Positions 1 to 64,000 of a DNA stretch of 64,000 bases are shown here, piece by piece. How positions within the stretch are numbered: the stretch's first letter is position 1; each line of letters begins with the position of its first letter. Where the stretch lies: positions 62,001-126,000 of the forward strand of contig JAUIHT010000009.1 of assembly GCA_030432235.1 (NCBI GenBank). The letters are read 5' to 3'. This stretch comes from Verrucomicrobiia bacterium. GTDB taxonomy: Bacteria > Verrucomicrobiota > Verrucomicrobiia > Opitutales > Cerasicoccaceae. The notes beneath the pieces were generated by a model that was not told the origin of the DNA, ran no database searches, and saw nothing but the letters and a program-made list of their open reading frames with translations. A program made the translations under genes and the position numbers.

Positions 1-12
1 TTCTGCGTTTAC

Positions 13-282
13 TCACGCCAGCCCCTGCCCTTCCAGGTAGTCGCGCCCGGTGGCGGTCAGGCGGTAACGTGGCAGGTCGTGGCTAAGCTCCGGGCGGCGC
101 GAGGCGGCGAGCCCCTTGTCTTCCAGATAGCCAAGCTCTTTGATTAAGTTTGCCTCGTCGGCATCGTGACCGGCCAGGCGCAGGCCTTCGCGGATGGTGT
201 CCAGGGGAAGGCTGGCCGGAGAGGCCGCCTCCAACTGCAGGAGGATGGCGTGGCGGAAGAGTTGCCGTCGTTGCTTTCTCAT
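13..282 (-). CDS. Mu-like phage protein, VpaChn25_0724-like
   Basis: An 89-residue protein with a winged-helix-like pattern: helices in residues 1-55, then a short 'YLEDKGLA' turn and a C-terminal 'YRLTATGRDYLEGQG' stretch typical of wing-and-helix domains. I match it by memory to the VpaChn25_0724-like proteins of Mu-type phages, whose role is unknown. In such phages the gene follows a DUF2730 gene and precedes DUF3486 and terminase genes. The same order holds here on the minus strand, with the expected next genes lying beyond the left edge. The context supports the call more than the sequence does. Confidence 0.55.
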   Translation of the reverse strand: MRKQRRQLFRHAILLQLEAASPASLPLDTIREGLRLAGHDADEANLIKELGYLEDKGLAASRRPELSHDLPRYRLTATGRDYLEGQGLA

Positions 283-343
283 GGTTATGAATCGTTTTGA
301 ATATTGATAGGATTGAAGATGGCGGAGAAATGATGCCGTGTAA

Positions 344-694
344 TCAAACTGGCTCGTGGATGTGGCCGTGCTTGGCCAGCAGCTTGTCCGTCTTGATGGC
401 CAGTTCGTGCAGGCGCTGGTTGGCGGATTCGGTCGTGGCGATGAGCCGCGCCAGGTGCTCCGCGTTTTTATAAATCAGTGCGTGGACGGCGGCGAAGTCG
501 GCCTTGGTGTCCCGCTGGTGCTGGAAGACCTGGGCGCGGAGCTTGTCGAGCTCGACCAGGGTCGCGTAGGTCGTCTTCGGGTCGGGCTTCTCCTGGAAGA
601 CTTCGCGCAGGCGCAGGAGCATGAGCAGGCCGCTCAGCAGGGCCAGGCCGATGATGAATGCGCTTCCGATGGTGGTGGCGTGGTCGAGGGACAT
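344..694 (-). CDS. DUF2730-like Mu-type phage membrane/coiled-coil protein
   Basis: A 116-residue protein with one N-terminal membrane segment (about residues 9-27, 'GSAFIIGLALLSGLLMLL') followed by a long charged helix likely to form a coiled coil (about 45-110). This architecture and size fit DUF2730, a Mu-like phage family of unknown function encoded between lysis genes and the DUF3486/terminase genes. It lies between a holin-like gene upstream and a VpaChn25_0724-like gene downstream on the same strand. The gap to the upstream gene (695-802) is filled by short-period repeats. Confidence 0.6.
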   Translation of the reverse strand: MSLDHATTIGSAFIIGLALLSGLLMLLRLREVFQEKPDPKTTYATLVELDKLRAQVFQHQRDTKADFAAVHALIYKNAEHLARLIATTESANQRLHELAIKTDKLLAKHGHIHEPV

Positions 695-696
695 TT

Positions 697-735
697 CGGA
701 TTGAAGATTTAAGATGGTAGATTTCAGATTGGATA
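697..735. repeat. heptad tract, AATCTGA-like family
   Basis: A run with 7-nt periodicity upstream of the DUF2730-like gene. Read on the minus strand its units resemble AATCTGA and AATCTTC. It begins with the same 13 nt (CCAATCTGAAATC) as the tract inside rnhB at 59099-59133, so the two belong to one repeat family. It is one of two tracts in the short gap between phage-like genes. Confidence 0.65.
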
Positions 736-768
736 AAGACTCGCAGAGGGAACTTGGTCGGCTGGATG

Positions 769-805
769 TTTATTTCATCTTTCTGCTTTTATCTTTCATC
801 GTTTA
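769..805. repeat. heptad tract, TTTCATC family
   Basis: Units TTTCATC, TTTCTGC and TTTTATC repeat with a 7-nt period. The tract ends on the stop codon of the holin-like gene. The same unit recurs at 29151-29190, 29544-29582 and 48771-48886, so this is a dispersed family. Confidence 0.65.
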
Positions 806-1249
806 GACGCGGTTGTGCCCGGCGAGGGAGCCGCCGAAGTACAGGCCGATGATAGCGCTGAGCAGGTGTGTATCGAGGGGGGTCAGGGTGAGGCCGCGCA
901 GTTCGACCCAACGGATTTTCTCCACATCACTGGTAAAGAAGAGAAAGCCCTCATCCAGCTCCGGGTAGCCGACGAAGACCGGCAGGTCCGGCATCCACAC
1001 CGCCACGACTTTGGGCAGGACGACGATGGCCAGCACCGCCAGCAACGCGATGGCGCGACGGGTCCACTGGAAGCCCCAGTTTTCATAGCGGCGCGCCTGC
1101 TCGATGATGGAGGCCTGCTTGCTCAAGGCTTCGAGCGTGTAGAGGCGTTCGCGGCGCTTGGCCTCCTGGCCCAGAGCGATGAGCTTCATGACGCCGCCGA
1201 GCAGGGAGGAGCCCAGCAAGGTGGCAAGTTCGGTCGGGATGGAAAACAT
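803..1249 (-). CDS. holin-like three-TM phage membrane protein
   Basis: The reading frame is open to 1381, but the first 44 codons look non-coding, so I place the start at the ATG of 'MFSIPTELA' (148 residues). Three membrane segments are visible: about residues 8-25 (Gly/Leu-rich), 62-85 (Ala/Val/Leu-rich) and 125-145 ('LLSAIIGLYFGGSLAGH'). A charged amphipathic helix lies between the first two. This layout fits 3TM-type phage holins, which permeabilise the inner membrane at lysis. It is the first gene of a minus-strand set with DUF2730-like and VpaChn25_0724-like genes. No lysozyme or early Mu genes lie between it and corA. The shape is clear; the function is inferred. Confidence 0.5.
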   Translation of the reverse strand: MFSIPTELATLLGSSLLGGVMKLIALGQEAKRRERLYTLEALSKQASIIEQARRYENWGFQWTRRAIALLAVLAIVVLPKVVAVWMPDLPVFVGYPELDEGFLFFTSDVEKIRWVELRGLTLTPLDTHLLSAIIGLYFGGSLAGHNRV

Positions 1250-1490
1250 GGCGGGAATGAAGGTGTGTTTTGGTGTCGGCCGGCTGGCCTCGGTGATAGT
1301 TTTGCATGCATAGTAACATATAGGAAAAATAGTTACGGTTGGTTCTTTTGTAGATGTGGAAGCGTTTGATAGATTGGGCAAAAAAAGTGAAAATTTCTTC
1401 GTCCAAGGGCTCCCAGAGGCTTGTTACAAATGGACGACGATGGAGAATTTGCTTTGAAAAGAAGCGCCGAATTGGCTTCTCTGACGGAGC

Positions 1491-2585
1491 ATGAAGGTAA
1501 TCACGCGCCAAAAGTTTTACGATCGCGGCAAGGGCCTGACACCGGGCGAGCTGGTACGCGTCGCCAAGGGACACGAGGGCGAATGCGCCATCAGCGTGTA
1601 CTGCTACGGTCCCAAGACTTTCGAAACGAAGGAAACCTGTAGTGTGGAGGAGGCCCTGGCCCTGGTCGGCAAGACGCCGGTGACCTGGATACAGGTGCGC
1701 GGCATCCAGGACGAGCACCGCATCCGCAGCCTTTGCGAAGGCCTCGGCATGCACCGGCTCGCCGTCGAGGATGTGCTCTCGTCCGACAGCCGCTCGAAGT
1801 TTGAGGAGTTCGGGCCCAACCTCTTTGTCGTCTCCAAGGCTGCCATGATGAACAAGGAGCGCGACAGCATGACTATCGAGCAAATCAGCATCTTCCTCGG
1901 GGAGGGCTTTCTGCTCAGCATCCAGGAGGGCGACGAACCGCTTTACAATCCCGTCATCCAGCGTCTGCAGCACAGCACCTCACGCGTGCGCAACAGCGAC
2001 GTCAGCTACCTGCTCTTTGCGCTGCTGGACGTCAAAAACGACTACCTGATGAACATCCTCGACGCCATGGATTCCGACATCGTGGAAATCGAGGAGGCCA
2101 TGCTTAGCGAGGATAACGACGAAGAGGAGGTCGACATCGAGACCCTTTACCAAAAGAAGCGGGCCCTCCTCATGCTCATGCGCATCGTGCTGCCCATGCG
2201 CGACAACGCCAACCGCCTCGAGCTGATCGACCACCCGCTCATCCCCGACGAGAACCGCTACTTCTTCCGCGACCTGGCCGACTACTCGCGCCGCGCCGCC
2301 GACCGCGTGGAGCACGCGCGGCTCATCATGCAGAACATGCAGGAGTTCCACCACGCCGAGCAGGAGCACAAGATCAACCGCGTCATGAAGGTGCTCACGG
2401 TCATCGCCACCCTCTTCCTGCCGCTGACCTTTATCGCCGGCGTCTACGGGATGAACTTCAGCCACGACAGCCCCTGGAACATGCCCGAGCTGTACTGGTA
2501 CTACGGCTACCCGGCCTGCCTCGGCGTCATGGCCACCATCTTCTTCGGCTTCCTATTCTGGTTCAAGAAGCAGAAGTGGATTTGA
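1491..2585 (+). CDS. corA: magnesium/cobalt transporter CorA
   Basis: A 364-residue member of the CorA family, the pentameric inner-membrane Mg2+/Co2+ channel. The N-terminal two thirds is the alpha/beta cytoplasmic domain with the long charged stalk helix (about 250-300). The C-terminus has two membrane helices (about 303-324 and 338-358). The signature GMN selectivity motif is intact at residues 320-322 within 'GVYGMNF'. A Lys-rich tail ends the protein, as is usual. A GGAG sequence a few bases upstream supports the ATG. It is divergent from the phage-like genes and is followed by a repeat hairpin that may end transcription. Confidence 0.95.
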   Translation: MKVITRQKFYDRGKGLTPGELVRVAKGHEGECAISVYCYGPKTFETKETCSVEEALALVGKTPVTWIQVRGIQDEHRIRSLCEGLGMHRLAVEDVLSSDSRSKFEEFGPNLFVVSKAAMMNKERDSMTIEQISIFLGEGFLLSIQEGDEPLYNPVIQRLQHSTSRVRNSDVSYLLFALLDVKNDYLMNILDAMDSDIVEIEEAMLSEDNDEEEVDIETLYQKKRALLMLMRIVLPMRDNANRLELIDHPLIPDENRYFFRDLADYSRRAADRVEHARLIMQNMQEFHHAEQEHKINRVMKVLTVIATLFLPLTFIAGVYGMNFSHDSPWNMPELYWYYGYPACLGVMATIFFGFLFWFKKQKWI

Positions 2586-2588
2586 TCT

Positions 2589-2706
2589 GATTATCGGCTC
2601 GCGGTTATCAGTTTTCGGATATCGGTGAATTAAATCCGAGGCATTTGCAGTTTTGAGGAAAAGCCACACCGATAACTCATAGCCGAAAAACGACACCCGA
2701 TAACCA
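2589..2706. repeat. inverted heptad-repeat hairpin downstream of corA
   Basis: Left arm 2589-2627 and right arm 2665-2706 are both built of 7-nt units (left, for example GGTTATC and GGATATC; right, on the opposite strand, GGTTATC and AGTTATC). The arms are inverted copies around about 38 bp of spacer, so the RNA would fold into a long imperfect stem. It starts four bases after the corA stop and may serve as a terminator or RNA-processing site. No gene lies in the spacer. Confidence 0.7.
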
Positions 2707-2710
2707 GACT

Positions 2711-2854
2711 ATGCGCTGCTTCTACCATCCCGACTATTTCCTGCCGTTACCAGCGGGGCATCCCTTCCCGATGGAGAAGTTTCCTGTCCTGTTGCTTGAA
2801 GTTAGTTCATCGCACGTTCTGCTATTGCCCAATCTCCCAGAAACGCTGTCTTGA
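2711..2854 (+). pseudogene. 5' remnant of a histone-deacetylase-family gene
   Basis: The first 25 codons (2711-2785) encode '[19 protein letters not shown]' and onward, matching the N-terminus of the intact gene at 5592 in 65 of 75 bases. After codon 25 the frame becomes unrelated and stops at 2852-2854. Five of the ten base differences are synonymous, so both copies diverged while coding. The remnant keeps an ATG where the intact copy has GTG. It marks the left border of the insert carrying the transglutaminase-like gene. Confidence 0.85.
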
Positions 2855-2891
2855 CCGTAGAGGGATGGTAAAATCCACTTATTCGAATACG

Positions 2892-5465
2892 ATGAAGACG
2901 TTTCTTAAGCTCCAGTTTCTCTGCATGTATTGCCTCGCCCATTCGCTGGCAATTGGGGCACAGCCGATACCAGAGAGCTTGCTTGAGGCTGCCCCCATCC
3001 CTGACTGGGTAGACATCCTGGAAGTCACGCCACCGGAAGCGGTTCCTCATGCCGACCTTTCAGATGGAGAATATTTCCTCGACCTCGAATTGCAATGGCA
3101 CCTCCCGACACAAACAAAGTTCTTCCGAACGGTTGTCCAAATCGTAGGAGAAGCAGGCCTTGAGGAGAATGGCGAGTGGAGCTTCAACTTCGACCCGGAA
3201 TATGAGACGCAATATATTCACTGGGTTCGCATTATAAGGGATGGAAAAGTCATCTACGATTTTGATCTCGGATCGCTCCGTCTCTACAATACGGAGTCTG
3301 ATAAGGCCAGCCGCTTGCTTAACGGGAGCCTGACCGCTCTGGTAATTTTGGAAGATCTGCGTCCGGGGGATATCGTCGATGTGGCCTCATCCATCGCAGG
3401 CGAAAATCCAGCTTTTGGGAACGAGGCTGTGCTGCAACGCAGCCTGAGTTGGTCGGTGCCGGTCAGACGTCAACTGACACGGATTCTGGCAGACCCAGAA
3501 CAGCAGCTTAATCTAAAAACTTTTTTCGCGGAAGCTCCCCAAGAGTCCTTCTCCAATGAGACAGGTCTGCGGGAATTGAAGCTGGAACTCGAAAACAGCG
3601 AAGCCACACGCTCGGAAGGTTCCGTCCCTGCGAGGATCCGGGTATGGGACGCATTACACGTGAGCAGCTTTGACGGTTGGGCTGCCGTCGCTGACTGGGC
3701 TGTGCAACTATACCCGGCGGAGGCACCACTTCCGGAAGAGGTACAGGCTGAACTCAATCGAATCAAGGAAGGCACAGATCTAACCAAGGAACGCGCCAAA
3801 GCCGCGCTCAATTTCGTGCAGAGCAATGTTCGCTATCTCGGTCTGGAGATGGGCTATGGCGCCTATCGCCCCCGTCCCCCCGAGTTGGTCTGGCAACGGC
3901 GCTTCGGAGACTGCAAAGACAAGGCCTTCCTGTTGGTACAAATGCTCAGGGATTTGGGTATCGATGCCTACCCAGCCTTGGTGAATACCGGCTGGGAAAA
4001 CGGTATTACCGACTTCCTGCCTTCGCCGACCGCCTTCAACCATGTCATAGTTTGCGCGGAAATAGAGGGGGTGCATTACTGGATGGATCCCACCTACAAT
4101 CGGCAAATCGGGTCATTGGATCGTTTACCGGTCGATCGTTATGGCTACGCCTTGCTCGTGAGACAGGGAGAAAAAAACCTGACGCCTGTCCGTGACCATC
4201 CCGAATATCAAAACTCCATTTCCATCAAGACGAAGCTGACCATCGCCCGTCCCGGAGAAGCGAGTCACATAGAAATCATATCGCGCTACAGCGGAGAGGA
4301 GGCCGCTGATATACGCCGCTACTTTGAGACGACCTCACTCAACGAAATTGGCCAAAATTATACCAAATACTGGGCCTCGACTTACCCGCACCCGGAGCTT
4401 GAGGAAGCCATCAAATATGAAGAATTCCCTGATACCGGCGAAGTTGAAGTCCGGGAAAAATATCGAATTCCCGACGCCTGGGTTCCGGCATCGGATGAGA
4501 GCGACCAAAAATTGTATTTCGAGTTTTCAGCCCGCGCCATACGTGATTATTTAGTATACCCAAAGCGCATCGTGCGTCAGCACCCCTTTGCCGTCGGTGA
4601 TACCGTAAAAATCACTGAGAGATTCGAAGTTCACCTTTTCGAGCCATGGGACCCTGACAAATCTACCATGGAAATCACCGGTCCTGGGATTCTCTATACT
4701 GCCCGATCAACATGGGGACAAGTAGTCAATGCCGACTATGAATTTGAACGTAAACTGACAGAAATTGAAGCGAAGGACGTACTCGAATTTGAGTCGGCCA
4801 TGCAAGACATCTACGACGATAGTGGATGGGAGCTGAGTTGGGATCCTCACTTCGTCAAAAAAGTCGCTCCGACTACTGAGACCGCCAAAAAACTAGACAA
4901 CCCTATTGCGTATGCGCTCTATGGCGGCGGCTGCTTTATCGCGCTACTACTCTTCGTCCCTTTCATATTTAAGCAGCGACTCAAGCCGCCCAAAGTCATC
5001 CCTGAAGGAAGCGAGTATCTAGAGGGCATTGGCGGATGGCTAATACTCCCCTTGATTGGCTTGATCATTACACCCATAAGCATCCTGGCTGAAATCTTTG
5101 GCGAATCCCTGGTATGGATATTTTCTCAATCCCAGTGGCAAGCAGCCATGGAAACCCACAGCACCAGCTTAATTTGCCTGGTCGGCGTGGAATCGACCTA
5201 CAACGGCTTTCTTATGCTAACGCCAGCATTCCTGATTTTCTTTATGCTGAAAAGGCGTTGGTTTTTCCCTTACCTGATGATAGGCTACTATGTATTTCAA
5301 ATAGTCTTCCAGGGCATTGATCTAGCATGGTCCTCCTCGTTGAATATAGAAACGGACACCATGAGCGCAGCAACCGCTTCAACCCTCATCAGCTTCATCC
5401 CGGCCATGCTCTGGGCGACGTATTTCGGTGTGTCCAAGAGAGTCAAAGCAACCTTTCGTTCCTAA
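2892..5465 (+). CDS. secreted DUF3857/transglutaminase-like protein with DUF2569 tail
   Basis: I start at 'MKTFLKLQFLCMY', the first Met followed by a signal-peptide-like stretch; the frame is open further upstream to 2796. The 857-residue product has a DUF3857-like N-terminal half, then a transglutaminase-like core with the full papain-type triad visible: Cys341 in 'GDCKD', His384 in 'FNHVIV' and Asp399 in 'MDPTYN'. After a membrane segment near 672-694 comes a DUF2569-like block starting 'GIGGWLILP' (about 710) with four more helices. The domains suggest an envelope peptidase or crosslinking enzyme; the substrate is unknown. The gene is less GC-rich than its neighbours and sits in a segment bordered by duplicated hdac 5' ends, so it looks acquired. 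Confidence 0.85.
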   Translation: MKTFLKLQFLCMYCLAHSLAIGAQPIPESLLEAAPIPDWVDILEVTPPEAVPHADLSDGEYFLDLELQWHLPTQTKFFRTVVQIVGEAGLEENGEWSFNFDPEYETQYIHWVRIIRDGKVIYDFDLGSLRLYNTESDKASRLLNGSLTALVILEDLRPGDIVDVASSIAGENPAFGNEAVLQRSLSWSVPVRRQLTRILADPEQQLNLKTFFAEAPQESFSNETGLRELKLELENSEATRSEGSVPARIRVWDALHVSSFDGWAAVADWAVQLYPAEAPLPEEVQAELNRIKEGTDLTKERAKAALNFVQSNVRYLGLEMGYGAYRPRPPELVWQRRFGDCKDKAFLLVQMLRDLGIDAYPALVNTGWENGITDFLPSPTAFNHVIVCAEIEGVHYWMDPTYNRQIGSLDRLPVDRYGYALLVRQGEKNLTPVRDHPEYQNSISIKTKLTIARPGEASHIEIISRYSGEEAADIRRYFETTSLNEIGQNYTKYWASTYPHPELEEAIKYEEFPDTGEVEVREKYRIPDAWVPASDESDQKLYFEFSARAIRDYLVYPKRIVRQHPFAVGDTVKITERFEVHLFEPWDPDKSTMEITGPGILYTARSTWGQVVNADYEFERKLTEIEAKDVLEFESAMQDIYDDSGWELSWDPHFVKKVAPTTETAKKLDNPIAYALYGGGCFIALLLFVPFIFKQRLKPPKVIPEGSEYLEGIGGWLILPLIGLIITPISILAEIFGESLVWIFSQSQWQAAMETHSTSLICLVGVESTYNGFLMLTPAFLIFFMLKRRWFFPYLMIGYYVFQIVFQGIDLAWSSSLNIETDTMSAATASTLISFIPAMLWATYFGVSKRVKATFRS

Positions 5466-5591
5466 GCACAAACAGCCGGAACAGCTGCCTCACACGTTTC
5501 AGTTCTTCAGAGGCGGGCGTGTCCCCGCTCCCTATATACAAATCAGGCATAAACACCTTGTTCAAATGTCTATGAAACTTTCCTCCCGCTA

Positions 5592-6482
5592 GTGAAGTGC
5601 TTCTACCATCCCGACTATTTCCTGCTGCTGCCGGCGGGGCATCCGTTCCCGATGGAGAAGTTTCCCGAGGCGGCGTCCATCGTGGAAAGAGAATGCCCGG
5701 CGGCGGAAATCATCCATGTCGAGCCGGCTACGATGGAGCAACTCCTGCGCGTACACACAGCGGAGTACCTGGAAAAGATTCGCACGGACGGCCTAATCAC
5801 CTATGAGCGCAACCGACTCGGCCTGCCTCACTTCCCCGACCTGCTGGAGCGCTCTGCGCGGGAGACCAACGGCACCATCCACGCGATGTATGCCGCGCTG
5901 GAAGACGGCCTGGCCTGCAATCTCGCTGGAGGTACCCATCACGCCTTTGCCGACCGTGGCTTGGGGTTTTGCGTGCTCAATGACGTCGCCGTGGCCTTGG
6001 CGGAGCTGCGCCTGACTCAGCCGAACCTGCCCGTGATGGTTATCGACACGGATGCGCATCAGGGCAACGGCACTCACGCACTTTTACGCAACGACCCGCA
6101 CGCCTTCACCTACTCCATCCACGTGGGTAAAAACTATCCCGCAGCCAAAGAGCCAGGTGACTGCGACGTGCCCCTGCCCCGCTATGTGGAAGGCGACACG
6201 TACCTGCACGCCTTGACCTCCACCCTCCCCGAACAGTTCCACCGGGCCACGCCTGAGTTGGTCTTCTGGATTGCCGGAGCCGACCTCCATAGCGAAGACC
6301 GCTTTGGCCAGATGAAATTAACCGAGGAGCACTTCGACGAACGCGACCGCTTCGTGCTCGATATGGTCACCCGTTGGGAGATTCCCACGGCAGTCGTCTA
6401 CGGCGGCGGCTATCACAAGGGCGGGCTTACCGGCCGCATCCACGCGGAAACGGTCAAGCGCGTGGCGGAGTATGCCAGCTAA
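5592..6482 (+). CDS. histone deacetylase family protein (zinc amidohydrolase)
   Basis: A 296-residue single-domain arginase/deacetylase-fold enzyme of the class II HDAC/acetoin-utilisation type. These remove acetyl or other acyl groups from lysines, polyamines or small amides. Catalytic and metal residues are present: His116-His117 ('GGTHHA'), zinc ligands Asp154 and His156 ('DTDAHQGNG') and Asp231 ('GADLHSED'), and Tyr274 in 'GGGYH'. The start is GTG, whereas the upstream remnant at 2711 preserves ATG, so the current start region was probably remade when the cargo segment was inserted. The native substrate cannot be told from sequence. Confidence 0.9.
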   Translation: MKCFYHPDYFLLLPAGHPFPMEKFPEAASIVERECPAAEIIHVEPATMEQLLRVHTAEYLEKIRTDGLITYERNRLGLPHFPDLLERSARETNGTIHAMYAALEDGLACNLAGGTHHAFADRGLGFCVLNDVAVALAELRLTQPNLPVMVIDTDAHQGNGTHALLRNDPHAFTYSIHVGKNYPAAKEPGDCDVPLPRYVEGDTYLHALTSTLPEQFHRATPELVFWIAGADLHSEDRFGQMKLTEEHFDERDRFVLDMVTRWEIPTAVVYGGGYHKGGLTGRIHAETVKRVAEYAS

Positions 6483-6483
6483 C

Positions 6484-6512
6484 TTGACATGACATCATTA
6501 TGATGTCATTTT
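6484..6512 (+). promoter_or_regulatory. toxin-antitoxin promoter with overlapping palindromic operator
   Basis: A TTGACA hexamer at 6484-6489 and CATTTT 17 bp downstream (6507-6512) form a plausible sigma-70 promoter. Between and overlapping them is a near-perfect palindrome at 6489-6509, with 10-bp arms ATGACATCAT and ATGATGTCAT around one base. Such operators are typical of autoregulation by ribbon-helix-helix antitoxins. The expected transcription start is at or just before the ATG at 6519, so the message would be leaderless. Confidence 0.7.
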
Positions 6513-6518
6513 AGCATC

Positions 6519-6755
6519 ATGAATATAACATTGAGAGATGTGCCCCCTGAGCTTCACCGGCGGCTCAAAGAGAGTGCTAAGGCGAACGGTCGCAGCCTAA
6601 ACAAAGAGGCGATCAATGCATTGGATAAGCAGATTGCGCCACCTGCTTATCGGAACCAGGCATTCTTGGATAAGCTGGATGCAGACCGCAAACGAACCAA
6701 CGTATTTGTAAAACAAAAAGATCTGGAGAAAATCATTCAGGAAGGCCGTAGATGA
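6519..6755 (+). CDS. FitA-like ribbon-helix-helix antitoxin
   Basis: A 78-residue protein. Residues 1-45 ('MNITLRDVPPELHRRL' and on, with 'GRSLNKEAINAL') match the Arc/MetJ-type ribbon-helix-helix domain of FitA/VapB antitoxins. The C-terminal tail would wrap the toxin. It overlaps the PIN-domain gene by 4 bp. No Shine-Dalgarno is visible, and promoter spacing suggests a leaderless transcript. Repression through the palindrome at 6489-6509 is expected from the family. Base composition is lower in GC than the neighbours, consistent with mobility. Confidence 0.85.
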   Translation: MNITLRDVPPELHRRLKESAKANGRSLNKEAINALDKQIAPPAYRNQAFLDKLDADRKRTNVFVKQKDLEKIIQEGRR

Positions 6756-7138
6756 TCGTAGTCGACACGAACGTCCTTACCTACGTCCTTCTAAAAGGTG
6801 AATACGAGGCTGACTGTAGAAAGCTTATCGATTCAGATGCGCACTGGGCAGTCCCCAGCCTCTGGCGAAGCGAATTTACCAATATTCTTACTACTTATGA
6901 GCGAGTGGCGGGTCTGAAAAGAAACATGTCCCTCACGGCATTCGATAATGCGATTAGTCTAATCGAGGAACGAGAATATGAGATTCGCATAGAAACCATA
7001 CTCGACTGCGCCGCACGCACACAACTGAGCGGCTACGACGCCACCTATGTCGCCCTGGCTGAAGACCTGAGCGTCCCTCTCTATACCTACGACAAACGTG
7101 TGCTGAAAGCCTGTCCCGAACTGGCGAGGAAGCCCTAG
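6752..7138 (+). CDS. VapC/FitB-type PIN-domain toxin
   Basis: A 128-residue PIN-domain endoribonuclease. Acidic residues of the metal site are visible: Asp5 in 'VVDTNVL', Glu in '[10 protein letters not shown]', Asp in '[10 protein letters not shown]' and Asp in '[10 protein letters not shown]'. PIN toxins of this class usually cleave tRNA or rRNA and are neutralised by the cognate antitoxin, here the gene that overlaps its start. Its last codons overlap the 3' end of the convergent fcl gene by 4 bp. The fold and pairing are clear; the RNA target is unknown. Confidence 0.88.
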
Positions 7139-8085
7139 TTCGCGCGCATGGTGCCGCTTTCCTGCTCCTGCAGGAAGTGCGCGTAGGCATCGCGGATGCC
7201 TTCCTCCAAAGTAAACTTGGGCTGCCAGCCGGTGTTCATCAGCACGGAGCTGTCCATGAGCTTGCGCGGGGTGCCGTCGGGCTTGGAGGTGTCCCACTCC
7301 AGCTCACCCTGGTAGCCGATCACTTTGGCGACGGTCTCGGCCAGTTCCTTAATGCTCACTTCGGAGCCACTGCCGACGTTGACCCACTCCGGCGGATTTT
7401 CCAACGTGAGCAAGTGCAGCAGGCCGGCGGCGAGGTCGTCCACGTGAAGGAACTCACGGTAGGGCGAACCGGTGCCCCAGCACACGACCTTGGGCGCGCC
7501 GGCTTCCTTGGCTTCGTGGAAGCGACGGATAAGCGCGGGCATGACGTGCGAGTTCTCCGGATGGTAGTTGTCGCCGGGTCCGTAGAGGTTGGTCGGCATG
7601 GCCGAGTGGAAGAGCACGCCGTACTGCTTGCGGTAGTACTGGCAGAGCTTGAGCCCCGCGATCTTGGCGATGGCGTAGGGCTCGTTGGTGGGCTCCAGCG
7701 GGCCGGTCAGGAGGGCGTCCTCACGCATGGGCTGCTCGGCCAGGCGCGGGTAGATGCAGGAGCTACCAAGAAAGAGCAGACGCTGCACGCCGGCCTTGTA
7801 GGCGGCGTCGATGCTGTTGTGCGCGCTGGCCAGATTGACGTGCAAAAAATCCGCCGGGTAGGTGTTATTGGCATGAATGCCGCCCACCTTCGCCGCCGCG
7901 ATGATGACCACCTCGGGCTTCTCCTCTGCGAAGAACTTCAGCGTCGCAGCCTGGTCGCACAGGTCGAGCTCCTCACGGCTGCGCGTGATGATGTTTTCGA
8001 AGCCACGGGCCTCCAAAGCGCGAACCACCGCAGCGCCCACCATGCCTTTATGGCCGGCAACGTAGATGCGAGAGTTCTTTTCCAT
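7135..8085 (-). CDS. fcl: GDP-L-fucose synthase
   Basis: A 316-residue extended SDR enzyme that epimerises and reduces GDP-4-keto-6-deoxymannose to GDP-L-fucose with NADPH. The Rossmann motif is 'VAGHKGMVG' near the N-terminus, the catalytic Tyr/Lys pair lies in '[10 protein letters not shown]', and 'GSSCIYP' is the usual Ser-containing strand. Family-typical motifs 'ANNTYPADF' and '[11 protein letters not shown]' are present. It lies downstream of gmd on the same strand, so the two probably form one operon supplying fucose for surface glycans. A repeat hairpin lies in the gap between them. Confidence 0.95.
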
Positions 8086-8098
8086 GAAAAGGGTGTTT

Positions 8099-8165
8099 TA
8101 GTGCTTGGTGCTTAGTGCTTAGTCAGGCTGCGAGTCAAATAGGAACCAAGCACCAGGCACTAACT
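8099..8165. repeat. inverted heptad-repeat hairpin between gmd and fcl
   Basis: Left arm 8099-8123 is built of units TAGTGCT and TGGTGCT. The right arm 8143-8165 is the inverted form with units CACCAGG and CACTAAC. Together they would form a stem of about 20 bp with a 19-nt loop in the gmd-fcl message. It occupies most of the 87-bp gap between the genes. Confidence 0.7.
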
Positions 8166-8172
8166 CACTTCT

Positions 8173-9216
8173 TTACGCCGGTCGTTCTCCGTCGGGTTTG
8201 AGCGCTTTGGCGGAGTCCTGGATGGCCAGTTCGTACTTGGCCAGGGCGAGGTCGGCCTCGGTCATGATTTTGACCAGCTCCTTGAAGTGTACCTTGGGTT
8301 CCCAGCCGATTTGCTTCTTGAGCTTGGCCGGGTCGCCGATGAGCAGGTCGACCTCGGCGGGGCGCTCGTAGCGCTTGTCGTAGTCGACGTACTTTTCCCA
8401 GTCCAGGTCGAGCAGGGCAAAGGTTTCCTGGACGAACTCCTTGACCGAATGGGTGGCGTTGGTGCCGCAGACGTAGTCGTCGGGGTTGTCCTGCTGGAGC
8501 ATGAGCCACATGACCTCGACATACTCCTTGGCGTACCCCCAGTCGCGCTTGGCGTCGAGGTTGCCGAGATAGAGCTTGTCCTGCAGCCCCATCTTGATGC
8601 GGGCAGCCGCACGGGTGATCTTGCGGGTCACAAACGTCTCCCCGCGGCGAGGACTCTCATGATTGAAAAGGATGCCGCTGCTGGCGTGCATGTTGTAGGA
8701 CTCGCGGTAGTTCACCGTAATCCAGTGCGCGTAGAGCTTGGCGCAGCCGTAGGGCGAGCGCGGGTAGAACGGCGTGGTCTCCGTCTGCGGGATGGCCTGA
8801 ACCTTGCCGAACATCTCCGAGGAAGACGCCTGGTAGTAGCGCACCTTGCCCGCCAGACCGGCCTCACGGACGGCGTCGAGGATGCGCACGGCGCCAAGCG
8901 CGGTGACGTCCCCGGTATACTCGGGGATATCGAAGGACACGCGCACATGGCTCTGCGCGGCGAGGTTGTAAATCTCGTCCGGCTCCAGCTCGTAAAGCAG
9001 CTTCACGAGGCGGGTGGAGTCGGCCAGGTCACCGTAGTGCAGGAAGAGCTTGGTCCCGTGCACATGCGGGTCGTTGTAAAGGTGGTCGATGCGGCTGGTG
9101 TTAAAAGTCGACCCGCGGCGGATGATGCCGTGGACCTCGTAGCCTTTGTCGAGGAGCAGTTCGGCCAGATAGGAGCCGTCCTGCCCGGTGATGCCGGTGA
9201 TGAGCGCTTTCTTCAT
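8173..9216 (-). CDS. gmd: GDP-mannose 4,6-dehydratase
   Basis: The frame opens at 9252, but family alignment places the start at '[16 protein letters not shown]' (347 residues). The enzyme converts GDP-D-mannose to GDP-4-keto-6-deoxy-D-mannose using bound NADP, the first step toward GDP-L-fucose. Visible motifs are the glycine-rich '[12 protein letters not shown]', '[11 protein letters not shown]', the substrate/catalytic region 'SSSEMFGK', and the '[15 protein letters not shown]' Tyr/Lys pair. It is followed by fcl, giving the complete two-step pathway. Confidence 0.95.
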
Positions 9217-9282
9217 ACGGGATAAACTGTCAGTTGAGCACGCCCGCCACATCGATGCGAGTAGAAAAAGCCAGCAAGAAGC

Positions 9283-10206
9283 CTACGGAGAAGTCTTTTG
9301 CAAGGCCTCAAGCCGATCCACCAGGACATCGCGGAAAGCCGTATTTTCGGCCAGATTCATGCTGCGGAAGGGGAAAAAGACCACATTACGAATGACCAGG
9401 AGGGGCATGGCCTGAGTATCCGGTTTTAACGTCGGCGGTGAAAAAGGCAGCCAGGAATGGGCCTGAGAGGGTATGCCCGCCGCTTCCCGCACAGTTTCGT
9501 CGCGCCATTGCCTTGCATAGTCCGGCGTCGGGAATACCAATGCCTGAAAGCCATAGTGACCGGACGGCGGGCCTATACAGCCGTCAGGATGACTGTCCTT
9601 GTCGTAAATCACCATGTAGCGCCGCATCGTCACCAGTGCTTCGTCGCTGTAATACCATGGCCAGTCGAGTGGCGATCCACTGGTGAGCGGCACATAGGAA
9701 TAATCGAAGAGGCGCGATAGCTGTTTCAAGGCAGCATCAATCTCGTCCAGGAGCGGCTGGGTTTTCTTGAGATCGTAGGACCGGTTCTGGTACAGACTCA
9801 AGGTGACAAAGTCCCCAGCCTCCGGCACCCAGTACCGCAAGGTCGCACGGGAACGCAAATTGGCGTCTCCGGTGTACTGCAGCCACGGACCGCTCAGGCT
9901 GGCGGTCAGGCGTAGTTCGTCGTCGGAGCGCCGCGAGTCGAAGCCATGCTCCGTAAAATAGTCCTGGTAATAACGAACGATGTCCCGGGCCGGTATATGT
10001 AGCCCTTCCTTTGCCCGAAGCACTACCATTTGCTGGGACTCCGAGCGGGTTTCCATATCTGAAAAATCACGCACACCGAGGCTGTCCGCCTCCATCCCCG
10101 GCATGAGAGGAATGCGGTAACGAAACTGCGACGGCTCATTGCCTGCTTCCGCCCAGCCAGGTAACCAAACCAGCAACAAAAGCAACGGGCAAAAATACAG
10201 GCGCAT
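9283..10206 (-). CDS. secreted protein of unknown function
   Basis: A 307-residue protein with a clear signal peptide ('MRLYFCPLLLLLVWLPGWAEA', cleavage after about residue 21). The mature part has no motif I recognise. It is rich in Arg, Asp and aromatic residues, with the pattern 'VRYYQDYFTEHGFDSRRSDDELRLTAS' near residues 80-106, which suggests a mixed alpha/beta domain. It lies just upstream of gmd-fcl on the same strand, 66 bp from gmd, but there is no functional link. The divergent esterase-like gene starts 53 bp away. Confidence 0.75.
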   Translation of the reverse strand: MRLYFCPLLLLLVWLPGWAEAGNEPSQFRYRIPLMPGMEADSLGVRDFSDMETRSESQQMVVLRAKEGLHIPARDIVRYYQDYFTEHGFDSRRSDDELRLTASLSGPWLQYTGDANLRSRATLRYWVPEAGDFVTLSLYQNRSYDLKKTQPLLDEIDAALKQLSRLFDYSYVPLTSGSPLDWPWYYSDEALVTMRRYMVIYDKDSHPDGCIGPPSGHYGFQALVFPTPDYARQWRDETVREAAGIPSQAHSWLPFSPPTLKPDTQAMPLLVIRNVVFFPFRSMNLAENTAFRDVLVDRLEALQKTSP

Positions 10207-10259
10207 ATTCCTATATAACGACGTAAGGGATGCGTTTCTAAGAAAAATATGGTGAGGAC

Positions 10260-11249
10260 TTGCCGATTTTGAAACCGAAGGCCAAGCTCCCCTCTTTTAT
10301 GTTCGCACACGACCTCCCTTTCGACCCCACCTACGGCTACCGCCTCGACGACCTCCTGCGGGTGCCCGCGCCCTTGGAGCCCAACGACTTCAGGGAGTTC
10401 TGGCTCAAGCGCCGCGAGGGTGTTCGCGGGTTCAAAACCTGTCCGCAGTTGGGGCCGGTCACCACGACCGCCAACGGCTGGAACCGCCAGACGGTGACGT
10501 TTAACTCCACCGGCGGCTGGGAGCTGAAGGGCTGGCTGATAACACCCAAGGAGGGGCCCATCGAGCGCGGCTTTGTACGCCTGCACGGTTACGGTGGCCA
10601 GGGTGAGCCTAACGGCCTCGACGCCCAGGAGCGCGCAGCTACACTCTACCCGTGCCTGCGCGGTCTGCCCCCCAGCACCCGCGCGGGCTACCCGGACAAC
10701 GCCGGCGAGCACGTCGTGTTCAATATCGAGGACCGCGATCAGTACATCCTCGGTGGCTGCGTGGAGGACGCCTGGCTGTCCGTCTCCGCCCTGCTGGAGC
10801 TGTTCCCGCAGGTCGAGGGCCATGTCGGGCTTATCGGCGGAAGCTTCGGCGGAGGCATCGGCTCGCTCATGCTGCCCTGGGACGAGCGCATCGCACGCGC
10901 TCACCTACAGGTGCCGACCTTCGGCAACCAGCCCCTGCGCCTGCTGCTCCCCTGCAACGGCAGCGGCAACGCCGTCACGCAGTACTTCCGCAAGACCGGC
11001 AAGATTCCCCCTACCCTCGCCTATTTCGACGCGGCCAGCGCGGCGCGGCACATCACCATACCGATGCATGTGTCCAACGCACTCTTCGACCCCGCCGTGC
11101 CGCCCCCAGGGCAGTTTGCCGTCTACAACGCGCTCCCCGGCGAGAAGTCACTGCACGTCGCCCAGGCCGGCCATTTCGAGTATCCCGCCCTCGCAGAAGA
11201 CGAGCAGGAACGTTTCCGGCAAATGACGGAGTTCTTCGCAGGACTTTGA
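10260..11249 (+). CDS. acetylxylan esterase-like alpha/beta hydrolase (AXE1/cephalosporin-C deacetylase type)
   Basis: A roughly 329-residue cytosolic alpha/beta hydrolase. The nucleophile Ser195 lies in 'IGGSFGGGIG', the acid region in 'NALFDPAVPP', and the catalytic His in 'AGHFEYP' near the C-terminus. The opening 'FDPTYGYRLDDLLR' and 'PNDFREFWLKR' match the N-terminal segment of AXE1 proteins, which deacetylate xylan fragments and related esters. The start is uncertain: a TTG at 10260 sits too close to the GGTGAGGA at 10251-10258, and the ATG at 10299 lacks its own ribosome site. Confidence 0.82.
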   Translation: MPILKPKAKLPSFMFAHDLPFDPTYGYRLDDLLRVPAPLEPNDFREFWLKRREGVRGFKTCPQLGPVTTTANGWNRQTVTFNSTGGWELKGWLITPKEGPIERGFVRLHGYGGQGEPNGLDAQERAATLYPCLRGLPPSTRAGYPDNAGEHVVFNIEDRDQYILGGCVEDAWLSVSALLELFPQVEGHVGLIGGSFGGGIGSLMLPWDERIARAHLQVPTFGNQPLRLLLPCNGSGNAVTQYFRKTGKIPPTLAYFDAASAARHITIPMHVSNALFDPAVPPPGQFAVYNALPGEKSLHVAQAGHFEYPALAEDEQERFRQMTEFFAGL

Positions 11250-11283
11250 GAGCGCTCCGTCGCCAGAGGTGATATTTAAAAGA

Positions 11284-11670
11284 ATGTTCGCGTTCTTTTG
11301 GGTATTCAGCGCCACGATGGCGCTCGGTGTGTTCCTCATAGCCTCCATCTATCGCGGGACCCCCTTCGGCCGGTATCAAAAACCGGCTTTGGCGTACGGC
11401 ATTGTCAGCTTCTTCGCTTACGTCGGTGGATGTATCTTTGCCAATCGCATGGAGCCACTCGAAGTGGAACAAGCTTTCCCGCTTCACTCCATCGTCCAGC
11501 TCCTGACCAGCTTTGACCGCACCCTGAGCCCGATGGAAATCCAACTGGTCAGCGTCCAGTATGGTGGCCTGCTGCTCTTCGCGGCCCTGCCGGCGGTACT
11601 GCTTTATGCAGCTCTCGAACTCTATCGTGTACGCAGCCTGTCACCAACGGTGCAGGAGCACGAAGCCTAG
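11284..11670 (+). CDS. small membrane protein of unknown function
   Basis: About 128 residues, starting at the ATG at 11284 behind AGAGGTGA; a GTG at 11269 is also possible. Three hydrophobic segments are visible: 'FWVFSATMALGVFLIASI', 'ALAYGIVSFFAYVGGCIF' and 'GGLLLFAALPAVLLYAAL'. No family is recognised. It follows the esterase-like gene closely and its last bases overlap the convergent dapL stop. Confidence 0.6.
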   Translation: MFAFFWVFSATMALGVFLIASIYRGTPFGRYQKPALAYGIVSFFAYVGGCIFANRMEPLEVEQAFPLHSIVQLLTSFDRTLSPMEIQLVSVQYGGLLLFAALPAVLLYAALELYRVRSLSPTVQEHEA

Positions 11671-12914
11671 AACCCGAACTGGTAATCTGCCAGGCGCTTG
11701 CCGATTTCGGCGATGACTTCCTTTTCGGCGGCCTCGCCCTTGGCGGCGAAGGTGACGCTGAAGCGCACGAAGTGCCCGGCGTCGTCCCAGGGAACGGTGC
11801 TGATGAGCAGCTCGCGGATGAGGAACTGCGAAAAAGCCTCGCCGTCGGCGAATTCCACCTTGGTGCCGTCGGGCTTGACGGCGGCCTTGGGGGCAGCGGT
11901 GTAGAGGAAGAAGCTGCCCTTGGGCTTCTTGGCGTCGAAGCCGGCGGCCTTGAGCACCTCCACCAGCAGGTCCATGCGGCGCGAATACTTGGCGGCGATT
12001 TCCTCCGTGATGCCGGGGTTGGCCAGCGCGGCGACACCGGCCTTCTGAATAGCCAGGAACTGCCCGGAGTCGCTGTTGTCCTTCACGTCGCCGTAGGCCT
12101 TGACGATAAGCTCGTTGCCGCAGACCCAACCGAGGCGCCAGCCGGTCATATTGAAGCCCTTGGAGAGGGAGTGCAGTTCGACCGCCACGTCCTTGCCGCC
12201 CTCGACCTGGAGGATGGAAATGGGCTGGCCTTCGAAGATGAGCGCCGAGTAGGCGGCGTCCTGCAGGACGACGAGGCTGTGCTTCTTGGCGAAAGCGACG
12301 ACCTTCTCGAAGAACTCCCGCGTGGCGGAGGCGCCGGTGGGGTTGTTCGGGTAATTGATGACCAGCACCTTGGCCTTGGCCAGGATGTCAGCCGGGCAGG
12401 AATCGAGGTCGGGTAGGAAGTTATTCGCAGCAGTAAGCTGATAGTTAAAAACCTCGCCGCCGAAGTACTTGGCGTGGGTACCGAAGACCGGGTAGCCCGG
12501 TGTGGTCATGAGCACATACTCGCCGGGATTGACGAAGCAGGCGGGCAAAATCGAGAGCGCGGCCTTGCTGCCGATGGAGTGCAGGACCTCCTTTGACGGG
12601 TCGAGCTTCACGCCAAACACCTTGTCCATGTAGGCAGCCACGGCAGTCTTGAAATCCGCGCCGCCGTTGTCAGCGTAACCACGGTTAGCCGGGTCGTTAG
12701 CAGCCTCGGTCAGCGCGGCGACGACCTCGGGGAAGGCCATCTCGTCAGGCTCGCCCACGCCCATGTCGATGAGGGCCACGTCGGGCTTTTCGGCCTTGGC
12801 CGCAGCCTTGGCGCGCTTGATCTTCTCGAACTTGTAAATAGCGGTGGACTTGCCGTAGTTCACCCCGCCGATGCGCTCGGCGAACAACTGCTGGATATAG
12901 GATTCGTCTGACAT
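11667..12914 (-). CDS. dapL: LL-diaminopimelate aminotransferase / class I aminotransferase
   Basis: A 415-residue PLP enzyme starting at 'MSDESYIQQLFAERIGG'; the frame opens further upstream but overlaps the divergent gene. Fold-type I features are 'GVGEPDE' and 'NYPNNPTGA' (substrate and cofactor binding) and the Schiff-base lysine in 'HSLSKGFNMTGWRLGW'. 'ADNGGADFKTAVAAYM' resembles DapL, which makes LL-diaminopimelate directly from tetrahydrodipicolinate and is common in Verrucomicrobiota. Related aminotransferases share these motifs, so substrate assignment is strong but not certain. Confidence 0.85.
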   Translation of the reverse strand: MSDESYIQQLFAERIGGVNYGKSTAIYKFEKIKRAKAAAKAEKPDVALIDMGVGEPDEMAFPEVVAALTEAANDPANRGYADNGGADFKTAVAAYMDKVFGVKLDPSKEVLHSIGSKAALSILPACFVNPGEYVLMTTPGYPVFGTHAKYFGGEVFNYQLTAANNFLPDLDSCPADILAKAKVLVINYPNNPTGASATREFFEKVVAFAKKHSLVVLQDAAYSALIFEGQPISILQVEGGKDVAVELHSLSKGFNMTGWRLGWVCGNELIVKAYGDVKDNSDSGQFLAIQKAGVAALANPGITEEIAAKYSRRMDLLVEVLKAAGFDAKKPKGSFFLYTAAPKAAVKPDGTKVEFADGEAFSQFLIRELLISTVPWDDAGHFVRFSVTFAAKGEAAEKEVIAEIGKRLADYQFGF

Positions 12915-13072
12915 GAGGCGAAGGAGTAAAGAGCCCAAAGCCGACTGCGGAAAGCAAAAAAGCCTAGGGAGCCTGTCTATTTGAGTCGGCAGACGGATTT
13001 TGTGCCTTTCCAAAGGCTCGTTCGGAATACATGCTGCCTTCAGCATCAGGCAAGCAATCTACTGCCCCAGTC

Positions 13073-14626
13073 ATGCCCGCCACGAAAAGGAATCGCATCG
13101 CCACACTAGTAATCCTGGCTACCATCGTGCTAGTCGTGGCCAGCTGGCTCCTATCGGAGAAGGCCCAATGGTCGGATGCCCCCGATCCTGAGACCGATGA
13201 AGACCGGGTGACCCGTGAACCAGAACCCGCGGACCTGGAAACGAACGCCGAAATAAGCTCCATCGAGGAAGTGGCTGACGTCGAAGCGCAATTGCCGGAG
13301 CGGCCCGAGGTCGAGCCGGACGTCATGTTTTTCATGAAGCAATCCGTTGCCGCTTTTTCCGCCGGGTCGCTGGAGGAGGAGCAGAGGCTGCTAGCGGAGG
13401 CGGGCGTCTTTCTCTCCATTGCCGATATTCGCGAAATCCACGAGCGCATGATCGGGCAGGACATCGACGCCTACTTCGAGTCGCTGATCAAAGTTTGGGT
13501 GGAGGCCGATCCGGAATATGCCATCGACTTCGCCTGGCGTATGTTTTCCGAGATGGATAAAACACCGGGCGAGTCCAACATCCATCAGTTTTTCAACCCG
13601 TGGCTGCATACCGACCCGGAGGCAGCCTTGGCCTTCGCCGAGGAGTACTTTAAGGATAACCCGGACATTATCGAGAAGATCAAAGAGAACGTCCGCGAAT
13701 TGCAGTCTCCGATATCCGTCGCCATCGAAATGATGGAAAACACCAAGGACGGCCGGCAAAGAAAGCTTCACGAGCACCTGAATGACTGGCCCAGCGAGCA
13801 GTTGGAAAACGGTGTGCAATGGGGCATGTCGCTGACGGGTGATGATCGCCAGCTAGTGGTGACATCGCTCATTCGGCAACTGGCCGAGAAAGACCCGCAG
13901 AGCGCCCTCGCTTGGCTACCCAGACTGGAAGCCCTCGAGGATAGCAGCGAGTACAAGGAGCAACTCGTACTCGGCCTGGCCGCCAGTGACCCCTATACGG
14001 CCTCAACCATGCTCGATTCCCTGTCCGGCAGAGTCCGGACCCAGGCCGTTGAGCGTATAGCCGGGGAAGTGGCCGCGCAGAATCCCGACCAAGCCGTGAC
14101 TTGGCTAAACAACCTACCGGACGAAGACTTTACCGTAGCGCTGGGACCCGTGCTCTCCTCACTGCCGCCCACCGAATGGCAGGCCAACGTGGACGAGCTG
14201 CTCACCACCCGGAGCGAAACCAGCACAACCGCGCTGCTCAAGGCATCGCAAGACCTGGCCCTGAAAAATCGCGAGTTCGCCAGCGGCATGCTGCTGTACA
14301 TCGTCGAGCAGGAATTCGGTGGCGAATTTCCGGCCGAAAACAAACACAACGATGCGGCAAATTATATTCGGGAGGCTACCATGCAGATCGCGATTGCCTA
14401 TGCCATCAACGACGGCGCCGAGGCCGCCGTGCGCTGGATGCTGCGCGCCCCCTACAACGAGGAAGACTCCCGGAACAGGCAAATAAAGCAAATTGTGCAT
14501 GGCCTGCCGGGCGCGCGGGAAAACGTCGAGGCCAGCCTGGAAACGGATGCCTGGACACCAGAACAGCGCGCAACGCTACAAACGATTCTGGAGAAAACCC
14601 CCACCGACGCAGCTGCACCTCAATAA
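13073..14626 (+). CDS. membrane-anchored helical repeat protein, unknown function
   Basis: About 517 residues from 'MPATKRNRIATLVILAT', with one N-terminal membrane anchor (about 9-29). A Glu/Pro/Asp-rich linker (about 35-85) follows. The rest is helical with recurring modules of the type 'DPQSALAWLPRLEA', 'NPDQAVTWLNNLPD' and 'DPEAALAFAEEYFKD', resembling degenerate TPR/Sel1-like superhelices seen in verrucomicrobial proteins. The product probably faces the periplasm and scaffolds a partner. It converges on the hemA remnant and beta-propeller gene that follow. Confidence 0.7.
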   Translation: MPATKRNRIATLVILATIVLVVASWLLSEKAQWSDAPDPETDEDRVTREPEPADLETNAEISSIEEVADVEAQLPERPEVEPDVMFFMKQSVAAFSAGSLEEEQRLLAEAGVFLSIADIREIHERMIGQDIDAYFESLIKVWVEADPEYAIDFAWRMFSEMDKTPGESNIHQFFNPWLHTDPEAALAFAEEYFKDNPDIIEKIKENVRELQSPISVAIEMMENTKDGRQRKLHEHLNDWPSEQLENGVQWGMSLTGDDRQLVVTSLIRQLAEKDPQSALAWLPRLEALEDSSEYKEQLVLGLAASDPYTASTMLDSLSGRVRTQAVERIAGEVAAQNPDQAVTWLNNLPDEDFTVALGPVLSSLPPTEWQANVDELLTTRSETSTTALLKASQDLALKNREFASGMLLYIVEQEFGGEFPAENKHNDAANYIREATMQIAIAYAINDGAEAAVRWMLRAPYNEEDSRNRQIKQIVHGLPGARENVEASLETDAWTPEQRATLQTILEKTPTDAAAPQ

Positions 14627-14629
14627 GGT

Positions 14630-14662
14630 TTAGCCCGTAATCCGCGCCCACAGCTCGGCGGC
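14630..14662 (-). pseudogene. 3' remnant of hemA
   Basis: On the minus strand these 33 bases encode 'AAELWARITG' and a stop, the last ten residues of the intact HemA at 17387. Base differences are synonymous (CGG for CGC, GGC for GGG, TAA for TGA), so the piece is a diverged but formerly coding hemA end. It abuts the stop codon of the AT-rich beta-propeller gene and marks the far border of that insert. Confidence 0.85.
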
Positions 14663-14667
14663 ATGGA

Positions 14668-17334
14668 TCACTCCCCGTAGCGTATGAAAACGCCGGTCTT
14701 GCCTACGGGTGGCGTCATATCGAAGGTTGCCCGGGAGCCGTCCACCGGGGCGCTTTCCCAGTCGAGAGGAAACCACTGGGAAAGATCGTAGGAATATTCC
14801 AACAGGAGGTCTGTGCCCTCAGGCTTTTCCGGCGCCGTCAGCTTGGCCATGCCACTTTCCCAACCAGCCGTAGGCAACAGATCGCGATTGTTCTGACGGG
14901 GACCTCGCCCGAAGAGGTATGCCAATCGGTTGGGCACAGCCCCCAGGCGTGCGCCCGCCCCGGTCGTTTCCGTATCCGCCAGCGCCTCCACCGGGAAATG
15001 CTCCGCCTGCCACGATGCCCAGCTCCCGGCCTTCCAAGCGGAGTTGCGATTGCCCACACTGCCCCGCGGGTAAATCATGCTGTCGAGGTCCACCGGGGGG
15101 CTATCTAGCTGTAGCTTGTAAATCGCCATCGAAGATGGGCTGGAAAATGAGTCATTAATGATCAGAAACAGCGAACCGTCCGGAGACACCACAGGCATAA
15201 TTGCCAATGCGCCCGGAAGGTCTATCTCATCCAGCTTTGTCCCCTCCTCCGAAAAGAGTGTACCATGAGTAACCTCCGTTGAATATGAGGACCAGAAAAG
15301 AAGAATGTTACCATTCTCAAAGGTGTAAATAAGCGCCATCAGAGATTGGACTTCCAGCCATTGCATATATAGATTTTCAGGATACACGTAATCATAATCG
15401 GTCAAGTTCCCCAAAAGGATCTTTTCCTCTCCCGATAAGCGGTAAAGTCCTCCTTCCAGTGATACCTGGATCCAGGAATCCTCTATGCCTTGGGCGAACA
15501 ACTCCCCATCCTCCAGAGCATATTCCTGAAATTCGTATAGGGCATTTTCCGGCCCCATGCGCTGCAAACCAGTGCCACTATGCTCGGGTAACCACACTCC
15601 TCCCTCTGGACTGACGGAGATCAATTTCTCAGATTCTGGAATAGCGCTGTTGGAAAGCAGCGAACCGTCCCGTGTATTTCTCACTGCATCAACATTGTAA
15701 GAAGTTCTTCTATACATGAATCCAAACCCATCGATGAAATCGTTATCGTCAGATGAGCCACCCAATTCAGTATACCAAATCACCTCACCCTCCAGATTAA
15801 CTGCAGCGCAACCGCCGTACCCGCTCAAAATAAGGGAGTTACCGTAACCGAGAGCCATATAATCAAACTCAAAGGCAAAGCCCGGACTGCCCTGATCGTC
15901 GTGTACATAAAGAGGAGTAACAGTCCCGTCGCTTTCGGAAATCAGCCCGATTCCATTCTGAAATAAACCAACCAACTGACCATCAGGCATCCACATCAGG
16001 GCGCGTAATTCATATCCGAGATCGGGGTGCTCGACCTCCTTTTCCCAATTCAGGTTACCATTAAAATCAAGGGATGTAACCAGCGGACCTCCACTCTCGC
16101 ATAGATAGAGCGCAGTGTCAGTCGCCATGGGTAAGAAGAAAATACCATAATAATGAAAGTCATTATCACTCTCAAAAATCTTATGAATCAGAGGGCTCGC
16201 TTGAATTTCAGACGTGCTGTCACTGGCACAAAAACTGTTTTGAGGATCCTGACCGTACTGAGGCCAGGGATGCTCGTCTGGGTAGCCTGCTTCAGTGGGA
16301 TATTGAAGCAACGATCCATCACTCAAAAGCATTGTCGGCACACCATCTGGGCTCAATTTTAACGGACTGATCGCGTACACGGTGTGAGTTCTTTGCACTG
16401 CTACCTCCCCCAGAATAGTACCCTCGATATCAAATGCCACAATACGGGGATCTGTTTTCAGACCCGCGTAAAAGGTTCCATCACCGCCGATAACCAATGA
16501 GCAACTTGTATTGACAGGAGGCGTAAAATCAGGGTCGCTTTCTCCGTCCGGAAGAAAAATCTCAATTGTATCTCCTGCGGCCAGGACACGCCCATCCGCT
16601 AACTGGAATGCTGAATAATACTCTCTGCTCCCGTAAACTGAATTGAATAAGATTTCGCCATTAAATGAAAATAGAATCAAAAAATTGTCAGTAGACACAA
16701 AATAGCCCTGATCGGACATACCTATAATATTGGTGACTTCGTATAGCCGAGGATGCTCCCATTGATGCGACCAAAGGTATTCGGCGGAAGGAGAAAGACA
16801 TTTTAATCGATACAATTCGGAGATAAGAATATTATCGTTGGGCCCTATCGCGATCTCTGACAATTGCCCATGGTTGCTGCTAGAGCGCTCGCTCAAGTGC
16901 CCGATATCTTCCAAATTCTCGTCGAAAATAACGAATTTCTTATCCCGAACCAACAAGGCCTGAGCATTGTTTGGTAAGCACAGTGAACCATAGAGCGGCG
17001 GGTCATCCTCTACAATCTCATCCACGAGTGAACCATCCACAATAGAACGCACCTCCAAACCTTCGTAATTATTATAGATACGGTTTCCACGCACCGCGAT
17101 ATGGTTGGAATACAGATCATTAATATCCCAAAACACTTCTCCATCTGAAGAAGTTTTCTGAAAATGCCACCCTCGATCAGGGGAAGAATATTGATAATAA
17201 ATGCAGTAGACACTCCCATCTTCGCCAAAAGCCAGCTTGGAACCTTCGTAATCCGCCTGCAGTTGCACTGCAAACAGCCAACATAATAAGCATGATAAGC
17301 GGACAATTAGTCTTATCGAAGCAAGATGGCACAT
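14668..17334 (-). CDS. secreted beta-propeller-like protein with C-terminal verrucomicrobial module
   Basis: An 888-residue protein with an N-terminal signal sequence (about 1-27). It carries many short repeats of the PQQ/WD type, for example 'GEVFWDINDL', 'GEILFNSVYGS' and 'GEVIWYTELGG', suggesting one or two beta-propellers. The last 130 residues change character: 'WQAEHFPVEALAD' and 'LAYLFGRGP' resemble a C-terminal domain frequent in secreted Opitutales proteins. Most of the gene is markedly AT-rich compared with flanking genes, while the C-terminal 400 bases are GC-rich, suggesting a composite origin. It lies between intact hemA and a duplicated hemA 3' end. Confidence 0.75.
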   Translation of the reverse strand: MCHLASIRLIVRLSCLLCWLFAVQLQADYEGSKLAFGEDGSVYCIYYQYSSPDRGWHFQKTSSDGEVFWDINDLYSNHIAVRGNRIYNNYEGLEVRSIVDGSLVDEIVEDDPPLYGSLCLPNNAQALLVRDKKFVIFDENLEDIGHLSERSSSNHGQLSEIAIGPNDNILISELYRLKCLSPSAEYLWSHQWEHPRLYEVTNIIGMSDQGYFVSTDNFLILFSFNGEILFNSVYGSREYYSAFQLADGRVLAAGDTIEIFLPDGESDPDFTPPVNTSCSLVIGGDGTFYAGLKTDPRIVAFDIEGTILGEVAVQRTHTVYAISPLKLSPDGVPTMLLSDGSLLQYPTEAGYPDEHPWPQYGQDPQNSFCASDSTSEIQASPLIHKIFESDNDFHYYGIFFLPMATDTALYLCESGGPLVTSLDFNGNLNWEKEVEHPDLGYELRALMWMPDGQLVGLFQNGIGLISESDGTVTPLYVHDDQGSPGFAFEFDYMALGYGNSLILSGYGGCAAVNLEGEVIWYTELGGSSDDNDFIDGFGFMYRRTSYNVDAVRNTRDGSLLSNSAIPESEKLISVSPEGGVWLPEHSGTGLQRMGPENALYEFQEYALEDGELFAQGIEDSWIQVSLEGGLYRLSGEEKILLGNLTDYDYVYPENLYMQWLEVQSLMALIYTFENGNILLFWSSYSTEVTHGTLFSEEGTKLDEIDLPGALAIMPVVSPDGSLFLIINDSFSSPSSMAIYKLQLDSPPVDLDSMIYPRGSVGNRNSAWKAGSWASWQAEHFPVEALADTETTGAGARLGAVPNRLAYLFGRGPRQNNRDLLPTAGWESGMAKLTAPEKPEGTDLLLEYSYDLSQWFPLDWESAPVDGSRATFDMTPPVGKTGVFIRYGE

Positions 17335-17386
17335 GACATGATAACACTTCTCATATGCTGAGGCCCGCCGTCAACCAACTATTCCC

Positions 17387-18421
17387 TCACCCCGTAATGC
17401 GCGCCCACAGCTCGGCGGCGCGTTGGTCGAGGGCAGCTTTGGTTTTGTCGACCTCGGCGAGGCGGGCGCGGAGGTTTTCGTTGGCGATTTCCGCGAGGTC
17501 GTCGAGGTTGTACAGGTAGACGTTGCGGAGTTTGGCCACGCCGGGGTCAAAGTTGCGCGGCACCGCCAGGTCGATGAGGAAGAAGGGCCGGGCCGGGCGT
17601 GTTTTTAAAATCGGCTTCAAGGCGTCAGCGGTCAGGAGCGGACCGGGCGCGCCGGTGGCGCCGATGACGATGTCGGCATGCGGCAGGAAGTGCGCGAGGT
17701 CCCCGAGCGCGCCGGAAGCGGCGTTGAAGGTGGCGGCCAACTCCTGCGCACGGGCAGACTCGCGACTGAGCACGGTGATTTGCTCCGCGCCGCGGCTGAC
17801 GAGTGCCTGCGCAGTCTTTTGCCCGGCCTCGCCTGTCCCGGCCAGCAGCAGCACGGCGTCCTTGAGGTCGCCGCAGACACGGGTGGCGAGATCGACAGCG
17901 ACATTGCCGAGACTGACCTGCCCGGAGCCGAGCTGGGTATGCGTGCGGGCCCACTTCGCCGCCTGGAAGCTTTTCTGGAAAAGGCGGTGCAGGACGGGCC
18001 CGGCGGCGGAGCGCTCCGTAGCGGTGGTGTAGGAAGCCTTCACCTGGCCAAGGATTTCCGTCTCGCCGACCATCTGGGAATCCAGCCCGGCAGCCACGGC
18101 GAAGGCGTGCCGCACGACGGCCTCGCCGCTCTCGAAAAAACCGTACCGGGCGAGCTGGTCACGCGGGATGCCGTGTTGACGCTCAAGCACCTCGTAGATG
18201 CCGTCCGGGTCGTCACGGTCGGCCACGGCGTAGATTTCCACGCGGTTGCAGGTATTCAGCACCAGGCACTCACGCAGCGCAGCTCTCTCGCGGAGGTTTT
18301 CATAAAGGGCCGCGAGCTGTGCCGGTGATATCGCGAAGCGCTCGCGCACCTCCAGTGGAGCGGTGCGGTGGCTGCTGCCCAGGAGGAGCAGCTTAGGCGG
18401 CTGTGTCCCGTTGTCAGACAT
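17387..18421 (-). CDS. hemA: glutamyl-tRNA reductase
   Basis: A 344-residue enzyme starting at 'MSDNGTQPPKLLLLGSSHRT'. It reduces glutamyl-tRNA(Glu) to glutamate-1-semialdehyde with NADPH, the first committed step of C5 tetrapyrrole synthesis. The catalytic Cys lies in 'LVLNTCNRVEIYAV', the tRNA-binding signature in 'HAFAVAAGLDSQMVGETEILGQ', and the NADPH motif in 'LLAGTGEAGQ'. The C-terminal dimerisation domain is shorter than in E. coli. The start overlaps the ccsA stop by 8 bp, indicating coupling. Its 3' end is duplicated at 14630. Confidence 0.95.
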   Translation of the reverse strand: MSDNGTQPPKLLLLGSSHRTAPLEVRERFAISPAQLAALYENLRERAALRECLVLNTCNRVEIYAVADRDDPDGIYEVLERQHGIPRDQLARYGFFESGEAVVRHAFAVAAGLDSQMVGETEILGQVKASYTTATERSAAGPVLHRLFQKSFQAAKWARTHTQLGSGQVSLGNVAVDLATRVCGDLKDAVLLLAGTGEAGQKTAQALVSRGAEQITVLSRESARAQELAATFNAASGALGDLAHFLPHADIVIGATGAPGPLLTADALKPILKTRPARPFFLIDLAVPRNFDPGVAKLRNVYLYNLDDLAEIANENLRARLAEVDKTKAALDQRAAELWARITG

Positions 18422-19259
18422 CACTGTGCAGGGCAACGGCCTCCGGGGCCGGAGGTTTTTCAACGTGACGGGTGAGCGGCCAGAGGGAAATCAAAGCCCC
18501 GGTGAACATGGCCACGCAGGCGATGGCGAAAGGCGCGCCGACGAGGCGATTGAACCGCCGCAGGAGCAGTACCACCGCATAGCCAAACCACACGGCGAGC
18601 GCCACCCCCACCTTGAGCCACCCCACCGAGCCCGGCTGCGCAATAAGGTCCAGCACGCCCACGGCCACCGAGACGGTCAGCACGCTGACCCCGAAGGAGA
18701 TGAGGCGGCCGTTGATATCCTCAAGCTGTCGAATGGCCGGAAGGCGGTCGAATATGCCACCCGAGCGCCGCGCCTCCAGCCCGTGGTGCTGGATGATGTA
18801 CATCAGCGAGGTCAGGGCCAGCAGGCCGAAGACCCCGTAGCTGAACACCGCCAGGGCCGCGTGAAAGCCGACCCAGGGGCTGCCGGGTTCCGTCGCAGGT
18901 GCGAGTCGGTCGAAGCCGGCCAGAAAGAGCGAGCCCACCGACAGCACCGCCGCCAGCCCGGCGGCAAACAGGTTTAAGAGTTTGAGCTTAAAAAGAGGGC
19001 GGACGACCAGGTCCAATGCGATGGCGCTCCAGGCCATGGCTTGCAGAATCTCGAAGACGTTGGTCAGCGGCAGCGCGTGGTCCAGCAGCCCGCGCAGAAA
19101 CAACCCCAGGCTTTGAAAGATGAAGCCCGCGCCCAGTGCTACGCGTCCGGCCGCGCGCCAGCCCGCCCGGCCCTTGAGCGAGGCCAGGGTCAGCAGAAAG
19201 GCAATGCCGTAGAGCACCGAGCCCGTCCACAACAGCCATCTGTCGTCCGCGATATCCAT
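18414..19259 (-). CDS. ccsA: CcsA/HemX-type cytochrome c assembly membrane protein
   Basis: A 281-residue polytopic protein with about eight membrane helices. It belongs to the CcsA/ResC-HemX group: 'LPLTNVFEILQAMAWSAIAL' matches the region before the heme-handling segment, and 'GFHAALAVFSYGVFGLLAL' carries a conserved His near residue 132. CcsA proteins present heme to apocytochromes c. HemX proteins next to hemA instead modulate HemA level. Translational overlap with hemA favours a heme-related role either way. Confidence 0.8.
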   Translation of the reverse strand: MDIADDRWLLWTGSVLYGIAFLLTLASLKGRAGWRAAGRVALGAGFIFQSLGLFLRGLLDHALPLTNVFEILQAMAWSAIALDLVVRPLFKLKLLNLFAAGLAAVLSVGSLFLAGFDRLAPATEPGSPWVGFHAALAVFSYGVFGLLALTSLMYIIQHHGLEARRSGGIFDRLPAIRQLEDINGRLISFGVSVLTVSVAVGVLDLIAQPGSVGWLKVGVALAVWFGYAVVLLLRRFNRLVGAPFAIACVAMFTGALISLWPLTRHVEKPPAPEAVALHSDV

Positions 19260-19359
19260 GGAAACCCGCTAATGTAGGCGAAGAATCGCTTCTAAGAAAG
19301 CGTGTTTTTACGGTCTCGGTGAGGCTTGTATTGCTGGATGACATCTTAAAAATAGCGGA

Positions 19360-19764
19360 GTGGAAACGATATCTCAATTTCGTTGGTTGGCTAATGAGGC
19401 ATCGAGCTGCCTGTTGTATCTGTGGCCCGTCACGCTCATACTGTTTGCCTTACCTCCGCTAACCATCGTGTTGGAAAACTATTGGGGCAAGTTCGAGCCA
19501 CCGAGAAAGCGTGTCCTTCTGCTACTCTTGCCTTCTCTCTGTAACTTGCTGATACTTCTCACAGGTGCCATTCTACAGAAGCAGTCTGCATTCACCCAGG
19601 TTCCTGGAGTTATTTTTCTGGCCGGCGTGGTCTGCTCGATCATAGCCATTGTGCTGAATCGCCGAATTTGGATGACCGCGATTTGCCTGTGTGCGCTACA
19701 GTTATGGTACACGTTCTGGTGCTGGTTTATCTCTAGCATGTCCATTGCTGATGATTGGATATGA
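19360..19764 (+). CDS. small four-TM membrane protein, unknown
   Basis: A 134-residue protein from a GTG start with four hydrophobic helices (about 15-38, 48-68, 78-97 and 104-126). No motif or family is recognised. GC content is lower than in the adjacent genes. It ends just before the first secreted hydrolase but shares no obvious function. The gene could be an acquired orphan. Confidence 0.5.
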   Translation: METISQFRWLANEASSCLLYLWPVTLILFALPPLTIVLENYWGKFEPPRKRVLLLLLPSLCNLLILLTGAILQKQSAFTQVPGVIFLAGVVCSIIAIVLNRRIWMTAICLCALQLWYTFWCWFISSMSIADDWI

Positions 19765-19826
19765 GCAGGGCTGTATGTCTCAAACCTGCTTGCAGACTCC
19801 GTACGGTCCATGCAAGCTGTTCCACA

Positions 19827-20720
19827 ATGAATCGCATCCTTCTTTCGCTAATCGTTTTTTTACTCATGAATCAAGCTCCCCTCCCCGCGCAGAATACCGA
19901 CCCCGATAACGACGCCGGAGATAAGGCCAGCTTCACACCGGATGCCTCCGTGGTCTACAAGGAGACGCCACAGGGAGAGTTGAAGCTCAATTTCTTTTAT
20001 CCGGAGGGACACTCCAAGGAGGACAAGACTCCGGCCATCGTGTTCTTCTTCGGCGGCGGCTGGACAAGCGGCAGCCCGCAGCAATTTTTTCCACACTGCG
20101 ACTACTTGGCCTCGCGCGGGATGGTTGCCATCTCCGCCCAGTACCGCATCAAAAACAAGCACGACACCACCCCGCAGGACGCCGTGCGGGACGCCAAGTC
20201 CGCCATGCGCTGGCTGCGCTCCCATGCGTCGGAGTACGGCATCGACCCGGAGCGTATCGCCGCGGGCGGGGGCTCCGCTGGGGGACACCTCGCTGCCAAC
20301 ACACCCATCGAAGACTTCTGCAACGAGCCCGGTGAGGACACTACCGTGAGCAGCCGTCCGTCCGCGCTGGTGCTTTTCAACCCCGTCATCGACAGCAGCC
20401 CGCAAGGTTACGGCAACGACCGTATGGGCCCGGACTGGAAGGAAGTTTCGCCGCTGCACCACGTCGACGAGAACACGCCACCGGTCATCGTCTTTCTCGG
20501 CACGAAGGACAAGCTCATCCCCGTAAGCATGGTCGAGGGATACCAGCGCAGCGTCGAGGACGCCGGTGGGCGCTGTGAAGTGCGTCTCTACAAGGGCCAG
20601 CCGCACGGCTTCTTCAACTACAACAAGCCCAAGTACTACTACGAGACCGTCATTGAGATGGACAAGTTTCTCGCCTCGCTGGGCTACATCGAGGGTGAGC
20701 CCACGCTGCAAAAGCCGTAG
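19827..20720 (+). CDS. secreted alpha/beta hydrolase (BD-FAE/esterase-lipase type), copy 1
   Basis: A 297-residue protein with a signal peptide ('MNRILLSLIVFLLMNQAPLPA'). The hydrolase core shows the oxyanion strand 'VFFFGGGW', nucleophile Ser150 in 'GGGSAGGH', acid Asp228 in 'GTKDKLIP' and His260 in 'GQPHGFF'. These enzymes typically cleave acetyl or feruloyl esters of plant or algal polysaccharides. A close paralogue follows 67 bp downstream in the same orientation, so the pair is a tandem duplication. Confidence 0.85.
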   Translation: MNRILLSLIVFLLMNQAPLPAQNTDPDNDAGDKASFTPDASVVYKETPQGELKLNFFYPEGHSKEDKTPAIVFFFGGGWTSGSPQQFFPHCDYLASRGMVAISAQYRIKNKHDTTPQDAVRDAKSAMRWLRSHASEYGIDPERIAAGGGSAGGHLAANTPIEDFCNEPGEDTTVSSRPSALVLFNPVIDSSPQGYGNDRMGPDWKEVSPLHHVDENTPPVIVFLGTKDKLIPVSMVEGYQRSVEDAGGRCEVRLYKGQPHGFFNYNKPKYYYETVIEMDKFLASLGYIEGEPTLQKP

Positions 20721-20787
20721 ATAGCGGAAATTTACTAGCGTGCGGCGCGAGGTTTTCTGTTTGAATACAGTTCACCGAAACCCCGAT

Positions 20788-21693
20788 ATGAAGAGTCCCC
20801 TTGTCTTTCTCGTCCTCGCTTGCATAACCGCCGTTCATTCAAATGCCGGTGTCGTCGCCACCGCTGATCGAGGGGACATCACATCCAGCGAAATTGTCAC
20901 TTATAAGAAAACGCCGCAGGGCGAGCTACAACTGCACATCTTCAACCCGCCCGGACACACCAGCACGGATCGAAGTCCGGCAGTGGTCTTCTTCTTCGGC
21001 GGCGGCTGGGTCAAGGGTGGCCCCAAGGCCTTCTACCAGGCATCCGAGTACCTAGCTATGCGGGGTATGGTCGCCATCTCCGCCGAGTACCGCATCAAGA
21101 ACAAGCATGGCACCACACCCATCGAAAGCGTCTACGACGCCAAATCCGCCATGCGCTGGGTGCGTTCCCACGCCGCGGAGCTGGGTATTGACCCGGACCG
21201 CATCGTCGCGGGTGGCGGCTCGGCCGGCGGGCACATCGCCGCCAACACGCCCAACGAAGACGTCCTCAACGAGCCCGGTGAAGACACCAGCGTAAGCAGC
21301 CGCCCGAGCGCCCTACTGTTGTTCAACCCCGTGCTCGACGTCAGCCCAAAGGGCTTCGCCAGCAAACTCTTCGGGGATGCCTGGCAGGAGGCTTCCCCCA
21401 TGCAGAACATCGACGCCGACACCCCGCCGACCATCATCTTCTTTGGCGATCAGGACCGCCTGCTCCCCATGAAAATGGCACAGGAATACGTGCAACACAT
21501 GAACGACGCGGGCGCCCGCTGTGAGCTGCGCGTCTACGAAGGCCAAGGGCACGGATTCTTCGTCTACAACAAAAGTCCGGAGCACTTTGCCCTCACTTTG
21601 ATCGAGGCAGACAAGTTTCTGGCCGAGCTTGGGTACATCGAAGGCGAGCCTACTTTGAAAGTACCTAAGGCAGTACCTGTAGAAAGCGACTGA
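20788..21693 (+). CDS. secreted alpha/beta hydrolase (BD-FAE/esterase-lipase type), copy 2
   Basis: A 301-residue paralogue of the preceding gene with its own signal peptide (about residues 1-20). Core motifs are conserved: 'VFFFGGGWVKGG', Ser145 in 'GGGSAGGH', Asp in 'GDQDRLLP' and His in 'GQGHGFF'. The shared 'PGEDTSVSSRPSALLLFNPV' block shows the common origin, while the N-terminus and last 15 residues have diverged. Both copies keep complete triads, so both are probably active, perhaps on different acyl groups or glycans. Confidence 0.85.
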   Translation: MKSPLVFLVLACITAVHSNAGVVATADRGDITSSEIVTYKKTPQGELQLHIFNPPGHTSTDRSPAVVFFFGGGWVKGGPKAFYQASEYLAMRGMVAISAEYRIKNKHGTTPIESVYDAKSAMRWVRSHAAELGIDPDRIVAGGGSAGGHIAANTPNEDVLNEPGEDTSVSSRPSALLLFNPVLDVSPKGFASKLFGDAWQEASPMQNIDADTPPTIIFFGDQDRLLPMKMAQEYVQHMNDAGARCELRVYEGQGHGFFVYNKSPEHFALTLIEADKFLAELGYIEGEPTLKVPKAVPVESD

Positions 21694-21820
21694 GCTCAAT
21701 TCCTTAATTTTGCATTAAACTGCGATTAGCAGTTGAAATAGATATATCAGGTACCGATATTGCCGCATCGATATTCACTCGAACTCTCCTTTACTTGAGC
21801 AAGACCCCAGACGACCCGCC

Positions 21821-22741
21821 TTGCTGCTGGCTGGAATATATATTATCCTGGCAGGCCTATATATTATCACGTCGTCACTGACTTTTGGGCGTCTCTCGCC
21901 GGGCCCACAGGAACTGGCCGCCATCGAGGTGCTCAAAGGGTTAATATTTGTCGGCACTACCGGCATTGCGCTCTACTTCGGCAGCGTCTACCTGCTTCGG
22001 CGGATCGCGCGCCAAAACATCGAAATCGAGCGGCAACGCGCCTCCATCCTCATTCTGGATCAACGCGTATCCGCCGGACTGCTTGCCAGCGCCATTGGGC
22101 ACGACGCCAACAACATGCTGGCCACCGTAAAGCTGACCCTGGACATGATGAGCCGGATCAAGGACGAAGCCCAGAGGGCGGAGATGCTGGCCAAGGTCAA
22201 CGGCGTCCTGGAGGAACTGGTCAACCTGAACCACCGCCTGGTGCGCGGGGGTGAATCCGAGCAGCCCGGTGAGTTGATCAATTACTGCCTCCACAAGGAA
22301 GTGGAACGCGCGCTGAGCTTTCTGGATCAGGCACACCCGGTGCGAAAGCTGAAAATCGAGTACACGGGCGCCAAAAATGTCTCCGCCGAGGTCAACCGTC
22401 ACCTGTTCGCGCAGGTCATCCTCAATCTGCTGTCCAACGTGGCCCGACATGCCGGGGAGAACGCGCATACCGAAGTGGAATTCCGTGAGGAGGGAGACAC
22501 CGTCCATGTGGAAGTGCACGACAACGGACCAGGCATCCCGGAAGACGAAAAGGAAAAGGTGTTCGAGCCTTACTATACCAGTCATCCCGAAGGTGCGGGA
22601 ATCGGCCTGGCCTCCATCCGCGCCATCATGAAGCTGCATCGCGGCGAGGTGGATTGCAAAGCCTCCAAGCTGGGCGGCGCCTGCTTCAGCCTGCGCTTCC
22701 CCAAGAACCACATCGTGGGGAATTCCGCCACTGCGGCCTGA
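21821..22741 (+). CDS. membrane sensor histidine kinase
   Basis: About 306 residues. Two N-terminal membrane helices ('LLAGIYIILAGLYIITS' and 'GLIFVGTTGIALYFGSV') are followed by a coiled linker. The dimerisation/phosphoacceptor region has His94 in 'AIGHDANNML', close to the HDxNNxL type of NtrB-like kinases. The ATP lid has N-box 'NLLSNVARH', G1 'DNGPGIP' and G2 'GAGIGLAS'. There is almost no periplasmic sensor domain. The start is uncertain: a TTG at 21821 is assumed, but the frame is open back to 21737 without ATG or GTG. No response regulator gene is adjacent. Confidence 0.8.
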   Translation: MLLAGIYIILAGLYIITSSLTFGRLSPGPQELAAIEVLKGLIFVGTTGIALYFGSVYLLRRIARQNIEIERQRASILILDQRVSAGLLASAIGHDANNMLATVKLTLDMMSRIKDEAQRAEMLAKVNGVLEELVNLNHRLVRGGESEQPGELINYCLHKEVERALSFLDQAHPVRKLKIEYTGAKNVSAEVNRHLFAQVILNLLSNVARHAGENAHTEVEFREEGDTVHVEVHDNGPGIPEDEKEKVFEPYYTSHPEGAGIGLASIRAIMKLHRGEVDCKASKLGGACFSLRFPKNHIVGNSATAA

Positions 22742-22746
22742 AACAC

Positions 22747-23337
22747 CTACTCGGCGTCTTTCTTAGCGGGCTTCTCGAAGAGCACCAGATACTCGCCGTA
22801 GCCTTCCTCCTCCAACTTGTCCACGGGGATGAACTTCAGAGCGGCGGAGTTGATGCAATAGCGCATGCCGGACGGCCCGGGGCCATCGGGAAAGACGTGC
22901 CCGAGATGGGCGTCACCGGTCTTGGAACGCACCTCGGTGCGAACCATCCCGTAGGAGGTATCGCGCTCCTCGACGATTTCCTCGCCCTCGATAGGCTTGG
23001 TAAAGCTGGGCCAGCCCGTGCCGGAGTCAAACTTGTCCGTGGAGGAGAACAACGGCTTGCCCGAAATAACGTCCACATAGATGCCGGGCTCCTTATTGTT
23101 CCAGTAGGCGTTGCGGAAGGCGGGCTCGGTGCTGCCTTCACAGGCCACGGCGTACTGGATGGGCGTCAGTTTATCTTTGAGTTCTGCTTTGGACATAGTG
23201 GCGGATGCGGTGGTTTGGGAAGTTTCGGGTTCGGTCTTCTGCTCGGCGGGCGTGGCACTGTTACCAGCCCAGGCCCAAACGAGCCCGAGACAAACAGCGG
23301 CCAACGCGGCCAAAACGTGTGAAAGGGTAATTTTCAT
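22747..23337 (-). CDS. msrB: exported peptide-methionine (R)-S-oxide reductase MsrB
   Basis: A 196-residue protein from '[15 protein letters not shown]' with a signal peptide or membrane anchor, so it likely repairs oxidised methionines outside the cytoplasm. The MsrB core has 'GTGWPSF', '[13 protein letters not shown]' and the catalytic Cys161 in 'RYCINSAAL'. The zinc-binding CxxC pairs of many MsrBs are absent ('ISGKPLF' replaces the usual Cys-containing segment), and 'TGWPSF' lacks the resolving Cys of the CGWPSF form. It would then depend on another cysteine or reductant, possibly Cys in 'VACEGST'. Confidence 0.9.
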
Positions 23338-23437
23338 ATTTCTTTGGACGAACAAACCTACGCGACCTTACACAAATCTCAAGTCCGCTCATAACTTACC
23401 ATTTGACGCCCCGCTTGCCGGATCTTAGCAAAGGTAC

Positions 23438-24049
23438 ATGCCCTGTATCGTTCGTTCCTTCATCATTGTACTTCTCATTACGGTGGCCTGCCGGGCCGAA
23501 GAGCCGCCACCGCCGAAGATATCCGGCGACTACGTCATCGTCTCGGTCTTCAAGATGCTCGACAAGCCCGGCCAGGTGCGTATCCAGAGCGCCGATGGCA
23601 AAAAGGCCTACAAGCTTCGGGAAGGCCGCGAGGACGAACCATTCACCCTGGTTTCCCTGAAGTGGGAGAAAAAGCCCGTGCTGGCCGAGCTGCGCGGACC
23701 GGACGGCAAGACTTTCTGGGTGACCGAAAAGGAATCCAACCCCAATGCCTATAACGAATCCCTGATAAAGGACGCCCAGGCGCGCGGCCTCATCGATGCC
23801 AACGGCAAGCTAACGGAACAATGCAAGAAGGCGATGACCAATAACCTGCGACAGGTGGCCAGCGGCGGCCTGCAGTACATTCTGGAGAACGGCACCGCCA
23901 GTGCCCAGTACAAGGACCTGGTGCCGATTTACTTTCAACCCATCAATCCCGTCTGCGGCGAGGACTACACCAAGCTGACCGTGAGCGAGGACGGTGGGGC
24001 CATGAGTGTCACTGCCCTCAACGGCGAGGTCGTCGAGTACAAGTACTGA
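23438..24049 (+). CDS. secreted protein of unknown function
   Basis: A 203-residue protein with an N-terminal signal sequence ('FIIVLLITVACRAEE', cleavage near residue 20; a Cys at the end of the hydrophobic part leaves a lipoprotein possible). The mature part begins with a Lys-rich beta domain ('DGKKAYKLREGREDEPFTLVSLKWEKKP') and ends with a segment containing one Cys ('INPVCGEDYTKLTVSEDGG'). No family is recognised. It converges on the Bat operon, whose last gene ends 4 bp away. Confidence 0.65.
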   Translation: MPCIVRSFIIVLLITVACRAEEPPPPKISGDYVIVSVFKMLDKPGQVRIQSADGKKAYKLREGREDEPFTLVSLKWEKKPVLAELRGPDGKTFWVTEKESNPNAYNESLIKDAQARGLIDANGKLTEQCKKAMTNNLRQVASGGLQYILENGTASAQYKDLVPIYFQPINPVCGEDYTKLTVSEDGGAMSVTALNGEVVEYKY

Positions 24050-24053
24050 CCGC

Positions 24054-24809
24054 TCAGTCCCAGACCGGCTTAAAATCCTCGGCGGATACCCACCCGCTCT
24101 TGCCGTCGGTTTCGACAAAGTAGAAATCACCGTGGTGACGCTCGACGAAGGCGGACTCGCCGGGCTTCAGGTAATCCTTGGCCGGTGCGCTGCTGGTGGG
24201 TGAAAGCTTCAGGGCAGCCTCCTCGGCCACGGACACGCCGAGCCTACCAAGGCGATGATAGCCCGACAGTGCCACCGCACAGACGACGAACAACACCCCC
24301 GTCAAGGCCACCGCGGCCTTGCGCAGAGGGCCACGCCAGCCCCACATACCCGGCAGCAGCACCAGGGCCAGGCAGGCCCAGAAACTCACCGCTCCCAGCC
24401 AGGCCCAGCAGTTGACCGGCCAGGCCAACGCCAGGCGCTCCGCCCAGTTCAACTCCGGCGAGGTGACCTGCGCGGCATCACGCGCCAACTTCAGATTGGC
24501 GCGGATGTCCGGATTGGCCGGGGCCAGCACACGGGCGCGCTCGTAGTGCAGAATCGCCATGGGATAATCGCCCAGCTCGTATTCGGCATTGCCGAGGTTG
24601 TATAGCAAAGCGGCGGAACGATAATCAGGCACGAGCTGAGTGTACACCTCGACCGACTTTTCGTATTCGCCCGACTCGAAAGCGGCGTTGCCCTCGGCAA
24701 ACACACCCGCCGGATCGCTGACCTCGGCTCGGCAGACGACGGCCATCACCAAGCCCAGGATAATTAACCATCCCTTGACCCTTGACCCTTGACCTTTGAC
24801 CAATCTCAT
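24054..24809 (-). CDS. BatE-like TPR protein with SH3-like C-terminus
   Basis: A 251-residue envelope protein. A signal-like N-terminus is followed by TPR repeats (about 35-115, 'GNAAFESGEYEKSVEVYTQL' and 'GDYPMAILHYERARVLAP'). Two membrane segments come next (about 130-175) and then an SH3-like end ('GESAFVERHHGDFYFV', 'GKSGWVSAEDF'). TPR proteins of this kind end Bat operons. It overlaps the batD stop by 4 bp. Its first residues ('MRLVKGQGSRVKG') are encoded by a 7-nt repeat tract. Confidence 0.8.
   Translation of the reverse strand: MRLVKGQGSRVKGWLIILGLVMAVVCRAEVSDPAGVFAEGNAAFESGEYEKSVEVYTQLVPDYRSAALLYNLGNAEYELGDYPMAILHYERARVLAPANPDIRANLKLARDAAQVTSPELNWAERLALAWPVNCWAWLGAVSFWACLALVLLPGMWGWRGPLRKAAVALTGVLFVVCAVALSGYHRLGRLGVSVAEEAALKLSPTSSAPAKDYLKPGESAFVERHHGDFYFVETDGKSGWVSAEDFKPVWD
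24766..24802. repeat. heptad tract (CCCTTGA family) within a gene start
   Basis: Units CCCTTGA and CCTTTGA repeat with a 7-nt period. The tract lies wholly inside the first codons of the TPR gene, and in-frame reading on the minus strand gives the basic n-region of its signal sequence. Only one arm is present, with no inverted partner nearby. Confidence 0.65.
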
Positions 24810-26584
24810 TTCCGACCTCCTTCCACCGTGGCGATGAGGTGTTTGACGCGAGCGAGCTCACCGCGCAGGTCCAGGTTGGACGCGCCCAAACCACCGAAGC
24901 GCAAGGCATCGCCGGCCTCGTAACAGGTGCGCACGGCCTGAATGGAATCCTCTCCGGCACCCGCCCCGGCCAGATAGGCCTCGACCTCGTGCAAGGTCAG
25001 CGACTCCGGCTCCCGAGCCAGGCGGGGGGCGACGGCTTCCTGAATGGCGCGCATGGCCTCCTCGAAAAAGGCGGACGCATCACCCACTCCGGCGGCCTTC
25101 TCGGCGGCCTGAAGGCGGCGGGCCACCTCACGGCGGGCACGCACGCGGCGTGCGTAGTCGCTGTCGGTGTCGAGGCGCAAGCGCTGCCGCCGCCAGAAAA
25201 AGAGCCCGAGGATAGCCGCCAGCGGAACGGACTGCCCGGCAAGGAACAGTGGGTTGAAAAACATCGGGCGCAGGCTCGCGGTGGTCGCGCCAAGCTCCGT
25301 CATGTTGGGCAGCAGGCTGGGACCACGCGGCTGGGAGGCATCACGCCTGGGCGTGAAGGCCGGACGGCTCCCCGGCGGCGCGGGCAGTACCTCCACCGTC
25401 TGTGGCTCCATGGGATATTCCACATATTGGGCCGTTTCGGGATTGAAGAAGTTGAAGACCACCTCCGGCGTCTGTGTGACCGTCTCGTCCCTGGCGATGA
25501 GCAGGTACTCGTAGGTTTTGACACCTTCGTTACCATAGGCACTGTCGGCCCGGAAGGTTTCCTCGGGTGGGTAGACCCGCCAGCCCTCGGTCTTGCGCAA
25601 GACAGGCGCTCCCATGCGGTCGAAGTTGCCCGTGCCATCTACGACCACGGTCATCGTCAGCGGTTCGCCGGCCTGCACCCGTGTGGCATCCAGTACCGGG
25701 CGCTCCAGATTGAACTCCCCGATGGCCCCGGTGAAGTCCGCCGGGCGCCCCTCAGTGGGTAGGGGCAGGACGGTCAGCGTGACCTCCTTGGACTGACGCT
25801 CAATAGTCTCGGACGACATAAAGCCCGTCCTCACCTCAAAAGCCTGTACGAACTGTAAAGGAAAAGCCCCGGCCTTCAGCGGTGTCAGGATGCCATCCCA
25901 AAACAGTCTCTGGTAAATCTGGGAATCACGCGTGGTGACATCCCGGGCAGGGTCGTCAAAACTGGAAAAGGAGAACTCCGTGGCGTCGGCGCGCGGCTTA
26001 CCCGCAAGCTGGGCATAGACGCGTGCATTCACCAGCACGTCGAGCTCGAAGGGTATCGCCTGGCCGACATAGACGCTACGGTCCGTGATGCTCAGGTTAA
26101 CCTGGAAGGCCCTTTCGAGGGCCTCCTGGCGTTGGCGTTCGGCTTCGGCCTGTTGACGCTGGCGCTCCGCTTCGGCCTCGGCCAGCTGCCGTTTGCGCTC
26201 CGGCGAGATGGGGAGCACCTCCAACGTGGCTGGCGGAACCGTGACGTCGCCCAGTTTGTAAGAGGGGATGGTAAAAGTGCCCGCCCTCTCGGCCTGAACG
26301 GGACAACTGAGAGTGAACGCGCCAAACCCGCCGAAGGGCATGCGCATATTCGGCATCATTTGACGCTCAATAATCAACCCATCGACTTCCGGAATAGGGA
26401 TAGCCCCGTTTATTGAAATGTTTCTTGCCTGGATCCTCAGGTTGTAATTCGCAATTTGGTCCTGATAGATGCGCGAAGGCGAAAAGCTCGCATCTACTGT
26501 CTGAGCCCAGGCAGGCGCGGCCAGCAGCGCGGTCACTGCCAGCAAGCCACCGAGATGCTTCCAACGCTTAAAAATATCCCTCAT
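24806..26584 (-). CDS. batD: BatD-like protein
   Basis: A 592-residue envelope protein. A signal peptide (about 1-29) is followed by beta-sandwich BatD repeats (for example 'GQAIPFELDVLVNARVYAQL' and 'GEPLTMTVVVDGTGNFDRMG'). A Gln/Arg-rich helical insertion lies near residues 128-150, and one membrane helix near 452-468 ends in 'FFWRRQRLR'. The cytosolic tail is helical. BatD is encoded with VWA proteins and a MoxR ATPase; proposed roles in oxygen tolerance are unproven. It lies 3 bp from batB/C and overlaps the TPR gene. Confidence 0.85.
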   Translation of the reverse strand: MRDIFKRWKHLGGLLAVTALLAAPAWAQTVDASFSPSRIYQDQIANYNLRIQARNISINGAIPIPEVDGLIIERQMMPNMRMPFGGFGAFTLSCPVQAERAGTFTIPSYKLGDVTVPPATLEVLPISPERKRQLAEAEAERQRQQAEAERQRQEALERAFQVNLSITDRSVYVGQAIPFELDVLVNARVYAQLAGKPRADATEFSFSSFDDPARDVTTRDSQIYQRLFWDGILTPLKAGAFPLQFVQAFEVRTGFMSSETIERQSKEVTLTVLPLPTEGRPADFTGAIGEFNLERPVLDATRVQAGEPLTMTVVVDGTGNFDRMGAPVLRKTEGWRVYPPEETFRADSAYGNEGVKTYEYLLIARDETVTQTPEVVFNFFNPETAQYVEYPMEPQTVEVLPAPPGSRPAFTPRRDASQPRGPSLLPNMTELGATTASLRPMFFNPLFLAGQSVPLAAILGLFFWRRQRLRLDTDSDYARRVRARREVARRLQAAEKAAGVGDASAFFEEAMRAIQEAVAPRLAREPESLTLHEVEAYLAGAGAGEDSIQAVRTCYEAGDALRFGGLGASNLDLRGELARVKHLIATVEGGRK

Positions 26585-26586
26585 GG

Positions 26587-29148
26587 TTACCAGTCCTTGC
26601 GTTTGCCTTCTTCATCCACCCGGTATTTCAAAGGCCCATACCCGGAGACAGGCAACTTTTTCTCTTCATCTTTCATCGAATCCAGAAAACGGCGGGCCTG
26701 CTCGCGTGACATCACGCCAAGCTGTACCTGCTCGGTCGGCTGTCCGGCGGCGACGCCCTTCTCCTCGCCCTGTTCGCCTTCTTTGCCCTCCTGGGCGGCG
26801 GCCATCTCGGCGGCCTTCTGGGCATCTTCCTCGCTGAGCTTCATGGGCTGAGACTCGCCCTCGCCTTCCTCGCGCTGCTGATCGGTTTCGCCGGGGGATT
26901 CCTCCTCGCCCTGCTCTTCACCGGGTTGCGGCTGTGATTGCTCACCCTGTTCTTCGCCCGGCTGTTGCTCCTGGCCTTCCTGACGATCCTCACCTTCCTG
27001 ATCCTGAGGCTGTTCGCCCTGTTGGCCCTCCTGCTGGTTCTGCTGTTGATCCTGCCCCTGCTCGGATTGCTCACCCTGCTGGGATTGATCCTGGTTCTGC
27101 TGCTGGTCGCCTTGTTGCTGTTGGTCTCCCTGCTGTTGCTGGTTCTGATCGCCTTGCTGTTGCTGATCCTGCTGACCACTATCGCCCTGCTGGTTTTCGT
27201 TTTGCTGATCCTGATTCTGCTGGTCCTGGTTTTGTTGGTCCTGCTGATCCTGGTTTTGGTCCTGGTTCTCGTCGTTCTGCTGCTCTTCCAGCAGCTTCTT
27301 CAACTCCTCAATCAGCTTTTCCAGGCTCTCAATGTTGCTCTCGTGACGCTTGATGCCGGTGTCGCTAAACTCGACGCCTTTGTCCACGGTTTCGAGTTTG
27401 CGGTCGACGATAGCGGCGTTGTGCGCGGCGTCGCCGGATTCGGGTGTGAGCTCTCTCGCACTTTGGTAGTCCTTGAGCGCCTGCTGCCATAACTGCTGTG
27501 CTTCGCTATAAGCACCCTTGGCGAAGGTGTCCGCCTGCTTCGCCTCTTCGGATGCGGTCTTGGCCTGCTCGGCCATCTGGATGGCCTGCTGAATCTGCTC
27601 CTGCGGCACTACCTCCTGCTGCGCTTGCTCGTTGCGCAGGGCAGTGGGGATCTTATTCGCCTTGGCGGCGTCGAGCACCTGTGTGCCATTGCGTATGGCC
27701 TCCACTGCACCGCTGCTGGCCTTGACATCCGCCGCCCTCAGCTCGGCCACCTCCGGCGTATCCGTAAGCGCGGCATTGCCCTGACGGTAACGGGCATTGC
27801 CTATATTATAAAAAGCATCCGCCTGCAGGGTCAGGTCCGGCGTCATCTCCAGAGCCTGCTGCCAAGCCTTCGTGGCACCGGAGAAATCACCCTCGGCATA
27901 GAGACGGTTGCCACGGTTGTAAATCTCGCGCGGGTCCTGAGGCAGCTGCGCAGGAGCGGCAGCCTCCTCGGCGGCGGTTTCCTTTGTGGCAGCCTCGACA
28001 TCTTCCGGAGGAATCGCCCCGGGCACTGGCTGCTCCATCTCGTGCGCAGGAGGCTCCTGCGCCTCAAGCTTTGCATCGGAAAGTGCCAGTAAGGACAGCC
28101 CGAGCATCCCCACAGCAGCCAGGGACGGCGCGGCGGCGCGTTTGCGGAAGAAACGGCGGCGCGTGCCAATGAGCGGCTCCCAGGCCAACAGAACGATGGC
28201 CACGCCCAATGGCCACTGGAAGCGCTCGATGCCGATACGCTCCATCTGCGCGGACAGCTCCTCCTCCGGAATGCTTTCCAGGCCGGCCTCGTAGACCTGC
28301 TCGAGGCCATAGCCGGTTGCACCCAGCGGCACGTAAAAGCCGCCGGTGACGTCCGCGATCTCGGTCAAGGTATCCTCGTCGAGTTTGGTGGTGACGACTT
28401 TGCCGTCGGCGTCCTCAAGGTACTCTAGCTGGCCCCAGCGATTCATCAGCGGGATGACTTCACCCTCGGGCGTACCGACACCGACCGTGTAGATGGTCAC
28501 GCCCTTGGCAGCAGCTTGGCGTGCGCGCTCAACGCCATCCTTTTCCAGGTCTTCACCATCGGTGATGAGAACGAGAATCTTGTAGTTCTTGTCCTCCTTG
28601 AAGGCGCTCTCGGCCTCGGTGATGGCGCGGGCGATATCCGTGCCGCCGGTGGAAATGACAGAGGTATCAACGGCCTGCAGGCTTTGCTCGAAGGCGTTGT
28701 AATCGAGCGTCAGCGGACACTGCAAAAAGGCCTCCCCGGCGAAGGCCACCAGGCCGACACGGTCACCCTCGAGGCGATCCACGAAGTCGAGGATGGCGAG
28801 CTTGGCGCGCTCAAGACGGTTGGGCTTGATGTCCCGCGCCAGCATACTGCGTGAGGAGTCCAGCACGAAAAGAATGTCGATGCCCTTGCTTTGGGTCTCG
28901 CGCCAGTCGTAGCCGACGATGGGCCGCGCCAACGCCACTAGCAGCGTACCGAGACCCAACAAAACCAGCACACGCTTGAGCTTGTGACGCGCCGGCGAGT
29001 ATGAGGTCAGCAGCTCCCGCACGAGCTTCTCCGAGGCAAAGCGACGTATCAACGCCTTGCGCCCCTTCGTGTTGGCCACATAGAGCAGGAGCATCGCCGC
29101 CAAAATGACGGGGATCAGCATCAGCCAAATCTTTGCTTCAAACTCCAT
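26587..29148 (-). CDS. fused BatB (VWA) and BatC (TPR) protein with long Gln-rich tail
   Basis: An 853-residue fusion. The N-terminal part has membrane segments near 8-25 and 60-75 and a VWA domain (about 88-270) with an intact metal site 'DSSRSM'. Further helices lie near 312-330 and 345-362. A TPR block follows (about 405-480, 'REIYNRGNRLYAEGDFSGATKAWQQAL'), then a helical region. Residues about 626-766 are a Gln/Asn/Asp/Glu tract of short imperfect repeats, for example 'QQGDQQQ'. The tail contains 'LSEEDAQKAAEMAAAQEGK'. In many bacteria batB and batC are separate genes, so this is a fusion with a low-complexity linker. A four-helix-bundle element separates it from batA. Confidence 0.85.
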   Translation of the reverse strand: MEFEAKIWLMLIPVILAAMLLLYVANTKGRKALIRRFASEKLVRELLTSYSPARHKLKRVLVLLGLGTLLVALARPIVGYDWRETQSKGIDILFVLDSSRSMLARDIKPNRLERAKLAILDFVDRLEGDRVGLVAFAGEAFLQCPLTLDYNAFEQSLQAVDTSVISTGGTDIARAITEAESAFKEDKNYKILVLITDGEDLEKDGVERARQAAAKGVTIYTVGVGTPEGEVIPLMNRWGQLEYLEDADGKVVTTKLDEDTLTEIADVTGGFYVPLGATGYGLEQVYEAGLESIPEEELSAQMERIGIERFQWPLGVAIVLLAWEPLIGTRRRFFRKRAAAPSLAAVGMLGLSLLALSDAKLEAQEPPAHEMEQPVPGAIPPEDVEAATKETAAEEAAAPAQLPQDPREIYNRGNRLYAEGDFSGATKAWQQALEMTPDLTLQADAFYNIGNARYRQGNAALTDTPEVAELRAADVKASSGAVEAIRNGTQVLDAAKANKIPTALRNEQAQQEVVPQEQIQQAIQMAEQAKTASEEAKQADTFAKGAYSEAQQLWQQALKDYQSARELTPESGDAAHNAAIVDRKLETVDKGVEFSDTGIKRHESNIESLEKLIEELKKLLEEQQNDENQDQNQDQQDQQNQDQQNQDQQNENQQGDSGQQDQQQQGDQNQQQQGDQQQQGDQQQNQDQSQQGEQSEQGQDQQQNQQEGQQGEQPQDQEGEDRQEGQEQQPGEEQGEQSQPQPGEEQGEEESPGETDQQREEGEGESQPMKLSEEDAQKAAEMAAAQEGKEGEQGEEKGVAAGQPTEQVQLGVMSREQARRFLDSMKDEEKKLPVSGYGPLKYRVDEEGKRKDW

Positions 29149-29583
29149 GAGAAAATGAAAGATAAACGATAAAAGATGAAAGATGAAGTTACTTGGATTT
29201 ACGCTTATGAACTGTCCTGATGGAAGCTACGAATATAGCAGTTAACTGACTGGCCTCCTCCAATAAAGGTAATAACCGCTTCTCCTGAAATACCTCACCT
29301 CGGACAAGCAATTCGAGCCAATACGAAGTTTCATCCAACTCTTGTAGCGCGCTATTGAGTTTACTAATAAATTCCGCATCTGAACGCGCGCGGTGAGCCT
29401 CCCGCTGTTGAGCTCCAACGGATGTACCAGAACGCAGAAGTTGCTTTCCAAGAGTCTGCGCAACGGTGTTTTTTGGCAACGATGCGTAGAGTTTGACGAT
29501 GCGCAACGAGAACATCATCAAACGCTCCTGAATATCAGGCGACTTCATCTCATCTTTCATCTTTCTGCGTTCTGCGTTCATCA
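29149..29583 (-). mobile_element. four-helix-bundle element 1 with inverted heptad termini
   Basis: The segment fills the gap between the batA stop and the batB/C start. Its ends are inverted heptad arrays: left arm 29151-29190 (AAAGATG units) and right arm 29544-29582 (the same unit on the other strand plus GAACGCA). The only content between the arms is a four-helix-bundle gene. The structure resembles the intervening sequences of some 23S rRNA genes, which also carry S23-type genes between inverted ends. Mobility is inferred; no target-site duplication is obvious. Confidence 0.6.
29189..29581 (-). CDS. four-helix-bundle protein (S23/IVS-type), copy 1
   Basis: A 130-residue protein starting at 'MNAERRKMKDEMKS', an ATG sharing its A with the batA stop (TGATG coupling); a later start 'MKSPDIQERLM' is also possible. 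The core 'MMFSLRIVKLYASLPKN', 'LGKQLLRSGTSVGAQQREAHRARSDAEFISKLNSAL' (split here for length) and 'ELDETSYWLELL' is diagnostic of the four-helix-bundle family found in 23S rRNA intervening sequences and related to Avd of retroelements. The function is unknown. Residues 1-11 are encoded by the heptad terminus. GC content is below that of the operon. A second copy lies at 32223. Confidence 0.85.
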   Translation of the reverse strand: MNAERRKMKDEMKSPDIQERLMMFSLRIVKLYASLPKNTVAQTLGKQLLRSGTSVGAQQREAHRARSDAEFISKLNSALQELDETSYWLELLVRGEVFQEKRLLPLLEEASQLTAIFVASIRTVHKRKSK

Positions 29584-30615
29584 GGGCACCCTCCTGTAGA
29601 TTGAGTTTCCGAGTAACTGCTCGAAGCCCAGCAGGCACAGGCCGATGAGGGCGGGCCAGAGGAATAGCTCGGTGTAGGTGGCGTAATGGCGCAGCTTGAC
29701 CTCGGTCTTTTCCAATTGGTCGATTTCGTCGTAGATTTTCTCCAGCTGCTCCGGATCGGTCGCGCGGTAAAAACGGCCGTCGGTGATATCGGCGATTTCC
29801 TGCAGGGTCTTGTCGTCTATGTTGCTCTGCATGTACCCGTCGATAACCACGCGACCTCTGTCGAACTTGACCTGCCCGTGCTCGTCCAGGCGGGGCATGG
29901 GCACGCGGCCACTTTTGCCTGCGGCGATAGTGTAGACCTTCACGTCGAATGCTTTGGCAGCCTCCGCCGCGGCCACGGGTGGTATCTTGCCCACGGTGTC
30001 TTCACCGTCAGTGAGTAGAATGACGATGCGGCTCTTGGCCGGCAGGTCGCGCAGGCGATTGGCGCTCATGCCGATGGCCGCGCCGATGGCGGTGGCGTCG
30101 GCGTTGATGAGGCCGATGTGCAGACGATCCAGATTCTTTTGGAGCCAGTCGTGATTCAGGGTCAGGGGACTGACCAGGTACGGCTCCTTGGCGAAGGCAA
30201 CCAACCCGATGCGATCAGCGGGCCGCTTTTCGATAAACTCCGCGATGGTCTTCTTGACGATGTCTAGGCGGGTGGCGATTTCCTCGGGCGTGGCGAAGTC
30301 CATCGCGCGCATGGAGCCGGAGACATCCACCGCCAACACGATATCGATGCCGCTGGCGTCGACCTCCGAGTGACCTTCGCCTATCTGCGGTCGTGCCAGG
30401 GCAATGATGAGCGCCGCCAAGGCCAGCAAGCGCAGGAAAAAGAGGAAAGCCCCAGCCGAGCTGCGCGCCTGCCCGGCCACCTGCTTGGCGATGGCCACAC
30501 TGGAAAAAACCAGCGCCGCGCTCTTGCCCGCCCGCCCTTTCAATAGCGCCAGGATGGGCAAAAGCAACAGCAGCCACAGCAACTCGGGATTGTGAAATGA
30601 GAAGCCCTCGATCAC
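29581..30615 (-). CDS. batA: BatA-like VWA protein
   Basis: A 344-residue inner-membrane protein. Two N-terminal membrane segments (about 9-25 and 60-78) are followed by a VWA domain (about 88-280) with metal-site motif 'DVSGSM' and the later 'LTDGED'. A C-terminal membrane helix ('ELFLWPALIGLCLLGFEQLL') follows. It overlaps the DUF4381 stop by 4 bp. BatA is thought to act with MoxR and DUF58 in a membrane complex of unresolved function. Confidence 0.88.
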   Translation of the reverse strand: MIEGFSFHNPELLWLLLLLPILALLKGRAGKSAALVFSSVAIAKQVAGQARSSAGAFLFFLRLLALAALIIALARPQIGEGHSEVDASGIDIVLAVDVSGSMRAMDFATPEEIATRLDIVKKTIAEFIEKRPADRIGLVAFAKEPYLVSPLTLNHDWLQKNLDRLHIGLINADATAIGAAIGMSANRLRDLPAKSRIVILLTDGEDTVGKIPPVAAAEAAKAFDVKVYTIAAGKSGRVPMPRLDEHGQVKFDRGRVVIDGYMQSNIDDKTLQEIADITDGRFYRATDPEQLEKIYDEIDQLEKTEVKLRHYATYTELFLWPALIGLCLLGFEQLLGNSIYRRVP

Positions 30616-31238
30616 GAGCCGCCTCCTTCCATCTGGCGTTGCTCACGCAAGCGGCGCTGCGCCTGCTCGACAAACTCCTTCGCGGTTACGAGCAGTTGAT
30701 CGCGTTCTTCCGGCCCAAAGGCATGACGCGCGAACTTGGCCAGGTCGCACAGCTCCAGAAACGCGCCAAGCGTTATTAATGCTTCCTCCGAAATGCGTGG
30801 GTGGCTGCGGGCGTTGGATAAAAACTCCTCGGTGGTCTGCTCCGGCGCACGAATGCGGAAGACGGCTTCGATGTAGTTGCGCAGGGCGTTGGAAACCGCG
30901 ATGGAAAAGGCCTTGTCGTCGCCACCGTCCTTGAGGCGGGAAGCTTCGGCGATTTCCTTCATGGCGCGCTGATAGGCCGTCAACGGCTTCTCAGGTTTGC
31001 GGCGCAGGGCGAAGAAAGCCGCGATGCCCGCAACGACAAGCACACCCACGATCACGGGCACGGCCCACTGCCAGTTGGCCTCCCAGAAACCCGCCCCACG
31101 CATGGGGCGAATATCGAGGATGTCGTCATCCCCGCTTTGCGCGAACAAGCTGAAAGCAAAAAGCTGAAAGCTGAAAGTGGTAATTAACCAGCTTGGCTTT
31201 ATGCTTTGAGCTTTAAGCTTTAAGCCCTCACGTCTCAT
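30612..31238 (-). CDS. DUF4381 family membrane protein
   Basis: A 208-residue protein with an N-terminal signal peptide (about 1-34), then 'DILDIRPMRG', one membrane helix (about 50-72, 'WAVPVIVGVLVVAGIAAFFAL') and a cytosolic helical domain with 'FSIAVSNALRNYIEAVFRI', as in DUF4381. These proteins sit between DUF58 and VWA genes in Bat/MoxR operons. Both ends overlap neighbours by 4 bp. Unusually, the whole signal peptide is encoded by an inverted heptad-repeat hairpin (31144-31228). Confidence 0.85.
   Translation of the reverse strand: MRREGLKLKAQSIKPSWLITTFSFQLFAFSLFAQSGDDDILDIRPMRGAGFWEANWQWAVPVIVGVLVVAGIAAFFALRRKPEKPLTAYQRAMKEIAEASRLKDGGDDKAFSIAVSNALRNYIEAVFRIRAPEQTTEEFLSNARSHPRISEEALITLGAFLELCDLAKFARHAFGPEERDQLLVTAKEFVEQAQRRLREQRQMEGGGS
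31144..31228. repeat. inverted heptad hairpin encoding a signal peptide
   Basis: Read on the coding (minus) strand, the first arm has units AGCTTAA and AGCTCAA. A loop of about 13 nt follows, and then the second arm with units CTTTCAG and CTTTTTG. The arms are imperfect inverted copies. The first arm gives the charged residues 'GLKLKAQSIK' and the second gives the hydrophobic 'TFSFQLFAFSLF' of the DUF4381 protein. Confidence 0.8.
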
Positions 31239-32164
31239 CGCCTCGACCCCCTTTTCTCGAAATACATGCGCAACGGGTTGATGTAAGGCTCGTCCGTGGA
31301 GACCGGCATGACGCCCACGCCGCTCTGGCGCAGCCCCCGGCGGAGGTTGTCGATGCGGCGGCGGTTCTCCTTGGCATAGGACTGGCGCAGGGCGCGACTG
31401 CCGGTGTTCAGCTCGACAAGCTGCCCCGTCTCGGAGTCCTCCAGGGTGAGCACGCCGACGTCGGGCAGCTCGACCTCGCGGGGATCGGTCAACGTGATGC
31501 AGGTCAAGTCGTGGCGCTTGTTGGTCAACCGCAATGTGCGAAAGACGGCATCACCGCGGCGATCACCGGGATCGGGCAGACGTCCATCGGGCCCCTGCAG
31601 GAAGTCCGTCAGCAGGAACATGATGGCCTTGCGCTTGAGCATACGATTGGCCGTCTCGAGCGCCTCGACGATGTTGGTTCCCTTGCCCTTGGGCTCGAAG
31701 AAAAGTATCTCGCGGATGACGCGCAGGATGTGCTGGCGGCCTTTCTTGGGCGGGATAAAGGTCTCCACCTCGTCGGTGAAGAGCAGCAGCCCCACCTTGT
31801 CGTTGTTGCGCGTGGCGGAAAAGGCCAGCACGCTGGCGATTTCCGCGGCCAGCTCACGCTTGGACTCGTGCGTGGAACCGAAGCCACCCGAGGCCGAGAG
31901 GTCCACCAGGAGCATGATGGTCAGCTCGCGTTCCTCGCGGAATTTTTTGATGAAGGGCCGGTCCATCTTGGCGGTGACGTTCCAGTCGATGGCACGCACG
32001 TCATCGCCGGGGGCGTATTCACGGACCTCCTCGAAGTCCATCCCCTGCCCTTTGAACACGCTGTGGTAGGCCCCCGTCAGCGCATCGGTGACGAGGCGAT
32101 TGGTGCGGATTTCGATCTGCCGCACCTTGCGAAGAATCTCGCGCGTTTTATCTGTATTATTCAT
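31235..32164 (-). CDS. DUF58 domain protein
   Basis: A 309-residue VWA-like cytosolic protein. The DUF58 signature 'YAPGDDVRAIDWNVTAK' lies near residues 50-66, preceded by 'DALTGAYHSVFKGQGMDFEEV'. The degenerate metal-site strand is 'MLLVDLSASG'. It ends with 'MYFEKRGSRR'. DUF58 proteins are partners of MoxR ATPases. The start codon touches the terminus of four-helix-bundle element 2, so it is separated from moxR by that element. It overlaps the next gene by 4 bp. Confidence 0.92.
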   Translation of the reverse strand: MNNTDKTREILRKVRQIEIRTNRLVTDALTGAYHSVFKGQGMDFEEVREYAPGDDVRAIDWNVTAKMDRPFIKKFREERELTIMLLVDLSASGGFGSTHESKRELAAEIASVLAFSATRNNDKVGLLLFTDEVETFIPPKKGRQHILRVIREILFFEPKGKGTNIVEALETANRMLKRKAIMFLLTDFLQGPDGRLPDPGDRRGDAVFRTLRLTNKRHDLTCITLTDPREVELPDVGVLTLEDSETGQLVELNTGSRALRQSYAKENRRRIDNLRRGLRQSGVGVMPVSTDEPYINPLRMYFEKRGSRR

Positions 32165-32631
32165 TAACGCTTAACGCTAAATGCTTAACGCTGAGAAAGG
32201 TTAAACAAACATTTCAATCACTTCACGATTCACCCTTTTTGAGGGTTCGAATACTGGCAATGAACATCGCCATAATTTCACCGGATTCATCATACAAAGA
32301 CATCAGCTTTTCTGGTTTTACTATGTCGGCTTCCATGAGTAGCTCCATCCAGTACTGGGTTTCATCAAGTTCCTGTTGTCCGCCTTCCAGTTTGCTAATC
32401 ATTTCCTTGGTTGATCGCGCTCTTTGAGACTCCCGGTAGTGGGCGCCCACGGAAGTTCCAGAGCGCAAAAGTTGTTTTCCCAATACCCTCGCCGCGCTTC
32501 CCTCTTTTTCTAAAGAGACCGCCAACTTAATAATGCGAAGTGCAAATTGTTTCGTTCTCTGTTTCAGATCGCTAGACATGATTACAGCTTCTCTTACAGA
32601 ATCAGCGTTTAGCGCTTAGCGTTAAGCGTTA
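32165..32631 (-). mobile_element. four-helix-bundle element 2 with inverted heptad termini
   Basis: The element lies between the moxR stop (32633-32635) and the DUF58 ATG (32162-32164), filling the gap to within one base. Left terminus 32165-32194 and right terminus 32602-32631 are inverted copies; both begin with the same 15 bases, AACGCTTAACGCTAA, read inward and from the right end inward on the other strand, and both end in ACGCTGA. Units have a 7-nt period. Inside is one four-helix-bundle gene. The repeat sequence differs from that of element 1, although the layout is the same. Confidence 0.65.
32223..32579 (-). CDS. four-helix-bundle protein (S23/IVS-type), copy 2
   Basis: A 118-residue paralogue of the protein at 29189. 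Shared diagnostic blocks are 'FALRIIKLAVSLEKE', 'VLGKQLLRSGTSVGAHYRE', 'RARSTKEMISKL', 'ELDETQYWMELL' and a 'MFIASIRTLKK' ending. The two copies differ at many positions, so they are not a recent duplication. It lies between inverted heptad termini in the moxR-DUF58 gap. The family includes proteins of 23S rRNA intervening sequences; its function is unproven. Confidence 0.88.
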   Translation of the reverse strand: MSSDLKQRTKQFALRIIKLAVSLEKEGSAARVLGKQLLRSGTSVGAHYRESQRARSTKEMISKLEGGQQELDETQYWMELLMEADIVKPEKLMSLYDESGEIMAMFIASIRTLKKGES

Positions 32632-32632
32632 C

Positions 32633-33622
32633 TTACGGAACCGGTACGGTGTCGAAGACTTTCTGGACGATGTCCTCGCTGGTCATGTCCTCGGCCTCGG
32701 CTTCGTAGCTGGGGATGACGCGGTGGCGCAGCACGTCGAGGCCGATGGTCTTGACGTCCTGCGGGGTGACGTAGCCACGCCCTTGGAGGAAGGCCCAGGC
32801 CTTGGCCGCGAGCGTCAGGGCGATGGTGGCGCGAGGGCTGCCGCCAAACTGGATAAAGCTGTCCATCTGCAAGCCGAACTTGCTGGGCTCGCGGGTGGCG
32901 AAAACGATGTCGACGATGTAATCCTTGATCTTGTCGTCGACGTAGATGCTGTCGACCACGGTGCGGGCCTCGAGGATGGTCTCCGGCGTGATGACGGCGC
33001 TGACCTCGGTCTGCGGCGCGGTGGAGGCCATGCTGTCGAGGATGCGGCGCTCCTCCTGCTTGCTCGGGTAGCCCACGTTGAGCTTGAGCATGAAGCGGTC
33101 GACCTGCGCCTCGGGCAGCGGATAGGTGCCCTCCTGGTCGATAGGGTTTTCCGTGGCCAGCACGAGGAAGGGCTTGGGTAGCGGGTAGGTCTCGTCGCCG
33201 AGAGTCACCTGCCGCTCCTGCATGGCCTCGAGCAAGGCGCTCTGCACCTTGGCAGGGGCGCGGTTGATTTCGTCGGCCAGAACAAGATTGGCGAAGACCG
33301 GCCCTTTCTTGGTGGTGAAGACCGCATCGCGGGGATTATAAATCAGGGTGCCGACGATGTCCGCCGGGAGCAGGTCGGGCGTGAACTGGATGCGGGAGAA
33401 GTGGGCCTGGATGGCGCTGGCCAGAGTGCGCACGCTCAGGGTCTTGGCCAAACCCGGCACGCCCTCCAGCAGCACGTGGCCATTGGCCAGCAAGCCGACG
33501 ATAAGGCGGTCCACCAGGTAACTTTGACCGACGATGACCTTGGCGATTTCCTCGCGCAGCCGGGGCACCCAAGCGGCCGCCTCCTTCACGCGTTCATTGG
33601 ATTCGGTTAGCGTTGATGACAT
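32633..33622 (-). CDS. moxR: MoxR-type AAA+ ATPase
   Basis: A 329-residue ATPase heading the Bat operon. Walker A is 'GVPGLAKT', Walker B 'LADEINRA', and sensor 1 lies in 'LATENPIDQEGTYPLPEAQ', all standard for MoxR. These AAA+ chaperones act with VWA proteins encoded in the same operon. It is followed on the minus strand by element 2 and then DUF58. A promoter presumably lies in 33623-33779, but I see no convincing hexamers. Confidence 0.95.
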   Translation of the reverse strand: MSSTLTESNERVKEAAAWVPRLREEIAKVIVGQSYLVDRLIVGLLANGHVLLEGVPGLAKTLSVRTLASAIQAHFSRIQFTPDLLPADIVGTLIYNPRDAVFTTKKGPVFANLVLADEINRAPAKVQSALLEAMQERQVTLGDETYPLPKPFLVLATENPIDQEGTYPLPEAQVDRFMLKLNVGYPSKQEERRILDSMASTAPQTEVSAVITPETILEARTVVDSIYVDDKIKDYIVDIVFATREPSKFGLQMDSFIQFGGSPRATIALTLAAKAWAFLQGRGYVTPQDVKTIGLDVLRHRVIPSYEAEAEDMTSEDIVQKVFDTVPVP

Positions 33623-33779
33623 GAGGTTGTACTTGGTTATCGGGAGATAAAAGTTTGAATCGTATCTGCCTAAAAGAGACCCAAACGATCGTTCAAGGTT
33701 TCATTTTTTCAGAGGAGCAAACCCGAGAAATTATTTCCATTCAACGGGTAAATTTTCCACCGGCGCGTTTACCACAGCC

Positions 33780-34265
33780 TTAACGATGCTTACGAATGGA
33801 AAAGAGGGACCCCGCCAGCCAACTGTCCGTACTGCGCAGACGCAGACTGATCTCGCGGGCGAGGTTGAGCAGGATGATGGAAAAGGCCCGCAGATCCTCC
33901 CCGGTGGCGTGATGAATGGCCACGCTGGGCAGGCTAAGCACGACAACACGCTCACGGGCGCGGACGGTGGCCGAACGCGGCTGCTTATCCACCAGCTCCA
34001 TCTCTCCAAAGGTTTCGCCGGGCTTGAGGTTGGCAATGCACTCGTAGGTGATGCCGTCCTTGGCCAGGACTTTCTTTTCCACCAAGGCGGTGCCCTCGAC
34101 AATCAGGTAGAGGCGGTCGCCGGTTTCTCCCTCGCGAATGATGGGATCGCCCGGGTCGTAAATTTCCTCGTCAAGATATTCGAGAAACTTGCACAGCCCG
34201 GGGTCCGGAATCCCGGCAAACAGGTCCGCTTGTCGCAAAAGTTCGAGTCGGTCAGGCTGGGGCAT
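33780..34265 (-). CDS. cyclic-nucleotide-binding domain protein
   Basis: A 161-residue protein consisting almost entirely of one CAP_ED domain. Glycines of the beta barrel ('GDPIIREGETGDRLYLIVEG') and the phosphate-binding cassette 'FGEMELVDKQPRSATV' are intact, including the Arg that contacts the cyclic phosphate. There is no DNA-binding or catalytic domain, so it probably acts as a small sensor bound to a partner. It is separated by 158 bp from moxR. Confidence 0.85.
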   Translation of the reverse strand: MPQPDRLELLRQADLFAGIPDPGLCKFLEYLDEEIYDPGDPIIREGETGDRLYLIVEGTALVEKKVLAKDGITYECIANLKPGETFGEMELVDKQPRSATVRARERVVVLSLPSVAIHHATGEDLRAFSIILLNLAREISLRLRSTDSWLAGSLFSIRKHR

Positions 34266-34325
34266 GATTAGGCAAGCTAGCGACCTATCGAAAAATCACA
34301 AGCCCCGATGCCGCAGAAAATGCCG

Positions 34326-35105
34326 TCAAAGGCCCACGTAGAAACGCCTGAGAGCGTCGTTGAAGTCCTCGGAATTATCCACATGCAGGTTGTGCCCTGC
34401 TCCGTGGATGCTTTGTACCCGGGCCCGTGGAAAATACGTCTGGATGGCAGCCCGGTCCTCGGGGCGCACGAAATCCGATTTGGCCCCGCAGGCGAAGAGC
34501 ACCGGCCCGTCGAAAGTCTGGCCGGGCAGCAGCGGATTTTTCCGAATCTCCGGCAGGCTGTCCGCAAGAGCCCGCAAGTTGACGGCCCAGTAGTAACGGC
34601 CCTCCTGATCGCGCTGCAGATTGGTCAGGAGAAACTGGCGGTGAGCCCAGTCGGGCACGGCCTCGGCCAGGGCTTCGTCGGCCTGCTTGCGGTTTTCGAT
34701 GGAGCCGAGGTCCAGGGCCAGCATGGCCTCGAAGTCGTCCTTGAAATGCAGGCCGTAGTCGCGCGGGGCGATGTCCGCCACGACGAGGCTGAGGACGCGC
34801 GCAGGATGCTCCATGGCAAAGCGCATGGCGACCTTGCCGCCGAGGGAGTGGCCGAGCAGATGCGCCTGCTCAAGGCCGTGCAAATCGAGAAACTCCGCCA
34901 GATCCGCAACGAGGGCAGAAAAATCCATAACGTCGTCGTGCGGAGACATCCCATGGTTGCGCAGGTCCGCCGAATACACCTGGAAGTCCTCGTCCCCCAA
35001 GCGGCGCGCGACCGAAATCCAGTTGCGCGAGGAGCCCAAGAGGCCATGCAAAATGACCAAAGCAGGCCGTCCGGCCTCGCCGGTTATGCGAAAATTTAAC
35101 TCCAT
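34326..35105 (-). CDS. alpha/beta hydrolase (YbfF-like esterase)
   Basis: A 259-residue cytosolic hydrolase. The oxyanion motif is 'ILHGLLGSSRNW', the nucleophile Ser in 'LLGHSLGGKVAM', an acidic residue in 'DIAPRDYG' or 'CGAKSDFV', and the final His in 'IHGAGHNLHVDN'. The length and 'GLLGSSRNW' match YbfF and ABHD11-type acyl-ester hydrolases. The natural substrate is unknown. It is 20 bp downstream of the PAS gene on the same strand. Confidence 0.85.
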   Translation of the reverse strand: MELNFRITGEAGRPALVILHGLLGSSRNWISVARRLGDEDFQVYSADLRNHGMSPHDDVMDFSALVADLAEFLDLHGLEQAHLLGHSLGGKVAMRFAMEHPARVLSLVVADIAPRDYGLHFKDDFEAMLALDLGSIENRKQADEALAEAVPDWAHRQFLLTNLQRDQEGRYYWAVNLRALADSLPEIRKNPLLPGQTFDGPVLFACGAKSDFVRPEDRAAIQTYFPRARVQSIHGAGHNLHVDNSEDFNDALRRFYVGL

Positions 35106-35125
35106 CCTCCTAATCCCCTAGGCAA

Positions 35126-35512
35126 TCACCAGGCGGCGGTCACGTCACGCAGAAATCCCTCAATGCGGGAAACTTTACCGCTGTCGTCAAAGACGGGCCA
35201 GTGCCAGGCTTCCATCAGCACGTGCCCGCCGTTTTTGTGTTCGAAGCAAACCGGATGGGCGGGAGCGGTTTCTCCACTGAGTGAACGCTCCAAATGCTTT
35301 TCCGCTTCGTCACTCATGGTATCTTCCACCATGTGCGCCCAGTGGGTTTGCTTGAACTCGTCCACGGAATAGCCAAGCACGTCACTCACCGTGGGGCTCA
35401 GAAATACGAGACGCCCTTTGTCATTGTACACGCAATAGATGTGATCCTCACGCATGGCGGCGGAGATGCCGGCGTACTTTTCGTCGAATTGTTCGGGTAT
35501 CAGAGTTGTCAT
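35126..35512 (-). CDS. single PAS-domain protein
   Basis: A 128-residue protein starting at 'MTTLIPEQFDEKYAG'; the frame opens further upstream without support. Residues about 20-125 form a PAS/PAC fold: 'VYNDKGRLVFLSPTVSDVLGY', 'HMVEDTMSDEAEKHLERSL' and 'WPVFDDSGKVSRIEGFLRDVT'. No effector domain is attached, so it probably senses a ligand or redox state for a separate partner. It may share a transcript with the hydrolase downstream. Confidence 0.8.
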   Translation of the reverse strand: MTTLIPEQFDEKYAGISAAMREDHIYCVYNDKGRLVFLSPTVSDVLGYSVDEFKQTHWAHMVEDTMSDEAEKHLERSLSGETAPAHPVCFEHKNGGHVLMEAWHWPVFDDSGKVSRIEGFLRDVTAAW

Positions 35513-35675
35513 GGTTCGTGTCGGGTTGCGCCTCCCATCGGTTGCTTTGATATCACTTAAACAGAAAATTCTCCCTCTGGGGAATAGTCCTGCGCGCATA
35601 CCGGTCATGAGCCTACCTACTTATGGGGCATGATACCCGATCAGCGCCGATTCAACTGTCAAACATGCCACTGGC

Positions 35676-36590
35676 CTAGAGTACGGTATCGGAGACGCCT
35701 TCCTCGCGCAGATGACGCCCCTCGGCCGGCTCCACATGGACGAGGACATCGACGACCTCGGGGTGCTGCTCGAGGATGTGATCGCGCACCTGTCCGGCGA
35801 TTTCATGCCCGACTTCCACGGTCAGCGTGGGCTCCACCTGGATGTGTACGTCGGCCTCGAGGCGGTCCCCCACCCGACGCACGCGAAACTGATGGTAGGC
35901 TAGGACGCCCTTCACCGGCAGGACGTGTTCGCGCAAGTCATTGATAATCGCTCGGTTGGGGGCAGCGTCGAGGAGGTCATTGCAGGCAGCGATGAGCATT
36001 TTCAGTCCTTCCGCACCCATCCAGACGCCGAGGATGAGCCCGACGGCCTTGTCGAGGAAGGACCAGTCCTGGCCACCCAGAGTCACCGCCAGCAGGGCGG
36101 CGAAGACCACCAGTGACGACACCGAGTCCGTGCGATGATGCCAGGCATTGGCCATGACCAGCCGGGACTTTTCCGCCTTGGCCACCGCACGGGTCTTCCA
36201 GAAGAGCCATTCCTTCACCGCCAGGGAGAGCCCCGCAGCTGCCAGCGCGGGCCACTCCGGGGAGACCGGGGCGTCGTCGATGAGGCCCTCGATGGAGGCG
36301 TAGATGAGCCCGAGACAGAACAGCACCAGCACCCCTGCGATAAACAGCGTGCTGAGGCTGGCGAACTTGTGGTGGCCGTAGGGATGGTTTTCGTCGCGGG
36401 GCTTGGCCGCCATCTTGAGCCCCAGCAGCGCTGCGACATCCGTGGAAAGGTCCACCAGCGAGTGCAGACCGTCGGCCAGCAACGCCTGGGAGTTCACCCA
36501 CAGGCCGATGCCGCACTTGACCACGCCAAGGGCGATGTTGAGCCACAGGCTCAACCACGTTACCGCCACACCTCGGGATTTTTCACTCAT
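35676..36590 (-). CDS. cation diffusion facilitator family transporter
   Basis: A 304-residue CDF antiporter exporting a divalent metal (Zn, Fe, Mn or Co) in exchange for protons. Membrane metal-site motifs are visible: '[13 protein letters not shown]' in TM2 and '[11 protein letters not shown]' in TM5. Six membrane helices span about residues 10-190. The cytosolic C-terminal domain has '[23 protein letters not shown]' and '[12 protein letters not shown]'. The metal cannot be assigned safely. It is divergent from thiG. Confidence 0.9.
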
Positions 36591-36691
36591 GGGGAACGAA
36601 GGAGTTTACCCAAAGAGGTCCCGGCGCAAAGCAAATTGAGTGGAAAAAAGTCTTCGCGTCGGCGGGTCTTTGCGCGAGAATCCCGTCAGAT

Positions 36692-37486
36692 ATGTCTCTG
36701 GATTTAGGCAATGAGCCGCTCGTTATCGCCGGGCGCACCTTCAACAGCCGACTGCTGGTCGGCACGGGCAAGTTTTCCTCCAACGAAGCCATGCGGGACG
36801 CCCTCCGGGCTGCCGAGCCGGGGCTCGTCACCGTGGCGCTCAAGCGGGCTGACCTGACCGGCAAGGGTGATCCCTTCGCGGATATTTTGGACTATCTGGA
36901 GCCGGACCGCTACCTCGTCCTGCCCAACACCGCCGGGGCCATGAACGCCGCCGAGGCCGTCCGCATCGCGCGCCTGGCCAAGGCCGCCGGGCTGCCGAAG
37001 TGGGTCAAGCTGGAGATCCACCCGGACCCCAACTACCTTCTCCCCGACCCCATCGAAACGCTCGAGGCAGCTACCACGCTAGTCAAGGAAGGCTGGGCCG
37101 TGCTCCCCTACATCAACGCCGACCCTGTCCTGGCCGCCCGCCTGCAGGACGTCGGCTGCGCCACGGTCATGCCGCTGGGTTCGCCCATCGGCTCCAACCG
37201 CGGTATCGAGACCCGCGCGCAGATCGAAATCATTTTGGAGCAGGCCCGCGTCCCCGTGGTGGTCGACGCCGGACTCGGCGCGCCCTCGCAGGCCGCCGAA
37301 GCCATGGAGCTGGGCGCCGACGCCGTGCTGGTCAACACCGCCATCGCTGTGGCCGCCGACCCCTGCCGCATGGCCCAGGCCTTCGCCGCCGCCACCATCG
37401 CCGGACGCGCCGCCTACGAAACCGGCCTGGCCACCCGCGGCCTCAAAGCCGATGCCACCAGCCCCCTGACAGCGTTTTTGGGGTGA
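36692..37486 (+). CDS. thiG: thiazole synthase ThiG
   Basis: A 264-residue TIM-barrel enzyme that makes the thiazole phosphate of thiamine from 1-deoxyxylulose-5-phosphate, dehydroglycine and ThiS thiocarboxylate. '[19 protein letters not shown]', '[20 protein letters not shown]', '[17 protein letters not shown]' and '[30 protein letters not shown]' are diagnostic. No thiS, thiH, thiO or thiF is adjacent, and I see no TPP riboswitch upstream; thiamine genes are often clustered, so this gene stands apart. No clear ribosome-binding site precedes the ATG. Confidence 0.95.
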
Positions 37487-37490
37487 GTAA

Positions 37491-37543
37491 CAACCTGGGG
37501 CTACGCGCCCCAGACCCGCGGTGCGTGGCCGCACAGGACAATG
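37491..37543. repeat. 53-bp inverted repeat, left copy
   Basis: Matches the reverse complement of 38694-38746 in 51 of 53 positions. It contains two small hairpins (CTGGGGC with GCCCCAG, and GTGCG with CGCAC). It lies in the gap between the convergent thiG and oxidoreductase genes and could act as a bidirectional terminator. It resembles a REP/BIME-type unit. Confidence 0.85.
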
Positions 37544-37552
37544 TTCCTCATA

Positions 37553-38632
37553 CTAAGCCTCGCCCCACGCCATCACTTTCGAGCCGTTGTTCCAGGACTC
37601 CCAAACCAGCTCGGTGAAGCGCATGTAGCGTAGGCCGTCCTCAAAGGAGGTCAGGGTGACGGGCATGCCGTCGCGGATGCTTTTGACGAAATCCGCCTCG
37701 ACCTGCCAACCGGGCGTGGTGCCGGGGTCGGGCTCGACCAGAACTTCACCCGAGGCATCCGCCTGGCCAAAGACACCCGGGCCGCCGTGATCGGCGCGGT
37801 ACAGCTTTTGGGCTGCCAGATCGTAGCGCAGCGAACCCTTCTCGGCGTTGAGACGCACTTCCAATCTGGGTGCGGCGCTGTCGACACTGCTGATGGCGAA
37901 GGAGAACTTCGCGCCCCCGGCATAGCGACCGAGCACCGTGATGGCGTCGGGGATACCGACAGGCGTCATCTCCCCCTGTGAGTTGGGACGTTGAGAGCAA
38001 AAAAGCTCGGCGTCGGCCAGGAGCCAGGCGGGGTCTTCGGTGGGGCCGAGCCAGCGCTGGACTGTTTCGTAGAGGATGCCGAGTGTCTGGGTGTTCTTGC
38101 CGCTGAACTCGAAGTCCTGCCTCCAGTTGGTGGGCGTCTCCGGCTGGGTCCACATACCGCAACGATGCACGACGCTGACCTCGCGCAACGGCCCCAGCTC
38201 TGTCAGCAGGCGGACGATGGTGGCGTCGTGGTTGAGGCTGAAGGGCGCGGGCACGATCTGTGCGACGAGGCCGGAGTGCTCCTCGGCGGCCTGCAGCATG
38301 GCCTCGGCCTCGGCTAGATCACGCGCCATGCGGGCCTCGGTCAGGACGTGCTTGCCGGCTTCGAGGGCGGCGATGGTCACTTCCGCGTGCATATACGGCC
38401 AGGTACCGATGCAGATGGCGTCGACCTCGGGGTCGTCCACCACCGCGCGCCAGTCGGTTTCCACCCGCGACACACCAAACTCATCGGCGACCTTGCGCCC
38501 GGAGGCCTCGGTACGGTTGCACAGGACGGTGACCTCGACGCCGGGGATTTTCTGAAACCCGGGCAGGTGCTGCAGCCGGGTGTTGGCGCCGGCGCCGATG
38601 ATGCCCACACGCAGGGGTTGGTCTTTACTCAT
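37553..38632 (-). CDS. Gfo/Idh/MocA family oxidoreductase
   Basis: A 359-residue NAD(P)-dependent enzyme from 'MSKDQPLRVGIIGAG'. The N-terminal Rossmann fold has 'GIIGAGANTRLQHLPGF' and the substrate-domain junction 'GKHVLTEARMARD', in which the usual EKP is replaced by TEA. The C-terminal domain contains 'GMWTQPETPTNWRQD' and 'VKSIRDGMPVTLTSFEDGLRYM'. Such enzymes oxidise or reduce sugars, inositols or related alcohols. The missing lysine of EKP may alter catalysis. The gene is enclosed by the two 53-bp inverted repeats. Confidence 0.88.
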   Translation of the reverse strand: MSKDQPLRVGIIGAGANTRLQHLPGFQKIPGVEVTVLCNRTEASGRKVADEFGVSRVETDWRAVVDDPEVDAICIGTWPYMHAEVTIAALEAGKHVLTEARMARDLAEAEAMLQAAEEHSGLVAQIVPAPFSLNHDATIVRLLTELGPLREVSVVHRCGMWTQPETPTNWRQDFEFSGKNTQTLGILYETVQRWLGPTEDPAWLLADAELFCSQRPNSQGEMTPVGIPDAITVLGRYAGGAKFSFAISSVDSAAPRLEVRLNAEKGSLRYDLAAQKLYRADHGGPGVFGQADASGEVLVEPDPGTTPGWQVEADFVKSIRDGMPVTLTSFEDGLRYMRFTELVWESWNNGSKVMAWGEA

Positions 38633-38693
38633 GCTGGCAGATTGCGGGTGCAGTACACCATGCGCAAGCATTGAGAGGGTACAGGGCACCTCT

Positions 38694-38746
38694 CATTGTC
38701 CCGTGCGGCCACGCACCGCGGGTCTGGGGCGCGCAGCCCCAGGTTG
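38694..38746. repeat. 53-bp inverted repeat, right copy
   Basis: The inverted partner of 37491-37543 with two mismatches. It lies just beyond the pheA stop in the pheA transcript direction and upstream of the oxidoreductase start, so it may also terminate pheA transcription. A fragment with the shared string CGGTGCGTGGCC occurs near 41847. Confidence 0.85.
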
Positions 38747-38750
38747 TACC

Positions 38751-39821
38751 CTACCTCACGTTCGGGTAGCTGCCGAGCCACTTGACCAGCGGGCAGAGGG
38801 CGCGTAGCTCCTCGACGGCCTCCTGGATGACGGCGTCGTTCCAGTGCCCGGAGAAGTCGACGAAGAACAGATAGTCCCAGGCCTTCTTGCGACTGGGACG
38901 GCTTTCGATCTTGGACAAATTGATGGCGCGCCCACTGAAGGCGTGCAGGACGCGCTCAAGTGCGCCTACCTCGTCGCGGATGGAAAAGGCGATGCTGGTG
39001 CGGTCCATACCGGGTCCGGTGGCCTTTTCGTTAGCCTTCGGCCCGATGACCAGGAAGCGCGTCTCGTTGTCGGTGCGGTCCTGGATGCCCTCGGCCAGGA
39101 GGGGCACATCGTAGCGTTCCCCCGCGATAGCCCCGGCGATGGCGGCCACACCGGGCTGGGCGGCGGCTTTCTTGACCGCGGCGGTGGTGCTGTCGCACTC
39201 GACCTGTTTGGCGTTGGGCAGGTTGCGCAGGAGCCAGTCCCGGCACTGGATGAGAGCCTGGTCCTTGGAATGCACCTCGGTGATTTCCGCCAGAGCCGAC
39301 CTCGACAGCAGGCAATGCTCCACCGGCAGGTAGACCTGGGCGACGATTTTCAGCTCGGTCTCCGCCAGCATGTCCAGCGAGTGGATGACGGCGCCCCCGG
39401 TGGAATTCTCGATGGGGATGACCCCGTAGTCGGCCTCACCCCGCTCGACCGCGGCGAAGACATCCGCGATGCTGGGCACGGCGCTATAGCCCAGGCTGGA
39501 CCCGAAGTTCTTGCGCGCGGCCTGCTCGGTGTAAGTGCCCTCAGGCCCGAGGTAAGCCACCTGTAGGGGGCGCTCCAAGGCGATCATGGCGGAGATAATC
39601 TCGCGGTAGATGTGCCGGATGGCGGCCTCGGTCAGCGGCCCTTCGTTGAGCGCGGCCAGCTTTTGCATGACCTGCTCCTCGCGCTCGGGCATGTAAATCG
39701 GCAGCCCTTGCTTGGCCTTGGCGTGGGCCACCTCCGAAGCCAGGCGCACCCGTTCGTTCAACCGCGCGATGATGTCGCGGTCGATGGCGTCGATTTTTTC
39801 ACGCACAGCGGCCAAATCCAT
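38751..39821 (-). CDS. pheA: bifunctional chorismate mutase/prephenate dehydratase
   Basis: A 356-residue enzyme from 'MDLAAVREKIDAIDRDIIARL'. Residues 1-85 are an AroQ chorismate mutase domain. Residues about 90-270 are prephenate dehydratase, with 'GPEGTYTEQAA', 'PIENSTGGAVIHSLDML' and the catalytic 'NETRFLVIG'. Residues 280-356 are the ACT domain ('IRDEVGALERVLHAF', 'NLSKIESRPSR') that usually gives phenylalanine feedback inhibition. Together they convert chorismate to phenylpyruvate. The order CM-PDT-ACT is the common fused form. Confidence 0.95.
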   Translation of the reverse strand: MDLAAVREKIDAIDRDIIARLNERVRLASEVAHAKAKQGLPIYMPEREEQVMQKLAALNEGPLTEAAIRHIYREIISAMIALERPLQVAYLGPEGTYTEQAARKNFGSSLGYSAVPSIADVFAAVERGEADYGVIPIENSTGGAVIHSLDMLAETELKIVAQVYLPVEHCLLSRSALAEITEVHSKDQALIQCRDWLLRNLPNAKQVECDSTTAAVKKAAAQPGVAAIAGAIAGERYDVPLLAEGIQDRTDNETRFLVIGPKANEKATGPGMDRTSIAFSIRDEVGALERVLHAFSGRAINLSKIESRPSRKKAWDYLFFVDFSGHWNDAVIQEAVEELRALCPLVKWLGSYPNVR

Positions 39822-40079
39822 ACGCTTAATGACAGAGCTTGGCCCATAATTGACAATGAAAATCGCCGTTGGAACGCAGCCCGCTTTCAAACTGGGTATA
39901 ATTACCTAATTTTTCTGGAACAAAACGGTCGTTTGATGTCTCATATCCAATGAATTCGGAAATTCTCCAGTGATTTTCCCCAGAAAAACACTAAACTTTT
40001 GTTCTTTCCCGTCGATAATACACAGTCAACAGACATAAACGCTTCTTAGGGCCATCCGCCCCTATGTTCCCTGGAAGTC

Positions 40080-40105
40080 CCGATTCAACCGTCGGGGCTC
40101 TTTTC
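40080..40105 (+). terminator. terminator-like hairpin just upstream of the PEP-CTERM gene
   Basis: A small stem (CCCGA with TCGGG, 8-nt loop) is followed by GCTCTTTT and ends about 5 bases before the start codon at 40110. It could be an intrinsic terminator for upstream transcription or an attenuator in the leader. No other ribosome-binding site is visible, so the hairpin would affect translation if transcribed. Confidence 0.4.
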
Positions 40106-40109
40106 GTAA

Positions 40110-41453
40110 ATGAACCTTAAACCTTACAGTTTCCTCCTTTGCATCCTTTTGGCCGGCAGCCTGGCCAACGGGGAGGATTTCTATTGGAGCGGTAACAGCT
40201 CCAGCGTGACCTCCCAGAACAGCTGGACGGGGAGCGTGCCTGATTTGTACAATTCTCAGGCTGAGAACGACATCTGGAATTTCGACGTCACCGGTACCGA
40301 TCCGAACGTCAACCAGCCGAACATCCGCCTGGCCGGCATGAAGTTTGGCGCGAACTCCGGCAGCTACACGGTCAAGGGGAACAACCCGCTCAACTTCTAC
40401 GGCTTCACCGAGGGCGGCACGCGCTATATGCTGCGCAACGACTCCGGGCTGGACCAGACCTTCAACAACAACGAGGTCAACCTCTATAACGATCTGACCA
40501 TCGACACCAACGCGCAGATCACCTTCCAGAAGCACGTCAACTTCCGTACCTCGCAGCAACAGCTGACGGTGACGGGCACCGGCGGCATCACCTTTGACAG
40601 CAACGCCAACGTCAACATCAACTCGACGAAGTTTCACTTCGCCAACAGCGGTACGAACACGGTTAAGAAGCACTTCAACTCCCTGCGTGAGTTGCACCTC
40701 AGCGGCGGCGGCACCACCACCTTCGAGCAGTCCGTCACGGTCAACAACACCACGACCATCATCGAAAACTGCTTCACCACCGGTATCTTCAAGGACACGT
40801 TCAACTCCGACAAGCTGCTGGTCAAAAACGGCGGCACGGCGGTCTTCACCGGCAACAACCAGAAGAACTTCAACCAGGGCATCGAGCTGCGCGGCGGCAC
40901 CCTGCTGCTGGAAAAGAACCACATCGTGGGCGAAAACAAGCTCAACATGAACGGTGGCCAGCTCCTGCTGAACAACACCTCGCAGCGCCTGGAGTCGCTG
41001 ACCCTCAGCGCCAACTCGTCCCTCGACTTCGGTACGGCCAGTGGCTTCAACGAAATCAAGTTCAACGACGTCACGCCCAACAATTGGGACAGCAGCTCCT
41101 TCCTCACCGTGCTCGGTTATCAGTACGGCGTGGACGAGTTCGAGATGAAGACCATCAACGCCACCCAGCTTTCGCAGATTCAGTTCTACGGCAACTACGG
41201 CGCACAGGGCGAAGGCTACTACGGCGCGGTCAAGACCCTCGCCTCCAGCGGTGACTTTTACTACATCACACCCGGCAGCTTCGTCCGCTACGGCTCCCTC
41301 GACGGCATCAACAACGTGCCGCATTGCGGGATCAGCCCGGTGCCTGAGCCGGCCACGGTCGGTGTAGGCGGCCTCATCGGCCTGGGTGCCCTGTTGCACC
41401 TGTGGCGTCGCTGGAAGAGCAAGCGCGCCGCCGCGGTAGACGCTTTGGCATAG
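40110..41453 (+). CDS. PEP-CTERM sorted autotransporter-like surface protein
   Basis: A 447-residue exported protein. The signal peptide (about 1-20, 'FLLCILLAGSLANG') is followed by an Asn/Thr/Gly-rich region with repeats of beta-helix type ('GGTTTFEQSVTVNNTTTI', 'GGTAVFTGNNQKNF', 'GGTLLLEKNHIVG'). The C-terminus is a PEP-CTERM signal: 'VPEPATVGVGGLIGLGALL', then basic residues. Exosortase normally cleaves such signals and releases the protein to the surface or matrix; no exosortase is in the window. Strong use of AAC and GGC codons hints at high expression. Confidence 0.9.
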   Translation: MNLKPYSFLLCILLAGSLANGEDFYWSGNSSSVTSQNSWTGSVPDLYNSQAENDIWNFDVTGTDPNVNQPNIRLAGMKFGANSGSYTVKGNNPLNFYGFTEGGTRYMLRNDSGLDQTFNNNEVNLYNDLTIDTNAQITFQKHVNFRTSQQQLTVTGTGGITFDSNANVNINSTKFHFANSGTNTVKKHFNSLRELHLSGGGTTTFEQSVTVNNTTTIIENCFTTGIFKDTFNSDKLLVKNGGTAVFTGNNQKNFNQGIELRGGTLLLEKNHIVGENKLNMNGGQLLLNNTSQRLESLTLSANSSLDFGTASGFNEIKFNDVTPNNWDSSSFLTVLGYQYGVDEFEMKTINATQLSQIQFYGNYGAQGEGYYGAVKTLASSGDFYYITPGSFVRYGSLDGINNVPHCGISPVPEPATVGVGGLIGLGALLHLWRRWKSKRAAAVDALA

Positions 41454-41486
41454 CCAGGCGGGCCGGAAACGGTCTAGCCTGAGCCC

Positions 41487-41843
41487 ATGCTGCAACTCAT
41501 CGTCAAGTACGCCGTGACGGCCTTCGTCATCGTGGTCGTCTCGGAAATCGCACGACGGGCCGAACGCCTCGGGGCGCTCATCGCCGCGCTGCCCTTCGTC
41601 ACCATCATGGTCATGATCTGGCTGTACCTGGAACACGCCCCCAAGGAGAAGATCACCGCGCACGCCTTCTATACCTTCTGGTACGTGCTGCCGACCCTGC
41701 CGATGTTCCTGCTCTTCCCCTGGCTGTACGGCAAGCTCGACATCGGCTTCTGGCCCTCCCTGGGCTGGTGCGCCGCGCTCACCATGGCCTGCTTCGCCCT
41801 CACCGCCCTCCTCGGCGCGAAGTTTGGGCTGAAGCTCTGGTGA
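41487..41843 (+). CDS. DUF3147 family membrane protein
   Basis: A 118-residue protein with four membrane helices (about 3-20, 33-50, 62-80 and 90-112). The motif 'VVVSEIARRAERLGALIAALPFVTI' matches DUF3147. The function is unknown. It lies 33 bp downstream of the PEP-CTERM gene on the same strand and may share its transcript. Confidence 0.8.
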   Translation: MLQLIVKYAVTAFVIVVVSEIARRAERLGALIAALPFVTIMVMIWLYLEHAPKEKITAHAFYTFWYVLPTLPMFLLFPWLYGKLDIGFWPSLGWCAALTMACFALTALLGAKFGLKLW

Positions 41844-41876
41844 CGGTGCGTGGCCCCAGGTCGTGCGTCAGCCCCA

Positions 41877-42572
41877 TCACGCTTCGTAGCGATAGCCGTG
41901 ACCGTGGACGGTGAGTAGATGCCGCGGGTGAGCCGGATCGGCTTCGAGTTTCTTGCGGAGCTGGGCCACGTGCTGATCCAGTGTGCGAGTGGTGCCCAGA
42001 TAGTCGACACCCCAGGCGGCGTTGAGTAGTGCGTCGCGGCTAAGCGCCTCCCCTGGGTGCTGGTGGAAAAACAAAATAAGCTTCAACTCGCGCGGGGTCA
42101 GGGCGACCGCCTGCCCGGCCACGACCGCCTCCAGTCGCTTGGGGTCGACACGCGCCGGTCCGAAGTCAAAGGGCTCGACCGGGACGACGCTCTCCTCCAC
42201 CCCGGCGCTGCGGCGCAGGACCGCAGCGACGCGCGCGAGCAGCTCACGCACACCGAAGGGCTTGGTCACGTAGTCGTCCGCGCCCAGCTCGAGCCCGACG
42301 ACCTTGTCGACCTCTTCGCCCTTGGCCGTAAGCATGATGACCGGTACGCGGCGATCGGTGCGACGGATCTCACGGCAAACGTCGTAGCCACTGAGCTTGG
42401 GCATCATGATGTCGAGCAGGATGAGGTCGAAACCGCCCTGACGCGCCAGGACCAGTGCGGCCTCGCCATCAGTGGCGGTCAGGGCCTCGTAGCCCTCGCT
42501 CTCAAGCGCGTCGACGAGCCCGGCGCGGATGTTCGCGTCGTCTTCGGCGACCAGAATGCGGCGGCGTTTCAT
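41877..42572 (-). CDS. OmpR/PhoB-type response regulator
   Basis: A 231-residue regulator. Receiver residues 1-118 have the acidic pair 'AEDD', phosphoacceptor Asp54 in 'LLDIMMPK', Thr/Lys in 'MLTAKGEE' and 'YVTKPF'. The C-terminal winged helix (about 135-230) has 'LTPRELKLILFFHQHPGEALSRDALLNAAWG' and 'LDQHVAQLRKKLE'. It follows the cognate kinase by 49 bp. Such regulators bind direct repeats spaced by 11 bp, which fits the GTCA array at 46671-46729, although that link is inferred. Confidence 0.92.
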   Translation of the reverse strand: MKRRRILVAEDDANIRAGLVDALESEGYEALTATDGEAALVLARQGGFDLILLDIMMPKLSGYDVCREIRRTDRRVPVIMLTAKGEEVDKVVGLELGADDYVTKPFGVRELLARVAAVLRRSAGVEESVVPVEPFDFGPARVDPKRLEAVVAGQAVALTPRELKLILFFHQHPGEALSRDALLNAAWGVDYLGTTRTLDQHVAQLRKKLEADPAHPRHLLTVHGHGYRYEA

Positions 42573-42621
42573 AAAATGTTTTCTTTAACAGGAAGAGCGG
42601 GAAGTTCGGGAAGCTAACTGC

Positions 42622-44442
42622 TCAAACCCCTTTCCGTTCTTCCTGTTTAAAATTGGTGAGTAGGTTAATGACAAAGCGGCAGCCCGGATTCGCGGGCTCC
42701 AGGTAAACGTCCCCGCCGAGGTCGCGGGTGAGCCCACGGCAGATGGACAGACCCAGGCCTGAGCCCGGCTGGGTAGTGGTCAGGCTTTCGTCCAGGCGCT
42801 GGAAGGCTTTGAAGACTTTTTCCGAATCCTTGCTCGGAATGCCGGGCCCGGCGTCGGCGACGCTTATCTGGACGGCCCCCGGCTTGCGATCCACCGCGAG
42901 GGACAATTGCTTACCGGAGGCGGCATACTTGAGCGCGTTGTCGACGAGGTTGAGCAACACCTGCCCGAGGGCATCGCGGTCGGTATCGACCACCACCGGC
43001 TCGGCGGGCGGCTGCCAGGTGACTTCCATCTCAGCCTCGCGCAAACGCGGCCCCTGCGACTCCAGCACGGAGTCTACTACCACGGCAACATCCACAGGCT
43101 CGCGGCGGTACTTCTTCCGGCCCTGCTCCAGACGGCTGAAGTCGAGCACGTTGTCGACCAGTCGCGTCAGGCGCTGGCTCTCGGCGGTGATGGCGCCGAG
43201 GTAGCGGTGGCGCTTTTCGTCGTCAGCCACACGCCCCTCCTCCAGCATCTCGGAGTACATGCGGATGGTCGTCAGCGGCGTGCGCAGCTCGTGCGAGACG
43301 TTCGAGACGAAGGTGGTTTTACGCGCGGCCTCCAAGGCATCCCGCCGCGCCTGCCTGAACAGCAACGTGCCGGCGGTCAGCGTGACCGCGCACAGCACCG
43401 CCACCAACAGGCCGCCAAGTATGAGGAAGCCGCTTCCGTTTAAACCCCGGCTATCCCGGTAGATCAATGTCCAGCCCGGCAGCTCCGGGCCGAGCTTGAG
43501 CTGCCCTTCACTATAGCTGCTATGGACTTCGAGTTTGGAATAAACGAAGCCTCCGGTATTGTTCGTCAAACCGTATTGCACCTCGTTGGCAATTTGCAGA
43601 GGAAAGGCGCCACTGAGCTGAGCCAGTACCGCATCTATATCCAGCAACACACCGGTAACGCGCCCACCGGGAGTACGCTGATACCATGCGAGCCAGCCAG
43701 GCTGACCATCATTACGGGCGAGCCAGCCGGAATGGGCTTCCGAAGCGTCGTCAAAGATACCGTAGATGTCGGCGCTGGCTCGGGCCTGAGTAGCTACCTG
43801 CTGCGGCAGGTCCAGCAGCGATTGCTGTTGCTCCACTTCCTGTACAACCTCCTGCTGCTTGAGCGCGTTGATCGATTGCACGTTGGAGTTGGAAATATCG
43901 CGAATGGCCTGCCGGTTCATCTTCGACTGGCCGTAGTTATCATAGGAACTTTGAATCTGCTGGGGTATGTCCATCTGGGAGATGTTATCGTCGCCGATTT
44001 CGTTGGTGAGCGAAGACTGCAGGGAGCTGAAATCCGATGTCGGCAGGCGCCTTTCCCATGGGGGCTCTGCGGGATTCAGATACGTCGACATGACTCCATT
44101 GGAGGGACCATCGGAGATAACTTCAAAGTCTCCCGTCTTGCGCGGACTCCAGACGACATACTCCGTGGCAAACGGGTTTTCCTCCACCAACTGCTTCAAG
44201 CGCGCCTGCTCGTCTCCCGGACCGGAGGCGGCGGCGAGAGCCTGCATGACGCCATCCTTAATCTCGGCCATGATGAGGTCGAGGTTGTCCGCGACGGTCT
44301 GTGCCTGGGCCCGGGCGGATTCGCGCGCGAGATCATCAAGGCGCTCCTGCTCGCGGACCAGGAGCCCGAGTGCTAGCGCGCCGACGGCCAGGGTCGGGAG
44401 AACCAACCCCAGCCAGGCCAGGAGATATCGGCGCGCTTTCAC
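42622..44442 (-). CDS. membrane sensor histidine kinase
   Basis: A 606-residue kinase. TM1 (about 8-28) and TM2 (about 334-360) enclose a large periplasmic region of about 300 residues with a Gln-rich coil ('QEVVQEVEQQQSLLDLPQQ'). The cytosolic part has phosphoacceptor His384 in 'NVSHELRTPLTTI', then N-box 'NLVDNALKYA', G1 'DAGPGIPS' and G2 'GSGLGLSI'. No HAMP domain is obvious. It is encoded directly upstream of the response regulator and downstream of the SIMPL and VWA genes, all on one strand. Confidence 0.92.
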   Translation of the reverse strand: MKARRYLLAWLGLVLPTLAVGALALGLLVREQERLDDLARESARAQAQTVADNLDLIMAEIKDGVMQALAAASGPGDEQARLKQLVEENPFATEYVVWSPRKTGDFEVISDGPSNGVMSTYLNPAEPPWERRLPTSDFSSLQSSLTNEIGDDNISQMDIPQQIQSSYDNYGQSKMNRQAIRDISNSNVQSINALKQQEVVQEVEQQQSLLDLPQQVATQARASADIYGIFDDASEAHSGWLARNDGQPGWLAWYQRTPGGRVTGVLLDIDAVLAQLSGAFPLQIANEVQYGLTNNTGGFVYSKLEVHSSYSEGQLKLGPELPGWTLIYRDSRGLNGSGFLILGGLLVAVLCAVTLTAGTLLFRQARRDALEAARKTTFVSNVSHELRTPLTTIRMYSEMLEEGRVADDEKRHRYLGAITAESQRLTRLVDNVLDFSRLEQGRKKYRREPVDVAVVVDSVLESQGPRLREAEMEVTWQPPAEPVVVDTDRDALGQVLLNLVDNALKYAASGKQLSLAVDRKPGAVQISVADAGPGIPSKDSEKVFKAFQRLDESLTTTQPGSGLGLSICRGLTRDLGGDVYLEPANPGCRFVINLLTNFKQEERKGV

Positions 44443-44484
44443 TCGGACAGCTTCGGATTAGGCGGGAGGACAGGCAATCCTTTC

Positions 44485-45270
44485 TCAGCGGTAACTCACC
44501 GGGTCCTGCGAAGTGAGGAGAGTGAAGTTGACGCTCACCGAGGCCTGGACGGCGATTTTTCCAACTTGGATTTCCCCGGGAGAACCGTCCGGGCCGGAGG
44601 CCTCATACTGCATGACGTTCTGCGTCATGTAGCTGTTGTTCCGGTAGTCGCGATTCCACGAAGAGCCACTGGAGTAGTACCACCAGCGATTGTAACCCTG
44701 ATTTTCGCTGATGCTACTCGGCGGACCCAGGCGTGAGCCAAAGGCGCTGGTCATGGCCTCCGCTTTTTCACGCGCGGCGGTCACGGCCATCTGACGCGCC
44801 TGATCGCGGTACTTGCGCAACTCCGAGGTGTAGAAATCCACGCCGTGCAGGTAATTGACTCCCGCAGCCAGGGCGACATCGATAACCTTCTCCAGCATGG
44901 CCTTGTCCTTCACCGTGACGACAAAGCCGTTACGACTAAAGAAGCCGAGGAAGATGGACTCATAATCGCGCTCCTTATAGCGAGGTTCGACGTTCAGGAA
45001 GTCGGTCGTGATATCGCTGTCATCGAGTCCCAGTTCGCGGAAGGATGCCGTGGCCTTGGCGAGGATTTCACGGTTCATGGCCTGGGATGCGGCCAGGTCC
45101 ATATCGCTGGTTTCGATGCCAAAGCGTACCTTGATGAGGTCGGGCACGACATAGACCGTGGCCTCGCCGGTAACGGAGATGTTACCCTGGGCGGGATAGG
45201 TCTGGAATGCGTACTGCGCGCTCAGGCCGAACGGCAGGATGAGAAGGAAGAATAGGATGATATTTCTCAT
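44485..45270 (-). CDS. SIMPL (DUF541) domain secreted protein
   Basis: A 261-residue protein with a signal peptide (about 1-18). The SIMPL/DUF541 domain is shown by 'GNISVTGEATVYVVPDLIKVRFGIET', 'SDITTDFLNVEPRY', 'YSEAFSR'-like strands and 'AREKAEAMTSAFG'. The family is periplasmic or outer-membrane and is linked to stress tolerance; its biochemical role is unsettled. It lies 10 bp downstream of the VWA gene and 42 bp upstream of the kinase gene. Confidence 0.85.
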   Translation of the reverse strand: MRNIILFFLLILPFGLSAQYAFQTYPAQGNISVTGEATVYVVPDLIKVRFGIETSDMDLAASQAMNREILAKATASFRELGLDDSDITTDFLNVEPRYKERDYESIFLGFFSRNGFVVTVKDKAMLEKVIDVALAAGVNYLHGVDFYTSELRKYRDQARQMAVTAAREKAEAMTSAFGSRLGPPSSISENQGYNRWWYYSSGSSWNRDYRNNSYMTQNVMQYEASGPDGSPGEIQVGKIAVQASVSVNFTLLTSQDPVSYR

Positions 45271-45280
45271 GGCGGGAGGC

Positions 45281-46612
45281 TCAGTTGATTTCCTTCTGCT
45301 GGTTGACGGTCATGTAGCTGCTGTTGGAGTAGCCCTTGCGCTTCATGTTGGACAGCGGAGCCTGATCGAGGTATTGCGCCTCCTGCTCCATCAAGGAACT
45401 CTGCTGAGCTATGGTGTCGTCCTGATACAGGTTGTTCATGGAGTCGATGTCCGAGCGGAGTTCGCGCATGACAGTGGCGGCCTGCGCGTTCTGCCCGGCG
45501 TCGCTGAGGACGATGGCTTGCTGCTTGGCCTCGGCCAGACGGTTGTCCACCACGGCGCGGGCGACCTCCACGTTGGCGTTGTCACGGACCTCCTCGACGC
45601 TCTCGGTGTAGCTGACCTGCGCCACGGTGTTGGCCGCGCCGCTGTCGCCGGAGACCGCGTCACGGTAACGGGTGCGGACGGTCACGAGGTCGCGCAGCTC
45701 ACCGGCCTGACCGGCGGGCACCTCGACCTCCACCAGGGCGAACTTTTCCTGGCCCCCAAAGAGCTGGCGGATGTCAAAGCTCACACGGCCGTCTTCCAGT
45801 GTGCCGTCGCGGCCAATGGTGCGCAGTGGACGCACGCCCGGGGCGCACTCCACGATGACCTCCACATCGGTGGCGGTGACGTTAAGCACGTCGTCCAGCT
45901 CGGCGGCGAAGATGCGGGTGAGGTCGCGGGCGTTTTCGGCGAAGTAAGCGTTGCCCTGCCCGGTATCGGCCAGCGCGGTCATCAGGTCTTCGTTGAAACC
46001 GCTGCCCAGACCAACCGTACTGACGGAGATGTCCTCCCCGGCCAACGAGCCCCCCAGACCGCTCAGGTCATCCGTGCTGGACGGGCCGACATTGGCGATG
46101 CCGTCCGAGAGCAGAATGAGCCGATCAAAGGAGCCGTCCGTGGCGCCCCGGCGGATTTCCGCGGCGGCCTGGCTGACCCCGGCGTAAAGCGCGGTGGAAC
46201 CTTTGGACTGAATGCCCCGAATGATGCGGGCCAGACGTTCGCGTTCCATGGGTCGCTGGGATTCGATCAGGGTTTCGGCCCCGTCGGCGTAGGCCACCAG
46301 CGCAAAGCGGTCACGCAGGCCCACCAGACTGAGCGCCTCCAGGGCGGCCTCGCGGGCCTGGGCGATTTTCTCGCCGTTCATGGAACCCGAGCGATCCAGC
46401 GCGATGGCCAGATTGACTGGCGGGCGATCCTTGGACGTTTCGATTTCAGCCGGCAGCAGCCGGATTTTGATAACGGCGCGCTCGGTCTGCCCGGCGGGCA
46501 GAACGGGGCGGTCCAGCTCGGCGCGAACGTCGAGCGGCGTAACGGCGGACTTGGCGCAGGCCAGGCCGGCGGCGAGAAAGGCCGCGATGAGGGTGAGACA
46601 GGACGTTTTCAT
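45281..46612 (-). CDS. secreted VWA domain protein
   Basis: A 443-residue protein from 'MKTSCLTLIAAFLAAGLACA', a signal peptide whose final Cys makes a lipoprotein possible. The VWA domain spans about 55-240 with intact metal site 'DRSGSM', 'GSTALYAG' and 'LLSDGIANVGP'. A beta-rich domain and a helical end with 'AEAKQQAIVLSDAGQ' follow. VWA proteins bind partners through a metal ion. It is the first gene of a set with SIMPL, kinase and regulator genes, suggesting an envelope-stress or nutrient-sensing module. Confidence 0.85.
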   Translation of the reverse strand: MKTSCLTLIAAFLAAGLACAKSAVTPLDVRAELDRPVLPAGQTERAVIKIRLLPAEIETSKDRPPVNLAIALDRSGSMNGEKIAQAREAALEALSLVGLRDRFALVAYADGAETLIESQRPMERERLARIIRGIQSKGSTALYAGVSQAAAEIRRGATDGSFDRLILLSDGIANVGPSSTDDLSGLGGSLAGEDISVSTVGLGSGFNEDLMTALADTGQGNAYFAENARDLTRIFAAELDDVLNVTATDVEVIVECAPGVRPLRTIGRDGTLEDGRVSFDIRQLFGGQEKFALVEVEVPAGQAGELRDLVTVRTRYRDAVSGDSGAANTVAQVSYTESVEEVRDNANVEVARAVVDNRLAEAKQQAIVLSDAGQNAQAATVMRELRSDIDSMNNLYQDDTIAQQSSLMEQEAQYLDQAPLSNMKRKGYSNSSYMTVNQQKEIN

Positions 46613-46670
46613 GGCGTTGTGCGATATTGGATTGGGAACGGGCACTGTGCCCGCGTGTCGCCGCCATGAT

Positions 46671-46729
46671 GTCAGAAAAGCGCGCAAATGTCGTCATGAG
46701 CGCGTCAGGATTTTGTCAGAAAATTGTCA
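46671..46729 (+). promoter_or_regulatory. Pho-box-like array of GTCA half-sites with 11-bp phase
   Basis: GTCA occurs at 46671, 46693, 46704, 46715 and 46726, all on one 11-bp phase with only the 46682 position missing. The last three carry AT-rich spacers (GTCAGGATTTT, GTCAGAAAATT). PhoB-family regulators bind 11-bp direct repeats with a TGTCA core. TACGAT at 46738-46743 lies about 9 bp after the last half-site, where a -10 would be expected. The orientation favours control of the lipoprotein gene at 46814; the divergent VWA gene is also possible. Confidence 0.65.
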
Positions 46730-46813
46730 TGGTCCATTACGATGGCTAATTCAACGTGCTAAAAGGTGAAGAAAACTTGACATGATACCGCGTGCGATAG
46801 GTCCTCATTCGGA

Positions 46814-47461
46814 ATGAAGCATCTACTGTATTCCGCCGTCGTCCTCTGCCTGTTCCTTACCGGTTGTGAGACCTACCAGCCAGCCGTTGTCGGCAATGGC
46901 AAAATCACCAACACCACCGTGGGCTTTGAGGGCTACGAATTAACCATTCCGCCCGGGCTGCATCCGGCCGAAAACATGAAGCCCAGCAATTATGTAAACT
47001 TCATGAAAAAGGTCAGCGAGGGCTTTATCGTCCGGGGTGGCGACCAAACCGACACGGTAGTGCTGCAGGGGCATCAGAAGGCGGTCGCCTTTATTGTCGG
47101 TGACATGCTTCTGGGGTCGCACGCCACTTATATCGACCATCAGTCCGGGGCTTTTACCACCGCCCGCAGCCGCTATGGGCTCATGACCAAAGAGGACCAA
47201 ATCCAATTTCTCGCCCATGCGATAGAGCGCATCAACCCGGATATACAAACAAACGTCACCCGGGAAGTCGTCGAGATCGGGGGGCGTCCGATCGGCGTGG
47301 TTATGGATGTCCTCCCTGAACTGGGTATTACCAATTACACGTACCTGACCCTCGGCAAGCTGAACGAGGTGTTTATCATCATCGGAGTTTCACCGGATGC
47401 GTACGCGCAGGACCTCAAGAAAAGCATGGATCAGATGGTCGCCAGCCTGAAGGTTTTTTAA
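46814..47461 (+). CDS. lipoprotein of unknown function
   Basis: A 215-residue protein with a lipoprotein signal ('MKHLLYSAVVLCLFLTGCET', lipobox LTGC, acylated Cys18). The mature domain is mixed alpha/beta, opening with 'GYELTIPPGLHPAENMK' and ending 'VSPDAYAQDLKKSMDQMVASLKV'. This resembles PsbP/DUF1795-like folds that use such an N-terminal strand and C-terminal helix, but I cannot assign it. The phased GTCA array upstream suggests regulation by an OmpR-class regulator, perhaps the one at 41877. Confidence 0.75.
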   Translation: MKHLLYSAVVLCLFLTGCETYQPAVVGNGKITNTTVGFEGYELTIPPGLHPAENMKPSNYVNFMKKVSEGFIVRGGDQTDTVVLQGHQKAVAFIVGDMLLGSHATYIDHQSGAFTTARSRYGLMTKEDQIQFLAHAIERINPDIQTNVTREVVEIGGRPIGVVMDVLPELGITNYTYLTLGKLNEVFIIIGVSPDAYAQDLKKSMDQMVASLKVF

Positions 47462-47501
47462 TCGCTTGCGCTGTGGCGTGGGCAGGCTTCACTGCGAGTA
47501 G

Positions 47502-48770
47502 ATGAAAGTACTGATCGTTGGAAGCGGCGGCCGTGAGCACGCTCTGCTCAAAGCCTGCCTCAAGAGCCCCCTCGTCACCGAAACCGTGGTCGCGCCCGGC
47601 AACGGCGGCATGGCCGCGGAAGCCACCTGCCTGCCCCTGGATGTGGAAGACGCCGGCGCGGTCGTCGCCCTGGCCAAGGAAGTGGCGGCGGACTTCGTCA
47701 TCGTGGGTCCGGAAGCACCGCTGGCCACCGGAGCCGCCGACTCCCTGCGCGAGGCCGGGATGCCGGTCTACGGGCCGGGCAAGGCCGGCGCGGAGCTGGA
47801 GTCCAGTAAGGCTTTTTCCAAGGAGTTCATGCTCCGTCACAACATCCCGACCGCCGCGGCCGGCATCTTCAAGGATTTCAGCGCAGCCCTCGACTACCTG
47901 CGCGGGCGCGAGTACCCCATCGTCATCAAGGCCAGCGGGCTGGCTGCGGGTAAAGGGGTCATCATCGCCGACAGCTTCGAGCACGCCGAGTCCGTCGTTC
48001 ACGACATGCTGGTGGGCTACCAGTTCGGAAAAAGCGGGCAAACCGTTCTCATCGAAGACTTTATGAAGGGCGAGGAAGCCAGCATCATGCTGCTGGTTTC
48101 AGGCGAAAAATACGTCCAACTCCCGCCCAGCCAGGACCACAAACGCATTGGCGAGGGTGACAGCGGCCCCAACACCGGCGGCATGGGCGCCTACGCCCCC
48201 GCGCCTGTGGTCACGCAGAAAATCGCCGAGAAGGTCCGCACGAAAATCATCGAACCCAGCCTGGCCGGTCTGGCCAAGGAAGGCATCGACTACCGTGGCA
48301 CACTCTACGTCGGCATCATGGTGGTCGACGGCGAGCCCTACGTGGTCGAGTACAACGTCCGCTTCGGCGATCCGGAGTGCCAGATTCTCCTGCCTCTGCT
48401 GGCAGACGACCCGATCAAGCTCATGCTCGACTGCGCCCAGGGCACGCTCAAGCCCGCCGAGGTGAAGGTAAAGGACGAGCACGCCATGATCGTGGTGATG
48501 TCCGCCGAAGGCTACCCCGGCGCCTACCGCAAGGGCGACGTCATCGAGTTTCCCGCCAGCGTCCCGGACAATTGCTCCATCGTCCACGCCGGCACCAAGC
48601 AGGACGACGCGGGCAACATCATCACCGCGGGCGGACGCGTGCTGGGCATCGTGGCCACCGGCCCCACCCTACAAGCCGCCGCGGACGACGCCTACGCCCT
48701 GGCCGATCAGGTCAAGTGGCCCGGTGCATACCTGCGCCGCGACATCGGCTGGAGAGCACTGGGAAAGTAA
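47502..48770 (+). CDS. purD: phosphoribosylamine-glycine ligase
   Basis: A 422-residue ATP-grasp enzyme that joins glycine to phosphoribosylamine in purine synthesis. Characteristic stretches are 'MKVLIVGSGGREHAL', 'DFVIVGPEAPLATG', 'SKEFMLRHNIPTA', 'VIKASGLAAGKGV', 'LLPLLADD' and 'GPNTGGMGAYAPAP'. Length and domain order are typical. It is a single gene with no other pur gene nearby. An inverted heptad hairpin begins directly at its stop codon. Confidence 0.97.
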   Translation: MKVLIVGSGGREHALLKACLKSPLVTETVVAPGNGGMAAEATCLPLDVEDAGAVVALAKEVAADFVIVGPEAPLATGAADSLREAGMPVYGPGKAGAELESSKAFSKEFMLRHNIPTAAAGIFKDFSAALDYLRGREYPIVIKASGLAAGKGVIIADSFEHAESVVHDMLVGYQFGKSGQTVLIEDFMKGEEASIMLLVSGEKYVQLPPSQDHKRIGEGDSGPNTGGMGAYAPAPVVTQKIAEKVRTKIIEPSLAGLAKEGIDYRGTLYVGIMVVDGEPYVVEYNVRFGDPECQILLPLLADDPIKLMLDCAQGTLKPAEVKVKDEHAMIVVMSAEGYPGAYRKGDVIEFPASVPDNCSIVHAGTKQDDAGNIITAGGRVLGIVATGPTLQAAADDAYALADQVKWPGAYLRRDIGWRALGK

Positions 48771-48886
48771 AAAGCAGAAAAATAAACGATGAAAGATGAA
48801 GTCAAGAGGACGATAGGGGGCACGTGCTGGGTGAAGTGTCTTTTCATTTCATCTTTCATCTTTCTGCTTTCATCTTTCATTTCGGC
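48771..48886. repeat. inverted heptad hairpin encoding a signal peptide
   Basis: Left arm 48771-48812 has AAAGATG and AAAGCAG-type units. Right arm 48841-48886 has TCATCTT and TCTGCTT units and is the inverted form. The start codon of the next gene lies inside the left arm. In frame, the left arm gives 'MKDEVK' and the right arm gives 'LFISSFIFLLSSFIS', together a signal peptide. Confidence 0.8.
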
Positions 48887-49772
48887 GGCGCAGCCACCCA
48901 TCGACCTCGCCGACTTCCCGCCGGAGTTCTTCCCGGGGCTGAACAAGCAGTCACCGGAAAAAATTTACCTGGAGGGTCTCATGGCGCTCTACCCCGGGCG
49001 TGTGCTGGACAAGGCACCGCAATCCGAAGGGCCTGCCACCTCCCGCGAGCCCATGATAGAGACGTTGCCACGCGGCATCACCTACGTGCGCCTTTACGAT
49101 TTAAGCGATTCGATAAGCTTCATCGATGCCCATATTTCAGACCCTATCCTGCTTATTGACCTACGCTATGTCTCCAGCTCCATGGAGGCTGCCAAGCGGT
49201 TCATAGCTTATTTCAGCCTATCCTCTGATGCCATCGAAAATATCTCAACGCCAGAGGAGACAGCGGCGCATTCCAAGGGTTCGCTCCAGGATTTAATCAG
49301 CGACTATACCGTGAGGCCGAATGACCGAAAGGACATCGTGCTGATCAACCAAAAGACCAGCGGCGCCATCGAGGCTGCAGTGGATGCCCTCCAGCGCACA
49401 GGCAAAATCGTAACCGTGGGCACCCGCACGGCCGGGGATACCGGCAGCTACGGCGCCATCCCGGGAGTCGAGGGCTATTACGTCATCGACGGGGAGGTCC
49501 GCGCCATGAGCGGCCCAAGCCTGCTGGGCGTCGGCCTGGAGCCGGAGGTGCCGGTGGATGTCACTGCGGCGGAGGACTTTACAGGCTATCAGCTCCTGGA
49601 GACAGGCTACAGCGCCGAGGCCATCCTGCGCACCCGCCTGCCCGCCCTCGACCCACTCGAGGCGAGCGAGGATAGCGAAGAGGCCGAGGAAACCCCCATC
49701 GATCCCATCCTGCAGCGCGCGGTGGAGGTCGTTATCGCCCTACAGGTCCTGGGCAAACTACCGATGGAGTAA
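48789..49772 (+). CDS. exported S41-peptidase-like protein, probably degenerate
   Basis: A 327-residue protein with a signal peptide (about 1-33, mature start near 'AQPPIDLADF'). The C-terminal half resembles S41 (tail-specific/C-terminal processing) peptidases: 'DIVLINQKTSGAIEAAVDAL' matches the strand carrying the catalytic Ser, and 'TVGTRTAGDTGSYGAIPG' the region that normally holds the catalytic Lys. Ser is retained but the Lys position appears to be Asp, and no PDZ domain is present. It may be an inactive relative. The homology is tentative. Confidence 0.6.
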   Translation: MKDEVKRTIGGTCWVKCLFISSFIFLLSSFISAAQPPIDLADFPPEFFPGLNKQSPEKIYLEGLMALYPGRVLDKAPQSEGPATSREPMIETLPRGITYVRLYDLSDSISFIDAHISDPILLIDLRYVSSSMEAAKRFIAYFSLSSDAIENISTPEETAAHSKGSLQDLISDYTVRPNDRKDIVLINQKTSGAIEAAVDALQRTGKIVTVGTRTAGDTGSYGAIPGVEGYYVIDGEVRAMSGPSLLGVGLEPEVPVDVTAAEDFTGYQLLETGYSAEAILRTRLPALDPLEASEDSEEAEETPIDPILQRAVEVVIALQVLGKLPME

Positions 49773-49856
49773 GCATTTGGCAGAAAGCAACTTTCGGTTT
49801 GCGGCGCTGTCAGAAAGCATTAGCTTAAACTCAGTACACCCCACGACCCTGTATCG

Positions 49857-51782
49857 ATGAAGACCTCCAGCATTTCGCTGCGCGTAGCCGACTTCCTCAA
49901 AGGCTATCCTCCCTTCAACTTCATCGAGGAGGAGTATTTGCTGCGCCTGGCCGGCTCGGGCAAGGTGAAGTTCCACGAGGACGGCGAGCTGGTCTTCGAG
50001 GAGGGTAAAAAGCGGGATAAGGTCTTTTACGTCATTCAGCAGGGCACGGTAAACATGTACCGCAAGATCGGTGGCAGCGAGGAGCTGACCGACGTACGCG
50101 TGGAAGGCAACCTTCTGGGCATTTTCTGGGGCAGCCTGGATGAGCACTACCAGGCCACTGCCCGCACCGCCTCCGAGACCATCCTCTACGCTTTGCCCAT
50201 CGACCAACTGGTCGAAATCGCGCACAAAACACCGCCGGTCAAAGCCTTCCTCAGCGCCTATTATTCGCCCAATCCGAGCGCGGCGGACGTCTCCGAGGGT
50301 ATCGCGGAAGCCCCCAGCGACTGGCTCCAGCGCACCGAGGCCGTGCGCGAGCGCTCCAACCGCAACCTCCTCACCGCCCACCCCAACGATCCGGTACGCA
50401 AGGTGGCGCGTCAAATGGCCCCCGGCAACCAGGAGGCGGTCATCGTCGTCGACGATATGCGCTGCCCCTTGGGCGTCGTGACCGAGAGCGATTTGAGCGG
50501 CCGCGTGGCCTCCGGAGAAATCCCGGTCGACGCCCCGGCTTCCGAACTGATGAGCAGCCCGGTGGAAACCGTTCCGCCGGGCCTGAACGTGGGCCAGCTT
50601 ATCCTGCGCATGCTCAACCGCCGCGTCCATCACCTGGTCATTACCGCGGACGGAAGCGCCAACTCGCCTGTCCTCGGCGTCGTGGCCGAGCGAGATCTGG
50701 CCCTGCTCCACGGCCGCCTGCCCACCATGCTGACCAACGAGATCAAAGTCGCACGCGGGCCGGAATCCCTGGCCGCCGCCCGCAATCGCGCCGACGAGCT
50801 CCTTCTGCACTACCTGGATACCGAGGCACCCATCTCCTGGATCGCCGATTACATAGCCGAAATCGACAACACCCTGACCGAGCGAGCCATCGAGCTGGCC
50901 CGACAGAAGCTGGCCGCTCAGGGACGCCGTGGCCCCGGCATGCCCTTCTGCTGGATGTCCTTTCACAGCGAAGGCCGCCGCGAGCGCCTGCTGCGCTCTC
51001 CGCAACGCAGCGGCATCGTCTTCGCCGACCCCGAGGAGGGCAACGGCGAGGCCGCCTCCTACTATTTCGTGGAGCTGGCTCGGGAGGTTTCAAACACGCT
51101 CGAGATTTGCGGCTTTCCCAAGGAAGCGCGAGATTTGCGGGCAGACAACCCCCGCTGGTGCCGCCCGCTGTCCGAGTGGAAAGAGCACTACTCCAACCTG
51201 ATCGCTAATCCCATCGAAAACGACATCCTGCGGCAGACTCCGTTTTTCGACATGCGTGCCATCAGTGGCGATTTTCAGCTAGAAGCCGATTTGCAGGAGC
51301 ACATCCGAAGCGAGCTCAAGGCCCAGCCCAACTTCGTTCCCCTCCTGGCCAACGACGCCATGGCCAATCTGCCGCCCGTGACCATCTTCCGGGATTCCGT
51401 CATGGACAAAAGCGGCATCCTCTGGACCTGTATCGACACCAAGGTGCATATCCTCTACCCGCTCGTCGATATGACCCGCGTCCTTGCCTTGGAGCACGGC
51501 CTGGCCGAGACAGCCTCCACCGTCGCCCGCCTGCGCCTGCTCACCGAGCTACTGCCCGAGCATGCCGCCCAGCTCGGCGAGGCCATCGACGCCGTATATT
51601 TCGGGCTTCATCTGCAGACCACCTTCGGGCTCCGCCGCGGTGATGACGGGCAGTTCATCCGCCCCGGCGACCTCGGCCTGATCGAACGCGAGCGCATCAA
51701 AACCGCCTTCCGTACCGTGGCCCAGATGCTGGACTACACCAGCCAGCACTTTGGCTTGAAGAGTGCTGTTCAGCCCGCCTGA
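49857..51782 (+). CDS. cNMP-binding, CBS and DUF294 nucleotidyltransferase-like signalling protein
   Basis: A 641-residue cytosolic protein. Residues about 15-135 form a CAP_ED domain, about 170-300 two CBS domains ('LTAHPNDPVRKVARQM', 'LMSSPVETVPPGLNVGQLILRMLNR'), about 310-470 a DUF294 GlnD-like nucleotidyltransferase domain, and the rest DUF294_C. The transferase motif reads 'SEGRRERLLRSPQRSGIVF', whereas active relatives have GSxxRxEQxxxTDQDN. The acidic metal ligands are replaced by Pro-Gln-Arg, so catalysis is unlikely. In other bacteria this architecture often accompanies a DnaQ-type exonuclease, as it does here. Confidence 0.9.
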   Translation: MKTSSISLRVADFLKGYPPFNFIEEEYLLRLAGSGKVKFHEDGELVFEEGKKRDKVFYVIQQGTVNMYRKIGGSEELTDVRVEGNLLGIFWGSLDEHYQATARTASETILYALPIDQLVEIAHKTPPVKAFLSAYYSPNPSAADVSEGIAEAPSDWLQRTEAVRERSNRNLLTAHPNDPVRKVARQMAPGNQEAVIVVDDMRCPLGVVTESDLSGRVASGEIPVDAPASELMSSPVETVPPGLNVGQLILRMLNRRVHHLVITADGSANSPVLGVVAERDLALLHGRLPTMLTNEIKVARGPESLAAARNRADELLLHYLDTEAPISWIADYIAEIDNTLTERAIELARQKLAAQGRRGPGMPFCWMSFHSEGRRERLLRSPQRSGIVFADPEEGNGEAASYYFVELAREVSNTLEICGFPKEARDLRADNPRWCRPLSEWKEHYSNLIANPIENDILRQTPFFDMRAISGDFQLEADLQEHIRSELKAQPNFVPLLANDAMANLPPVTIFRDSVMDKSGILWTCIDTKVHILYPLVDMTRVLALEHGLAETASTVARLRLLTELLPEHAAQLGEAIDAVYFGLHLQTTFGLRRGDDGQFIRPGDLGLIERERIKTAFRTVAQMLDYTSQHFGLKSAVQPA

Positions 51783-51846
51783 GCGACTGGGTACGGTTAA
51801 GCTATTCCTGCACTTGCCTTCCCACTTTCAGAGTCAGCGTTTTCAC

Positions 51847-51878
51847 CCTTTCAGCCTTTCAGTTTTTCAGCCTTTCCC
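51847..51878. repeat. 8-nt period tract before the exonuclease gene
   Basis: CCTTTCAG recurs with an 8-nt period (one unit TTTTTCAG) and the tract ends at the ATG of the exonuclease gene. It resembles the heptad tracts of the window but with period 8 and no inverted partner. It occupies the position of the ribosome-binding site without offering one. Confidence 0.6.
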
Positions 51879-52571
51879 ATGAGCCTCTTCGGTCCAGACG
51901 ACGCCATCTCGGTCTATCGCGAGTCCTTCGACGATACCTGGGCCGATGGTACCCCCGCCGAGCGTGTCCGCTTCGTAGTGCTGGACACCGAGACCACCGG
52001 CCTGGACCCCAAAAAGGATGCCATCGTGACCATCGGCGCCGTCACCGTGCAGAACAACGAAATCCTGCTCGAGGACCAGTTCGAGGCGCTGCTGCGCTTC
52101 CGCTACAACACCTCCGCCGTCGTCGTCCATGGCATCACACGCGAAGCCGCCGAGGAGGAAGGGGTGGACGAAGTCGAGGCCCTGCGTGATTTCCTAGGCT
52201 ACCTGCGCGATGGCGTCATCGTGGGCCACCACATCGGTTTCGACGTGGAAATCCTGCGTGAACACATCATGCGAAGATTCGGCCAGGACCTGGAAAACCG
52301 CTGGCTCGACACGATGGAGTTGACCCTCCACCTTGAGGACTCCGGCGCCTTCGGCACCCCGCCCGATGACGACGAGGATGTGGACGAGCGTGGTCGGGAT
52401 TTTTCCCTCGACGGGCTTTGCGCCCGCTTCGGCATCAAACCACATGACCGTCATACCGCCGCCGGTGACGCCTTTATCACGGCCCAGGTCTTCCTCAAGC
52501 TCCTGCGCCTAGCCAACCGCTTCGGCCGCCGCACCCTCGGCACTCTTTGCGAACGCTACGTAGAGGCGTAA
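51879..52571 (+). CDS. DnaQ-type 3'-5' exonuclease (DNA polymerase III epsilon-like)
   Basis: A 230-residue DEDDh exonuclease. Exo I is 'VVLDTETTGLDP', Exo II 'VGHHIGFDVEILR', and Exo III 'HDRHTAAGDAFITAQVF' with the catalytic His. A small acidic insert ('PDDDEDVDERG') lies before Exo III. It pairs with the upstream cNMP/CBS/DUF294 gene, an association seen in several phyla where the exonuclease is thought to work in nucleotide signalling or turnover rather than proofreading. There is no polymerase-binding tail. Confidence 0.9.
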   Translation: MSLFGPDDAISVYRESFDDTWADGTPAERVRFVVLDTETTGLDPKKDAIVTIGAVTVQNNEILLEDQFEALLRFRYNTSAVVVHGITREAAEEEGVDEVEALRDFLGYLRDGVIVGHHIGFDVEILREHIMRRFGQDLENRWLDTMELTLHLEDSGAFGTPPDDDEDVDERGRDFSLDGLCARFGIKPHDRHTAAGDAFITAQVFLKLLRLANRFGRRTLGTLCERYVEA

Positions 52572-52613
52572 CCCGCACCGATACTCTGTATTGCTGTACC
52601 TAGCACCCTGTAT

Positions 52614-52776
52614 GGGGAGTGTTTTTGAGATGACGGAAAGAGCAGCCGCTTGGCATTTTTGAGGGCAAAGTGAGGCTTTCGAGCCGAGGCGTATCCGAGA
52701 TGCGTCGAGGCGAGGAAACGCGCTTTGAGCCGAAAAGGCCAAGGATGCGACATGAGTCATCACAAAAGCACTCCCC
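52614..52776. repeat. MITE-like 163-bp element with 21-bp terminal inverted repeats
   Basis: Termini 52614-52634 and 52756-52776 are inverted copies matching in 19 of 21 bases and beginning GGGGAGTG. The interior is rich in CGAGGC/GCCTCG-type short inverted pairs and could fold as RNA. No protein is encoded. It lies between the converging exonuclease and porin-like genes. It could be a miniature transposable element or a structured RNA; I cannot tell which. Confidence 0.55.
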
Positions 52777-52777
52777 G

Positions 52778-52813
52778 CAAAAATAAAAAACCCGCGCCGG
52801 TAAGGGCGCGGGC
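52778..52813 (-). terminator. intrinsic terminator of the porin-like gene
   Basis: On the minus strand a GC stem (GGCGCGGG paired with CCCGCGCC, 6-nt loop at 52799-52804) is followed by an almost unbroken T tract (52781-52790). It lies 30 bp after the porin-like stop and is a textbook rho-independent terminator. Confidence 0.9.
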
Positions 52814-52842
52814 TTTGAAAGGATTAAACCTCGCGAAATCGC

Positions 52843-53691
52843 TTAGTAAGCGAAACCGACGGTAGCACCGAACCAGAGGTTCTGGTCAGGACCGAGGGAG
52901 GTCGTCACGCCGGGAGGAGCATTGAAGGAGGTCTGCTCGCCGTCGTTGTTGGCGGCCCAACGGACACCAATGGAGCTGCTGACGTTTTCGCTGAAGGCGT
53001 AAACGAGGTCACCGGTGATACCACCGTAGACGTAGCCATTGTTCCACTTGTTGAGCTGATTACGCTGGGAACCTGCGCCATAGGAGTTGGCGGAGAGGTA
53101 ACCGAGGTAACCACCGATGTCGAAGGAGATGCCTTCGGTACCGACGTATTCGCCGAGGTCGAAGGAATAACCAATCGAACCTTCAACCACGACCTGCTCG
53201 AGGTCAAAGTCGTAGTAGAAGTAAACGGCAGGGCTCAGAATCACGTCAGCGGAAACGCCGAAGTAGATTTCACGGGTCTGGCTAGCATAGCCGGAACCGA
53301 CGGTCGGATTCGGAGCATACAGGTACGTGGTGTTGGTGTTGGCACCAGCACTATCGGGATACCAGTAGTACGTGAAACCTACGTCCAGGGTGAACATATC
53401 CGTAACAGGATAGGCATAACCGGCATAGAAGTCGATTTCGTTGGCTTCACCGGCTTTGATCGGCTGAGCCGTCCAAACACCAGTGTACAGGTCGCCGCCG
53501 AGGACAGGGAAACCGAACTCAACCGAAGGCTGGAAGGACTGCTGCTGCAGTTCTTTAGCGCGGAAGACGTACTCGGTTTCGAAGTCGAACGTGCCCGTGA
53601 TGGAGAGGTCGCTAATGCTGCTACCGGTGTCCTGAGCGGACAGACCAGCGGCGACACCTGCGATCGCGAGGGAAGCGATGAACTTCTTCAT
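52843..53691 (-). CDS. outer-membrane beta-barrel (porin-like) protein
   Basis: A 282-residue protein with signal peptide 'MKKFIASLAIAGVAAGLSA' cleaved at 'QDT'. The mature part alternates short hydrophobic beta strands with Gly/Asn/Tyr-rich turns ('FDFETEYVFRAKEL', 'NEIDFYAGYAYPVTDMFTLDVGFTYYWYP') and ends in an aromatic residue ('GATVGFAY'), as outer-membrane barrels do. It resembles the TIGR02001-type family. It has its own terminator and a long AT-rich upstream region (53692-53792), suggesting a strong single-gene unit. Confidence 0.85.
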   Translation of the reverse strand: MKKFIASLAIAGVAAGLSAQDTGSSISDLSITGTFDFETEYVFRAKELQQQSFQPSVEFGFPVLGGDLYTGVWTAQPIKAGEANEIDFYAGYAYPVTDMFTLDVGFTYYWYPDSAGANTNTTYLYAPNPTVGSGYASQTREIYFGVSADVILSPAVYFYYDFDLEQVVVEGSIGYSFDLGEYVGTEGISFDIGGYLGYLSANSYGAGSQRNQLNKWNNGYVYGGITGDLVYAFSENVSSSIGVRWAANNDGEQTSFNAPPGVTTSLGPDQNLWFGATVGFAY

Positions 53692-53792
53692 TTGTATCTA
53701 GTTTGTAGTTATTTGTTAGTTTTTGAGTCTGTGATGACTCGACGACGGGTTTTCGTTGTTTTTGTTCAAAAAATCAAGCAATTTTTTACGCC

Positions 53793-54251
53793 ATGCCGGG
53801 TAAGAACCCACCCTCCCCAGTCAAGGAAACTACCGATACGGGCGCCAAAACCGGAGCCGAGCCATCCACTTTTCCACACAACCTATTGTTAATCAGCGGG
53901 TTAATAGGATTTAGCGGCGTGGCCCTGGGAGCCTTTGGAGCGCATGCCCTTAAGGCCACCCTGACGGAAACCGGCTATATGGAAACCTGGAAAACGGCCG
54001 TTTTTTATCAAATGCTCCACGCCGTGGGGCTGCTTTTTCTCGCAATTTGGGCTCATATCAGCCCCGGCGGGCGCCTTTTACGGGCGGCGGCCTGGCTCTG
54101 GGTCGCAGGGGTGCTTTTGTTCAGCGGGTCGCTCTATGCCATCAGCCTGGGAGGCCCCCGCTGGCTCGGACCGGTGACCCCTCTGGGCGGGCTGTGCTTT
54201 TTGGCCGGATGGCTGCTTTTGGCGATTATGGGATTGAAAAAGAGCCGTTGA
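53793..54251 (+). CDS. DUF423 family membrane protein
   Basis: A 152-residue protein. A 30-residue Pro/Lys/Thr-rich leader precedes four membrane helices (about 33-52, 70-87, 97-118 and 127-147). 'GALGAHALK'-type sequence ('GAFGAHALKATLT'), 'FYQMLHAVGLLFLA' and 'GPVTPLGGLCFLAGWLLLA' are diagnostic for DUF423. The function is unknown. The leader is longer than in most relatives, so a later start is possible, but the first ATG is plausible. Confidence 0.85.
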   Translation: MPGKNPPSPVKETTDTGAKTGAEPSTFPHNLLLISGLIGFSGVALGAFGAHALKATLTETGYMETWKTAVFYQMLHAVGLLFLAIWAHISPGGRLLRAAAWLWVAGVLLFSGSLYAISLGGPRWLGPVTPLGGLCFLAGWLLLAIMGLKKSR

Positions 54252-54311
54252 AGGGGAATCCTTGTCACTCGCCATTCAATCGTTCACCACAACCAATCAA
54301 TCCACTTCACT

Positions 54312-55265
54312 ATGGACACTAAAACCGCCAGCAGCCTGGAACAACTGAAGCAATACACCAAAGTCGTGGCCGACTCCGGAGACTTTGAATCGATCAAGGA
54401 GTACGAGCCTCAGGACGCCACCACCAACCCTTCCCTTATCCTCGCCGCTGTCGAAAAGCCCGAATACGGCCACCTGCTCGACAAGGCCGTGGCCGATAAC
54501 AAGGACGCGGGCAAGCGCGCCATCACCATCGACCTGCTGACCCTCTTCGGCGGCGAAATCCTCAAGATCGTGCCCGGGCGCGTCTCCACCGAGGTGGACG
54601 CCCGCCTCTCCTACGACACCGAGGCCAGCGTGGCCATGGCGCACGAAATCATCAAACTTTACGAAAGCCGCGGCATCTCCCGCGATCGCATCCTGATTAA
54701 GCTCGCCTCCACCTGGGAGGGCGTCAAGGCCGCCGAAGCGCTCAAGAAGGACGGCATCCACTGCAACATGACGCTCATGTTCGGCCTCGGCCAGGCCGTA
54801 GCCTGCGCCCAGGTCGGCGCACAGCTCATCTCGCCCTTCGTCGGCCGCATCCTTGACTATTATAAGAAGGAAACCGGCAAGGACTACGTGGGCGCCGAAG
54901 ACCCCGGCGTGCAATCCGTCACCCAGATTTACCATTATTATAAGAAGTTCGGCCACGATACCGAAGTCATGGGCGCGAGCTTCCGCAACACCGGCGAAAT
55001 CGTCAACCTGGCCGGTTGCGACCTCCTCACCATCAGCCCCAAGCTGCTCAAGGAGTTGGCCGCCAGCGACGAGCCGGTCGAACGCAAGCTCGACCCCAAG
55101 GCCGCCAAGGCTTCCGACATCGAGGCCATCGACGTGGACGAGAAGACCTTCCGCTGGATGCTCAACGAAGACGCCATGGCCAACGACAAGCTGGCCGACG
55201 GCATCCGCCGCTTTGCCGCGGACATCGTCAAGCTTGAGGGCCTGATCGACCAAAAGCTCGGTTAA
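54312..55265 (+). CDS. tal: transaldolase
   Basis: A 317-residue class I transaldolase of the TalB size class. It transfers a dihydroxyacetone unit between sedoheptulose-7-phosphate and glyceraldehyde-3-phosphate in the pentose phosphate pathway. 'DATTNPSLI' near the N-terminus and Schiff-base Lys130 in '[12 protein letters not shown]' are diagnostic, as is '[14 protein letters not shown]'. Gene ends with an intrinsic terminator. Confidence 0.96.
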
Positions 55266-55291
55266 ATACCGTATTTAAATACTTACGAAAG

Positions 55292-55321
55292 ACCCGGTGC
55301 CGTTTGACATCGGGTTTTTTT
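55292..55321 (+). terminator. intrinsic terminator after transaldolase
   Basis: An 8-bp stem (ACCCGGTG with CATCGGGT, one G-T pairing) with an 8-nt loop is followed by seven T residues. It starts 26 bp after the transaldolase stop and separates it from the response regulator gene. Confidence 0.85.
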
Positions 55322-55414
55322 GTATACATGATACAGTATAATTTTACAATTCCTTTACGCAAAGCGGGGTTGAAGTCTCCATTATTGAGGAACACACTTC
55401 GTAAAGTAGGAGAG

Positions 55415-56062
55415 ATGAAGACTGTATACGTAGTAGAAGACCAGCAGATCATGCGCGATTTTATCAGCCGTCTGATAGAGGGGCAGGCTATGCTTGAGCT
55501 GATAGGACATTCCGGTGACGGGCAGGACGCGCTTCGCGAATGCCTGAAACTTCAACCCGATATCATTGTGCTGGATGTTTATCTGCCCGGCCTCAATGGC
55601 GTGGACTTCCTGCGACAGTTGAAAAAGGACATCCCGGGGGTGAAGGTGTTGGGCTTTTCCGCCTTCCCCAGCCCAGGAAACGTCAAACAGATGGTGGAAG
55701 CCGGAGCGGACGGCCTTGTTCGCAAGACCGAGAGCCTGAACATCCTGGAGCAGGCCCTGGAACAGGTGGCCGCCGGGCAGACTTTTTTCAGCCCGGACGT
55801 CGTCAACATGCTCAGGGATATGATGCTTCACCCGGAGCGTATTGTTTCGCCGGACCAGTTGAGTTCCCGCGAACGCCAGGTCGTGCAACTCATCGCCGAA
55901 GGCAAGAGCAACAAGGAGATCTCCGAGCTGCTCAACATCAGCATCAAGACCACCGAAACGCACCGCACCAACATCATGCGCAAGCTGGATGTCCATGACG
56001 CGGTGGGGCTGACCCGCTACGCCATCAAGCACGGGCTGGTCCATTCGGGCGCCCTGGCCTGA
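55415..56062 (+). CDS. NarL/LuxR-type response regulator
   Basis: A 215-residue protein starting at 'MKTVYVVEDQQIM' behind TAGGAGAG; the frame extends upstream to 55304 across the terminator, which is not coding. The receiver has Asp54 in 'IVLDVYLPG' and 'LGFSAFPSPG' in place of the usual Thr strand. The C-terminal LuxR helix-turn-helix is intact ('LSSRERQVVQLIAEGKSNKEI', 'SIKTTETHRTNIMRKL'). No kinase is adjacent; the orphan kinase at 21821 is one candidate partner but only by elimination. Confidence 0.92.
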   Translation: MKTVYVVEDQQIMRDFISRLIEGQAMLELIGHSGDGQDALRECLKLQPDIIVLDVYLPGLNGVDFLRQLKKDIPGVKVLGFSAFPSPGNVKQMVEAGADGLVRKTESLNILEQALEQVAAGQTFFSPDVVNMLRDMMLHPERIVSPDQLSSRERQVVQLIAEGKSNKEISELLNISIKTTETHRTNIMRKLDVHDAVGLTRYAIKHGLVHSGALA

Positions 56063-56168
56063 GCAAACTGAGCGACGGGGTGCGAACCGGCAAATTCTGT
56101 CGGCCCTCTCGCACAATTTGCATGATTAAGCTTTCCGCGTTGGGCTTTCGGCTTTTAGCTACCCAACC

Positions 56169-56975
56169 ATGAGCGGCCCCAACCGTATCCAGCAAGCCTT
56201 CGACCAAGCCCGCGACGCCGACAGCGCCCTCTTCGTGACCTACCTGTGCGCGGGCGATCCGGACTTCGACACCTCGCTGGCGGCCTGCCGCGCGGTTATC
56301 GAGGCCGGCACGGACCTGCTCGAGCTGGGCGTGCCCTTTTCCGACCCTCTGGCCGACGGCCTGACCAATCAGCTCGCCGCCCAGCGCGCCCTGGAGTCCG
56401 GCATGAGCCACGAGAAAGTCATGAAGCTGGTCCGCGCCGTGCGGGAGTTCAGCGATGTACCCATCGTCTTTTACACCTACTACAATCTCATCCTGGCCCA
56501 CGGGGAAGCGGACTACGCCAAGATAGCCCGCGAGGCCGGCGTCGACGGCATCCTCACTCTCGACCTGCCCCCGGAGGAGGCGGATAACTGGGACCGGGCC
56601 TGCGCGGCCGAAAACTTAAAAACGGTCTACATCGTCGCTCCCACCACCCCGCCGGAGCGCATCGGGAAAATCGCCGCCTCCGCCACCGGGTTCCTTTACT
56701 ACGTGTCACGCACCGGCGTCACCGGTGAGCGCGACAGCCTCTCGGTAGATTTGCAGGACAAAGTCGCGCTCATTCGCGAGTCCACCAAGCTCCCGCTGGT
56801 TGTTGGCTTCGGCGTCTCTCGCCCCGAACACGTGCGCGACATCGCAGCGGTGGCCGACGGCGTCGTGGTCGGCAGCAGCATCGTCAACTGCATAGCGAAC
56901 AATCTCGGCGACACCGACGCCACCCTCGCCGCTTTGCACGACAAAGTCACGACGTTGCGAACCGGTTTGGCATAA
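56169..56975 (+). CDS. trpA: tryptophan synthase alpha chain
   Basis: A 268-residue TIM barrel that cleaves indole-3-glycerol phosphate to indole, which is channelled to TrpB. 'LFVTYLCAGDPDF', catalytic Glu in 'LLELGVPFSDPLADG' with the second acidic residue in the same motif, 'YTYYNLIL', 'DLPPEEADN' and 'VVGFGVSRPEHV' are all present. No other trp gene is in the window on either side. A perfect hairpin follows 21 bp after the stop. Confidence 0.96.
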   Translation: MSGPNRIQQAFDQARDADSALFVTYLCAGDPDFDTSLAACRAVIEAGTDLLELGVPFSDPLADGLTNQLAAQRALESGMSHEKVMKLVRAVREFSDVPIVFYTYYNLILAHGEADYAKIAREAGVDGILTLDLPPEEADNWDRACAAENLKTVYIVAPTTPPERIGKIAASATGFLYYVSRTGVTGERDSLSVDLQDKVALIRESTKLPLVVGFGVSRPEHVRDIAAVADGVVVGSSIVNCIANNLGDTDATLAALHDKVTTLRTGLA

Positions 56976-56996
56976 ACCACAACCACTGATTTCATG

Positions 56997-57068
56997 AACC
57001 ACGGAAGACACGGAAATACACGGAAGGAAAGTATTGGTTTTCCGTGTATTTCCGTGTCTTCCGTGGTT
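56997..57068. repeat. 29-bp perfect inverted repeat with 14-nt loop
   Basis: Arms 56997-57025 and 57040-57068 are exact inverted copies. Each arm is itself built from CACGGAA repeats with a period of 9-10. It lies between trpA and the sigma-54 activator. The RNA would form a very stable stem, suitable as a terminator-like barrier or RNase III site. CACGGAA-type repeats recur in related genomes as I recall; this is not checked. Confidence 0.85.
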
Positions 57069-57086
57069 TAAAGCTTCCGTTTTCCC

Positions 57087-58583
57087 ATGCGCCTCTTCAC
57101 CCCAGCCGACGCCAAGAAGGCCAACGCCATCGCGAAGCTGGTCTGGCTGAATCCCTTCACCGGGGAGCGGCATCCCATCGAGCGCAAGCTGGTCGGCGTG
57201 CCCGGTGAGGGCCCGCTGCCGATTAAGGATTTCAAAAAGCTGCTGGCCATGCCCCGCGAGTTGCTCCAGCCGGCGCGAACGCAGCTCATGCAGCCCGGTG
57301 GCAAGAACGCGGAGGACTTCGCCATCTATCAGGAGGTCGTTTTCTTCGAGCTCTTCCACGCCTTCGTGGCCGACTATGACAAGCTCATCGTCGAGGCGCA
57401 CGACCGCGGCGCCGCCACCGGGCGCGTACGCTTCTACGACCAGTTCGAGCGCGAGGTAAACCACTGGATGCCCGGCGGCTTCGGCGGAGAGTATTCGGGC
57501 TTTCCCACCGCACGGCTCTTTGCCGTCTTTTTCCAGATTCGGCGCGCCTACTACCACATCATTCATTACATCGTGGGCAGCTCCACCGCGCACCGGCGGC
57601 TGCGCGCGCGCATCTGGCAGAGCATCTTCACCCGCGACATGGAGCGCTACCAGCGCGCCCTGACCGAGCGCCTCGGCGACGTCATCACGCTCATCACCGG
57701 GCCCAGTGGCTCCGGCAAGGAGCTCGTGGCGCGCGGCATCGGCCTGTCCCGCTTCATCCCCTTCGACTCGACTACGCGGGAGTTTTCCGAGGACTTCATC
57801 CGCGCCTTCTACCCGGTCAACCTCTCGGCGCTCTCGGGCAACCTCATCGAGTCCGAGCTCTTCGGCCACCGCAAGGGCGCCTTCACCGGCGCGCTGCACG
57901 ACCGCAAGGGCTACCTCGAAACCTGCGGGCCGTACGGCACCGTCTTCCTCGACGAGGTGGGCGAGACCGAGCCGACCATCCAGGTCAAGCTCCTGCGGGT
58001 TTTGCAGACGCGGCAGTTCACCCCCATTGGCGACACCGAGCCGCATCCCTTCCGCGGCAAGCTCATGGCCGCGACCAACCGCGACCTGCCCGCCGAGATT
58101 CGCGCCGGGCGCTTCCGTGAGGATTTTTATTTCCGCCTCAACGCCGACCGTGTCGAAACCCCTGCCCTCGGGGACATCCTGGCGGAGGAACCCGGCGAGC
58201 TGGAGCGCCTCGTGGCCTTCATCTCCGAGCGCCTGGCCGGCTCGGAAGGGCCCGCCCTCACCGCTGAGACCTGCGACTTCATCCGCAACCAACTGCCCTA
58301 CGACTACGACTGGCCGGGCAATTTCCGCGAGCTTGAGCAGTGCGTGCGCAACGTCCTGCTGCACGGCGATTATCAACCACAGGATTTGAGGCGACAGCCC
58401 AAGGGCCAGCCGGAGTGGCAGCAGCGTTTCGCCGAAGGTGGCTACACCGTGGACGAACTGCTGCGCGCCTACATCACACCACTCTACGACAAGACACCCA
58501 ACTACGAGGAGCTCGGACGCAAGCTTGGCATCGACCGCCGCACCGTGAAGAAGTATGTCGGAGAAGCCGCCGATGGCGACTGA
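57087..58583 (+). CDS. sigma-54-interacting transcriptional activator
   Basis: A 498-residue AAA+ activator. Residues 1-195 form an N-terminal domain I do not recognise ('LVWLNPFTGERHPIERKLVG' near the start). The AAA+ part has Walker A 'GPSGSGKE', the sigma-54 contact loop 'GAFTGA', Walker B 'VFLDEVGE' and the arginine-finger region 'FREDFYFRLNAD'. The C-terminal Fis-like helix-turn-helix is 'NYEELGRKLGIDRRTVKKYV'. There is no receiver, GAF or PAS sensor, so the N-terminal domain is probably the input. Targets are unknown. Confidence 0.9.
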   Translation: MRLFTPADAKKANAIAKLVWLNPFTGERHPIERKLVGVPGEGPLPIKDFKKLLAMPRELLQPARTQLMQPGGKNAEDFAIYQEVVFFELFHAFVADYDKLIVEAHDRGAATGRVRFYDQFEREVNHWMPGGFGGEYSGFPTARLFAVFFQIRRAYYHIIHYIVGSSTAHRRLRARIWQSIFTRDMERYQRALTERLGDVITLITGPSGSGKELVARGIGLSRFIPFDSTTREFSEDFIRAFYPVNLSALSGNLIESELFGHRKGAFTGALHDRKGYLETCGPYGTVFLDEVGETEPTIQVKLLRVLQTRQFTPIGDTEPHPFRGKLMAATNRDLPAEIRAGRFREDFYFRLNADRVETPALGDILAEEPGELERLVAFISERLAGSEGPALTAETCDFIRNQLPYDYDWPGNFRELEQCVRNVLLHGDYQPQDLRRQPKGQPEWQQRFAEGGYTVDELLRAYITPLYDKTPNYEELGRKLGIDRRTVKKYVGEAADGD

Positions 58584-58658
58584 AGCTCAAAGCAAAAAGC
58601 TGAAAGCTTTCCTCTCCGTACGCGTCTTTAGCTTTGAGCTTTTTGCTTTCAGCTTTTA
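58583..58658. repeat. inverted heptad-repeat hairpin before rnhB
   Basis: Left arm 58583-58610 and right arm 58626-58658 are inverted copies made of AAAGCTC/AAAGCTG and TTTAGCT/TTTGAGC-type units. They lie exactly between the activator stop and the rnhB start and use the same unit family as the hairpin at 31144-31228. Confidence 0.75.
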
Positions 58659-58668
58659 ACTAGCGGCA

Positions 58669-59397
58669 ATGTCTGACTCCGCTCGCAGAAGCTCCCTCTG
58701 GGCCCACGACGCGACCCTTTGCCATAAGGGCGTACCCTCCCTCATCGGGGTCGACGAGGCCGGGCGGGGAGCGCTGGCCGGGCCGGTCATGGCGGCGGCG
58801 GTCTTTGTGGAGGCTACTTTTTTCGAAAGCCGGGAAGCGCAGTCCGAGGCCGTGGCCATCAACGACTCCAAGCAACTCAAGGCCGAAGACCGCGAAGCCC
58901 AGCACACACTCATCCTCGGCTGGCGCGAACGCGGGCTCATCCGCTGCGCCTGGGCTGAGGGCTCTGTCACGGAGATCGAAACATTAAACATCCTCGGGGC
59001 TACCCGTTTGGCCATGCAGCGCTCACTCGAAGGATTGGGCATGCCCTTGCCAACCCCCGAAGGCGACATGCCTCTTTTTCAGTCGGATAGTGCAAACCAA
59101 TCTGAAATCCGAAATCTAAAATCTAAAATCATTGTCGATGGCCGCCCGCTCAAACCTTTCCCCTACCCGCATCAGGGTCTCGTCAAAGGTGACGGTACGA
59201 GCCTGTGCATTGCGGCGGCATCCATCCTCGCGAAGGTCGAGCGCGACCGTCTGATGAAAAAGCTGTGCACGCAGCATACCGGCTACGGGTTTTCCCGTCA
59301 CAAAGGCTACGGCACTACCGAACACCGCGACGCGCTCGCCCGCCTCGGCCCCTGCCCCGAACATCGGAAGCTTTTTTTAAGGAAGGTACTGGGCTAA
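58669..59397 (+). CDS. rnhB: ribonuclease HII with heptad-encoded insertion
   Basis: A 242-residue RNase HII that removes ribonucleotides from RNA-DNA duplexes. Active-site acidic residues are visible in 'GVDEAGRGALAGP', 'INDSKQLK'-adjacent sequence, 'IIVDGRPL' and 'TTEHRDAL'; 'IAAASILAKVERD' is diagnostic. Between the helix ending 'LGMPLP' and the 'IIVDG' strand there is an extra loop of about 25 residues. Its last part, 'NQSEIRNLKSK', is encoded by heptad repeats (59099-59133). The core is intact, so activity is likely retained. Confidence 0.93.
   Translation: MSDSARRSSLWAHDATLCHKGVPSLIGVDEAGRGALAGPVMAAAVFVEATFFESREAQSEAVAINDSKQLKAEDREAQHTLILGWRERGLIRCAWAEGSVTEIETLNILGATRLAMQRSLEGLGMPLPTPEGDMPLFQSDSANQSEIRNLKSKIIVDGRPLKPFPYPHQGLVKGDGTSLCIAAASILAKVERDRLMKKLCTQHTGYGFSRHKGYGTTEHRDALARLGPCPEHRKLFLRKVLG
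59099..59133. repeat. in-frame heptad tract inside rnhB
   Basis: Five units of the AATCTGA/AATCTAA type. The first 13 bases equal those of the intergenic tract at 697-735 read on the other strand. The tract keeps the reading frame of rnhB and encodes a polar surface loop. Confidence 0.8.
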
Positions 59398-59978
59398 AGC
59401 AAATTCGTCGGCAAATCGTCCTCGGGTGGCTTGGCGCCTGCGACGGGTGAGCCCACTGAGGAGGCCGGTACCTTCGCCGGAGCACTTTTCGGTACGCCAC
59501 CCAAACGCTCCAGGAGAGGGCCGAGAGTATCGGCGGAAAAGGCGTTGACCGGCAGCTCGGCCAGCATGTCCAGCAGGACGTTGGTCGCCGGCTCTGGCCG
59601 CATACGGTCGCGCACCTCGTCCCAAAAGTGCCGCCGCTGACGCTGGAAGGCCAGCGTGAGGGGGTTCTCGGTCAGCCGCACCCAGTCGAGCAAGGCGCGG
59701 GCTAGGGGGTTCCCGGCCATGGCGATGCGATACTCCTCGATGAACTCCGGCAGACCGGCATCGACCAGCTTGTGGGCCTCCGGAAAAAGAGCCACTGTAT
59801 GGCCGATGTGCTCCAGCAGGCCGTCGACTCCGCCAAAGTAGCGGTAAATGAGCACCTTGTCCACGCCCGCGCGGGCAGCGATGTGGTTGACCCCGAAGTC
59901 GGTGAAGCCCGCGTCCGCAATCAGGCCCATGGCGGCCTCCACAATGCGTTGCTCGGTCTGCGCGCGGTTTCGCTTCAC
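59394..59978 (-). CDS. TetR-family transcriptional regulator
   Basis: About 194 residues from a GTG start ('MKRNRAQTEQRIVEAAM' when the GTG is read as Met). The N-terminal helix-turn-helix is typical: 'RIVEAAMGLIADAGFTDFGVNHIAARAGVDKVLIYRYFGG'-class sequence spans about residues 8-48. The C-terminal ligand domain is helical, ending in a Pro/Ala-rich tail ('PAKVPASSVGSPVAG'). An upstream TTG start would lie on the -35 hexamer of its own likely promoter. It overlaps the convergent rnhB stop and is divergent from the membrane-protein operon at 60078, a likely target. Confidence 0.88.
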   Translation of the reverse strand: MKRNRAQTEQRIVEAAMGLIADAGFTDFGVNHIAARAGVDKVLIYRYFGGVDGLLEHIGHTVALFPEAHKLVDAGLPEFIEEYRIAMAGNPLARALLDWVRLTENPLTLAFQRQRRHFWDEVRDRMRPEPATNVLLDMLAELPVNAFSADTLGPLLERLGGVPKSAPAKVPASSVGSPVAGAKPPEDDLPTNLL

Positions 59979-59987
59979 GAGTCGGGA

Positions 59988-60014
59988 TTGTGGGGCGCGA
60001 CGGCGCGCTGTCAA
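59988..60014 (-). promoter_or_regulatory. TetR gene promoter
   Basis: On the minus strand TTGACA (60009-60014) and CACAAT (59988-59993) are separated by 15 bp by this count, an acceptable if short spacing; shifting to ACAATC gives 16. Transcription would start near 59981, almost at the GTG at 59978, implying a leaderless message. Confidence 0.5.
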
Positions 60015-60077
60015 CGGAACGGATGAGCGAAGAATAATTTCTTGTCAGAGATCGGAGGGACTTTAGCGTCAAAGAGA

Positions 60078-62420
60078 ATGCCCGAGGACAACGCCAGCGC
60101 TGCCACTCCTGCGACGGAGGAGTTGCCGCCCATTCGCTTCTTCCGCGCGGGCGGTTTCAACCAAATCATCCTGCGCAATCCCGCCGACCTGCGGCACCTG
60201 CGCACGCTCGACCAGACCCTCTGGGTCGCCTCCAGCTGCCCCACCCGCGGGCTCGACCTGGAGGAGGCCACGCTGGACTTCATCGACGATGACCACGACC
60301 AGCGCATCCGGCCGCCCGAGATCCTCGAGTCCATCGACTGGATTCTCGACGTACTTCGCGACCCGTCCGATCTGCCCAAGGGCCTCGACGTGGTGCGCAT
60401 CGAACAGATCAATCCGGACTCTGCCGACGGCGCGCAGATACTGCAAACCATCCAACGGATCCTCCAGAACCTCGGCCAACCGGACGCCGACTCCATCACC
60501 CTGGCGCAGGCCATGGACCGCTCCGGCATCTTCGCGGCGGTCAAGAGTAACGGCGACGGCATCATCCCGGCCTCGGCGGCGGACTCCCCCGAGGTCGCCC
60601 AGCTCGTCCAGGACATTCTGAACACTCAGGGAGGCGAGACCGACCAGAGCGGCGAAGCCGGTGTAACCGCCAGCGGCGTCGCGGACTTTTTCACCGCCGC
60701 CTTGAATTACCTGCAGTGGTGGGTGCAGGGCCACCCCGGCGATGCGCGACTGCTCCCGCCCGACCCTGTCGAAACCGAGCCCGAGCCGGAAATCACCGAG
60801 GCGGAACCCGGCCAGCTCGAAGAGGCCATGCGCAAAGAGGCCGAGGCCCGCGAAAAGGTCCCCCAAGCCGAGGCAAAGCCTGTCGAAGTCCCGCCCGAGC
60901 CGGAGCTATCCCCGGCGGTATTCACCTTGGGCGAGCAAAGCTCCAGCGCCCTCGCCGCCATCAACGCCATTCGTACACAGGTGGAGGACTTCTTCGAGCA
61001 GGTCGAGGTCGCCGCTTTCGACGCCCGCGCGGTGGGCTTTCTCAACTTCAACGACGCCGACCTGCAAAGCCTGCAAAATCGCAGCCGCGAGGAGGTCACC
61101 GCCATGATGGCCAAGGTGCCGCTGGCCCGCGTCGCGCCCGACGCCCCACTGCCGCTGCGCGGGGAGGTTAACCCCGTCTTCGCCGGAGCCCTGGCTACGC
61201 TCAACCGCGATGCCGTCGCGCCGGTCTTCGGCAAAGAGCTGGAGAGCATCACACAAGCTCAGTGGCGCGAGCTGCTGGCGAAAATCGCCCCCTACGAAGC
61301 CTGGCTCGCGGCCAAGACCGGGGAAGCCGTGGAGTCGCTCGGTATTGCCCGCATCGGCGAGCTGCTCAACCAGCCGGAGCACCGCGAAGCCCTTGAGGCG
61401 CTCATCGCCGTGGACGCCGCCCTGGCCGCCGAAATCGCCGCCGTCAGCAAGGTCGAGAAGCTGCTGCGCTATCACCGCGACCTCTTCCGGCTGCTGCGTA
61501 ACTACGTCTCCCTGCCGGAGTTTTACGATCCAGACTCACAGGCCATTTTCCAGATGGGCTCGCTGCTCATCGACGGCTGCATGCTCAACCTCTGCGTGGA
61601 AGTCGACGACCTCAAGGCGCACTCCACCATCGCGGCGCAGTCCGGCATCTATCTGGTTTACTGCACGGCCAAACGGGTCGGCGAAACGCGCACGCTGACC
61701 ATCTGCGCGGCCGTCACCAGCCGCGACGCCGGGCGCATCACCGTGGGCAAGAACGCCGTCTTCTACGACCGCTTCGGCAAGGACTGGGACGCCAAGGTCG
61801 TCCAGGTCGCGACCAATCCCATCAGCCTGCGGGAGGCCATCTGGGCTCCCTTTAAGAAAATCGGCGAGCTCATTTCCGCGCAGATGGAGAAGATAAGCGC
61901 GGCCCGCCAGCAGGCGATGGAAAAGGGCATCAGCGACTCCCTCTCCAACGTGGATAAGCGCACAGCGCCAACCACTGCCACCCAGCCTGCGGCCCCTACC
62001 AACATGGGCGCCATGCTGGCCGGGGGCGGGGTGGCCATAGCCGCCCTCTCCTCCTCCATGGCCTATGTCGCGCGGACCCTGCAGAACATCAACGACCTCT
62101 TCATCCTGTACACCATCGCCATCGTGCTGCTGCTGCTTATCACGCCCTCGTTGATCATCGGCTTCTTCAAGCTGCGCCGGCGCGACATCGGCATGGTGCT
62201 CGAGGCCTGCGGCTGGGCCATCAATGGCCGCATGCGCATCAATCTGGGCCTCGCCAAGGAACTGACCCACATAGGCCGCATCCCGCGTGGGGCAATCGTG
62301 CTCGACCGCGCCTACATCACCCGGGACGCCCGACGCCGGCGTCGCAATTTCTTCCTTACGTTTTTCGCCATCGTCCTGGTCCTCGCCGCCATCAGTTGGT
62401 GGATACTGGAGAAGATGTGA
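60078..62420 (+). CDS. large membrane protein with EF-hand-like loop, unknown function
   Basis: About 780 residues, starting at the ATG at 60078; an upstream TTG at 60042 is weaker. The N-terminal domain 'FFRAGGFNQIILRNPADLRHLRTLDQTLWVA' precedes an EF-hand-type loop at 'DDDHDQRIRPPEI', with Asp at 1, 3 and 5, Ile at 8 and Glu at 12. A degenerate second loop is 'SNGDGIIP'. A Pro/Glu-rich linker (about 235-285) follows, then a long helical region. Two membrane helices lie near 670-705, with a third at the C-terminus (about 762-777). I recall homologues in Verrucomicrobiota but no function. It overlaps the zeta-like gene by 4 bp. Confidence 0.75.
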   Translation: MPEDNASAATPATEELPPIRFFRAGGFNQIILRNPADLRHLRTLDQTLWVASSCPTRGLDLEEATLDFIDDDHDQRIRPPEILESIDWILDVLRDPSDLPKGLDVVRIEQINPDSADGAQILQTIQRILQNLGQPDADSITLAQAMDRSGIFAAVKSNGDGIIPASAADSPEVAQLVQDILNTQGGETDQSGEAGVTASGVADFFTAALNYLQWWVQGHPGDARLLPPDPVETEPEPEITEAEPGQLEEAMRKEAEAREKVPQAEAKPVEVPPEPELSPAVFTLGEQSSSALAAINAIRTQVEDFFEQVEVAAFDARAVGFLNFNDADLQSLQNRSREEVTAMMAKVPLARVAPDAPLPLRGEVNPVFAGALATLNRDAVAPVFGKELESITQAQWRELLAKIAPYEAWLAAKTGEAVESLGIARIGELLNQPEHREALEALIAVDAALAAEIAAVSKVEKLLRYHRDLFRLLRNYVSLPEFYDPDSQAIFQMGSLLIDGCMLNLCVEVDDLKAHSTIAAQSGIYLVYCTAKRVGETRTLTICAAVTSRDAGRITVGKNAVFYDRFGKDWDAKVVQVATNPISLREAIWAPFKKIGELISAQMEKISAARQQAMEKGISDSLSNVDKRTAPTTATQPAAPTNMGAMLAGGGVAIAALSSSMAYVARTLQNINDLFILYTIAIVLLLLITPSLIIGFFKLRRRDIGMVLEACGWAINGRMRINLGLAKELTHIGRIPRGAIVLDRAYITRDARRRRRNFFLTFFAIVLVLAAISWWILEKM

Positions 62421-62926
62421 AGCGCTGCATCGTCATCGCAGGGCCTAATGGCGCGGGGAAAAGCACCTTCGCCCAGGCCTACCTGCCGCACGAGGCGAAC
62501 TGCCCGCACTTCGTCAATGTGGACCTCATCGCCGCCGGGCTGTCTCCCTTCCGTCCGGAAGCCGCCGGCGTGGAGGCGGCCAAGCTCGCTCTGCGACGCC
62601 TGGAAGCGCTGGCCGAAGCCGGTGAGACGTTCGCCTTCGAAACCACCATGAGCGGGCTCGGCTATGTCAAGCGCATCCAGCACTGGAAAACCCTAGGCTA
62701 CGAAATCGTCATCTACTTTCTGAAACTTGCACATGCGGAGGTTTCGATTCATCGGGTAGAGCAACGAATCATCGAGGGTGGACATTCGGTACCGGAAGCA
62801 GACATTATTCGCCGCTTTGATCGCTGCCATCACAACTTTGAACATCACTATAAGAAACTTGCGGATTCGTGGTATTTATACGATGCTAGTAGCAAGGAAT
62901 TACGTTTATTGGCTAAATTTCCGTGA
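62417..62926 (+). CDS. zeta-toxin-like P-loop kinase
   Basis: A 169-residue protein from a GTG overlapping the upstream stop. Walker A is 'IAGPNGAGKST' at about residues 6-16. 'FVNVDLIAAGLSPF' and 'FETTMSGLG' match the zeta-toxin/UDP-N-acetylglucosamine kinase group, whose toxic members phosphorylate cell-wall precursors. 'EADIIRRFDRC' near the end carries the family Arg residues. The second half of the gene is lower in GC than the first. Small chromosomal relatives may be non-toxic, so a toxin role is not certain. Confidence 0.82.
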   Translation: MKRCIVIAGPNGAGKSTFAQAYLPHEANCPHFVNVDLIAAGLSPFRPEAAGVEAAKLALRRLEALAEAGETFAFETTMSGLGYVKRIQHWKTLGYEIVIYFLKLAHAEVSIHRVEQRIIEGGHSVPEADIIRRFDRCHHNFEHHYKKLADSWYLYDASSKELRLLAKFP

Positions 62927-63126
62927 AAAAGAATTACGACACCGAGATGAGAAATGGAATGACGGCGATGAAGCGAGCGCGTCAAATCGCCCGTGAGCGA
63001 GCAGCACGCCATGGCGTGCCGTTAGTCATGTGGAAAAACGGCCGCATCGCCTATATCGACCCGGTGACGGACGAGGAAGTGCCACGTCCGGAAACATCGA
63101 CCGAAGCCAAAGCCGCCCAGGCCTGA
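62923..63126 (+). CDS. small protein downstream of zeta-like kinase, possible antitoxin
   Basis: A 67-residue protein from a GTG overlapping the zeta-like stop by 4 bp. It has a basic helical start and the segment 'GVPLVMWKNGRIAYIDP', resembling small partner proteins often encoded beside chromosomal zeta-like kinases. If it is the antitoxin, the toxin-first gene order is the reverse of the classical epsilon-zeta arrangement. It overlaps the next gene by one base. Confidence 0.55.
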   Translation: MKKNYDTEMRNGMTAMKRARQIARERAARHGVPLVMWKNGRIAYIDPVTDEEVPRPETSTEAKAAQA

Positions 63127-64000
63127 TGAAGCTAGTTGTTACGGGAGCATCGGGACTTGTGGGTCATGCCGTGGTGGAAGCCGCGGCACGGCGCGGATTT
63201 GAAGTCGTCGCCTTGAGCCATCGCCGGGATGTCTCCTACCCGGAAGACGTGCAGTCCCTGCAGACCGACCTCACCCCGGAGGGCGCGGCGGACCGCCTGC
63301 TGCTGGAGGTTTTTCCGGATGTCATCGTCAACTGCGCGGCCGCCTCCAGCGCCACCACGGTAAACAAGGACCCGGAAGCGGCGGAGCGGCTCAACGTCGC
63401 CCTGCCCCGGCGCCTGGCACAACTGGCCAATCACCTTAACGCGCGGCTCATCCATTTTTCGACCGATATGGTATTCGACGGCACAAGCGCGCCCTATCGC
63501 AGCAGCGATATGCCCGCGCCGCTCGATCTCTACGGCCAGTTGAAACTCCTGGCCGAGCGTGAGGTGTTGAAAGCCGGAGGCGACTACGCGACCGTGCTGC
63601 GCATCCCTATCGTCACCGGAGACAGCCCGTCGGGCGGACGCAGCGTCCACGAGCGCTTGTTCAGCGCCTGGGCCGAGGGCAAAAAGGCGCGCCTGTACAA
63701 CGACGAACTGCGGCAACCCGTCTCGGCCACCAGCATCGCGGAACTGGTGGTGGAGCTTTGCCTGCGCCCCAACCTGCACGGTCTCTTCCACTGGGCCGGA
63801 GCCGATGTGCTCAGCCGCTACGAGATGGGCACGCGCATCGCACGGCACTTCGGCCTGCCCGAGGACCTCATCGAGGAAGCCCAAAGCGACCCGGACGAAC
63901 GCCGCGCCCGCGACCTGCGTCTGGAACTGCAACCTTTGCGCAGCAAAGTGCGCACCACGCCACCCACCTTCGACGAGCAACTCGAAACCATGTCCGTGCC
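63126..64000 (+). CDS. RmlD-like dTDP-4-dehydrorhamnose reductase family protein (partial, cut by right edge)
   Basis: Starts at ATG overlapping the preceding TGA (TGATG) and stays open to the last base, at least 291 codons. The N-terminal NAD(P) motif is 'VTGASGLVGHAV'. 'VIVNCAAASSATTV', 'ARLIHFSTDMVFDG' and the catalytic 'YGQLKLLAE' Tyr/Lys pair define an RmlD-type extended SDR, which reduces dTDP-4-keto sugars in rhamnose synthesis; close relatives reduce other nucleotide sugars. The full coding region does not end within the window. It probably belongs to the operon starting at 60078. Confidence 0.85.
   Translation, partial: MKLVVTGASGLVGHAVVEAAARRGFEVVALSHRRDVSYPEDVQSLQTDLTPEGAADRLLLEVFPDVIVNCAAASSATTVNKDPEAAERLNVALPRRLAQLANHLNARLIHFSTDMVFDGTSAPYRSSDMPAPLDLYGQLKLLAEREVLKAGGDYATVLRIPIVTGDSPSGGRSVHERLFSAWAEGKKARLYNDELRQPVSATSIAELVVELCLRPNLHGLFHWAGADVLSRYEMGTRIARHFGLPEDLIEEAQSDPDERRARDLRLELQPLRSKVRTTPPTFDEQLETMSV

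Follow-up and report, generated by a model that had tools for sequence, protein, structure and literature searches.

Background

Several repeat elements described in bacteria are close to the one reported here. In Yersinia, the palindromic RU-2/YPAL repeat in YPO1552 accounts for residues 1-30 within a predicted signal peptide of residues 1-41 (Delihas 2007, PMC2759123; reviewed in PMC2229807), and different signal peptides are predicted for the YPO1552 homologues of other genera (PMC2759123; PMC2229807). Our locus is similar in that a small repeat element forms a predicted signal peptide and the homologues have different ones, but RU-2 is a conserved MITE of 168 bp rather than an arrangement of heptad arrays, has one gene as its main case and was reported without the purine/pyrimidine codon logic considered below. 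The Rickettsia palindromic elements (RPE) are inserted in 19 reading frames, many of them in conserved protein genes (reviewed in PMC2229807). They too are hairpin-forming repeats read in frame inside conserved genes, whereas the heptad cases confirmed here are predicted N-terminal export signals.

The 23S IVS of Coxiella burnetii is a stem-loop with an ORF for a four-helix-bundle S23p protein of the PF05635 type and with tandem heptamers (GACAGAT) upstream of this ORF (PMC4990558). The S23 loci of our genome show the same combination of stem-loop element, S23 gene and heptamers. However, the Coxiella element is part of 23S rRNA, from which RNase III removes it, while ours lie between protein genes and many of them have no S23 gene. 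The tandem heptamer TAACTGA forms abundant intergenic direct repeats in Beggiatoaceae and Cyanobacteria, and its translated copies give a 7-residue cycle (PMC4679880), but this is one fixed heptamer, inverted in a single case and otherwise in direct repeats, without a reported export role. Hence a repeat-derived signal peptide is already known from Yersinia RU-2/YPO1552, and what is new, as far as we searched the literature, is that the element is made of heptads, recurs in a single genome and is linked to S23.

A heptad hairpin between purD and an S41-like gene

The hairpin lies in the window, i.e. the whole 64-kb stretch of DNA that was analysed, at the junction of purD and an S41-like gene. 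The features of this junction are as follows.

47502 to 48770, plus strand: purD, an ORF of 422 aa; the hairpin begins at 48771, directly behind the purD stop
48771 to 48808, plus strand: left arm of the hairpin, purine-rich, with partly degenerate heptads (inverted repeat, fold)
48840 to 48880, plus strand: right arm of the hairpin, pyrimidine-rich heptads, encoding LFISSFIFLLSSFI, the h-region (inverted repeat, period-7 array, ORF)
48789 to 49772, plus strand: S41/IRBP-like gene for a protein predicted to be exported, with the hairpin-derived signal peptide (Pfam, profile matches, orthologues)
48831 to 48890, plus strand: predicted Sec signal peptide (M)KCLFISSFIFLLSSFISAA/Q (hydropathy, orthologue comparison)

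The inverted-repeat search gave two arms of 38 nt each (48771-48808 and 48840-48877), 74% complementary with 31 nt between them. The right arm is made of TTTCATC/TTTCTGC heptads and is the period-7 array TTTCATC x4.9 at 48847-48880. Near-identical copies of it occur elsewhere in the genome, with 100% identity (E 4e-10) and 97% identity (E 9e-9) over 33 nt, and the loop is unique, no other copy of it being found in the genome. The folding energy of the RNA is -42.4 kcal/mol, compared with -29.2 +/- 3.3 kcal/mol for dinucleotide shuffles (z -4.0; 0/200 as good). The codons of LFISSFIFLLSSFI, 48840-48881, coincide with the right arm and are in frame with the S41-like gene. The translation of ORF 48789-49772 begins MKDEVKRTIGGTCWVKCLFISSFIFLLSSFISAAQ..., identical to that quoted in the sequence-only reading, and the hairpin proposed there, with LFISSFIFLLSSFI in the complementary pyrimidine-rich arm, is borne out by the inverted repeat, the period-7 arm, the fold and the codon overlap.

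On the gene alone, the Pfam match to PF03572 (S41) is below the cut-off (E=0.0016, 18.5 bits versus 24), and a profile built from the orthologues matches structures of S41 (C-terminal processing protease, CTP) and IRBP with best E-values from 3.5e-25 to 1e-6, IRBP being the closest to this family among the solved structures. Gly192, at what we take to be the expected site of the S41 nucleophile Ser, is invariant across the family alignment, and the TAGxTG motif has no Lys. The alignment suggests that the protein is probably non-catalytic, without the catalytic Ser/Lys. The 327-codon frame is intact and the conserved residues are kept.

The signal peptide was called from hydropathy and orthologue comparison. 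Its 11-aa hydropathy is 2.70, compared with an orthologue mean of 2.33 (sd 0.38). It has the short positive n-region and the core of about 10-15 residues of a Sec type I signal, i.e. MK followed by CLFISSFIFLLSSFI, and by inspection small residues at -3/-1 (S-A-A/Q; compare SAA/E in the orthologue L014). The sequence after the arm, SAAQPPIDLAD, resembles SAAEPA of L014, which suggests that the c-region SAA is probably ancestral and may represent the old cleavage region.

The orthologues carry unrelated signals

The gene can be aligned in at least 24 other genomes of the same order and is nearly always directly downstream of purD, which is 64-78% identical in the same-family relatives; the pairing of the two genes is conserved across the order. 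Judged by purD, the named relatives of this genome belong to Opitutales (Verrucomicrobiota). All of the 23 orthologue N-termini checked, with start codons picked by eye, are ordinary hydrophobic export signals unrelated to the hairpin-derived one, e.g. MRVFLALLLPGLVFG in the closest relative (G005) and MRHTVLLPAFLFSLSVSAAEP and MRKRLLLLSIFLVGHAAPSA in further orthologues. No heptad array was found at the purD junction in any of the 22 relatives measured (period-7 score 6-14 of 18, versus 16 here), and 21 of them have no comparable hairpin. The exception is L014 in relative G145, where a purine/pyrimidine inverted repeat unrelated to ours (score 13.5) spans the SD and the signal peptide, perhaps through a general tendency, as SDs are purine-rich and signal codons pyrimidine-rich.

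The sequence-only reading had looked to the orthologues for relatives with another signal and no hairpin, and these 23 N-termini and 22 junctions provide them; no ancestral signal peptide, the presence of which would have spoken against it, is left at a later start in the S41-like gene. Its suggestion of a route to new export signals does not carry over to this gene. Because the orthologues carry ordinary unrelated signals, the signal peptide appears to be ancestral to the gene, with only the n-/h-regions replaced; a de novo origin of export was rejected.

The conserved FPPEFFP/FPKEFFP motif lies 144 nt after the purD stop here, compared with 105 nt in G005. The hairpin is 110 nt long and the junction is longer by only 39 nt net, so that some 70 nt of the ancestral sequence must have been lost. 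No empty site was seen in a near-identical genome, and at ~50% identity even the closest relative is too distant to date the insertion.

Pyrimidine-rich arms as potential hydrophobic cores

A heptad array reads as one 7-residue cycle in every frame because 7 is coprime to 3 (7 x 3 = 21). TTTCTGC gives FLLSAFC and TTTCATC gives FHLSSFI, while the complement GATGAAA gives DER*KMK. Perfect GATGAAA arms have a stop in every 21 nt, and with one stop per cycle purine-rich arms of this class are readable only if they are short or degenerate. Over 46 arms, 25% of the frames on the pyrimidine strand are open and hydrophobic, versus 0% on the purine strand and 6% for random genomic 33-mers. When the arms are shuffled with their composition kept, the value is 36%. 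The hydrophobicity comes from the pyrimidine content, not from the heptads or the hairpin, and the latter two were rejected as its cause. Hence the codon argument of the sequence-only reading is upheld in that the pyrimidine strand encodes hydrophobic residues, and is not upheld in needing heptads or a hairpin for it.

A heptad family linked to S23 genes

Our contiguous survey covered ~2 Mb of the 5.7-Mb draft genome, with targeted stretches in addition. We found 45 period-7 arrays in 1.6 Mb, 34 of them non-coding, while periods 5, 6, 8, 10 and 11 gave 0-6 non-coding arrays each. The heptad pattern has 79 matches in the genome versus 15 for the reversed control, and no more than 8 in each of nine family relatives. 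An inverted partner lies within 620 nt for 46 of the 81 arrays in the ~2 Mb, versus 0-17% of the null draws. The heptad words vary between hairpins and largely agree between the two arms of one hairpin. The window has 12 heptad arrays in its 64 kb, ~7x the density of contig 37. Where arrays overlap with likely cytosolic genes, a later start is present that skips the array.

Two hairpins of the window contain S23 genes.

32163 to 32633, minus strand: heptad hairpin with a 23S_rRNA_IVP (S23) gene, 32223-32579 (minus strand), in its loop (PF05635, E=1.7e-18; inverted-repeat score 22.5)
29152 to 29580, minus strand: heptad hairpin enclosing another 23S_rRNA_IVP (S23) gene, ORF 29189-29638 (minus strand), whose 5' end extends through the upper arm (PF05635, E=5.2e-19; inverted-repeat score 15)

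Inverted 7-mer arrays lie on both sides of seven of the eight S23 genes in the genome. For five of the flanked genes the inverted-repeat score (15-23) exceeds the respective null maximum; at L219 and L220 the scores are near the null maximum and the heptads are visible by eye. S23 genes inside heptad inverted repeats between protein genes are also seen at L218, L222 and L223. The S23-enclosing hairpins are likely an IVS-like element family of this genome. Across Opitutales, PF05635 is present in 50 of 103 genomes. The hairpin at the purD junction has terminal inverted repeats forming a long stem, as IVS/S23 elements have, and is located between purD and a protein gene rather than in 23S rRNA; its 31-nt loop contains no PF05635 gene, which other hairpins of the genome do. 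Our best guess is that the heptad hairpins are IVS-like elements, some of them gene-less, and that the one at the purD junction is a gene-less and putatively mobile member.

Recurrence in other genes

Heptad hairpins are fused in frame to the N-termini of at least two other genes, and a heptad arm to that of a further candidate.

31146 to 31230, minus strand: another heptad hairpin serving as a predicted signal peptide, with predicted translation of both arms
30612 to 31238, minus strand: DUF4381-like gene (PF14316, E=1.9e-4, below the cut-off; orthologues)
L217, 7967 to 9469, minus strand: outer-membrane efflux lipoprotein gene with its lipoprotein signal from a heptad hairpin (PF02321)
contig 37, 944259 to 944855 (L185, 4259 to 4855): prepilin-like protein with its leader from a heptad arm (SALSVQRSA/FTLFEVLVV; weak PF07963 match)

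The DUF4381-like N-terminus is MRREGLKLKAQSIKPSWLITTFSFQLFAFSLFAQ/SGDDD... (MRREGLKLKAQSIKPSWLITTFSFQLFAFSLFAQ/SGDDDILDIRPMRG), compared with MKGILSLLLASLSSVASAAEDD... and MKGILSLLLASLSSVASAAEDDIMDIRGMRG in G005. The sole upstream start of this gene is ATG 31238, which has a strong SD (anti-SD -13.8), and because it is the only one, both arms would be translated. The gene belongs to an operon of the MoxR/DUF58/von Willebrand type. The efflux lipoprotein reads ...MKRIIVGFQLSAFSFLLTSC/TVGPDYEKP here and MNLLNPSLQSNSRCGKPTLLAVGLLCLTLLTSC/TVGPDYEKP in G005, the lipobox (LTSC/TVGPDYEKP) being conserved, and its outer ATG has an anti-SD energy of -10.8. Comparison with G005 indicates a replaced signal in these two genes, i.e. 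in at least two besides the S41-like gene, and the prepilin leader is probably a further case.

Elsewhere in the window, a single CCTTGAC array (24768-24805), sitting behind a strong SD, encodes VKGQGSR, the charged n-region of the signal peptide of a TPR/SH3 protein (gene 24054-24809, minus strand). This array and C37:1439026, both single arrays giving n-region residues, are possible further cases. The N-terminal overlaps at C37:501574, 1006301, 1153562 and 1156758 and at C39:162238 were left uncounted, as a downstream start is likely. The cases of recurrence are few and were picked after the fact; it may simply be that a protein tolerates an N-terminal fusion only if its N-terminus is a signal.

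Start codon and origin of the signal

Our analysis suggests, with good though incomplete confidence, that the pyrimidine-rich arm of a heptad element replaced the ancestral n-/h-regions of the predicted signal peptide. In the scheme that we infer from the comparison, a heptad inverted-repeat element, probably IVS-like and without an S23 gene, arrived between purD and the old S41-like gene, and its 3' pyrimidine-rich arm took the place of the n-/h-regions. Initiation would most likely be at the GTG 48831 in the loop, behind AGGGGG, and the right arm would be read as the hydrophobic core, joining in frame the probably ancestral cleavage region (SAA/Q). The product would be a Sec signal peptide of normal length, (M)KCLFISSFIFLLSSFISAA, to be exported and cleaved. 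Such a replacement can work because arrays of the TTTCATC/TTTCTGC type are open and hydrophobic in every frame.

The elements that bear on the start are as follows.

48789 to 48791, plus strand: ATG taken as the start in the sequence-only reading (MKDEVK...; P unpaired 0.00; anti-SD duplex -2.5 kcal/mol)
48815 to 48820, plus strand: AGGGGG, SD-like, within the loop and 10 nt ahead of GTG 48831 (anti-SD duplex -11.6 kcal/mol)
48831 to 48833, plus strand: GTG, the likelier start codon, in frame and in the loop (P unpaired 0.73)

These energies assume the standard anti-SD, since the motif GGATCACCTCCTTT of the 16S 3' end was searched for in the assembly and not found. Some 4% of random 20-mers reach -11 or better, and SD use at the predicted starts of this genome looks weak. 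With GTG 48831 as the start, the h-region begins at residue 3, which is also its position in the closest orthologue and falls within the orthologue range of 3-14 (n=23). We consider it probable that this GTG is the start used, and if it is, the left arm 48771-48808 is only a 5' untranslated leader.

The strongest alternative is a start at ATG 48789, with both arms translated and MKDEVKR as the n-region of a long signal peptide (~34 residues). An ATG outranks a GTG as a start codon, the frame is open, and 48789 is 18 nt after the purD stop, where reinitiation is possible; two-arm signals also fit the DUF4381-like gene and the efflux lipoprotein. However, ATG 48789 is fully paired and has no SD, its n-region is longer than in any orthologue examined, and none of the 23 orthologues has its h-region as late as residue 17, where it would begin here. 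The DUF4381-like and efflux genes, unlike ATG 48789, start outside the main stem. We regard this start as possible and the less likely of the two. As ATG 48789 is buried in the stem and the GTG is likelier, MKDEVK may not be translated. The claim that one hairpin supplies both the n-region and the core stands for the core, from the pyrimidine arm; that the left arm provides the charged n-region is doubtful, and the DUF4381-like and efflux lipoprotein genes are a better fit to the two-arm mechanism than the S41-like gene.

It is rather improbable that the hairpin owes its retention mainly to a regulatory role of the RNA, as an RNase III site or a translational switch between purD and the next gene, with the coding overlap incidental. 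The fold is strong, its loop exposes the SD and the GTG, the arrays of the family are mostly non-coding, and the Coxiella IVS is excised by RNase III (PMC4990558). But a comparable hairpin is missing at the junction in 21 of the 22 relatives, and a regulatory role leaves the in-frame hydrophobic fusion and its recurrence unexplained.

Signal peptides can be lost in evolution, and the ancestral n-/h-regions of this one are gone, so that the element might have destroyed the signal, the protein being no longer exported or the gene decaying. We find this slightly less probable still, given the intact frame with its conserved residues, a hydropathy at or above the orthologue level and the same outcome in the efflux lipoprotein with its conserved lipobox. 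An ordinary T-rich signal-coding region that is heptad-like by chance would agree with the pyrimidine-rich codons of signals and with the unrelated inverted repeat of L014 (score 13.5), but is contradicted by the near-identical arms elsewhere and by a periodicity of specifically 7, and is very unlikely.

Significance

Signal peptides evolve fast, and the exchange of one signal for the next is seldom observed. In this genome, three or more such exchanges appear to be due to an identifiable repeat, with a clean orthologue comparison and a simple reason, namely that pyrimidine-rich arrays encode Phe/Leu/Ser/Ile in any frame. We speculate, tentatively, that IVS/S23-type heptad elements are recurrent portable donors of N-terminal export signals in this genome, including signal peptides, lipoprotein signals and prepilin leaders: the elements would land at gene starts, and the residue cycle common to all frames would let their pyrimidine arms replace signals repeatedly. 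The finding also ties little-understood intergenic heptad hairpins to S23/IVS elements.

Follow-up and report, generated by a model that had tools for sequence, protein, structure and literature searches.

A degenerate seven-base repeat tract in a variable loop of RNase HII, in a Verrucomicrobiia genome with an excess of period-7 repeats

The window, that is, the whole stretch of 64,000 nucleotides that was analysed, carries an intact rnhB gene for ribonuclease HII (58669..59397, + strand, 242 amino acids). The identification rests on the profile cut-off, the invariant acidic residues and the fold: the protein scores 187.4 bits on NF000595, for which the curated cut-off is 167, and is also matched by PF01351 in the profile search; residues D29, E30, D157 and D175 are conserved among relatives; and the predicted fold resembles T. 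maritima RNase HII and solved RNase HII structures (Foldseek E-value of 3.6e-16 to 3o3g). Asp157, which is invariant and catalytic by homology, belongs to the motif IIVDG and has its codon at 59137..59139 (+). Among the window proteins at the rnhB end, RnhB was the only one that matched the stretch around rnhB in the nearest relative, G001. Directly before the gene lies a paired repeat element (58583-58658). Its A-rich heptad arm of the AAAGCNN type (58583..58608, +) starts at the stop codon of the preceding gene, its T-rich arm of the GCTTTNN type (58630..58655, +) ends about 13 bases before the start codon of rnhB, and the inverted repeat is 92% complementary.

A further period-7 tract is found inside rnhB (59099..59130, +). 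It is 32 bp long and consists of 4.6 copies of AATCYRA (AATCTGA, AATCCGA, twice AATCTAA and a final AATC), with a GC content of 0.25 vs 0.61 for the whole gene. The tract codes for residues 144-154, QSEIRNLKSKI, in the sole forward frame that is free of stops; the other two contain TAA. The original prediction had placed it at 59099-59133, with the peptide NQSEIRNLKSK. The tract is real and is indeed translated in frame, but its strictly periodic part ends three bases earlier, at 59130, and N143 precedes the periodic peptide. Also as predicted, 13 bases are common with the tract at 697..735 (-), which is likewise degenerate and has the same heptad type: CCAATCTGAAATC, at 59097-59109, recurs there reverse-complemented and nowhere else in 1.26 Mb. 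Because both tracts have one heptad type, this shared 13-mer by itself is no proof of copying; it reflects the shared type and does not show copying or movement. There is no second heptad arm in RnhB, only the single tract.

Compared with T. maritima RNase HII, the protein has 26 extra residues between aligned blocks (residues 126-151; 59044..59121, +). By motif count, the loop at the same place is 19 to 57 residues long in the relatives from the same order vs 44 here, and some of them have longer loops than the present one (L016, L017, L023 and L024). No heptad tracts were found in the RnhB loops of these order relatives, and the sequence of the loop is not conserved between genera. Against G001, which is about 67% identical and reads LFQ-DEQNSNPD-ILVDG in this region, the net gain is 7 residues, which corresponds to 21 bp or three heptads. 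An insertion of about 25 residues had been claimed, and in comparison with T. maritima this is correct. The claim nevertheless overstates the insertion: most of it is an older loop of variable length, shared without heptads by relatives from the order, and only about 7 net residues accompany the tract. A conserved loop without repeats in related proteins had been named as the finding that would speak against the claim; a repeat-free loop is present in the relatives, yet its sequence is not conserved, so that this objection applies in part.

Structure modelling had also been proposed, and we built a model with AlphaFold from an alignment that included 25 further RNase HII sequences; its mean pLDDT is 89.5. 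The tract falls into a low-confidence stretch between a helix (residues 100-122) and the IIVDG strand (152-157) with the catalytic Asp at its end; residues 131-150 have a pLDDT of 53-55. The loop is thus predicted to be flexible, and the low model confidence together with its place between helix and strand suggests that it is solvent exposed. Conceivably, selection favoured the extra residues because they allow RNase HII to bind something new, such as a partner in replication or transcription. While the residues are close to the catalytic Asp in sequence, and several members of the order have long loops here, the loop is not conserved between genera, it is predicted to be flexible, and any A-rich heptad array would encode residues of this kind. 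We therefore consider an adaptive loop very improbable. Since the loop of the relatives varies, the net gain is 7 residues and the pLDDT is low, the tract has lengthened a loop that varied already, and this is tolerated.

Next, we asked how common such tracts are. There are six strict period-7 tracts in the window, as compared to none for periods 4-6 and 8-14 and none in shuffled sequences. In 1.264 Mb of the genome we counted 61 period-7 tracts vs 0-12 for the other periods from 5 to 13; for period 14 there were 28, double units included. The period detector was run on about a fifth of the genome, and the pattern searches covered all 42 contigs. The density is 48 tracts per Mb here, a value that is somewhat high because roughly 0.5 Mb of the scanned DNA had been selected for pattern hits, vs 0-5.6 per Mb in sampled genomes of the same family; the first 464 kb, which were not selected in this way, already contain the period-7 excess. 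Single types behave similarly. The GCTTTNNGCTTTNNGCTTT type is matched 65 times here, vs 3 times in the reversed control. The nine other genomes of the family have no match, none of the 176 scanned order relatives has more than 5, and elsewhere in the phylum carriers are few and scattered. The four-unit CTTTNNN pattern has 100 matches vs 7 in the control. Period-7 tracts are therefore more frequent than expected by chance, and one genome holds several unrelated heptad types of which relatives have none or few. These counts support the view that the rnhB tract belongs to a genome-wide family of period-7 tracts that differ in sequence.

The tracts are strongly depleted from genes: only 13 of the 61 touch a called gene, although 87% of the DNA is called coding (the gene calls come from a home-made caller based on codon usage, adequate for such tallies and not for exact starts). 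Their arrangement between genes is far from random. Among the arrays that are clearly nearer one gene, A-rich intergenic arrays adjoin the left gene and T-rich arrays the right gene in a ratio of 51:7 (p about 2e-9), whatever the direction of the genes. Where CTTT-type arrays oppose each other less than 200 bp apart, the A-rich array always precedes the T-rich one (20:0 across the genome). The window itself gives several examples, all on the + strand. An A-rich arm of the AAAGATG type (29152..29187) lies 3 bases from the left gene, and its TTTCATC-type partner (29550..29579), 362 bp away, lies 1 base from the right gene; one compact element (31147-31225) has an A-rich AAAGCTG arm (31147..31177) and a T-rich GCTTTNN arm (31196..31225); and an A-type TAACGCT arm (32164..32192) is the partner of a T-type AGCGTTT arm (32604..32631). 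Intergenic tracts of the TGCTTAG (8098..8123) and CCCTTGA (24772..24801) types occur as well, and close to the tract at 697..735 there is a T-rich TTTCATC tract at about 773-800. The two arms of one element share their type in 17 of 22 paired elements, chosen by eye, vs 8.1 expected. On the other hand, in GCTTT-type elements the own arms match no better than swapped arms (19.2 vs 19.6), and the loops of 25 elements have no mutual similarity beyond chance 12-15-mers. At L108 we see two nearby elements (11449-11535 and 12147-12233) with near-identical arms, different loops and similar flanks.

Could the arrays be functional hairpins or protein-binding sites, such as terminators or RNA-processing sites, with the rnhB tract as a stray copy? 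Only a few bases do separate the elements from the ends and starts of genes, and most paired elements have a low predicted folding energy, for which the z-scores are indicative only, as they refer to mononucleotide shuffles. However, elements are equally common in divergent gaps (18 of 153) and convergent gaps (8 of 102), the arms of an element do not keep their base pairing, and the relatives do without the elements. A terminator role is not favoured, because elements also occur between divergent genes; a perfect hairpin was rejected, since same-type arms can be exchanged for one another. An Rfam search of the window gave no match at the gathering score. Altogether, such a function seems quite doubtful to us.

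Repeats of other kinds are present too. At 56994-57068 of the window, just upstream of a gene at 57087, there is a large inverted repeat of CACGGAAGA/CACGGAAATA units with a period of about 9-10; a pattern search found similar CACGGA units, with 12 matches, at several other places in the genome and none in 400 kb of G001. Degenerate eight-base tandem repeats surround rnhB in two relatives (L003:1443-1493 and 2228-2331; L004:1380-1415), with the units AAATCTAC and, with an inverted partner, GTTTGAGA. We rejected these octads as a parallel system, because they are not enriched in those genomes. In G001, a TCACTTC heptad tract is located just after rnhB (L002:2242-2275).

It had been predicted that the repeats enter essential-type coding sequence. 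This holds for the genome: heptad arrays have entered several housekeeping genes in frame, and for four of them relatives show the empty site. The Der/EngA GTPase (L035:10062-11768, -) has about 67 extra residues in its second GTPase domain, between switch I and DTAG; this insert contains two A-rich heptad arrays of different type and is absent from all 11 relatives compared. A LysA-like decarboxylase (L114:15851-17230, +) has about 35 added residues, in frame, which the relatives are without; Mfd (L123:3166-6579, -) extends about 16 residues beyond its nearest relative through an in-frame heptad segment; and YfbK (L119:5441-8434, +) has roughly 20-25 added residues in its C-terminal domain, again without counterpart in relatives. 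In the latter three the added segment has the form arm-loop-arm. Single heptad tracts occur in the linker of MutL (L143:6908-8806, -) and in the thumb of a PolX-family polymerase (L039:12841-14637, +). For rnhB the prediction fares less well. Since the gene is usually non-essential (rnhB mutants of E. coli are viable), it makes a weak example, and Der is the stronger one.

The peptides follow from the composition of the arrays. A-rich arrays encode hydrophilic peptides such as ESRKSKV, KAESRKLKAE and ESQKLKAES, while T-rich arrays encode ISSFIFLLSSFI-like peptides, which we found at two apparent signal peptides. Both tracts are located right at the beginning of secreted or outer-membrane proteins. 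One is in the window, a T-rich tract of the TTTCATC type (48847..48880, +) that gives ISSFIFLLSSFI; the other, also T-rich (L138:19374-19455), encodes FQLSAFSFLLTSC. From their sequences, both segments look like the hydrophobic part of a signal peptide.

A second explanation is a mobile palindromic element, the arrays being terminal inverted repeats of short units, as in the Rickettsia palindromic elements, which would integrate in intergenic DNA and at times in frame, and the RnhB tract a lone remnant arm. The convergent pairs seen everywhere (20:0), the arm-loop-arm segments in the LysA-like decarboxylase, Mfd and YfbK that relatives lack, and the patchy occurrence across the phylum would fit with this. 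But no sequence is common to the loops, the heptad types differ between elements, same-type arms are interchangeable rather than conserved ends, Y1 transposases do not track the repeats, and RnhB has no second arm. We hold a mobile element to be unlikely. As to particular systems, REP/REPIN (RAYT) was rejected, since Y1_Tnp is found in 11 of 19 genomes, heptad-poor relatives included. Copies of a Rickettsia palindromic element or MITE would share their element sequence, and these do not (the 25 loops are unlike and the arms differ in type).

We compared the repeats to known systems. Xanthomonas contains heptads of the GGGAATC type, and Nostoc contains similar repeats. They are mostly intergenic, with many convergent pairs, and have the purine-rich strand nearer its 5' gene for any gene direction; quadruplexes are discussed there and the idea of a polymerase footprint is cited (Rehm et al. 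2015, PMC4692102). The present repeats are alike in their period of 7, in a conserved core with variable positions and in being mostly intergenic, and also in the period-7 excess (61 vs 0-12), the pairs (20:0) and the orientation (51:7). They differ in that one genome holds several unrelated, mostly AT-rich types without G-runs, and in that paired segments are also found in frame inside conserved proteins. Furthermore, heptads between divergent genes amount to 8-7% in Xanthomonas (PMC4692102), whereas divergent gaps are not avoided here. The quadruplex core GGGANTN does not occur among our types, whose cores are CTTT, GCGTT, GATTT, ATCCC and similar, and the tracts from the 1.264 Mb scan contain no GGG runs except in the rare ATCCC type (GGGAT). 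Since the types are mostly AT-rich and without G-runs, quadruplexes cannot be the reason here.

In the P6b stem of the Nostoc tRNA-Leu intron (PMC3488679), degenerate heptads of variable copy number form opposing hairpin arms. Our elements share the degenerate heptads, of variable copy number as well, in two opposing, pairable arms; unlike this single intron locus, they are dispersed genome-wide and their pairing is not kept base by base. The TAACTGA direct repeats of Beggiatoaceae have one exact unit, are almost never inverted and, where coding, are mainly at protein ends (MacGregor 2015, PMC4679880). Like the present repeats, they have units of seven bases, are specific to a lineage, border genes or in some cases lie in reading frames, and occur patchily across phyla, whereas here there are many types, usually in convergent pairs, and also inside conserved domains. 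The nearest precedents for translated repeats are two other systems. Rickettsia palindromic elements, families of about 150 bp with shared sequence (reviewed in PMC10969869), are likewise palindromic and contribute translated, in-frame segments to housekeeping proteins; in contrast to them, there is no shared core here, and RnhB has a single arm. The tandem repeats of archaeal Borgs are perfect, with units divisible by three in reading frames (PMC9879509). As here, they are A-enriched and genome-specific, intergenic as well as in reading frames, and give flexible protein segments. On the other hand, every unit here has seven bases, and the frame is preserved only by the length of the insertion as a whole. 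In summary, the layout is the known, unexplained one of Xanthomonas and Nostoc, and the several unrelated, mostly AT-rich types are new.

How did the rnhB tract arise? We think that it rather probably stems from a mutational process, specific to this lineage, by which degenerate seven-base tandem repeats are created and extended, and that it has been tolerated; its function in RNase HII is probably small or absent. Such a process would make and lengthen the repeats mostly in intergenic DNA, and in rnhB it would have acted on the length-variable loop before the IIVDG strand. The tract could be retained there as its three heptads (+21 bp) keep the frame, the gene is already read in the sole forward frame without stops, and translation of the A-rich strand puts hydrophilic residues into a flexible loop, whose neutrality we infer. 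The generator may be slippage with occasional template switching; seven-base units would be gained and lost repeatedly, and selection would remove most coding cases. Arms of the same type with inexact units and unlike loops point to local growth and decay and not to the copying of one element. Slippage alone does not explain the strict order of A-rich and T-rich arrays (20:0) or same-type partners that are 362 bp and more apart, and the new arm-loop-arm segment in the LysA-like gene looks, from its sequence, like a single insertion. A bolder version is that a hitherto unrecognised process of DNA synthesis or repair with a fixed seven-base step writes oriented arrays at gene edges, A-rich one way and T-rich the other way, largely independent of sequence and occasionally in frame inside proteins. 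We put this forward with little confidence. If it were true, the orientation rule common to AT-rich and G-rich arrays would belong to the process and not to quadruplexes.

Taken alone, the RnhB case is minor. The repeat segments translated in Der, Mfd, the LysA-like decarboxylase and RNase HII can be seen as a small natural experiment on the tolerance of protein loops. Heptameric repeats of bacteria are known and yet unexplained, and here the same layout rule is found with mostly AT-rich types. That unrelated AT-rich types follow the same layout argues against quadruplexes as its reason and points to a shared generating process.
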